Shown: positions 1 to 40,109 of the stretch, piece by piece
Layout: each line of letters starts with the position of its first letter
Numbering within the stretch: the first letter of the stretch is position 1
Assembly: GCA_001931875.2 (NCBI GenBank)
Contig: MSJH02000721.1
Coordinates: forward strand, 1 to 40,109
Source of the DNA: Byssochlamys sp. IMV 00236
Taxonomy: Eukaryota; Ascomycota; Eurotiomycetes; Eurotiales; Thermoascaceae
DNA: 40,109 nt
Direction of reading: 5' to 3'
Translations under genes and position numbers: made by a program
Notes under the pieces: model-generated
What the model was told of the DNA's origin: nothing
Databases searched by the model: none
What the model saw: only the letters and a program-made list of their open reading frames with translations

Positions 1-39
1 TTTTTTTTTTTTTTTTTACTCGATGGAACGGTGAAACTT

Positions 40-1329
40 TCACAGCCGTTCCTTGTTAAGACACCTTCTAAAGCATTTTGCCGAATGAGAAACAAAGCCT
101 TTGAAATCGCTAAAATGTAGACTGTCACACGCTTCACTAATCCTAGTCATTAACGATTCTTTTTCAAGGAACTTGTTCCGTTTAACTTTACTCTTAACAA
201 CTGACCAGAATTGCTCAATTGGATTCAGTTCAGGAGAATATGGAGGAAGATAGACATATCGATATCCTCGAGAGTGAATGTACTTTCCAATATCTGTTGA
301 GCTATGAATAGGGGCATTATCCATGACGAGATAATGACCCTTCATTTCTGAATACTTGTCCATTTCGTCAAGAGTCGCTTTTAAAAAGCTTAGATAATGC
401 CCTGTCACCGTTCCTATACTATAACGGTTAGTGTCATGTCCAAGCTTTCTCTTTTTGGTACGTTTTGGAACTCTCAGACTAACATTAATTAAGCCGGTGG
501 CAGATATTGCACCTAAAATCGATGTTGAATTCGCTTTAGTTGTTGGCACTGTTACTATTGCAGGAGTTCCCTTCCTTGACCAAGCCATGCCTCGTTTCAA
601 ATTGATATGAAAGGCTGATTCATCAAGAAAGACGCAGTTTGTTGTGAAGTCCAAGTCAGTTTGCTGCCACTTTTGCACCCAATCATACCTTTGCTGAATC
701 TTTTCTTCGCTGTTTCTTTCGACAGGCTGGAATTGTGCTTGCTTAATGGATAGATTACATTGAGTTGTCATGAAGTTATAAACAGTACTACGTGAAACGG
801 TGAGATCTGCAAAGTTCTGCAGTAAATATTCCATTATTTCAATTAAAACGGCAGAAGGATTCTCATCAATATATTCTAAAAGACATTGCTTATGCTCTTC
901 CCTAAGAATACGATGTCGACCTGATTTTTTCTTTTTTTCGAAAATGCTTTCAGGATCTTCGTAATAACGTTTAACCCATCTCTGGGCTGCACGAACATGA
1001 ATACCTAACTGTCTCGCAGCGGCTGAAGCACTCAAGCATTTACTGAAAAATAAATGAAAAAAACGAGTTTTCTCGTCTTCAGAGTAAACTGTATAGCGTC
1101 GCTTACTGCATAACTCCATATCAACATCTTCACTGTTCTCCTCAACTGCAGTTGGATGCAGTTCAGGATTGGAAAGTGTTTCTGGAGGTTTATTCTTAAG
1201 GAATTGTGTACGAGAACTAAGGACCTCGATAGCGAACAACTCCTCGTCAACAACAAGATCCATGGGCTCAACTCCATGCTCATCTACAACATGTCCTTGC
1301 CCATCTTCGTACAAAAATTGCATACTCAT
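40..1329 (-). CDS. Tc1/IS630-like DD34E transposase, apparently intact
   Basis: Cut-and-paste transposase of a Tc1/mariner (IS630 superfamily) DNA transposon. From Met at 1329 it is 429 residues. The N-terminal half has a helix-turn-helix region (AARQLGIHVRAAQRWVKRYY), then a winged-helix-like part. The DDE_3 catalytic domain follows, with D236 (VFLDESAFH), D337 (VMDNAPIH) and E372 (SPELNPIEQFW); 34 residues separate the last two, so DD34E. No internal stop or frameshift is seen. The frame stays open upstream to 1479, but the minus strand there shows a plausible 3' splice site (TTTTACAG just upstream of the chosen ATG), so an upstream exon is possible. The stop lies 39 bp from the window edge, so one terminal repeat may be outside. 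I could not identify terminal inverted repeats. Confidence 0.88.
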   Translation of the reverse strand: MSMQFLYEDGQGHVVDEHGVEPMDLVVDEELFAIEVLSSRTQFLKNKPPETLSNPELHPTAVEENSEDVDMELCSKRRYTVYSEDEKTRFFHLFFSKCLSASAAARQLGIHVRAAQRWVKRYYEDPESIFEKKKKSGRHRILREEHKQCLLEYIDENPSAVLIEIMEYLLQNFADLTVSRSTVYNFMTTQCNLSIKQAQFQPVERNSEEKIQQRYDWVQKWQQTDLDFTTNCVFLDESAFHINLKRGMAWSRKGTPAIVTVPTTKANSTSILGAISATGLINVSLRVPKRTKKRKLGHDTNRYSIGTVTGHYLSFLKATLDEMDKYSEMKGHYLVMDNAPIHSSTDIGKYIHSRGYRYVYLPPYSPELNPIEQFWSVVKSKVKRNKFLEKESLMTRISEACDSLHFSDFKGFVSHSAKCFRRCLNKERL

Positions 1330-1832
1330 TTCAGATGTCTGTAAAATAAATTGCAAAAAAGAAAAAGAAAAAGAATTAAAAGAATAAAGAGTTGTCACTA
1401 ATTTATACCCAAATAAAATGCCAAAGAATTTTATCAGGTAATGACTAAGCGACAAGTAAAAATAGACAAAGTTCATCACGACTTCATCACGACTTCATTG
1501 CTGGATCAACCGACTTTGTTGTTGCATCCAATTTTTTTTTTTGCACGACATTAAACTCAAAATCAGCGACTTTACTTTCTGCAATGACTGTACCTTAGAC
1601 CATGAATAATTTTTTTTTACAAGAGAGTACTGGTGAGCCAGTAGTCCGTGTTTTATAATGATTTACTTTTCATTTCTCTCAGCCTAATTCAAATGAGCCA
1701 ATCAAGGATGATTGTCATCGTTTTTATTTACAGACACCGACTCATTAAGGTCTTTTTTTTTGGCTCTCCCCCCCTTTTCTTTCTTTCTTGTTCTCAACCC
1801 TTTATCATTAAACACACATATAAATATATAAA
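1330..1832. other. Intergenic: upstream of transposase and glycosyltransferase-like gene
   Basis: No gene seen. It holds a short direct repeat at 1474-1498 (catcacgactt twice, then cat), T-tracts, and a perfect 6-bp inverted repeat TACTGG/CCAGTA at 1628-1643. A TATA-rich stretch (atataaatatata) lies just before the ATG at 1833. Any 5' terminal repeat of the transposon should be in this interval but was not recognised. Confidence 0.5.
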
Positions 1833-3553
1833 ATGATAAGGGCCCAACGGCTACTGTTTTATATTTTGTTTATAGCATTCTTTGCATTCTTTTCTATAAG
1901 TGTATTCCCTCGACTCAAGCCAACGTCATCACCTGCCATCAACTCACCTTATGCACCACAACAGCCTCCATCTGCTCATTCTTCTCCACCAAGAAAAGTT
2001 GATCCTAACGAAGAAAAGTACTTGTCTTGGTTTCCACACAGGTAATCTCACACACATTTACTGTTCAACTCTAGATTATCAAGCTGACCATTCTAATAGC
2101 GATTTCCCTGAACAACAAGAGTGCTTCCGAAACGGTATCCGACTTGCTCTAGAGACAAACCGTACGATCATTGCACCCATGCTCAGAATTAACAAATCAT
2201 ACCCTTGGATGCCATTTGAAGACCTTGCTAAGCGATACGAAGCTCAAGACAAGAAGATACTTCGAGATCTTTGCAATAGCAATCAATACAACTGGAGAAC
2301 CGAGCTAGAGCCCTGTGAAACGATAGATGAATGGACAGAGATACCATGGTCAAGTATTATGGATCTGGAAGCTATCAAAAAGGATTACGGGGTTCGCATC
2401 ATCGAACGTACCCAAGGACATGGCTGGGGTGTACATGAATCCGCTTTACCCGAAGGCAGTGTTCGACCTGAGGATGTAGCTGTTGTCGACGTCATGACTT
2501 TCAAGGAGAACGGAACCGATTGGGAACACGTCGATCCTGCGATGGAAGCGCTCAAGAAAAAGAGCGACGGATCTGTGTATCGTTGGATACAAAACCACTT
2601 TTTAAGTAAACAACAAAATGATGAAAAGCCCAAAGAGCCCTTCAAGTTTGTTCTCTATGACAGTCAGCTCCGGGCCATTGACGCCAAGGTGATTCAGTTT
2701 GGCGCATTGAGTTCAGCTGCTCGCTATGCAACGCCTCCTACAGAAATCCAGATGAGTTTACGAAAGGCAATGATGAAGACGCATTTTAATGTTCCCGATC
2801 AGATGCAAAAGATGACAGAGCAAGCCAATAAAATTGTAAGCGCGCTTGGCGGCCGATTTGAATACAGCACATTGATCTTGAACCTTGCTAAACTTGTTGC
2901 TTTGGATGCTCGTGCTGGTACGATCCAACACTTGGACGTTGACGGCAAAGCGCCTCAAAGTGACGTGGCTGCACCCAAAAGCATGAGCGAACTTAGTAAA
3001 CAGGCCAAGAAAGATCTTATGGATGCTCTCGTCTTGGAGATCTTTGGTGATATCCCCATTAATCAAGCCGTATCAGCAGCCATGCCCATCAAACGCTCAA
3101 AGCTATCAGAATTTTTAGGCAACGGCCGTCCCTTCCCCATAACTGATCCTGTTCAAAGACGCGAATTGTTGGATGCTTGTGTTGATTATCACAAGCATGT
3201 TGAACGACGTTACCCGATTTATTACTTGATCTCTGACATGGACGTTGCTCCCGAAAGTCAACCTGACATCTTTGGCCCCCTTCTCGACATGTTTCCCTGT
3301 ATCTTTTCTAAACAAGATATGCTCAATTGGGGAATACAAACAGAGGATTGGTCAAAGGGACAACCTGGTTTGGTAGATGGCGTGAATTACGAAAAACTAT
3401 TCCAACCTCTTCTTGATATCCTTATTGCAGGAAAAGGTAAGACAAAAAGTATATCATTCGAATCAAGTCTCATATGAACATCTAGGCTACTCATTTTTCG
3501 AGATTCCAACAACACCTCTCACTCGATTCCTTAATTGGAGTCCAAAAGCTTAA
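1833..3553 (+). CDS. Type II membrane glycosyltransferase-like protein (O-fucosyltransferase-like fold)
   Basis: Predicted Golgi/ER-type II membrane protein of 537 residues. Exons: 1833-2041, 2100-3436, 3486-3553; introns of 58 and 49 nt with GTAATC/CTAATAG and GTAAGA/TCTAG borders. Residues about 7-27 form a signal anchor, followed by a Pro/Ser-rich stem. Splicing joins KYLSWFPHS to DFPEQQ, restoring the N-terminal donor-site block seen in fungal GDP-fucose O-fucosyltransferase-like proteins (..LSWFPHS..EQ..NGIRLALETNRTIIAP). The C-terminus (YYLISDMD, then GYSFFEIPTTPLTRFLNW) fits the end of the same fold. The last exon was found only by splice phase: without it the frame runs into a stop at 3475. 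Donor and acceptor substrates cannot be told. Family assignment is by motif pattern and could be a related GT-B family. Confidence 0.72.
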
Positions 3554-3729
3554 ATGCATTCTGCAATCATGACATTATTCTTGAATCCCCGATAGAAAAT
3601 AAAAAACAAAGGGTTTTACTGTGCTTTATGATGTCATGATTATATCAATTGTCTATTATGCTATTTCTTGTATAAAAGAAGCTTTCTTTGGTTCATCCTT
3701 TCTGATTTCTTTTCATATAATAAAAAAAA

Positions 3730-5342
3730 ATGTATTCAAAATTATTCACTCGATCCATTAAACAACAACGTTTTATGCAAAGAAGAAACTATGTCGTTGC
3801 CAAAAATGACTTACGAGCAAATGACAGCAAGGGCCTTATCTTTGCTGGTCTAGCAGTCCTTGGTGCTGGTGGTTACTATTACTACAAGAAAGCAAATGAG
3901 GATGACAGTAAGTTGACAGATTTTTTATAAGAATAATGTCAATAACAGTGATAGATCTTCCTTCAGATTTAAAGAAGAAAGTAAAGAACACGGTCAATGA
4001 TACTACGACCCATCACAAAGCACAGGATAACCCAATGGTTGCCGAAAAAATTTCATCTGATAAAAGCAAGCCAGACTGGGAATCAAAGCTTGAACAAGGC
4101 TCAAAGGATACCAACAAGGACACCAGTCGCTTAGTCGGAAAGGACACAGACAAGGTGAAAGGCGTTTGGGAAAACAAGGACAAAGACGATCAGGTCTCTC
4201 GTACACCTGCCTCTGTGAATGAACAGAACGAAGGTAGTTCCTTTTGGAATAACTTGTTAAGCGGTAACAACGAGCAAACAAGTGGCGCACCCAAGACCAA
4301 TTTAGAAGCTCAGGATGACACTACCAAGAAGGGTTCTTTCAGCAGCTGGGTCACGGGCTCAAACGAAAAGCGTCCTAGCACGGGTAACCCCATGGTAGAT
4401 GAAAAGCTTTATCCGGGCAAGACCAAGACAGAAAAGGACGAACGTATGGAAGCTTATGCAAATGACGTAATTCATGATACAAGTAATCTTGTCGAGAAGG
4501 ATACGGAAAAGATCAAGGGTGTTTGGGAAAAGCGAAGCAAGCCTAATATTACCGACTCTCCTAATGAAGAAAAGAAGTCTTTCTGGTCAAGCCTCTTTGG
4601 CTCGTCTAAAGAAAAGGAAGCCGATGCTTCTTGGAACAGTGCAAAAGACAAGTTGAATGATGCTAAAGAAGATACAGCATCCACTGCTCATCGTGATGCT
4701 CAAAGACTCTCTGGCGCTTGGGGTGACGCCAAGCATGCGGCTTCTGCTGAATCGGATCGTCTCAAGCAGGATGCAAATGCTACCTGGGGCCGTACAAAGG
4801 ATAGAGCTTATGCTGATGCCAATTCTGTCAAGAACCAAGCTGAATCTGCGTGGAACCATGCCTCTGCTAAAGCCAATAATGCATACGATTCTGCTCAGGA
4901 AGAAGGTGCTCGCTTAAAGCGCGAAGCTAGTGACGAATACAATTATCAAAAGAACCGTTTGAGTGGCAGCGTAAACAGTCTTCATCGAGAAGTCTCTGAA
5001 AATGCCGACCGATGGAAGGACCAGGCCGAACACAAGGCCAAGAGTTGGTATGAAAAAGGCACAGAACAAGTCAAGAGTAGTCTCTCTACTGTCAAGGATA
5101 CCGCTAGTCAAGATATTCAATGGGCAGAACGCAAGGTTCAGGATAGCTTAAGCACCGCCAAAGGTGAAGTGGATCGCCTGTTTGGCAAAAATGAGACAGG
5201 TCCCACTGGCTTGCAAGGACACTTTGTCCGTGGCGAAAATTTCGCTGAAGAAGAAGAAGGTGTATTGAGACCTACTCGAAATGAATTAGGTCGTGTGCCT
5301 GCTAGAGTTATTGTCGAACACGCTCGTGGCTCTGATATGTAA
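3730..5342 (+). CDS. LEA-like mitochondrial single-TM protein with internal repeats
   Basis: 517-residue protein; exons 3730-3907 and 3967-5342, intron 59 nt (GTAAGT..TTCAG). The N-terminus is Arg/Lys-rich without acids (MYSKLFTRSIKQQRFMQRRN), typical of a mitochondrial presequence. A glycine-rich TM helix follows at about residues 35-52. The rest is highly charged and low in hydrophobics. Two diverged repeats start at NPMVAEK (residue 81) and NPMVDEK (residue 200), each with a DTS.LV.KDT.K.KGVWE block and a following SFW..L segment. Residues about 270-470 are Ala/Lys/Glu/Asp-rich helix with W/A-D-A-K..A periodicity like group 3 LEA and LEA-like stress proteins. Inferred role: protecting or scaffolding a mitochondrial membrane; function not established. 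It ends 80 bp before the AspRS gene on the same strand. A related architecture occurs in the gene ending at 7860. Confidence 0.8.
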
Positions 5343-5422
5343 ATATAATAGTTTATTGTCTGTATAAAATAAAATCATGTTATTCTACTACCGCGATCCC
5401 TTCTCTCTTTTTTTTTTCTTTA

Positions 5423-7781
5423 ATGAATTGTTTGAGTAGAGTTTTGTTTTTAAGCAGTAGATCACTGTTGACTAGACCCACTCTTAGACTAAGGCCACTC
5501 ACTGCCTATCGACCATTTTCTCTTACGACGGTTCAAAAAGAACAGTACTTGCACGGCTATAAAGACGACAGACGTCACCATGGTAGGAAACTAGCTTGAA
5601 GATCGCTTGCACTAAAGTAACGATTTAAAACAAAAGGTCATTACCCTAGTCGAACTCATTATTGTGGTAACTTGAGCGTATCCAATGAAGGAGAAAAAGT
5701 AGTATTGTGTGGTTGGGCGCAATCAACAAGGTAACAATATTATTTGTCATTTACATACATATACCCTGAACACTGCCCCAAATAGATCTCTTTCTCAAGA
5801 TTTAATCTTTATCCCCTTGTATGATCATTCTGGAACAGCACAACTTGTCTTTCGTAACGGCAATCAACAACTCAAGTTGCAAATCCAATCCTTGTCTGCA
5901 GAAAGTGTCATTTGTGTTGAAGGCATTGTCCGAAAGCGTCCAGAGGGTATGGCAAATAAAAAGCAAAAAACAGGAGAAATTGAAGTTGAAATCGACACGC
6001 TTTACTGCTTAAACCCTGCTTCACCCTCTTTACCCTTTTGGCCAAGTCAAACTCAAATGGTAAAAAAGCAATAAAATCAATAGGCATTGTGTTCACCCTT
6101 GATATAGCCAAATGAGGAAGTCAGACTCCGTTATCGTTACTTGGATCTTCGTCGAGAAGAGCTTCAGCATAATATTCGCTTGAGATCGATAACAGCCAAT
6201 ACAGTTCGAAATTACTTGATTGACAATGGATTTACAGAGATAGAAACGCCCATGTTGTTTAAATCAACTCCTGAAGGTGCAAGAGAATTCATTGTTCCTA
6301 CAAGAAAAAAGGGAAATTTTTATGCGCTTCCTCAGAGTCCACAGCAGGTAGGATAAAGTAAAGACATCTGAGTCCTCATTGATTCTGTTCGTTAGCATAA
6401 ACAAATGCTGATGGCGGCTGGATTTGATCGGTACTTTCAAATAGCTCGTTGTTTCAGAGATGAGGACTTGAGAGCAGATAGACAACCAGAGTTTACACAG
6501 GTAAATGCTAAAGAAGTATAAGATGAGGTGTTGACTCTATAAAAGATTGATTTAGAAATGTCCTTTGTCAAAGCAAAGGATATTCAAAATATAATCGAAG
6601 GCATGGTTACAGCTATCTGGGATAAAGCATTAAGTATAAAACTAACAAAGGACTCTTTCCCACACATGACATATCATGAAGCAATGTCCAAGGTAAAGCG
6701 AAATAAGCTCTGTTTTTTTGCTTTATAGTTGATGTTTAGCCTTGTCTATAGTATGGATCAGATAAGCCGGATGTTCGATTCTCGATGCATATTAATGATA
6801 TTGGGTCATATGTAAAAGATGCTATTGGTGATGCTTCTGTCGATTGTATGGTAGTTAAGCGAGGATCCAAGCTTACAGGTAGTGAATTAAAGGCCATGCA
6901 AAAGGAACTGGAACTTACAGAAGACAAGGTAATAAGAAAAAAAGGCAAAGTTGCTTTGCTAATGAAAAACAAGTAGAATTTTGCATTTGTCAAGATCAAT
7001 GAAAACAATATTCATTCATGGCCATCCAAATGCCCTCAACTTCGCCACTCGCAGCGTATTGGCGCGATTGAGACTGAATTAAATCAAAAGCTCGATATCC
7101 AGCAAGGCGATTTAGTTGTAACATACAAGAGGCCTGCTTATCTTTATGTAAGATTTACTCTTTTATGATACCATATATCTTATCTGTGTCTAGGGTGGCA
7201 ATACAACCATGGGCAGAATTCGTCTCTATTTGTCCAACCTGCTGCAAAATAAGGGCTTACTGCAGCTAGATCCCGAAAGATACAAGTTCTTGTGGATAGA
7301 GTCTTTCCCTCTTTTCACACCTGACGAAGCTGGTATCCGTACTTGGCAATCTACGCATCATCCCTTCACAGCACCATTTGATGAAGACATACCCCTGCTG
7401 GCTACAGAGCCTGAAAAAGTACGTGGACAGCACTATGACTTGGTTTTGAATGGTATGGAGATTGGAGGCGGATCGATCCGTATTCATTCCCCTGTGATGC
7501 AGACATTCATACTAGAAAAAGTGCTGCAGTTAGAAAGACATGAGTACCAGAGGTTTGATCATTTGATTGATGCTCTCGGTGGAGGGTGTCCACCTCACGG
7601 AGGTATTGCCTTGGGTTTTGATCGCTTGATGGCTATCTTATGTCAGTCTTCTTCTATTCGTGATGTAATTGCGTTCCCCAAGGCTGCAGGTGGTAAAGAC
7701 TATGTAGTGAATAGTCCATCTGAAGTAACAACAGCTCAATTAAATGAATATGGTCTCAAGTTAGCTCAAGATCAGAATTAA
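5423..7781 (+). CDS. MSD1: Mitochondrial aspartyl-tRNA synthetase (bacterial-type class II)
   Basis: Charges mitochondrial tRNA-Asp. Nine exons: 5423-5582, 5637-5730, 5786-6059, 6108-6347, 6396-6500, 6546-6692, 6752-6928, 6977-7147, 7194-7781; introns 45-59 nt, all GT-AG; 651 residues, close to human DARS2 (about 645). The N-terminus is an Arg/Ser-rich presequence. The OB-fold anticodon domain begins [16 protein letters not shown]. Class II motif 1 lies around [10 protein letters not shown], motif 2 is [16 protein letters not shown], and motif 3 is [23 protein letters not shown] and the following insertion are typical of bacterial-type AspRS. Exon 2 must start at 5637 (acceptor AAAAG) rather than at the nearer CCCTAG, because only that choice keeps the frame into RTHYCG. 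It converges on the gene ending at 7860, with 78 bp between stops. Confidence 0.96.
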
Positions 7782-7859
7782 TACATATAGAATAGCATTG
7801 TACAATAATAAAAAGGCATGTATGCATAAAAACAAACCATGTCGTCTATTTTTATTTCC

Positions 7860-8345
7860 TTATTTAGCACCGGGTATAGTCGACACCTTGTCATTTCTTG
7901 GAGTGCCTTCTTCAGAGACATTGGTGACTTCGTCTGTGCTCTTGCTTGCTATTTGACTTTGATGCTTATTGGGACCATCACTGCCCGTAGTAGCAGCTCC
8001 TGCGGACGTAGGGTTTTCTTCTTTATTGGCACGACCACTTCGCATAAAATCGGTTGCATTCCTGACACCTTTGTTGAGTTCGTACGATAGACTTCCACTG
8101 GCATCGTTGTCCCCGCTTGTTTTATCCTTTACTTTTTCAGTCGACTTATCACCAAGAACTTTGTTTGGGTCTCCCTTTGCACTCTTTGAATACAAGTAGG
8201 TGGCACCAAGAAGAGCAAGCATGCCGCCTACGATAAGAGCATTGTTACCTTGAGGAGTGTCAGGGCTATTTCCTGTATCGTAGAATCGTCTTTGGACAAT
8301 GGCACGTCTTGGTTTAATGAATTGAGCTGCACGAGAATAAAACAT
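7860..8345 (-). CDS. Small mitochondrial single-TM protein
   Basis: Intronless, 161 residues from Met at 8345; a Met six codons upstream is in frame, but the chosen start gives the cleaner presequence. The N-terminus MFYSRAAQFIKPRRAIVQRR is basic and amphipathic, as in mitochondrial import signals. NALIVGGMLALLGATYLYSK at about residues 41-60 is a Gly/Ala-rich TM helix. The tail is polar and disordered (Ser/Thr/Gly/Asn/Lys). The layout, basic presequence ending in RR-aromatic, then small-residue TM, then hydrophilic tail, mirrors the LEA-like protein at 3730-5342 on the other side of AspRS. No enzymatic motif seen; function unknown. It could be a small inner-membrane assembly or stress protein. 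Confidence 0.7.
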   Translation of the reverse strand: MFYSRAAQFIKPRRAIVQRRFYDTGNSPDTPQGNNALIVGGMLALLGATYLYSKSAKGDPNKVLGDKSTEKVKDKTSGDNDASGSLSYELNKGVRNATDFMRSGRANKEENPTSAGAATTGSDGPNKHQSQIASKSTDEVTNVSEEGTPRNDKVSTIPGAK

Positions 8346-8599
8346 GAGAAAAAAAGGATTCACGCAGTGCCACGTTCACGAAGATCAGGGTTTTATATAA
8401 AGGCATGAATATTGAGATAACCATGACATCATATGATATAACATGAAAAGCAGCTCAACATGATGCAACTATTTATGGACCAGAAGATAGGCCTATTAAC
8501 AAGAGAACAAAATCAGAGCGTTCTCTTAGAATTCATCTTATTCGATAGCAATTTGCAGAAGAGAGAGCTACATGTTCTCCATTTCTTATGGAAATAGAT

Positions 8600-8601
<2 letters not shown>

Positions 8602-8639
<38 letters not shown>
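8602..8639. repeat. Poly-T homopolymer, 38 nt
   Basis: Uninterrupted T run (A run on the minus strand) about 260 bp upstream of the small mitochondrial gene. It could be a microsatellite, the A-tail of an old retroposed sequence on the minus strand, or of uncertain assembled length. No coding retroelement is seen beside it. Confidence 0.9.
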
Positions 8640-8641
<2 letters not shown>

Positions 8642-10040
8642 AAAAGGGAGAAAATAGCAGAAAGTGATGTCTACTGTGTTTTTGTCAAAGCTAAATCTCC
8701 GGACTGAAAGAAAAGGATACGAGTGTGTTAATTTAAAGCATTTAAGCATAAGCACATGAATGGAATAAGCAGCAATAGAGACTGGGGATGGAAAACGTAT
8801 TCTCTAATGATAAACGACTTCATTCATGCCTCATTTCTCTTTGCTGCTTTTGTCAAAGCCATCAAGTATAGACTTTGCTCTCTTAGTTTTACGAAAAAGA
8901 ACATAGTCTTTGGATTGAGAATTTGAAGAGTAGCCAAGAGAGTAAAGAACAATGGTTCTATTGGATACTATTTCCACTTTAAATTTAATTAACATCAGTT
9001 TAAAAAGAAGAAGACGCTAACAAAAAGGAGAGGAAATACAAGCTATCAAAAAAAGGATACGATCGTATGTACCTTGACCAGAAAAAAAGAAAGTGGTTTA
9101 CACATAAAGTAATTTATTACAACACTGTATAATAATAAAAGAACGTGGTTCAAAATACGTTTGTCTCGCATCGTTTGACTATTCTCCCCTTGTCGATTCT
9201 ATTTCTGAGATCAAGCGAAAGAATTATACGACGCTGGAGCATCATTTAAGTCTCTGATGCATATATCGGTTGACGCTTTGCCATGTCATCGAAGCAAAGC
9301 GCTTGTATGCCAAAGATCTTTTATTCAAATGTATCACCCTATTTTGTAGATTTAAGGTTCTATCCTGTGCTGTTCCTGGAGACTTTCTCACATAGCCAAG
9401 TGGTTCCAACCATATCATCTACTGCGAGAGTAAATAAATGCCCTGTGATAGTCATTAATTTAATAATTGCTATAATGTTACCAAGATGCTCGTTGTTCAT
9501 CACATAAAGCTCCCTAAACCTTTGGGTATTCATTTGCCTATTTTGGAGGGCTCCTTGTACCACTGCCGACATTTTATAAGTAATATAGTAATCAATTAAA
9601 ATAAAACACAGTTCTTCCCTACTGGAGAATATTATATTTAACTCGAATGTTAGCAAGTAGTCCGATCATTCGAATCATTATCACCTTTCATGACGTGAAT
9701 AGACGTCTTTGAATATTTATAGGAAGCCGTTGCTCTCAGATCATTCATGAGAGCAGTGAATACCCGCATTCTAAATCGCACTGAAAGGAGAGAGAAAGAG
9801 AGACAAGACAAAAAGCCTACACATGCCGCCACAAATTTCTTAAAAATCTGAAAGTGATGGTATATCAGATGAAAACCGAAGGTCAGCCATATTCTATATG
9901 ATGAATACTTTATCAGAGATATAATTTTGACGAGGGTACATGAAATCAACTTTGTGGACCATTATCTCCTTTCAATTATATTCTTCAATGCAAGTACGAC
10001 TCAAGCTTATTTCGGAGCCTGATTCCAGCCAATAAGTAAA

Positions 10041-10072
10041 AAATACCTCAAAGTACCTCACAAAGTACCTCA
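10041..10072. repeat. Three tandem copies of a 10-11 bp unit (AARTACCTCA)
   Basis: aaatacctca, aagtacctca and caaagtacctca follow each other about 490 bp upstream of the copper-fist start codon. Spacing is about one helical turn, as for repeated protein-binding sites, but the unit does not match the Mac1/Cuf1 copper-response elements I know. A single related aagtacctcaaa also occurs near 38298, so chance is possible. Confidence 0.5.
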
Positions 10073-10563
10073 AAGTTTACACGTCTCTTCTTCCCTGTCT
10101 GTCTACAATTCAAAAAGGCCCATTAGAACAGAGTTGTGCAAATATATTCAATGATTTATTATTTTAAGCTAGAACTTTTATAGAAACTATCGTTTACCAT
10201 AAATATCAAGACATTTCATATGCAATTTCTTTTTCTTTCTTTTTCTCTCTTTCTCTCTTTCTTTTTATCTCTTGATCAATCACACCACACAATCCCCTTT
10301 TTATATTCTTCTTTAACTTTTAATCGATCGTCTGTATTTTTAGCTTTAAATTGCTTTTGTATTTTGAATGATTTCTTTATTATAATTCCTCTTTCTCTTT
10401 TTTTTTTTTTTTTGATTAATTAATTTTATAAGCCTAAAAATAACCTTATAAGCAGAAAAAAAGTCTTCGTTTCGAACGGACGCTTTATTTCATCAAGAGA
10501 AAGCTCGTTTGAGCTCTTTCTTTTATTCTAGATTCTTAAATCAAACATCAAAGATAAAAAAAA

Positions 10564-11328
10564 ATGCTCATTAATGGAATCAAATTTGCTTGTAACACCT
10601 GCGTCAAGGTAATAAAAAAGAGGGATTAATTATTATTGTTAAACATCTATATAGGGTCATCGATCTTCAACCTGCAAACATTTCGAGAGACCATTGATTG
10701 AAATAAGAAAAAAAGGAAGACCCGTCAGCCAGTGTGTTTACTGCCGAGATTTAAGAAAGACAAAACAAATTCATGCCAAATGTAACTGTATTCGCAAAAA
10801 TAAATGTTGGTATATGGTTCTATTGACTATGTAGGATATTAATTTTCCTTTATAGCATTGTGCTGGCCAGGCCTATCTTACACAGATATTGTCAATCATA
10901 CAATAAAAAAGAATCATGGAAACCATAGCAACGCTAAAGAATGCGCTTGTTCTGAGAAGCAGCAAGAACAAGAACAAGAACAAGAACAACAGCAACATCA
11001 ACAACAGCAACATCAACAATATCAACAACTTGCCATAGAAGAACATATAAAAGAGCCTCCAATCAACAGACTGTGTGGTAGCATGATCCCTCATCAATGT
11101 ACAACAAGCATTCCGTTAACTAAAGGAGAGTCTGTCGTCATGACGATGACGCCTTTACACACTTCTGCCATGCCAGTGACACGTATTGTTACCTGTTATT
11201 GTGGTGAGGCTTGTATCTGCCCTGGTTGCTTTGTGCACCCTGATAATTATTTACAACTTGCGCAGCTACCTTCCACCATCGATCAGCTGTATCAACAACA
11301 ACAACAACAATCCTTTTGTTTTATCTAA
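10564..11328 (+). CDS. Copper-fist transcription factor, Cuf1/Mac1-like
   Basis: Copper-sensing transcriptional regulator, 222 residues. Exons 10564-10608, 10655-10805, 10856-11328; introns 46 and 50 nt. The first intron is certain; the donor of the second (T|GTTGGT) is weak but is the only one compatible with frame. The N-terminal copper-fist domain is almost textbook: LINGIKFACNTCVKGHRS, then C and H ligands, RPLIEIRKKGRPVSQC (minor-groove RGRP-type hook), and CRDLRKTKQIHAKCNC. A Gln-rich stretch (EQEQEQQQH...) follows. Near the C-terminus CYCGEACICPGCFVH gives C-x-C-x3-C-x-C-x2-C-x2-H, the regulatory copper-cluster motif of Mac1/Cuf1-type activators of high-affinity copper uptake, which are switched off by copper. 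It is much shorter than yeast Mac1 (417 aa). Inferred role: activating copper transport genes under starvation. Confidence 0.88.
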
Positions 11329-11444
11329 ACTGTTTCATTCCTTTCCTTTCACCTTTTTATGCCCTTTTTTATGCTTATGAAAAAATAGATGGATTGAAAA
11401 TACTTTACTCCTTTCATAAATAAAAATTATGCGGATCTTTTTTC

Positions 11445-11464
11445 GTGTGTGTGTGTGTGTGTGT
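11445..11464. repeat. (GT)10 microsatellite
   Basis: Perfect GT dinucleotide run between the convergent copper-fist and SDR genes. No further signal seen in this 250-bp gap apart from A/T-rich 3' UTR sequence. Confidence 0.95.
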
Positions 11465-11578
11465 ATGTGGAAGAGAAGGGAAAGAAAAAAGAGAAAAAAG
11501 GGCTTATGGTGTTATTTTTGAAACTGTTCTATTTTGGGTTGTCAAAAGCGAATGTTTGTTTATTATTTACATTTATAA

Positions 11579-12559
11579 TTAGATACCACGACCACCAGTA
11601 ACTTCAAGGGTGTGGCCGGTGATATAGCTGGTCAAAGGAGTACAGAGAACCAAGACAGATCCAGCTACCTCGTCTGCGTTACCAGCACGGCCCAAAGGAA
11701 TGTCAGCAAATGGATTCACCTTGGCCTGCTTGTTACCGGTAGGAATACCAAGGACAACCTTTTGGCCTTCAACTTCAATAGCAGCGCCTGCTTCCTTTGC
11801 ACGCGTCAAACGTGTATCGACCCAACCAAAGGCAACTGTGTTACAACGGACGCCAAACATACCCCACTCTTTAGCAATAGTCTTGGTTAAACCAACAACA
11901 CCGGCCTTGGCTGTAGCATAGTTGGCTTGACCGACGTTGCCGTGTAAACCAGAGGTAGAAGAGATGTTGACAATGGTCTTGTTGGCACCATCCTTCTTAC
12001 GGAGGTATTTGGCAGCTGCACGGATGATCTTGAAAGGAGCCGTGTTATGAACGGCAAGCATAAGATCCCATTGCTTATCGGTAATCTTGTGGAGCATACC
12101 ATCAAAAGTGAAACCAGCGTTGTTCACAATATGGTTGATCTTGCCAAATTGCTTTACGGTTTCTTCAACCAATCTTTCAGGGAAAGCAGGATCCAAGACA
12201 TCACCGGGAATAGAAATAGCCTTGCCACCAGCGGCATTAATGTCAGCAGCAACTTGATCAGATTTAGCTATTGAATTTAAATCGTATTAGCTTTCTTTCT
12301 CCGTATTGTACTGCATGAAACTTGCCTGCATCAATATCAGTGACAACAACAAGAGCACCTTCACGAGCAAATAGTTCGGCACAGCTCTTACCAATACCTT
12401 GACTAAATTATATCATCAGCATAAATTCTATTTTCTGGAACGCTTCTTTCTCTCTTACCCTGAACCGGTAATGATGGCAACTTCACCAGCTAATAAACCT
12501 TGAGGATGAGCGGCAGATAAATGGCCCTTGATGTTGTTCAAACGGTCAGCAGCAGACAT
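11579..12559 (-). CDS. FabG-like short-chain dehydrogenase/reductase
   Basis: NAD(P)-dependent classical SDR, probably a 3-oxoacyl reductase-type enzyme; 288 residues. Exons on the minus strand: 12459-12559, 12326-12402, 11579-12267; introns 56 and 58 nt. The Rossmann glycine motif TGSGQGIGK is assembled across intron 1; NNAG, ISSTSG (catalytic Ser) and YATAK (catalytic Tyr and Lys) follow in order. The protein ends VTGGRGI, so it has no PTS1. Intron 2 has a GC donor (G|GCAAGT) instead of GT: no GT choice keeps the frame, and GC gives DIDAAKSDQV. The core is the widespread fungal 3-oxoacyl-[ACP] reductase-like family (SGLHGNVGQ, KEWGMFGVRCNTVAFGWVDT). Substrate is not shown by sequence. Confidence 0.92.
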
Positions 12560-13173
12560 GATTAAGATGATAAAAAGATTAAAAAAGAAAAAGAAAAAAC
12601 AAGGTTTTTTTTATATTCTTATTCTATTTTTGCACAGTAAGCAAGAATTCAATCCGGGGAAAATTACAACCCAGTTTGGTTTTGTCGTGTGAAATGGGTT
12701 GTTACTGCATAAATGAGCCAATCAAATAGCTTGTTTTGTTTGTTTAAAACAGGTTGTTAATATGAATTACGTGAAAGGAATTCAATTTTTTGATGCGCTT
12801 AAAAAATAAAGAAAAGATACAGTTTTTATCAAACAAACTCTTCAACATGCTTATTGATTACGTATGTCTCTCTAATGGGGCTCCAGACGGAAAATAGTTG
12901 AGAAAGCAAGAGTTTCTATGACAACCATACATAGTTAACATCGCGCATTATATACTTTTTTAAACTCGCCCTTTTCTTTAGGTTACTCCATATTTCTGGG
13001 GTAATGTAGCATTTATGACTTGTGTAAATAACCAAACTATATGCCGAGCATTTATCATGTATGTTTCAATGTATGAAAGAGAAGTACACATTGAGCTTTG
13101 TGGCCTTGGCTTTTGTAACCATCATTTTCTTTATTTATCTTTTCGTTCGAGTTTACACGTGCCCAGCCGCTCC
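12560..13173. other. Intergenic, promoter side of the SDR gene
   Basis: No gene seen. A/T-rich with several T/A tracts just above the SDR start. Short open frames here lack domain similarity and splice support. Confidence 0.5.
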
Positions 13174-13681
13174 CTAAGCATCTGTTCCAACTTGTTCGTA
13201 ATTTCTCAATAACTGAAGGAAAATAAGACACGTCTTTATTTTTATCGTCTTTGGATTAAGCAATATTGGTTTATTGCATTGTTTCTTATTATTTTCGTCA
13301 ATTGCAGATAGTATCAACGCTGCTCCCAACCTTATATTTGCTATTTGCTCATCAGTTAAACAGTATGGATTTTCTCTATAAGAGTGATAAGCAGCAAGAC
13401 GATCGGCAATCTCAACTGTTAGATTATCTTGAGACATTGAAAAATGTTTTGTAACAAAAACTCTGTTTTCAGCAGCAGTGTTAATAGCATCAACTTGAAC
13501 AACCGAGTCTAATCTTATGTTGACAGTTCGATTAACAAGGACAACTGAACCATGCGTTTGGAGACTTGCTGACGTGATTATTTCCTGTGTTCAACTTTCT
13601 AAACAAAAAAAAAAAAACTTCACAGATGGATTGCAGGCTGTTGTAGATTGAAATATGCTTAGTCCTTGGGTACACATCATC
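13174..13681 (-). CDS. Hypothetical protein, possible gene or relic
   Basis: On the minus strand an open frame of about 136 codons runs from about 13581 to the stop at 13174. It reads plausibly as protein (for example THGSVVLVNRTVNIRLDSVV and YRENPYCLTDEQIANIRLGA), well beyond the nominal Met at 13437. A preceding acceptor (CACAG) can be joined in frame to a short first exon starting near 13681 (MCTQGLSIFQSTTACNPS), but the intron would be only about 38 nt and contains a 13-T tract. I do not recognise the family. It lies 45 bp downstream of the RING-BRCT stop on the same strand, so it may be a real small gene, a lost exon or a pseudogene. Start and exon 1 are uncertain. Confidence 0.35.
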
Positions 13682-13726
13682 ACTGTGGGTAATATCGCTT
13701 TTTTAAGACTGCATCATGTTTTTTTT

Positions 13727-15025
13727 TTATAAGCAATAGTCATCTTTTTTTAACAGCTCAAAATTACAAATAGAGTCAAATATCCAACTTTTCAATAACA
13801 AAGTTCGATGTGTAAACCGATCCTTTAGTTCCTGTCTTTTGGATTCAGGATCATCGCTGCAAACAATTACATCCTGGCATGAATCTTCAACAATACCTCC
13901 CCCTGCTAAAATGCACTTTTCCACTTGTCTCTGTAGATCGTCATCTATTATACACACTTTGAGGCCTCTAAACAGGTTTGGTTTCTAAAGGGGTGTGAGC
14001 GACAGGGGTAAGAAGCATGAATCTGTTATACCTTGGCTTCTTTATTCTTTCTGGCCTTTTCAGGAGCGCCTGTTCGTCCCATGTCTCGATCCCCACTAAT
14101 TTCATACCTACTTTCTGGAATGATATGACCTCTCTTTATACAGTTCTCTAACCCTAAATACTCAAGTTATTTCTCTGGATGCATGGGCTCAATACATGCT
14201 TACATTGCTCATTGACGATAAAGCAACCATACAAGATACCCAGATAATAAGTTAAACTGCGATCCACAATGTTATGCTTGTCTGTATCAATGAGTTTTTT
14301 TTCTTTTGGTTTCTTTTATACATTTACCTGCTGGTAATACGATATGAGTTACTTCTGTGTTCATTTTGTCTACAAAGATCATGTTGGGGATATTCAACTC
14401 CTTTTATGATTTATTTTAGCAAAAAAGTGTGTATGTCTATTTAACTTACTGGCTTATGCCCTTTTTTCAATATCTTGCATTCTTTTTCTTGTATTGGCAA
14501 AGAGTTTTCTTGTGCTTGTAGAGCAGCTCTAGCTTGAGCTATAACGAAAAAGGTTATCACGCGTATAAAAAAGAGATATTTAAAAGAACCTTTTTTGATA
14601 TCCAAGGATGTGACCAATGTTTTGTCTTCTTCTGTTGCTGTAACTTGTCATCAGTCATGTTCCTGAAGTATCTTTTTATATTCTTACATAATGAGGCTGG
14701 ATCTATAAAAGGATCGTCTACTTGATATTCTTGCTTTAATTTCATAAACTCATCGATTATAATTTGTATATTGGGCATTGGATGAAGCTGTTTTATAAGG
14801 TGATTGCAAAGTGGACATGTCGATTTTTGTTGCATTTTAGTTTCTATGCATTGTTTACAAAACATATGAGCACATGATATAGAAGTAGGTTGCTTCATGA
14901 GAGACATGCTATTAAAGAAAATGAATAACAATTTATGCAAAGAGCTACTATATATATATATACCAAACTGAGCATTGAAGCTCTCTTTGCATTGCATTCA
15001 ATACACTGTTTGTTGTTGTAGTCAT
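13727..15025 (-). CDS. RING finger + tandem BRCT protein, BARD1/BRCA1-like
   Basis: Predicted E3 ubiquitin ligase of the BRCA1/BARD1 class, 316 residues, nuclear DNA-damage response. Eight exons: 14964-15025, 14688-14908, 14590-14637, 14450-14538, 14328-14400, 14204-14281, 14032-14153, 13727-13984; introns 46-55 nt, all GT-AG, every junction in phase. Residues 18-55 form a perfect C3HC4 RING (C18, C21, C33, H35, C38, C41, C52, C55), assembled across intron 1. A linker of about 70 residues follows. BRCT1 (about 130-212) has NTEVTHIVLP, YYLGILYGCFIV and W191. BRCT2 (about 234-316) has LFRGLKVCI, ILAGGGIVED and LLLKSWIFDSICNFELL (W298). These blocks resemble BARD1 more than BRCA1 as I recall them. 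The ankyrin repeats of animal BARD1 are absent, and the first strand of BRCT1, which carries a phosphate-binding Ser/Thr in canonical pairs, seems reduced. The ATG is 52 bp after the Bub2 stop. Confidence 0.9.
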
Positions 15026-15077
15026 GTATATTTTATTGAAATAATCCGCACAATTTTTTTCAAAAACAAAAAATGCA

Positions 15078-16298
15078 TTATAAATGAAAATCCCTTAAAT
15101 ATGCAGGCAGATCTTCTTCACCTTGGTGCAACTCACTGGCTGTCGAACTAGTAGCAGCAATACCAAGACTATCAGCCACTGATTCATCATAAGCGTGGTA
15201 CACTAGTTTTTGGTAGAGATCAGAAGGTAAGTTCTTGACAAGTACCTTGGTAAGTTCAATGATGTCCTTGGCGCGAAGAGGAGGCAGAACACGAAGTATC
15301 TTGTACGGACTTTGGTTTTGTAGAATGTCTCCACGAATAAGGGCAATTTGAGCAATCACAAATAAAATATTCAAGTGAAGACCATGAGCAAACATATAGT
15401 CCCATAGTTGTAGAAGCTCAGAAAGAGGCGCTGTACAAGCCGAAAATGTCATGATGGCTATAAAAAAAAAAAAAAAAAAAAAAAAAAAGTTGGCTTTCTA
15501 TTGTTATTTAATAAAACACTTACGAGGTAATGCATAGACAGTGGCTGATAGATTCTTTCCACGTAGATAACCATAGAGAGTAGGATCCAGCGAGCGTAAG
15601 CATAATTCAAAAAGCTAATTGAATAAGTAAAACTAAAAAAAAAAAAAAGAATGAAAAAGACTTACACGGATGCCGCAGTGTACGCCTCTCATGGTCGGAA
15701 GAACATAAAGTGGACACCATCTATAGATAAATGTCGAAAATGCAAAAAAGGCATCCATCTCTGGCATGACCATCAAGAAGGGAGCAGCGAGTACATTCAT
15801 ACCTTGCATATACGTAATATTGTCTATGGGCTTATCTGTAAATAGTGTACGAATGCTGTCTATACGAGGATCTAGAATGAAAAATGAGAGAGATCAGTAA
15901 AGATATAAGCCTCTTACCCTTTTCTCCAGTCCAGACAAATGCATTCAGTAATCGAATGAGCATATCCTCGGATACATGTTCTAAAAAGCTAGCATCTGTG
16001 GCCATCGTTCTAAATGTGTCATTACGTATTTTATCATCAAGAGCACTTGGTCCCAGTTCAACAAGATGGATATAGCTTGAGGCAGATATGTTACGAACAC
16101 CAAGTAATAATTTCCATACTTTTTCTCTTTGCTACATATACTGATGAGTATTTTTCAAAAACAAGTGGGGGTTGTATTTACGCCAGGAAGACATGTTTGG
16201 GTGAGTAATGCTTCCTTCAGATCAAAGATACTCTTGATAGTCTCTTCAGGATTTGTATGTTTTCTGGCAAGTATTGATTCAATGGATTCTTGATTCAT
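15078..16298 (-). CDS. BUB2: Bub2/Cdc16-type TBC Rab-GAP of the spindle/septation checkpoint
   Basis: GTPase-activating protein for a Tem1/Spg1-type GTPase at the spindle pole, restraining mitotic exit or septation; 335 residues (yeast Bub2 306). Five exons: 16182-16298, 15918-16131, 15666-15871, 15524-15614, 15078-15457; introns 46-66 nt. The TBC domain shows REKVWKLLLGV at its start, the arginine-finger motif KIRNDTFRT, the glutamine finger in ITYMQGMN, then RWCPLYVLPTMRGVHCG, LDPTLYGYLRG and SPYKILRVLPPLRAKDIIEL. The last exon is the conserved C-terminal part of Bub2/Cdc16. Intron 4 is the longest because its acceptor is preceded by a 27-T tract. It lies between the SOSS-B gene (145 bp upstream) and the RING-BRCT gene (52 bp downstream), all on one strand. 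Confidence 0.93.
15462..15488. repeat. 27-nt A/T homopolymer forming a splice-site polypyrimidine tract
   Basis: On the coding (minus) strand this is an uninterrupted T27 immediately before the TATAG acceptor of Bub2 intron 4. Length variation would change the intron, not the protein. Confidence 0.9.
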
Positions 16299-16403
16299 AA
16301 GAAAAAGAAAAGAAATAAAGAAAGAGATGATTTATTATAATACAAAGAGAATATATATAAAGATACAATGAAATGAATATTTCTTAAAGGGGAAAAGCGA
16401 CAT

Positions 16404-16430
<27 letters not shown>
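16404..16430. repeat. (AG)n microsatellite
   Basis: About 13 AG dinucleotides in the 145-bp gap between the SOSS-B stop and the Bub2 start. It lies just beyond the SOSS-B stop codon, in its probable 3' UTR and the Bub2 promoter or 5' leader. Confidence 0.95.
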
Positions 16431-16436
<6 letters not shown>

Positions 16437-16443
16437 AGGGGGG

Positions 16444-17060
16444 TTACTGTACAGGATTATCCAAATCATGATGGTATCTTATACGGTTTGTTCTTGGTTG
16501 ATTATTATTATTATTATTACGATGGCCTCTATTAAACGTATAGGGCTGCTGTCTTGTGACAACATTATTATTATTATTTATAGCAGCGTTTAATACAGGC
16601 TTAATGTATTCTTTCTCTGACATGTTTGGTTTCTCACTAAACGGTAATGTATCTTGCCCCACTCTCTTTAATTTACATTTACTAGGTGTACAAATATACA
16701 AATGTCCATTTCTCAACTTACAATGTCTATTAAAGAATGAGAAAAAGAGGGGAATATGACATTATTATAACTTACACTCCCGATAGACGTAAAATATCTC
16801 CATTCTTTATCTCACTTCCTTTTGTGCCCCAAACAGTCAACACGATTGAACCTGTTCTATCTGCTACTAAGAACTTGTAAACTATATCTCCGTCACGTGT
16901 ACCTGTTGGCTCATTGTCTGCTTATATTATTAAGCATGTCTTTGTTATTATATTATAATCCCTACCTGGCTGGAGCACAATCACTTCGCAATCAAAATTT
17001 TTACATTGTGCATTCATGTCTTTTACTTGAAGAAAGTTTGCAACCACCTTATTGACTGGC

Positions 17061-17091
<31 letters not shown>

Positions 17092-17098
17092 CTATCAT
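16444..17098 (-). CDS. SOSS-B (NABP/hSSB)-like single-stranded DNA-binding OB-fold protein
   Basis: Single-strand DNA-binding subunit resembling animal SOSS-B1/B2 (hSSB1/2), which acts in double-strand break repair and checkpoint signalling. 185 residues; exons 16966-17098, 16776-16917, 16444-16726; introns 48 and 49 nt. The start ATG at 17098 is followed by a Gln run encoded by CAA. The OB core reads NFDCEVIVLQP, then TRDGDIVYKFLVADRTGSIV, LTVWGTKGSEIKNGDILRLS, RNGHLYICT and ending GQDTLPFSEKPNMSE. The DRTGSI..TVW..KGS..K.GDILRL and ...FSE.PNMSE blocks match the SOSS-B consensus I know. The C-terminal tail is Asn-rich (runs from ATT-type triplets on the plus strand) and disordered, as in the family. 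Neighbours on the same strand are Bub2 and the RING-BRCT gene. Confidence 0.9.
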
Positions 17099-17446
17099 CA
17101 ATAGGAAAGATACATTTGTGTAAGAAAAGAAAGCAAGAAAAAAAAATGGCCAAGATGCTGCTTTTTATGTGCTTTTTAACAGGACCGGGTTTTTTTTTGT
17201 CTCATCGGTATTTGAATTCCTAGTTGTTGTAATCACACCAATATGCAAAGGGATGTTCTTTTGTTGGAATAAGGACAATTATTTTTTTGATATTCACACA
17301 GAAAAAAAAGAGGAGTGTGTTATTCCTCCCCCCCCCTTTTTTTTTAAAGAAAACCCCAGTCAGTCATGAATTAGACTGAATTGCTTCTTGAATGAATTTA
17401 TAAAGGCACTTGTTTATTACATAATTCTGTACAAAAATAAAATAAA

Positions 17447-17833
17447 TTAAAGCTTAGCAGCAGGCTTAACGGCCTTGAAGACGGTATCCAATTTCATAGC
17501 CAACATGATTTGACCCTTAATCTTGAGTTTACCACTCATGTAAGCCTTTTGACCATTTAATTTACCAGTAGCCAAGTCAACAAAGTCTTGATCCTTCAAG
17601 GTCAAGATAGCATCAGGCTTGACACCCTTACCACGACTGACTTTACCTTCCTTCTTGACATCGACGACAAAAACCTCTTCTTTACCTTCGTTGTTCTTGA
17701 TGACAAATTGAAAGACACCATTGACTTGCTTGATTAACTTTTGCTTTTCTTCAGGACTGTAATTTTCGAATGACTTGTTAAGTTCAGCAATCAATTCAGA
17801 GCTTTTGAAACCAGGAACGACGATATCAGACAT
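17447..17833 (-). CDS. Peroxisomal sterol carrier protein 2 (SCP2 domain)
   Basis: Intronless, 128 residues, a complete single SCP2 domain that binds fatty acyl-CoAs or sterols in a hydrophobic tunnel. Evidence: VNGVFQFVIKNNEGKEEVFV, KPDAILTLKDQDFVDLATGK and AYMSGKLKIKGQIMLAMKLD, which are the core strand/helix signatures of the family. The last residues AKL form a PTS1-type peroxisomal import signal. The gene has favourable, C-ending codons (GACATT, AAGGTC), suggesting high expression. It stands alone rather than fused to a dehydrogenase, hydratase or thiolase. A T-rich leader lies directly upstream. Confidence 0.95.
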   Translation of the reverse strand: MSDIVVPGFKSSELIAELNKSFENYSPEEKQKLIKQVNGVFQFVIKNNEGKEEVFVVDVKKEGKVSRGKGVKPDAILTLKDQDFVDLATGKLNGQKAYMSGKLKIKGQIMLAMKLDTVFKAVKPAAKL

Positions 17834-18515
17834 TTTGTAAAGAAGAAGATAATAAAAAAAATATAATTTTTACTCTTGTTGCTTTTATAGTCACTGATTT
17901 TAATTTTTCTTTATGTCATCTTGATCTGTACAAAAAAGAATAAAGTTACACTCTCCGCATTTCACTCGTAAAATTACAATAAAGAAAGAGAAAAAGAAAG
18001 AGAGAAAGCACTTTTATGCCTCCTTTTCTCCTTTTGTTAGTCGTCTTTACAAGTCTTATTATTATTCATAGAGTTTATTAAAAACAACTTTTTATGCCTT
18101 TATCATCATAGACATGTGAAAAGGGACCGATGGGAGAACCAAATTACTATAAATGATTATACTCACCCCAATTTAAAATCTGACATTGAAAAACAGACGT
18201 TGCGTATTTCTTTCTTGCTAGCAAAAGACGTCGTGTTTATCATTGATTTTGAAGCAAAAATGATAAAGTGGGGATAATGTGGCTTTAGATTGATGTAAGA
18301 TATCTTTAGAATAAAGACCTAACAGTCTAATGGTTTAAAAAATGGGACTATACTACTCGTATAACCATGATGAAGGGTACACAACTTCACAAAGAATGTT
18401 GTCAATTTGATAGTATTGTTCCATTTTGTAAATATCAATATAGCAGTACAGGTTCCCTCTTCTTTATTGTTTTTAACCACCTTTCAAAGAAAATATACAA
18501 TAAAGAAAACCTTTT
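17834..18515. other. Intergenic between SCP2 and methyltransferase genes
   Basis: About 680 bp, A/T-rich, upstream of SCP2 and downstream of the methyltransferase stop. No open frame with domain similarity or splice support was found on either strand. Confidence 0.5.
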
Positions 18516-19785
18516 TTATTCGACTTTTTGAGCAGCTACGGTGTACACATGAGCATGGCCATTGATCGACGTCATACAATACTCAAGTTCTTTCAAATAA
18601 TTCTGTTGTTCCTGTACATCCTTTAAGCCCAACACAGGACCAAACATGGGCATACCACTCTTTGCAAACTGTATCCAAGCCCAAATGGCCATCTTGGCCT
18701 CATTTGTACCATTGGCTAGTACTGGCATGGTGAGAGGTTATGTTATTAAATTCGTGAAAAAAAAGAAGCTTACTTGTATCAAGGTATCCGTATTTAGTGT
18801 CAATGATGTTGATATGATCAGCTTCAGATACCATTCTTTCTAACTCTCTGCCAATCCTTGCATCTTGTCCTCTTGCCTTGCATGTAATATTGGCTATATA
18901 TATTAAATAGTGAGGGGCATGTTATTTATAAAGAAGAGGATTTACCTGCTTCCATCAATCTGTAGAATGCATCCTTCTCTTGTCCTTCTTTTAATTCAGG
19001 TATCTAATGAATTTTGTCAAGAAATCGTTTCCTTTTTTTTACTCTTATTTTTTTACTCTCATATCGAGTTCAACCATTTGGAAGTAACCTCCTGGCTTAG
19101 TCACACGGACCAGCTCCTTAATCGCCAATGGCCATTCCTCGACTTTTAATGCAGCAACAAACAGTCTCATATGAACAAAATCAAACGAGTTATCAGGATA
19201 AGGCAAACCTTCAAGGATATTACCAATAGCAAACTGAAATTGCTTTGGCATCATGTTCTTATTGACAACATCTACCATATCACAGCCATAGTAATTGCAA
19301 TTGGGATACTCAGAGATCATATCCTAATTCACAATGAGTCTTTGTTTTAAATGAAAATTGTCACAAGTTACCATGACCCACACGCCTGATCCACATCCGA
19401 CGTCAAGTACTTCAAGTCCACCCTTGAAATCCAAGGCCTTCAAGACCTTTGGACGAACGTTTCTATAAAAGGAGGTGTTATCAAATGACATTATAAGTTA
19501 CCATTCTTACCCTCCAGCTATATGTTTGAAAATACCATGTTGCTATAACAACATATTTAGACTCATTGTATCACACAAACACACACAACTTACACCTGTC
19601 AATCTCAACTGCTCGTCCTCATCTTTGGGCAACCAATAAGTAGACGTCTCTACTTGATGAAACTCTCTCTTTGTGGGTATATCTGTCTTTTTACTATCAT
19701 CAACCTTGGTCTCACTCATGTCTGTCAAATGTGTCTTATTACTAAAATATGTATTATTTCGTATCTTTGTAAACTTGTTTCCCAT
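18516..19785 (-). CDS. Class I SAM-dependent methyltransferase with N-myristoylation-type start
   Basis: 321 residues in seven exons: 19594-19785, 19511-19542, 19372-19462, 19057-19323, 18946-19003, 18774-18893, 18516-18721. All junctions are in phase. SAM-binding motif I is EVLDVGCGSGVW; the acidic post-I residue is in NYYGCDMVD; then FAIGNILEGLPYPDNSFDFV (motif II region) and LVRVTKPGGYFQMVE (motif III region). This fits small-molecule or lipid-type Methyltransf_11/25 enzymes; the substrate is unknown. The N-terminus MGNKFTK fits the N-myristoylation consensus (Gly2, Thr6, Lys7), suggesting membrane anchoring; an alternative Met (MSETKVDD, residue 23) would lose it. The extended C-terminus after motif III is typical of fungal family members. 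Confidence 0.88.
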
Positions 19786-21490
19786 GAAGAAAAAAAAAAA
19801 AAAAAAGAAAAGAAAAAGCCTTGGCTTACCTGTCAACTAGATGAACAAGGGGAACGAAAAAGTGAAATATAATCGAACCAGGAAGGCTTCCTTGCTTTTG
19901 TATTCCATTATTGTACACATTGTGAAACTACCCTTCATTTTGTATGGGAATCAAGTTACACATTCTCTTCTTTCCACACTCGAAACCTTTTAACCGTTTG
20001 ATGCAGTTTTTCCTGAAAGTAATGTCGCATAATTCGGAGATTTATAATACAAAACATGGCTTCTTGAAACGATATTTACTTTCTGGAAAGAGTGTATGAA
20101 TGAGCAGACACACAAAAGCTTGCACAATTTAGCTGTCATCGCTTCTTTGTGACAGAGGCTAATACTCGCTTTGGTCATCTATTTGATCACGTGATGTTCT
20201 GAACACTTATTTAAGATATGCTGACTTTTGACTATTATGAAGAGATAGAGAATAGTCTGGCAATGTTGATGGGTTTGAGTGAGTTAGAAATGGGTACGAA
20301 TTGAGTGAAAGACAGCTGTCTGAAGATTGAGGAAAAATGTCACTTCACCGCGTGTCGATTCAGGCTCCGAATTCGTCTTCAAAATTTAGAGTGTTTAGAT
20401 CTCTCCCTTTTTGAAATGTAATCTCAACAATGATGTTAATTCCAACGTTCAATAACCGACCTTCTCATTCTGAATAAGCCAGTGTAAGCCCACTTGAACT
20501 TAAAGAAATGGCTATTATTATTATTATTATTGTATCCCTTTTTGTTGTAAATACTTGTAAAGTATAAATTGTCTCGCAGTGCAAACAATAAGCTACATTG
20601 AATTGTGTTAATTTGCTTATTAACCACATGATCGAGCCAGTGATACAAGGACTAATTTACACACTCAATTCAAAATTATTGTTGATATATTAACAGTCTC
20701 CTACAATCTTTTGTTAATTGTTTCGTTATTTACTTCACTGTTTGTGTGTGAAATCAGACTGTGATATGTTGTAATATCTTTGCTCGACAGCTCCATATAT
20801 CCCAGACAAGCATGAATCTCGTCAAAGAAAACTCTTGTTGACAATTGGTCGATAGAGTATACACACACATAATTTATTAGCTGAAATAAAAAAATGGTGG
20901 CCCAATTAGTTTAGTAAAGTTGACCCATTCAACAAACTCGTATTTTTCAGACTGGCTTTCGACACGTGGATCATTTTTTTAATAACCTTACTCGTTTTAT
21001 ATTATTTGATTCATCCACTGTTTTTTTTTTTTTTTTTATTTTTTCCTGTGGAGATGTTTTGTACGCCTGGATGACATGACCTTTTAACAAGCGATGCGGT
21101 TTCTAAAAATACGAAGTTGGTTTTGATTGGCTGCAACATTTCCTGAGGACTCTAAAAAGGTTGCATAAACATTTCTTGTTACATAAAAACTATTTGTCAG
21201 AAAGTACACGGTATTAAAAACAAGGAGAGAATGGGTCACTATTGACACAACGCTTTCTTTTTTTTTTATTTGTCCCCGTTGAGAACTTGTCTTCTTCCTT
21301 TTGAATCCCAGTTAACCCAATAAAAGAAAAGTATGAAAAAATAGGGGGCGTATTTACACGTTGAATACAGTCGTGTCATAATCTATGTAGATGTACGCTA
21401 TGTGTCTGTCTGTGTGTTGTTTGTTTTGATTTCTTTTTTCTTTTTTTTTTTTTTCCTTTTATCTCTTTCTTATCAAAAAAAAAAGAGTTG
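19786..21490. other. 1.7 kb gene-free interval between divergent genes
   Basis: Shared upstream region of the methyltransferase (minus) and the CENP-B-like gene (plus). No gene supported: frames at 19990-20178 and 20436-20648 are low-complexity or lack similarity. It contains an ATT-triplet run at about 20515-20531 and T-tracts near 21020 and 21430-21470; the last is the pyrimidine-rich leader of the plus-strand gene. Confidence 0.5.
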
Positions 21491-22350
21491 ATGCCAAGAT
21501 ATTACGTACCTGATCGATCCAAAAGACTCAATAAGAACTTTACACTTGTCCAAAAAGCACAAATCATTGACTATATGGAAAAGACCGAGGGCATAACCCA
21601 AGTGGCTGTCACCAAATGGGCGCAAAAGCAGTTTGGTCTGGTTGCACCACCTACGCAGTCAACAATCAACAAGCTATGGAAGTTCAGACACAAGTATGAC
21701 GTAAAGGCTATCCTAGAAGGAAGCCTCTGTGGTGGGGTTGACCGTAAGACGCTACGAAAGTCCAAATATCCTGAGCTCGAAAAGCTTCTTATCGATGACA
21801 TTATCGATTGTCAAAAGCAGAATGTTCCCTTGAGTGGGAATAGGATCAAGCAGATGGGTGAAAATATCTGTCGATTCGATCTTAAATTGGATCCTGAGTC
21901 TCCCAATTTTCCTTCCTTTTCGAACGGTTGGTTTGAACGGTTCAAGAAAAGACACGGTCTGACGATTGACATGGTCGGTGGTGAGCCTAGTTATGTCGTC
22001 TCTCAGCGTTTGCATTCTTTGGATACGGCTCATTCTATAAACCAAGATGATCAGCTAGAATCATCAGAAGGTAAGCCATTTTTTTTTATATATCCTTATG
22101 TTACTCAACCATAATAGAGAGTAAGCCAATAGGAAATGAACCGAATGATACCACTAAAGAAGACCTTAAAAGAAAAGAAGCCATGCTTGACGCTCTACAC
22201 ACGATAATGAAATATCAGTCTTTCTTTGGAACTGAAGAAGATGCTAAATTCTATGATTCTTGTCAAATAATGTATGAAAGAATAAGAAAAGATGATGAAC
22301 AACAGCCACAAGGCAAACAGAAGAAATTGACAGACTACTTTCAATCATAA
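21491..22350 (+). CDS. CENP-B/pogo-type DNA-binding protein with C-terminal PIP box, no DDE domain
   Basis: 270 residues; exons 21491-22070 and 22118-22350; intron 47 nt (GTAAGC..TAATAG). The in-frame TTG at 21488 is not the start. Residues about 13-65 form a CENP-B N-terminal helix-turn-helix (FTLVQKAQIIDYMEK..). Residues about 85-157 form the second, Tc5/CENPB-type HTH (YPELEKLLIDDI, then NGWFERFKKRHGL). These are the two DNA-binding units of pogo/Tigger transposases, CENP-B and fission-yeast Abp1. The roughly 250-residue DDE nuclease that should follow is missing: after about residue 165 there is only an acidic linker, a short helical block and the end. The C-terminus QKKLTDYF (261-268) is a canonical PCNA-interacting peptide (Q-x-x-L-x-x-aromatic-aromatic). 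Inference: a domesticated DNA-binding protein linked to replication forks. Confidence 0.85.
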
Positions 22351-22828
22351 ACTTTTTTGCACTTTTTTTGATGTTTGCTAATATATCAATATCGCTTGTT
22401 TAGTACAAGCCTTTTTCACACGAATACAGACTGCTCCAGTGTTTTTTTCTGAGGTTAATATAGTGGAAACCCCTTTATATCAACAGTTTGAGATATAAAT
22501 GCTGAATGTAAAAAAAGAAATCAACTGGCCAATGCAACTTATAGTCGTACAAAACCCAACTTGTGTATATATATCCCAAGGGAATCTCTCAATGCTTGAA
22601 CAAAGGTATATATATAATAAAAGGTTCATGTTTATACTTTCCAGCACATTTATATAATGATACTTTAGTAGTAAAATACCTTACTGTGTCTGACTTTTTA
22701 TTAAAAAGAGACAACACCGAGAAACCAGAAATGACTGGGAAAATCAATTTGGTAAGCAGAAATCTTTATTCTTTCAAATAAGCTTTTTTTTCCTTTTTTT
22801 TTTTTCTTCTTCTTTTTTAAATATTAAA
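22351..22828. other. Intergenic, promoter of hydratase-2 gene
   Basis: No gene seen. The 3' part (22784-22828) is a T/C-rich tract ending in AAATATTAAA before the ATG, typical of the leaders in this window. Confidence 0.5.
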
Positions 22829-23876
22829 ATGCCAGTTGAAGGATTCAAAGTTGACGTCGAAAAAGCTGTTGGACACGTATTCAAGACAGAAAAGGTTGCT
22901 TGTAACAAACGTGATTACCTTTTATATGCACTTGGCGTTGGCGTAAAAGAAGATGAACTTCAATACCTTTACGAACTACGTAAGTTTATATATATGTCAT
23001 ATATGTTTTTTTTTCTCATCTTTATTAGGTAAGGATTTTGCTCCTTTACCTACCTATCCTCTTGTCCTGGTATTAAAGGGAGACAGTTACGACGTCAATT
23101 TATTTCAAGAACGTGTACAAAGCGGTGATAAGCTACCCGGTATGCCTCCTTACGATCCTAACAAGATCGTACATGGCGAACAGTCCTTGGAAGTGATCAC
23201 GCCTTTCCCTGTGAACGGTGGTCGATTCAACACACGCAAAACCTGTACAGGCGTCTATGACAAGGGATCAGGTATGGTGATTGAGACAACCATTGATATA
23301 TTGGATGAACAAGACAAGGTTCATTACAGTCGTATGGTCAGCAAGTCTTTTGTCCGTGGTTATGGTGGTTGGAACGTAAGTTATTGTTTATAAAAGCTCT
23401 TTTTTTATATACTTATTTTTGATAAAAAGGGACCTAAAGGCCCCAAGGGTACTTCCTACACTCCTCCCAAGCGTAACCCTGATGCCGTCGAAATCTTTGC
23501 TACCCAACCTAACCAAGCCCTTCTCTACCGTCTCTCGGGCGACTATAACCCCTTACACGCAGATACCGAACTAGCTCCCCGTGTCGGTTTCCCCAAGCCC
23601 ATCCTTCATGGTCTCTGTACCTATGGCGCCTGTGGTCACGCTATCATCAAATCCTTGGCCAATAACGACCCTTACCGCTTCAAGTCCATCGAGGCCCGTT
23701 TTGCATCTCCCGTCTTTCCAGGCGAAACCGTGGAGATCTACATGTGGAAGACACCTTCAAACGATGCCAAGACGGAGGGCGTCATCTTTGTTGCCAAGGT
23801 CAAGGAAAGAGACGTTGTCGTCGTCAGTAACGGTTACGCTGTTCTCTACAAGGACTCACAGAATTCAAAGCTTTAA
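22829..23876 (+). CDS. Peroxisomal (R)-specific enoyl-CoA hydratase 2 (MaoC-type)
   Basis: Hydrates trans-2-enoyl-CoA to (3R)-hydroxyacyl-CoA in peroxisomal beta-oxidation. 314 residues; exons 22829-22979, 23029-23375, 23430-23876; introns 49 and 54 nt. It has the double hot-dog layout of eukaryotic hydratase 2: an N-terminal non-catalytic repeat (DYLLYALGVG, PTYPLVLVLKG, VHGEQSLEV) and a C-terminal catalytic repeat with the hydratase-2 motif YRLSGDYNPLHAD (Asp204, Asn206, His209) followed by GFPKPILHGLCTYG. The C-terminal tripeptide SKL is a perfect PTS1. In animals and most fungi this activity is one domain of MFE-2; here it is a stand-alone gene. Third-codon positions are strongly C-rich in exon 3. 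It converges on the Nudix gene with only 9 bp between stop codons. Confidence 0.95.
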
Positions 23877-23891
23877 ATAAATTGTTTATTT
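23875..23891. terminator. Palindromic bidirectional poly(A) signal
   Basis: AAATAAA-TTG-TTTATTT is a perfect inverted repeat. It gives an AATAAA on each strand and overlaps the stop codons of both convergent genes (TAA 23874-23876 on plus; TAA at 23886-23888 on minus). That both signals are used is inference. Confidence 0.6.
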
Positions 23892-25074
23892 ACGAATGGG
23901 AGTGGGAAACTCGAGTTTTCGGTGAAGATGGTAACTGATCTTGATATAGTCGGGTTCTTCATCAGGTGTGATATATGAGTGTCTAATCATAAAGTCAATG
24001 GCCACTACAAAAACGTTAGTCTTGTTCTTCTTTTCTTTTTTTTTTTTCTTTGTTTACCTAGAGCAGAATTTGATTTCCATTCTTGGTTTAATATACTCTC
24101 TTTGACCTGAGAAAACAAAGATATCAGTACAAAGAAAGTTGTAAAATAGGTTTACCTTTTCTAATGGCCAAAGGTAAAAACAATCGACTTCGCCATCTTT
24201 AGGTGTAGGTTTAAAATCTTGAGGCAACTCTAGGTCAAAGATATATCTATCCTATCTAAGCTTTTTATGTACTTGGGGCTATTTCTTTGCAACTTACTCT
24301 GTCTCTGGCTGCAGGCCACCGTCCGTAAAGGTATAATAGCTGATGACATTCGTACTGCGTGCCTGATAGACATTTCAATCGGCGCTCTTATTTTGACAGT
24401 TTGGCTTTTTTTTTTTATACCTTTGAAGCAAGTTCTGCTGGAATACTCGCTTCTTCATCACATTCCTTGACAATAGTATCCTTGATACGGTATTGGTAAG
24501 AGATACCTCCGGCAACCTATATATATATATATTAAATAAGCTTCTTGGGGACTTACAATACGTAACTTACGCAATTATCCAACATGCCAGGCCAAGTTGG
24601 CTTCGTCTTTGCTCTTCGCGCTACCCACATGTGAATCTTGCCTTCATTATCCGTCACGTACGCATTCAGATGACATCCAAATGTGGACACACCAAACAAG
24701 GGTGTAGCCGCACGCTCCATGACAAAGGCAAGATCATGATGTCCATAGATAGGATACAGTTCATTTCTCCATCCCTCCAAAACAGGAAACAGTTTACGCT
24801 CTCGCCAGGTGTCTGCTAATACCTTCATCACCTCTGTGCGCTTATCAAAGGTATCCACCCAATTGGCAAACGTCACGAGGTTAGGCTCGATCTTGAAGGG
24901 GGAAGGTGATACCGAGTTATTGTATTCGGTCAGCGCGGAGATAACGTTGGGTAGGATCTGACCGAGGAGTGCGTCGTCGTGTTTGAAGGCGACGGGTTGC
25001 TTCTCTGTCTTTTCAAACACGTATGGATACTTGTCGCAGAATTGAACGGCTTCGAGTAAGGAATTGTGGACCAT
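23886..25074 (-). CDS. Nudix hydrolase of the DUF4743/Yjr142w type
   Basis: 307 residues in six exons: 24571-25074, 24421-24516, 24298-24362, 24156-24246, 24058-24106, 23886-24004; introns 47-59 nt. The N-terminal DUF4743 region (LLEAVQFCDKYPYV, then ELYPIYG, FVMERAATPLFGVSTFGCHL) is followed by MWVARRAKTKPTWPGMLDN and the Nudix motif VAGGISYQYRIKDTIVKECD then EEASIP; the metal-binding E-x2-E-E core (KECDEEA) is intact. Yeast Yjr142w and relatives hydrolyse oxidised or damaged thiamine diphosphate analogues; the family is often misnamed thiamin pyrophosphokinase-related. The open frame extends upstream to 25155 with a hydrophobic leader, but family proteins begin near MVHNSLLEAV, so Met at 25074 was chosen. 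Confidence 0.9.
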
Positions 25075-25320
25075 TTGGGAACAAAGAGTTAGAAAAGAAG
25101 AAGAAAAAAGTGGAGAGAGAAGGAGAGAGAGAAAAAATACTTGTGAAATAAGCACACAAGAAAACAGGTTTGATTATCGTTTTCTCTTTCCCATTCTCTG
25201 CTTTAGTTAAATTTGGCCCAATGACAAGGGCCATCGAAGTGACTGTTTTTAGGGGGTGGAGATCTTTGTGTTACAGTCTGTGTTCTTGTGAAAAAAAGGT
25301 GTTGTATCCTTTTTGAAAGG

Positions 25321-25446
25321 CTAACACTGCATGCACCAGACAATAGGACACTTTCTTGGGGCGTTACCTTTGTTGTCTCTACAACTTTACACTATCAAAG
25401 TGTCCACTAAACTTAAGGCTGCCCAGTGGGATATCCATTAATGTAA
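25321..25446. repeat. Diverged direct repeat, copy 1
   Basis: Aligns with 25843-25949 over blocks such as ctaacactgcatgc / ccaacactacatgc, gggcgttacc / gggcgctacc, actatcaaag / attatcaaag and aaggctgcccagtgggatat / aaggctgtccaatgaaatat, roughly 75% identical by eye. Copy 1 has about 20 extra bases. In both copies one frame ends in TAA at the equivalent place (HYQSVH* and IIKASA*), suggesting a duplicated, decayed gene end. Confidence 0.55.
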
Positions 25447-25597
25447 AGTGCATTTGAGGGATTCTGGTTACTTTGATCAATTTTTATCTTTCTTCTTTAA
25501 AAGAAACACGAACCAAGATGGGAACTTTTTAAATTCGGATTCAAGTACGAAATCAACTCCTAAATGTGTACAAAACTGAATTAGAAAAAATATCCAA

Positions 25598-25914
25598 ATG
25601 CTCAGCCGTACTTCTGCCTACAGAGACATATTCCAACCACCTGAAGCAGGTCAAATACGTAAGTAAATGGAGCTGTTAGTTTTACTTTTGTTAAGTAGTT
25701 AAAAACCTTCTTCATGTAGACTTTCAATAATAATTTGGAAGTGCCGGATAATACTAGCAAAATTAACTATGGTATTGTGTTTGGAGACAACGCAACTGTA
25801 AGCAATTGTACAGTTATTGGTCCATCAATCAAAAGAACTAGGCCAACACTACATGCTACGGGCGCTACCAGTGATGCCACAATACAACTTCACATTATCA
25901 AAGCCTCTGCCTAA
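25598..25914 (+). pseudogene. Coding-like relic, family not recognised
   Basis: A short ATG exon (MLSRTSAYRDIFQPPEAGQI) with a perfect donor (C|GTAAGT at 25659) and acceptor (CATGTAG, 25719) is followed by an open tract to TAA at 25912 (LEVPDNTSKINYGIVFGDNA, then CTVIGPSIKR). The two pieces are out of phase by the splice sites seen, so the gene is probably broken, or the true junction was missed. The 3' end lies in the direct repeat shared with 25321-25446. Confidence 0.35.
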
Positions 25915-25949
25915 CCTAAGGCTGTCCAATGAAATATTCTTTAATGCAA
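25843..25949. repeat. Diverged direct repeat, copy 2
   Basis: Partner of 25321-25446, about 520 bp apart in the same orientation. It overlaps the end of the coding-like relic. Confidence 0.55.
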
Positions 25950-26774
25950 TTACACGTGATTGATCTTGATTCTTTGTTGTTCAACTGACAACATGAAATA
26001 AATAATAACAAGTCATTATTACACCATACCGAAAACTACAGTCTCTATAGCACCAAAAGGCTACATCTCTATTGCCAATTACATCACATCAATAGGCGAA
26101 AAAAAAAAAAAATTAGTAATACTCGGTATCAGCAGTTCATGTCTCCTGGTGTCTTTTTATTAACTCCTGAAAAGGGGCATATAATGAGAATTCCAACCTT
26201 CCCAGTTGCAACAATCGCATCCGAAGTATCAGGTATTCGCCTCAAATGTATTACAGTTAACAAAGACGAGGTGACATCATAAATTGACTTGTATATAAAC
26301 CATATCGCTTATAAGAAAAAGAGAAGATTATGCAACTCTGGGAGAAGAGATTTTTAGCTTGGATTACCTACAGCCAAGAAAATCAAGAAACGATTGAAGA
26401 CGCACAAATGGCAGGTCCCAAAATTTGATTGTTTATTGGTTGAATTCAATTACTGCTCTGGTCGGAGTGGAATGGAAGCTTTTTATAAAGTATTGGAATG
26501 GGAAACACCGTAGTCATCCTCCAAGCGGCAAACAAACATGACACTACTTTTCTCTCTCTTTATAATGCAAAGGAGTGCCATGGGATATATTTATTAGATA
26601 TGTATATTTTATTATTAAACTGATGATCATTTGTAGAACGATTACTTACTAAAAAAGGATACGTGTAACCCAGCCACAAATGTGACTTGATTTCTTATCT
26701 GTCAACAGCGTCTATATAAACTTATGATTTTTACAAGCAATCTTTTTTTTGGATTTATATCCCACCTATCTGTC

Positions 26775-27436
26775 ATGTCTAAATTACATATCAGGTAAAC
26801 TATTAGTGTCTATGACAACCAAGTATACTGAGCCATGTGTGTATATATAGCTATAACCAAATCCATGAGTCTATCAGAGACGCTGTTGAGCGTTTCCACA
26901 TCAATGATACCTTCAAACCTGACCTGATGATTGCCATCGGTGGAGGCGGTTTCATCCCTGCTCGTATCCTCCGTACCTTTCTCAAAAAGACATCCCGTGG
27001 AAACATTCCTATCCAAGCTATTGGTCTTTCTCTTTATGAGGAACTTGGAAATGAAGAAAGACCGGGTACTCAGGTCCAAAAGACACAATGGCTCAACTTC
27101 GGTGCCTCTCATTCTGAGATTTCTTTACTCGGCCGTCGTATCTTGATTGTAGATGAAGTCGATGATACTCGTCAGACATTAGCCTTTGCTGTCAAGGAAT
27201 TACAAAAGGATATTGAAGCTGAGGAACTTCGTCATGGTATGAAGCCTGGTGAATCGAATACGGTCCTTGGTGTTTTTGTACTTCACAACAAGTTGAAGCA
27301 AAAGAAGCAGGATTTGCCTGAAGAAATCAAAAAGAATTATTTCGCAGCTGTTGAAATGCCTGATCAGTGGTTGGTTTATCCCTGGGATGCTGTCGATATC
27401 GAATCCCATACTGAGTTGGCGAACAAGCATCAGTAA
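26775..27436 (+). CDS. HPT1: Hypoxanthine-guanine (xanthine) phosphoribosyltransferase, Hpt1-type
   Basis: Purine salvage: converts hypoxanthine/guanine (possibly xanthine) plus PRPP to the nucleotide. 201 residues; exons 26775-26794 and 26851-27436; intron 56 nt. The first exon is only 20 nt (MSKLHI plus part of Ser) and was chosen because it yields the conserved ISYNQIHESI start. Diagnostic blocks: FKPDLMIAIGGGGFIPARIL, LSLYEELG, TQWLNF, the PRPP loop RRILIVDEVDDTRQT and the end DQWLVYPWDAVDI, all as in yeast Hpt1. Upstream sequence is AT-rich with TATATAAAC at about 26709. Confidence 0.95.
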
Positions 27437-28778
27437 GAAAAACAACGCTGCAGTTCATTTGTATCATAAACCCCTTGTCTCTCTCGTGCGAGAGAGATAA
27501 ATCATTATATTTCATCACTATAGACTTTACAAATATTAGACTTTTGATAATTGTAAGAAAATAATAAAGACGTCTTCAATATATGTCTTTTAGCAAACAT
27601 GGCTTATTGTCCAGGAACACTGAATTGCCAATATAAAGTAGTCACAACTGGTTCCAAGAGTCTAACGACTTGGTCGTCCATGAAAGCATTGATAAATGAG
27701 CCGTGGTTGCTACAGGCTCAAGAGCATTTGAAAAGATCACAGAGCTCATAACATTAACTTACTTCTTTGGTAATCAACTATTCATTCTGAGATGATGGTG
27801 AAACTGATTTCTGTAATCTGCTTAAATTCAAGTAACACAACAGTAGCACCCTGTTTTAATAAATAGGTAATACCAGGGGCACTGCAAAATCCAAAAGGGG
27901 TAATACAATAAAGATATTACACAATGTATGAAGGATATGATCTATTGATATTACTATTAAACTGATGACTGATCACAATAGAGCACTTTACGTACAATAC
28001 CAACTACTACAAGATGGTTCTGTTGTACTGGAACTGTGTCTAGCAAATAAAAGTCGGGCCAGATCAAATTATTCCTATAGTAGATTATTGAATGGGCTAT
28101 GACTCAACTGTTCAATATAGCATGGTCTGACACCAACAATGATAAAAACCCTTACAAATCATCAAGTATATTTACCGTAGATAATGATAGAGCATCGTGA
28201 CATGTAATTGCTTCTTTATTTTTTTTTTTCCTAATGCGCTAAGTCTGCTGTGTTGCTTACACGAAAGAAACATAACAATATGTATTGCGACATTTAGAAA
28301 ATATAGAAATCGTTGCTTCATCCGCTATGACTCATTCGAGGACGCACAGCGTATACTCTGACCTTGACTCTCTAACAAACAGCTTTATCCTTTTTTTTTT
28401 GCGTTGATTTGGATCATTAAATAAAGGTTAATGTTTAATTCACTAAAAGTGACCTCGTAATATTTAAGTGTCTGTCAGTACGTTTGGGAAAAAGTATACA
28501 AGTGCATGTTTACATGTGTTTTTTCTCCTATCAAGTCAAACTTATTTTATCAGTTCAAGCAGATCAGCTCATGAAGGAGAATTACTGATGGTTTGTGTAT
28601 TTGTGAAACGTGATTGATAGAATGTCGATCTGACCAAAATAGTAAAGTCAATAGTACACCATCATGACGGCATTGTCTATGTGAATATGTTGTAAGATAA
28701 AAAAGGGGTGATGTTTTATGTAAAAAAAGGGGGCTCAACTATTCTTTAACCGTTTAATCTGTGCTCTATTTTACTCAA
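27437..28778. other. 1.3 kb interval with possible relic exons
   Basis: No complete gene supported. A 50-codon ATG frame at 27599-27751 (MAYCPGTLNCQYKVV..) has no recognised domain. On the minus strand 27782-27881 reads like a terminal exon (APGITYLLKQGATVVLLEF, stop at 27782) with an acceptor TTTTGCAG just upstream. 27978-28075 is open in several frames, so coding evidence is weak. tattaaactgatga occurs here (about 27952) and again near 26612, hinting at dispersed repeat debris. Confidence 0.4.
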
Positions 28779-28963
28779 ATGCAAAGTAAATTTGTTATTC
28801 TTACTATCTGTGCTTCTCTTGCTGCTATTAACTTTGCTAAATACGTTCCTTTAGGTGATCCAGTCGTTCTATGCGTCACTGGTAAGTGATAAACAAAACG
28901 TATTTTATCCAAATAATGGCAATATTAGGCACACCCTTCATAATTCCTCAGCTAACAATGTAG
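28779..28963 (+). CDS. Candidate tiny secreted peptide
   Basis: 45 residues; exons 28779-28881 and 28929-28963; intron 47 nt (GGTAAGTG..ATATTAG), in phase. MQSKFVILTICASLAAINFA is a good signal peptide (basic n-region, hydrophobic core, A-x-A-like end), leaving a peptide of about 25 residues (KYVPLGDPVVLCVTGTPFII..). Supported by the signal peptide and consensus splice sites only; no family recognised. A chance frame is possible. Confidence 0.4.
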
Positions 28964-29212
28964 AGAAGCCATGGCGTACGTAACGTTTCTAAAAGACTGT
29001 CTTGGCTCTCTTGTATTGTGTCTCATTATCTCTACTTGTTGTAAAACTTTCATTTAAATTTTAACCGTCTCAAATAAAGCTCGTCTTGCCTGAGTTTCAA
29101 AATAGACAACTCAACGTCATCAGAGTTTGTTTACGCTCTTTTCTTTCTCTTTTTGGTCTTTTTCTTGTAATTATGCCAGGTAAATCCTCAAAGAAGAAAA
29201 AAAAAAAAAGAA

Positions 29213-29817
29213 ATGAATATGAATAAGACATTAGGAAACTATCCAAAAAAGCCCAACACAGAAAGAAGGGATTCGTCAACATATAAACAACAAAGAAAGA
29301 CTCCAAGTAATTTTTTTTAATAATGTGAAGCAAAAAAGGTTTGATTGAAACTATAATAAATAGATGTCAAGAAGGATAATAAGATTGTACCCAACAAAGC
29401 AGCAGGAGCAGCTATTTTATCAGCCGTGACTTCACCACCAAGTCCAAGTGTGATTCAGCAACAACAGCAACAACAACAACAAAATGGAATTAACACAAAT
29501 GAACTAGTCGAGTTTTTAAATATGCGTAAGAAAAACAAAAAAGTATAGTTCTATACAAAATATTTATATCGTATATAGGTTTTTCAGATGTATTGACAGC
29601 TTATCATGATACCAATTTGGATGCTTCACTAAGACCAGAGAAATATGAAAGCCAAGAAAAGGCATGGGCAAAACCCGTCTGGGGACAACAACAACAGCAA
29701 CAAAAGCCAGGTAAAGACAAAAAGAGATGTTTGTGATATAAAATATTTATTGTATAAAAAGGTGTTATGGCCAATGGACTTGACTTTTTAACAGAAATAA
29801 CGCATCAAATAAAATAA
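29213..29817 (+). CDS. Hypothetical Gln-rich protein
   Basis: 147 residues; exons 29213-29306, 29364-29525, 29579-29710, 29762-29817; introns 51-57 nt, all in phase. It is basic at the N-terminus (MNMNKTLGNYPKKPNTERRD), with two Gln runs, a TSPPSPSV segment faintly like the short motif of PNRC/decapping-cofactor proteins (weak), then NELVEFLNMRFSDVLTAYHD, EKAWAKPVWG and a conserved-looking end GLDFLTEITHQIK. An upstream ATG at 29173 (MPGKSSKKKKK..) would be fused in frame if the A13 tract at 29197-29209 differed by one base. The final exon overlaps the last codons of the Yippee gene on the opposite strand. Function unknown. Confidence 0.65.
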
Positions 29818-30220
29818 TCATCTTGTTCATCCCAATCGACTTCCTTTACAATCTTTGATCTTTCAACAATATATTTCCCTTCTTTATATCTCTGAGGCTC
29901 TTCAAGCGCACGCAGATACTTCCAACCCAATTTTATATGGCATTGATTACATGTGATATCAGCTACTGTATGAATTCCTGTCAATAACATACGCTCTTCT
30001 TTTGTACCAATTGATATATTTACAACTTGATTTACAAGATAGGCAGGACCGTTCTATATTTAAAATATGTATTATATCCTTTAAACATCCGCACCCCACT
30101 TACACGACCCTGAAAGTTTCTGGATATAATAGCGTTTTGTTCTAGTAAATGTGTGTGACAAGAATTACAGGTGAATAGACAAGTTGATTTTAAATAGAGT
30201 CGATGTTTTCGTTTGTCCAT
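29805..30220 (-). CDS. Yippee-family zinc-binding protein (Moh1-like)
   Basis: 121 residues; exons 30104-30220 and 29805-30053; intron 50 nt. The Yippee domain has its two zinc knuckles C18-x2-C21 and C74-x2-C77 exactly 52 residues apart, with IISRNFQGR, YLVNQVVNISIG, LLTGIHTVADITC and LGWKYLRALEEPQRYKEGKY in the expected order. The fold is shared with cereblon/Mis18 and the yeast protein is Moh1. The cellular role in fungi is poorly defined (growth and stationary phase). The stop codon lies inside the last exon of the convergent gene, so the two coding regions overlap by 13 nt. It is divergent from the Dbp4 gene. Confidence 0.95.
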
Positions 30221-30459
30221 TTTTTTAAAGAAAAAAAAAAAAAAAAGAAAAGAAAGATAAAGACCTATTTAAGCCGGAATATCAGCAGGGGATAAGTCAC
30301 ACGCATAAATGTACAATCAGAGAATGTTAGTGTGTGTAATGGATGCAGACGGTAGGACTCAGTATGCAGCATAATGGTGTAACCGTGACTACTGTGGACT
30401 GTTCTTTTTGCTTTTTTCCCCTTCTCTCGTCTTTTTATTTTTTTTTCTTGATCTCTATA
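30221..30459. promoter_or_regulatory. Short divergent promoter between Yippee and Dbp4 genes
   Basis: 239 bp between the two start codons, so both promoters must sit here or overlap. Each start codon has a homopurine/pyrimidine tract beside it (A-run at 30232-30246, T-run at 30434-30448). No specific factor site is claimed. Confidence 0.5.
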
Positions 30460-32820
30460 ATGGCAAAGAAAGCAGCACCTGTAAAAAAAGTGAATCAAAA
30501 GCAGATCAAGCGAGCTCAAGAAAAAGATGACTTGACTACACTCGAATCAAAAGCTTGTCAACCTGTAATTATTTCATGGCTTTAGAAAAAAAAATATTTA
30601 TACTTGTTTTAATTAGGAAAACTACAAGGACTGTAAATTATTTGAAGAATTGCCCATTTCAGAAAAGACAAAGAGAGGATTAACTCTATCCAATTTCAAA
30701 ATGATGACCGAGATTCAACGGAAGGGCATTCCTTTAGCCTTGGCCAAACGAGATGTCCTTGGTGCAGCCAAGACAGGCAGTGGCAAAACACTTTCCTTTC
30801 TTATTCCAGTAAGAAACCTTTTTTTATTTTATCTATTTATCTAATTGTTATTATGTAGGTCTTGGAAATTCTCTTCCGTCAGCAATGGAATTCAGCAGAC
30901 GGTCTAGGAGCACTTATTATTTCACCCACTCGAGAACTTGCCGTTCAAATATTCGAGGTATTGAAAAAGATTGGCAAGAACCATACGTTTTCAGCTGGTT
31001 TGATCATTGGTGGAAAAGAATTCAAGGTCGAACAAGAACGCATCAGTCGGATGAACATCTTGGTATGTACACCTGGTCGATTATTGCAACACATGGATCA
31101 GTCAGCTGGATTTATCTGTGACAATTTACAAATCTTGGTACTGGACGAAGCTGATCGTATCATGGACATGGGATTCCAAAACACAATGAATGCCATCATT
31201 GATAACTTGCCCAAACAACGACAGACGTTGATGTTCTCAGCCACTCAAACACGATCCGTTAAGGATCTCGCTCGTCTTTCCCTCAAGGACCCCGAGTACG
31301 TCGCGGTTCATGAAAAGGCTGAATACAGTACGCCCAAGACACTATCACAGCATTACGTCGTGGCTGAGTTGCACCAAAAGCTTGATATTCTCTATTCGTT
31401 CATCAAGACTCACTTAAAGACAAAGATGATTGTGTTCCTATCGAGTTGTAAACAGACTCGATTTGTCTATGAGTCGTTCTGTAAGCTTCAACCTGGTATA
31501 CCCATCATGCACTTGCACGGTAAACAAAAACAGACAAAGCGTGTCGAGATCTTTAAGCGGTACACGTCCAGTCAACATGCGCTCTTGCTCTGTACAGATA
31601 TCGCCGCTCGTGGTCTCGATTTTCCTGCTGTCGATTGGGTCGTTCAGTTAGACTGTCCCGAGGACGCCGAGACGTATATTCATCGCGCAGGTCGTACGGC
31701 TCGATTTGATGCAGAGGGCCATGCCTTGCTCATCTTGGTGCCCTCAGAGGTAGAAGGCATGATCGAAGAGCTCAAAAAGAAACGTGTGCCAATCGAGGAA
31801 ATCAAGATTAGAACAAGCAAACAACAGACAATTCAAAAGCAGTTGCAGAGCTTCTGTTTCCAAGACCCAGAGATAAAATACCTCGCACAAAGAGCCTTTG
31901 TGGCTTACATGCGATCGATCTATCTTCAAAAGAACAAAAAAATCTTTGATGTCAATGCTTTGCCTGCTGAAGAATTCGCCCATTCCCTTGGTCTGGCTGG
32001 TGCACCCAAGATCAAATTTGTCAAGAAGGCAGAAAAGAAAAAGATGGGTCCAGTGAAAGAAGAAGAAAGTGATCAAGAACAAGAGCAAGAGCAAGAACAA
32101 GGAGTCAAGACCAAGTATGATCGTATGTTCCAACGAAAGAACCAAGATATCCTTTCAGAGCATTATCATAAGCTGGTCGATTACGAGAATGATAAGCTCA
32201 ACGTGCATGAAGATGAGGACGATGAGGACTTTTTGACAATCTCCCGTAAAGATCATGCGTTAGAAAGTGATAATGAAGAAGAAGATATTACAGGAGTAGC
32301 ACAAGAAAATATATCCAAGCGAAAGCAAAAGATGACAAAGAAGGATAGGATCAAGAATATGCCTCGTGGTGAAAAGATTGTTTTTGATGAAGAAGGAGAA
32401 GCACACGCTTTATATGAACTTGCTACTGAGCAAGACTTCTTGAAGGAAGGCGATGTTAAGGATCAAATCAAGGCATTTATAGATGAAAAGGGACAAGAAA
32501 TGCAACAGGCTGATGTTGAAGATAAAGAGCTTGTGAAACAAAAGAGACTTGAAAAGAAGATTAAGCGAAAGGAAAGAGAGAGAGCTGAAAGGGAAGAAAT
32601 GGAAGGAATAGAAGGACATGAAGAAGAAGATGAAGAGATGGAAGAATCTGAAGAAGAAGAAGAAGAAAGTGAAGAAGAAAGCGAAGAAGAGAGTAGAAAG
32701 AGATCTTATGACAGTGAAGAAGAAGAAGAACATACAAACAAGAAGAGAGTCATTGATGTAGAAGAACCATTAACATTAGAAGACCAAGAAGCTCTTGCAC
32801 TGAAACTCTTGGGCAACTAA
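30460..32820 (+). CDS. DBP4: DEAD-box RNA helicase Dbp4/Hca4 (DDX10)
   Basis: Nucleolar ATP-dependent RNA helicase for 18S rRNA maturation and U14/U3 snoRNA release. 752 residues; exons 30460-30564, 30617-30808, 30859-32820; introns 52 and 50 nt. The N-terminus is basic ([20 protein letters not shown]). The Q-motif region is [16 protein letters not shown]; motif [10 protein letters not shown] (86-93 region); PTREL; TPGR; motif [14 protein letters not shown] (D195-D198); SAT; then [11 protein letters not shown] and the terminal HRAGRTARF. The Dbp4-specific extension follows ([40 protein letters not shown]), then a long Lys/Glu-rich tail with poly-Glu blocks around residues 690-735, as in DDX10. 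Divergent from Yippee. Confidence 0.97.
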
Positions 32821-32919
32821 ACAAGCATTAATTATTATTATTTTTTTGTCTAATAAATTCAACACATGCATTACACCCAATTGTGGCTTATTTAATCATT
32901 GTTTTTCTTTTTCTTCTCA

Positions 32920-33381
32920 ATGTCAAATGAAGATCATGTTGCACTTTCTCAGCATGCATTAAACCTAGAATTAAGAACACATCCTATCCGTGGACGTGGC
33001 GTGTTCACCAAAGACTTTATAAAACGCAACACACTTGTGGAGATCTCGCCTGTTCTGTTCTTTGATGCTCAAGAGTATGACACACACGGTAAATATACCA
33101 TACTGGACCACTATACCTATGTATGGCAAGGAGGATATGCGCTGGCGCTTGGACTTGGATCTATGTTTAACCATGATAATAAGCCTAATGTTGGGTTTAT
33201 TCGAGATATCCCAAACAAGTTGATTCGATATGTTACCTTGCGAGATATCGAACCAGAGGAAGAGTTGTGTATATCTTATGGCAATCATCTTTGGTTTGAG
33301 ACTGAAGAGGATAAAAAGGAGCAAGTGTCTGAAGATGAGCATGAGCCATTGCCTTTTTGCGACGATGAAGAAAGTTTATAA
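32920..33381 (+). CDS. Small SET-domain protein
   Basis: Intronless, 153 residues, a compact SET fold with little else; probably a protein lysine methyltransferase of unknown target. Signatures: RTHPIRGRGVFTKDFIKRNT (N-SET), LGLGSMFNHDNKPNV (the NHS/NHD pseudoknot motif, here FNHD), RDIEPEEELCISYGNHLWF (the ELxxxYG motif). No pre- or post-SET cysteine cluster. The tail is acidic. Met at 32920 was chosen over the in-frame ATG at 32899, which would add a Phe-run encoded by the T-tract of the leader. Only 99 bp follow the Dbp4 stop, same strand. Confidence 0.9.
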   Translation: MSNEDHVALSQHALNLELRTHPIRGRGVFTKDFIKRNTLVEISPVLFFDAQEYDTHGKYTILDHYTYVWQGGYALALGLGSMFNHDNKPNVGFIRDIPNKLIRYVTLRDIEPEEELCISYGNHLWFETEEDKKEQVSEDEHEPLPFCDDEESL

Positions 33382-34160
33382 ATAAAATGAGAAGGCTCTC
33401 ATTTAAATATCTTTGTTTCTGTGTGTGTGATAAAGAGGTGTTTTTTAAAAGTGAATTCATTCTGTAAATGTATCAGTTTGCTACTGATAAGCATCGCCTG
33501 ATACAGAATTCCGCTTGTGCAGCAGTTTTTTTTTTTTTTTTTTTTTTTGGAAAAGAAGGTGCTAATCCGCAAAAAACTTGAATGGTTAAGAAGGGTTTGA
33601 TTACACCAATTTCTATTTTGATTGGCAGGTTAAGGATTTGAATACACAGAGAAATTCTTGGTTGGAAGTCATACTTGTTCCAATCCTCATTGCCTCCGTT
33701 CCAAGCTCCGATGAGGTGGTAAAGGCTCTTTCGTGCCACGCTTTATTTTCAGATAACAATATATAATAAAAAATTTTTTTTCCAGTTCCTATTTCTTCAG
33801 ATCTTTGAACGCACTTAACGCATTTTTTCTATTTATCTTGGGATGGGAACAAAAGCGAAGACAGTCAGCTGAAAGTTGAAGGGCGGGTGACCACCTCATC
33901 TTCTCCTTCCACTTTGGCAACTGTTTGATTGGGCAGATCAAAAATCTGGGATGCAATTTCCCAAAATCTTGATTTTTAAACGCAAAGCGCTGTAGTTGCG
34001 TGGTACGAAAATTTTTTTATCCTTTTTGTAAAACAACGAATCACTTTACTTTTTTTTTATATTTATATATAAATTACAACCCTTCTCTCTTTCTTTTTCT
34101 TTCCATAGACCTTTTTTTTTTCTTTTAGTCTCTTTTTTTTTTTTTTTTTTAAAAAAAACG
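33382..34160. other. Intergenic, upstream of SLC35F-type transporter
   Basis: No gene seen. It has T23 at 33526-33548 and a series of T-tracts at 34046-34150 forming the pyrimidine-rich leader before the ATG at 34161. Confidence 0.5.
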
Positions 34161-35310
34161 ATGAGCAACGACGAAGAATCATCAACAAAAAAGAGTTGGA
34201 AGCAATACTTTGCTTTTCTTAAAAACCCAAACTTTTACAAGGTTTTATTCTTGGGCCAATGTAAGTCTAAAATAAAAACATGTAGCCAACAACTCATAAC
34301 AAATCATAGTGTTGTCTCTTTGTATTACTGGTACAAATGTAACAACAACCATATTGGGTAGTCAATACGGATTCAATGCACCTACAACACAGACCTTTTT
34401 GGTTTATGCCTGTTTGGCCATTGTTTACAACAGTTATGCGATCTATAAACGTGGCCTCAAAGGATGGTTACTTCAATTCTGGAGACGAGGTCACATTTAT
34501 TTCATTTTGGGATTCATTGATGTGGAAGGAAACTATTTTGTTGTCAAATCCTTTCAGTACACTTCACTTTTATCTGCCATGTTGCTCGATTGCTGGAGCA
34601 CGCCCGTCTGTATGATCCTCTCTTACTTTTTCCTCAAAGTCAAATACCGATGGCTTCAGTTCCTCGGAGTCTTTATTGCTCTTTGTGGTCTAGGCATGTT
34701 GGTCGCAAGTGACGTGATCACCGGTAAGAACTATGGTGCTGTCAATCCAGTCAAGGGCGATCTCTTCTGCTTGCTTGGCGCAACACTTTATGGCTTCTCT
34801 AATGTCGGCGAGGAATACATGGCTCGAAAGCACCCACTTTATGAAGTCATTGGCATGTTCACTTTCTTTGCTACCTTTATCAACCTCGTTCAGATCTTTA
34901 TCTTTGAACGCGAGGAGTGGGCAGCATTTGCTGATCATCAGATCACAGGCATGGTTATCACTTATACCATCTGTATGTTCATTCTCTACTCTTTGGCACC
35001 TGTCATGTTCCGTCTCGGAAGCGCACTCTTATACAACTTGTCTCTCTTAACCAGCGACTTTTACGGTCTCATCTTTGGCCTTGGTTTGTTCGGATACAAG
35101 GTCACTGTGCTCTATCCATTTGCCTACGTTGTCGTTATCATCGGTATTGTCATCTACCACGTCTTCCCTGCACCCATGCCTGGCATTGGTGATTTCACGC
35201 CTGAATTGGCCGAGAAGGAAAGAAGGGAGTTATTCTATGGTAGACAGAATGATGAAGAACAAGGAGAGAAAACTCTAGATGAGCAGGTCAATATAGAATC
35301 TAAAGCTTAG
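34161..35310 (+). CDS. SLC35F1/F2-type solute carrier (DMT superfamily)
   Basis: Multi-pass membrane transporter of 366 residues; exons 34161-34260 and 34310-35310; intron 49 nt. About ten hydrophobic segments in the EamA/DMT arrangement follow a cytosolic N-terminus (MSNDEESSTKKSW). SLC35F hallmarks: YFILGFIDVEGNYFVVKSFQ, YTSLLSAMLLDCWSTPVCMI, then GDLFCLLGATLYGFSNVGEE (internal repeat) and LYNLSLLTSDFYGLIFGL. The tail is polar and acidic. Substrate of fungal members is not established; related human proteins have been linked to queuosine-type or other solutes, which I would not extend to this protein. Confidence 0.93.
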
Positions 35311-35724
35311 TTTATCATATACACTCTTATACATGTTCATTTAATGTAAATGCATTCTGTTTATATTAATGGTAATGTGTAGCCCTTCAGCGTCTTTTGT
35401 TACACTGTACATAAAAAGACGTAACTAATAAAGTCTATTCTATTATCTGTTATGTAAAACTTAAAAACTGTCTTTCTTAATCAAACACATACACAGAGAC
35501 ACCATTTTTTTTGCTGCATCTTTTCGGTGCTACACGCCGCAACCGTTTATATATCACAGCATAATAAATATTGAAAGAGAGAGAGAGAGAGCGAGAGCGA
35601 GAAAAAGAATCAAAATTTATTAAGAACAAAGGGGGACGGAAGCATAAATGAGTATCGTCTAGTCTTGCTTTAGTCTATATTACTATCCGTAAGCAGTGTG
35701 CTTTATGTTTTTCACTACCCAAAC
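35311..35724. other. Intergenic between convergent transporter and Lag1 genes
   Basis: 3' UTR sequence with AATAAA-like signals (ctaataaagtc at about 35426; cataataaata at about 35560) and an AG-rich microsatellite at 35574-35602. No gene seen. Confidence 0.5.
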
Positions 35725-36934
35725 TTACTCAATAGCCTCATCTTCTTCCTCATCTTCGCTTCGGGTATCTTCTGCGTTCTTGCCCTGCAGAACACGAACA
35801 ATAACATTCACAATTAGGATAAACCAGTAAAACATGATGACATTCAGCGCTAGAAACGCAGAAATATACAGTTTTTGTGTGAAGGGTGTGAAGTACTTTC
35901 CCTTTTCAGGCTCCCATTTCATATCAAGGTACTGACTAGGTTCGACTTTACAAAAATGAGTATACTTATAATAGCAACAAAACAAGACTTACCAGCTGTA
36001 GCCCAGATGATGATACCGAATAGGATATGACGAGTGATTGGCCAAGAGATTGCAAATAAGGCAAAGGCTAAATCACATACAGTAGTGAATCCCAAGTACT
36101 TTAGGATCTTGGCAAGCTATTGCACATGTAAATATATATAACAATGAGACGCACACACGCTTTATAACTTACCGAAAGGCAAATATCACATAAATCCATA
36201 CAACAAAGAACCGCATTTCCGATCCGAGTAAAATTGGAAGCATAACTTGAGACGATCAAGGTGATCGTGATGAAGTGATGAGTGACCATCGCAAAGTGGT
36301 CCTTTCTTTTCTTTTCGACATGAATTGTATACACTTGTTGTATCCAAAATGCGAGTTGCATCAGATAATACATTTTCATTTGCTTCGTCATTGTTAGATG
36401 AGGATAATCGATCCAGTAAAAAGATGTGTTTAACCAATGAGGGCTATGATACATGATGTACATGCCAACGCTCCAAAAGACGATATAATAGCTAAACATC
36501 CATCCTTGTTCTGCAAACCTTTGTCGCTTCGACCTGTCCATGCCCCACCATTTTCCAATAGGCAGATACACAAATCTCATGGTTGAGGCGCGTAAGAACG
36601 TAAAGGTGACAACCCAGTAAGCGACATAATAGATATCGTCTGATCCTTTTCCGTATTGATTATCAGCAATTTTGTAAGATAAAACTATATACTTTTTAAA
36701 GGTATGAAAACCAAGATAATAGGCCAGCAGAATTGAAAGTGTCAGCACACTGGTTATACCTAACAAAAAGAATGTCAGATGACGTTCAGATTGACATACA
36801 CTTCAGCCCTTTTTAAATAAAAACATACCAAGTTCAAGCTCTAATGCGCGTTCCTTTAAACTTTTTGTTCTCTGACGTACTGGCTTCTTTTGTATTGAAG
36901 GAGGCTCCTTTTGTTTTGTTACTTTGGTCGGCAT
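35725..36934 (-). CDS. LAG1: Ceramide synthase, Lag1/Lac1-type (TLC domain)
   Basis: ER membrane acyl-CoA-dependent ceramide synthase; 345 residues in four exons: 36829-36934, 36173-36759, 35993-36116, 35725-35945; introns 69, 56 and 47 nt. The N-terminus is basic and cytosolic (KKPVRQRTKSLKERALELEL), then several TM helices. The Lag1 motif is seen: FWIQQVYTIHVEKKRKDHFA, then MVTHHFITITLIVSSYASNF with the paired histidines, TRIGNAVLCCMDLCDICLSL, and AKILKYL after the exon junction. The C-terminus is acidic (EDTRSEDEEEDEAIE), as in fungal Lag1, where such a tail carries casein-kinase-2-type sites. Confidence 0.95.
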
Positions 36935-37525
36935 TTAATATTGTGTGTTTTTTGAACAAAGAGAAAAAGGGAAAAGAGAGAAAGAAATAGCACTGAAAAA
37001 AATATTTATATACTCTTGGTTTTTTTTTTTTTGGTCCTTTATTTGTGTGCTATTGAAATACCGTTGTGACTGCAAGGACATGAATATATATATACATACA
37101 CACACAAAGGACAACATAACGACACTAGTTACTTTTGATGTAGATCATACACAAACCTCTTTTACTTTTTTTATAGTAAATGAGTAATTCCTTAAATGGC
37201 TATTTCCGGTCCAACAGAAACATGTCTTTATAAAGAAAAAAAAAGGGGGGAGGGAAACAAGATCCTTCTTTTTCTCTCCCCCAAAAGCATAAACAACAGT
37301 GAGCTTAATTAGCCTCACATGAAACAAAGCCTCTTATATTATGTGAGATCAAGAAACCGAGGATCTGTGTTTCCTCCTTTGTATGCGCTGCTTAAAAAAA
37401 TAAATTGTTAAATCAGATCCGTAGGAAAACTAAGCCCAAGAGTTTTTATTTCTTTTTACTTGGCTCACGGAGTTTAGACAAGTGGGGAAGTCTTTGTCAC
37501 CCGAGTTGAAAGATATTTTAATGTT
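36935..37525. other. Intergenic, upstream of the Lag1 gene
   Basis: No gene seen; promoter of the Lag1 gene and 3' region of HIS3. A/T-rich with T-tracts (37020-37032) and a purine/pyrimidine-rich segment at 37230-37282 (aaaaaaaagggggg and ctctcccccaaaa). Confidence 0.5.
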
Positions 37526-38277
37526 TTATAATACACCTTTTGTTGAAGGAACATCATCTGTGCCTGTTCTACTAGCAGCTTGTCTTATGGCAACGGCCAA
37601 TGCTTTGAATGCAGATTCAGCCCTATTGAAAAATGACATAAGCATCCCCCCTCCTTTTTTTTTTTGAAAGTGATCTTACTTGTGATGATCGTTTTGTCCT
37701 TTCAACACGTCTACATGAAGCGTAATACCTGCTGCGCCAGCAAAAGATTGTAAAACGTGAGGAATCATCTCGGTAGACAGCTCACCAATCTTTTCACGTT
37801 TCAAGTCCAAATTGATATCAGCAAAAGGACGTCCAGAGATATCGACAACAGCACGAGAAAGTGCCTAAATAACTGATTTAAATATAAATGATATCGATAT
37901 TCACAATATCTTACCTCGTCTAAAGGACAGTAAGCGTTGCCAAAGCGTTGAATGCCCTTGGGCGTGCCAAGTGCTTGCTTGAAGGCCATGCCCAAGGCGA
38001 TACCCGTGTCCTCTGCAGTATGATGATCATCGATGTAAAGATCGCCCTTACAGTGAAGTTCTAATGACCATCCACCATGCTTTGCTAGGGCATGATACAT
38101 CTATCATTTCTATTAGTTTTCTCTCTCTTTGTTTACAATGTGGAAATGTACGTGATCGAGGAATCCGATGCCAGTGTCAATTTTGATCTCTTGGTTCATT
38201 TTGTCGTCAAGGTTAATAGAAACCTTGATATCTGTCTCATTTGTTTTTCTTTCTACAATTGCTGTGCGTGCTTCCAT
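37526..38277 (-). CDS. HIS3: Imidazoleglycerol-phosphate dehydratase
   Basis: Sixth step of histidine biosynthesis. 197 residues in four exons: 38152-38277, 37915-38100, 37680-37864, 37526-37622; introns 50-57 nt, in phase. The two repeated manganese-binding histidine motifs are present: [17 protein letters not shown] (HxxxH-type) with [14 protein letters not shown], and later [19 protein letters not shown], with ISGRPFADI and the C-terminus STKGVL. Start at 38277 ([19 protein letters not shown]) fits the family's N-terminus. Slightly shorter than yeast His3 (about 220 aa), from loop regions only. Confidence 0.96.
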
Positions 38278-40109
38278 TATCTTTCTTATCTATAAAAGTA
38301 CCTCAAATGAGCATTAGATTTTTTTTTTTCTTTTGATGGCATCTGAGATCTAAAATGAGACGACTGCGATTTTGTATGGCCAATTCTAGGTGCACTATAC
38401 CCTCTGAAGTTTAAATTGTCAAAGTGACAGTTTATCCTTTGGGTCCTAAGGAAATTACTGTTGGTATATCACTAGTAGCTCTTCTGCATGTCGTGTAATA
38501 TGTTGGATATTATTACGCAAATGGTGATTTGTTGGAGCACAGATAGACGGTCTATGCTCAAACGCGTTACACGAAAAAGCATCTGTGTATACCATCGCGC
38601 TAGGCCTTGTAAGGGTCGTGTTGGCACATTTAAAGGAGGCTAGCTATACAAAACCGAGATTATTTAAGAAGAAAAACATATTTCAAAAGCTATAAAAGAG
38701 ATATAAGAGCTTGCTATTCAACGATATTTTAATGAAAAATAAGCGGATGATTGGTTGTCGTTCTCTTCAATGCGTATTGTGTATCATAATCAGCTTGTTT
38801 ACTCAAAGATATACACATAATTTATATAATAAAGGTCCAAAGGATGTCACTATAGTAACATAAGGATCAGAAAAGAATCTGTCAGAATCTGGACTGAATG
38901 AACTTCAGCTACTCCTTTTACACTGTTCACAAGATTCTTGTAAATGAACCATACATTCGTGCTTTATCTCTCCATTACAAAGGCAGCGATTTGCGCTCAA
39001 GCTGGTCATTTTGCCTGAATCCTGAACATTGTGTGTCTATTGTCACTCATATTGTATTATATTGGCATTCTATTACCGAAAACGGGGCTGTTCACTTGTT
39101 TTTTCTTTTTCTTTTTCAATAGTCATTTAATGACCTCCGTCCAACACACACTTTACTGCTCCATCAAGAACGTGGTCCTTGTTGTGTAATCAACTATAGA
39201 ATTAGCACAAAGAATAAATCCACTAGTTAGATCCCCGACGATAGCTCCTTAGCCAATATGATGTTGTTAAGATACAAGCTATTCAGTAGACTTTCAAATC
39301 ATTGACTATAAATACCCTTATTCTAAATACCCTGTGAACGGGAGATTTATATTATGGAATAAAAGAGTCCTAAAAGTATTGACCTATCTTTTGAGTCCTG
39401 ATCAACAACCTCCTTGCTCAAAAAAATAATAATTGACGTTTGTGCTGCCAAGATGTATATCTGAATGACATAGATAAGGTTTGTCAAGAAACCAGGGGTA
39501 GATGACCCAAGATTTATATGACACAGCTATTCATAGAGGCATAATCATAACAGATCAAAGACATATTATGGACAAGCCTTTGTTCAAAAGTAGTAGAAAT
39601 AAGATTTTAAAATAAAGGAGATCCTTTACCTATGCATTTAAAATACAAAGCTTTTAGACAGTCAAATCAACAGAAACTTCTAGAGTATTAAAAGGGGAAA
39701 AGTGTTTTTGGCCATCAATCAAAAGGATTCGAAATATTAGCAGTAGCGCTAGTACTGCAAGACATATCAAACTTTATTATAAATAAAAAAAAAAAGACTA
39801 TTCCGGATGGGCGATAGTAGGCTGTTTTGGTGTAAAAAAGGTGATACGATGGTTTCACGAATATCTTAAGTTCATGCATTTTTTGAGGAAGGAATAGCTT
39901 GCATATTTCTTTGACAACGACCACCTGGTCAATTTTCTTCATACTGCAACAATAGCCAAGTAGGCCAAAAAAAAAAAGAAAGAAAGAAAGAAAAAAAAAA
40001 AAGAGGAAATGAATATTGAGACATTTAAATAAATGTGCAGTAGTATTCAAGCTATTGCTTGTACCTTTAAAATCTATCATCCAATGTTTGACACAACTCA
40101 TAGAGTATA
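38278..40109. other. 1.8 kb gene-free, AT-rich right end
   Basis: No gene supported on either strand. Frames at 38898-39122 and 39715-40101 are low-complexity or lack similarity. A-tracts at 39785-39796 and 39966-40002 (aaag-type repeats) are visible. It may contain decayed transposon sequence, but no terminal repeats or domain fragments were recognised. Confidence 0.45.

What the first reader, a model, noticed from the sequence alone, without database searches (positions are those of the whole stretch)
13727..15025. BARD1/BRCA1-like RING + tandem BRCT protein in a fungus
Eight exons joined by phase give 316 residues with a perfect C3HC4 RING at 18-55 and two BRCT repeats to the C-terminus. 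Blocks such as YYLGILYGCFIV and SWIFDSICNFELL look like BARD1. BRCA1/BARD1-type RING-BRCT proteins are known mainly from animals and plants; I know of none in model ascomycetes. At under half the length of human BARD1, without ankyrin repeats, it would be a minimal natural version and could show what the RING-BRCT core does alone. A lone gene also raises the question whether it homodimerises or has a BRCA1-like partner elsewhere.
Basis: partly seen in the sequence, partly recalled or inferred. Interest (0 to 1): 0.88.

Follow-up and report, generated by a model that had tools for sequence, protein, structure and literature searches.

The report
Minimal fungal BRCA1 with BARD1 partner
A Rhizopus-type fungus carries an apparently intact, very short gene of the BRCA1/BARD1 family (a RING finger plus two BRCT repeats, most likely on the BRCA1 side), and the same genome assembly carries a BARD1-like gene that is predicted to be its partner, so this tumour-suppressor enzyme could be studied in a far smaller natural form.

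The parts
14964..15025 (-). exon 1: start codon, N-terminal segment and first two RING cysteines; intron 1 cuts the second RING Cys codon (C21) in phase 2
14688..14908 (-). exon 2: rest of the RING and the helix after it
14590..14637 (-). exon 3: linker
14450..14538 (-). exon 4: linker and first strand of BRCT1 (about KECKILKKG)
14328..14400 (-). exon 5: BRCT1, strands 2-3
14204..14281 (-). exon 6: BRCT1 core; 78 nt, bounded by the D165 and W191 codons, both phase 1, like human BRCA1 exon 18
14032..14153 (-). exon 7: end of BRCT1 and inter-BRCT linker; 122 nt, same length and phases as exon 4 of the C753 partner gene
13727..13984 (-). exon 8: BRCT2 and stop codon
14806..14974 (-). RING finger, residues 18-55 (split by intron 1)
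14050..14479 (-). BRCT1, about residues 131-225 (split by introns 4-6); helix alpha1 is missing in the predicted model of the 97% identical protein P0001

Best explanation
The window encodes, in eight predicted exons, a 316-residue RING plus tandem-BRCT protein of the BRCA1/BARD1 family that most likely belongs to the BRCA1 side and is predicted to pair, RING to RING, with a BARD1-like protein encoded on contig C753 of the same assembly as a heterodimeric ubiquitin ligase that would act in DNA repair. Shown: the domains, the Mucorales relatives, the partner gene, the intron positions of both gene models, and which pocket residues are kept or missing. Inferred: pairing through the helices beside each RING, as in human BRCA1-BARD1; ubiquitin transfer to chromatin (nucleosomal H2A is the human substrate, from established knowledge); and recruitment mainly through the BARD1-like subunit, because it alone keeps the BRCT phosphate-pocket residues and it also carries a RanBP2/NZF-like zinc finger that may bind ubiquitin. 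The window protein would then be the RING partner and a second BRCT module that does not read phosphate.
Against: The AU test rejects none of the four rival groupings tried (p 0.080-0.147). Without human BRCA1, the split of fungal BRCA1-like plus plant BRCA1 from the BARD1 groups has only 61/37. The BRCT-only tree gives 68/80 with a long-branch warning. The RING-only tree leaves the fungal BRCA1-like RINGs unresolved among human BRCA1 and unrelated RINGs. Profile comparison of the BRCTs scores fungal BARD1-like (208.8) and animal BARD1 (162.4) above plant BRCA1 (107.0). The RTxK pocket motif is missing (0 of 5), and the BRCA1 E2-contact residues (I26, L63, K65, recalled) read V, L, N. Only one animal BRCA1 was in the trees. 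Pairing, ligase activity and expression were not tested.
Confidence: 0.75

Rival explanations
1. The window gene and the C753 gene are a fungus-only duplicate pair: both descend from one fungal BARD1-like (or pre-split) ancestor, and the window copy only resembles BRCA1.
For: Holding the two fungal groups together costs 7.2 log-likelihood units, p-AU 0.082, not rejected. The fungal BRCA1-like BRCT profile fits the fungal BARD1-like profile best of the three tried (208.8). The two genes share three intron positions and a 122-nt exon.
Against: RING loop length differs between the two genes as it differs between BRCA1 and BARD1. The window's intron at D165 matches BRCA1 c.5074/5075 and has no counterpart among the BARD1 junctions checked or in the C753 gene. 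RING plus BRCT joins the window group with human BRCA1, 95/89.
Confidence: 0.17
2. The window protein works mainly as a RING homodimer or alone, as a self-sufficient short BRCA1/BARD1 protein.
For: It has a complete RING, and the model of P0001 has a helix after it.
Against: A BARD1-like gene is present in this assembly, and the search hits include both kinds for R. microsporus, R. arrhizus, R. delemar and Gilbertella. Known BRCA1 RINGs act as heterodimers (established knowledge).
Confidence: 0.05
3. It belongs to another BRCT family (Brc1/Rtt107, MCPH1, DNA ligase IV) with a RAD18-like RING attached.
Confidence: 0.03

Closest known systems
Human/animal BRCA1 (RING, long disordered middle, tandem BRCT)
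   Same: N-terminal C3HC4 RING with 11-residue first loop, C-terminal tandem BRCT, three exact intron positions and a 78-nt exon like BRCA1 exon 18, best structural match
   Different: 316 residues, with only about 75 residues between RING and BRCT; BRCT1 lacks helix alpha1 in the model; the phosphate-binding K1702 aligns with T175; the region of S1655/G1656 is too changed to align with certainty
Human/animal BARD1 (RING, ankyrin repeats, tandem BRCT), compared with the C753 gene
   Same: RING with 12-residue first loop, tandem BRCT with an RKP block, four of four intron positions
   Different: no ankyrin match; a RanBP2/NZF-like W-C-C-N-C-C finger between RING and BRCT (17 of 18 relatives; below the Pfam cut-off)
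Plant BRCA1 (BREAST CANCER SUSCEPTIBILITY 1)
   Same: RING with 11-residue loop (8 of 8), tandem BRCT
   Different: about 790-1030 aa with further zinc-finger domains in the middle (domain names recalled); keeps RTLK; its BRCT profile is the least like the window group's of the three compared
R. microsporus 'brca1' (JGI 1897364) and BRCA1/FANCS of early-diverging fungi
   Same: named BRCA1 homologues in Mucorales (PMC12818731, PMC11061109)
   Different: 'ring' and 'bard1' do not occur in the main text of the first and 'bard1' not in the second; whether JGI 1897364 is the window gene, the C753 gene or another BRCT gene could not be settled here

Membership tests
BRCA1/BARD1 family | N-terminal RING and C-terminal tandem BRCT in one polypeptide | tested here: met
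   on a predicted splice model
BRCA1/BARD1 family | tandem BRCT nearest in structure to BRCA1/BARD1 | tested here: met
   (predicted model of P0001, 97% identical)
BRCA1/BARD1 family | intron positions shared with the human genes | tested here: met
BRCA1 branch | RING of BRCA1 type (sequence and loop length) | tested here: met
BRCA1 branch | intron found in BRCA1 and not in BARD1 (c.5074/5075) | tested here: met
BRCA1 branch | groups with BRCA1 in a tree | tested here: inconclusive
   95/89 with human BRCA1, but rivals are not rejected and the split weakens to 61/37 without it
BRCA1 as phosphopeptide reader (function, not ancestry) | phosphate pocket with RTxK (K1702) | tested here: not met
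   RTxK in 0 of 5; K1702 aligns with T175
BRCA1-BARD1 heterodimer | a BARD1-type gene in the same genome | tested here: met
   C753 gene; the assembly is mixed, but both contigs have Rhizopus-like GC and best hits in R. microsporus
BRCA1-BARD1 heterodimer | the two RINGs bind and transfer ubiquitin | not testable with these tools
   no complex prediction or assay available
BARD1 (window protein) | 12-residue first RING loop | tested here: not met
   11 residues
BARD1 of animal type (C753 protein) | ankyrin repeats | tested here: not met
   no ankyrin family among 15 Pfam matches at E<=1
RAD18 | UBZ and SAP domains after the RING | tested here: not met
   none among 19 Pfam matches at E<=1
Brc1/Rtt107 | BRCT pair nearest to Brc1/Rtt107 and no RING | tested here: not met

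The most novel reading that the evidence does not exclude
Division of labour reversed: in Mucorales the BARD1-like subunit does the reading and perhaps the catalysis (intact phosphate pocket, isoleucine at the BRCA1 I26 position, an added ubiquitin-binding-type zinc finger in place of ankyrins), while the BRCA1-like subunit has shrunk to a RING and BRCT scaffold that no longer reads phosphopeptides, so that BRCA1 is the accessory and BARD1 the lead subunit of the smallest natural BRCA1-BARD1 complex.
Probability: 0.35. Interest if true: 0.78.

Novelty: new variant of a known kind. Interest (0 to 1): 0.6.

Why it matters
BRCA1-BARD1 is studied almost only in animals and plants, where both proteins are long. 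A Mucorales pair of about 316 and 465 residues would separate what the RING-BRCT core does from what the long regions add, and would test whether BRCA1 needs its phosphopeptide pocket at all. Shared introns would date the split of BRCA1 and BARD1 to before fungi and animals parted, with later loss in yeasts. It would also give a concrete anatomy to the 'brca1' gene that PMC12818731 reports as affecting R. microsporus fitness in hosts, if that is one of these two genes.

Tried and rejected
Rejected: a Rtt107/Brc1 or RAD18 origin; a lone gene; keeping intron 3 as coding sequence (adds 17 residues that relatives' models lack).

Led nowhere: Pfam on the ORF downstream and on a 106-aa piece of the upstream frame (no match); the plasmid collection (no match). 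A wide profile search (101 hits among 7,993 scored candidates, a capped list) returned only animal and plant proteins among those with an organism name, plus six without one (P0025, P0078, P0113, P0120, P0121, P0123). It did not return even the fungal proteins that were in its own query, so it says nothing about how widely the pair occurs in other fungi.

Not answered: presence of BRCA2, FANCD2 and histone H2A tails in this assembly (genome search busy).

Literature searches: BARD1 with 'early diverging fungi' 0 papers; BARD1 with Mucor 0; BARD1 with Rhizopus 2, unrelated by title and start of abstract; BRCA1, Rhizopus and BRCT 4; broader BRCA1/BARD1 and fungi or evolution searches. [quoted passage not shown] its figure was not seen). 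PMC8483008 says databases hold no fungal BRCA1 orthologues (passages).

Dropped rows: P0020 was dropped from the BRCT set (its model lacks the inter-BRCT part). Rows lacking a RING or a BRCT piece were left out of the combined tree (25 rows of the 27 RING and 34 BRCT rows). The pocket census looked at 5 of 7 BRCA1-like proteins (P0002 and P0004 not scored).

Full report
WHAT IS THERE. On the minus strand, exons 15025-14964, 14908-14688, 14637-14590, 14538-14450, 14400-14328, 14281-14204, 14153-14032 and 13984-13727 join in phase, with GT..AG at all seven introns, to 316 codons and a stop. Residues 17-55 match the C3HC4 RING over Pfam's cut-off, and the C-terminal part matches BRCT and BRCT_2 over theirs. 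The weakest part is intron 3 (donor GTTCTT, 51 nt, in frame). Relatives' gene models lack the residues it would add, so I keep eight exons. No RNA data were available.

WHERE IT COMES FROM. A search of 5.8 billion proteins gave six homologues: Rhizopus microsporus (two), R. arrhizus, R. delemar, Gilbertella persicaria and one without a name. The two deposited R. microsporus models look damaged: P0001 starts in exon 2 and so lacks the first two RING cysteines, and P0002 appears to read through introns 1, 5 and 7. The assembly that holds the window (47.4 Mb, 840 contigs) looks like a mixture: of 20 loci measured, 9 have 35-39% GC, including the window contig C718 and the partner contig C753, and 11 have 47-53%.

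NOT A LONE GENE. A protein search of the assembly gave 21 matches: 8 are parts of the window gene, 12 are single RINGs elsewhere, and one is a weak BRCT match on contig C753 (E 0.124). Pfam BRCT_2 found the second BRCT of the same place (E 1.5e-5). Reading that contig gave a five-exon gene (4350-2760, minus) of 465 residues: RING, a W-C-C-N-C-C zinc finger, tandem BRCT. Its 19 homologues are 16 proteins of named Mucorales (Rhizopus, Sporodiniella, Mucor, Parasitella, Pilobolus, Thamnidium, Helicostylum, Gilbertella, Mycotypha), two unnamed ones of the same type, and one animal-type BARD1 with ankyrins, P0025 (order checked for nine species, one of each genus). Pfam finds no ankyrin in the C753 protein. 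The zinc-finger pattern is in 17 of 18 relatives, but where Pfam's RanBP2 model scores at all it stays below cut-off (17.5 and 16.6 against 27).

WHICH SIDE: AGAINST. The AU test does not reject the window group held with fungal BARD1-like (p 0.082), animal BARD1 (0.080) or plant BRCA1 (0.090), nor fungal BARD1-like with plant BRCA1 (0.147). Without human BRCA1, which has a long branch, the split of fungal BRCA1-like plus plant BRCA1 from the two BARD1 groups has 61/37 support. The BRCT-only tree joins the window group with human BRCA1 at 68/80, with a long-branch warning. The RING-only tree leaves these RINGs unresolved among human BRCA1 and unrelated RINGs. Profile comparison of the BRCTs scores fungal BARD1-like 208.8 and animal BARD1 162.4 above plant BRCA1 107.0; no animal BRCA1 profile was available. 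So the BRCA1 assignment rests on the RING, the introns and the structure more than on BRCT sequence.

INTRONS. Human exon ends follow from variants listed in passages of PMC3519833 (BRCA1) and PMC6877745 (BARD1). Window intron 1 lies in the second RING Cys codon, phase 2, as BRCA1 c.80/81 (C27) and BARD1 c.158/159 (C53). Window intron 5 lies in D165, phase 1, aligned with D1692, BRCA1 c.5074/5075; among the BARD1 junctions the nearest, c.1810/1811, falls in codon 604, several codons away. Window intron 6 splits W191 as T|GG, as BRCA1 c.5152/5153 (W1718) and BARD1 c.1903/1904 (W635). Exon 6 between them is 78 nt, the length of BRCA1 exon 18. Window intron 7, phase 0, corresponds to BARD1 c.2001/2002 and is three codons off BRCA1 c.5277/5278 in my alignment, beside an indel. 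Introns 2 and 3 are in the unalignable linker, and intron 4 (phase 0) may or may not correspond to BRCA1 c.4986/4987. The four introns of the C753 gene match BARD1 c.158, c.215, c.1903 and c.2001. Rough chance values are 1.8e-5 (at least 3 of 5) and 2e-9 (4 of 4), on 900 assumed sites. BARD1 codons were placed on a whale BARD1 (P0052); human BARD1 residue numbers are recalled or shifted from it.

HOW IT LIKELY WORKS. Human BRCA1 and BARD1 pair through helices beside their RINGs and ubiquitylate nucleosomal H2A (established knowledge). The model of the R. arrhizus BARD1-like protein has a helix before and after its RING (2-11, 65-82; mean pLDDT 72.4), and the P0001 model has the helix after the RING. 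I infer the same heterodimer. The BRCT features differ from human ones. The TG and RTxK phosphate-pocket residues are in 18 of 18 fungal BARD1-like proteins and RTxK is in 0 of 5 BRCA1-like ones (several proteins come from the same species). K1702 aligns with T175. The model shows no helix between the first two strands of BRCT1. So the BARD1-like subunit would do the phosphopeptide reading. At the BRCA1 E2-contact positions (I26, L63, K65; recalled) the window protein has V20, L54, N56 and the C753 protein I16, V51, K53, which leaves open that the BARD1-like RING binds the E2.

WHAT IS KNOWN. PMC11061109 (passages; sections 5, 11 and part 1 of 13) lists BRCA1/FANCS among Fanconi genes of early-diverging fungi, with expression in Mucor, Lobosporangium and Rhizopus delemar, and says that for 30 of 32 Fanconi proteins, all but SLX4 and FANCJ, fungal sequences cluster with the animal references; its main text does not contain 'bard1'. 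PMC12818731 (abstract, passages, sections 10, 11, 13) disrupts a 'brca1' gene (JGI 1897364) in R. microsporus and reports lower fitness in hosts; 'ring' and 'bard1' do not occur in its main text. Whether that locus is the window gene, the C753 gene or another BRCT gene I could not settle. PMC3969565 and PMC8483008 (passages) differ on BRCA1 in fungi. My BARD1 searches found no paper on a Mucorales BARD1. New here, as far as I could check: the complete RING-BRCT anatomy, the BARD1-like partner, the shared introns and the uneven loss of the phosphate pocket.

VERDICT. A real gene, ordinary in kind (a BRCA1/BARD1-family member), unusual in form: a very small protein, probably of the BRCA1 branch, with a BARD1-branch partner in a fungus. 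Interest 0.6; new variant of a known kind.

Noticed in passing
whole assembly G000, e.g. C718 and C753 against C823, C837, C800: The assembly holding the window looks like a mixture of two organisms: of 20 loci measured, 9 have 35-39% GC and 11 have 47-53% GC.
   Followed up: partly
contigs C398/C399 and C334/C335/C337/C507: Sets of contigs carry BRCT genes with identical scores, so some stretches of the assembly may be present twice or more.
   Followed up: no
window 13727-15025; proteins P0001 and P0002 (R. microsporus): Deposited models of this gene look wrong at several introns; one lacks the first two RING cysteines, which weakens RING annotation.
   Followed up: partly
window 13177-13590, minus strand: Open frame of 138 codons just downstream of the gene on the same strand; no Pfam match.
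   Followed up: partly
window 15026-15077: Only 52 bases separate the stop codon of the upstream same-strand open frame (15078-15080) from this gene's start codon, so its promoter is very short or lies in the neighbour.
   Followed up: no
window 40-1494 (-) and 21365-22114 (+): A DDE_3 transposase open frame and a Tc5-type transposase DNA-binding domain.
   Followed up: no
window 30859-35310 (+): Neighbouring genes: DEAD-box helicase with SPB4-type end, SET-domain protein, SLC35F-type transporter.
   Followed up: no
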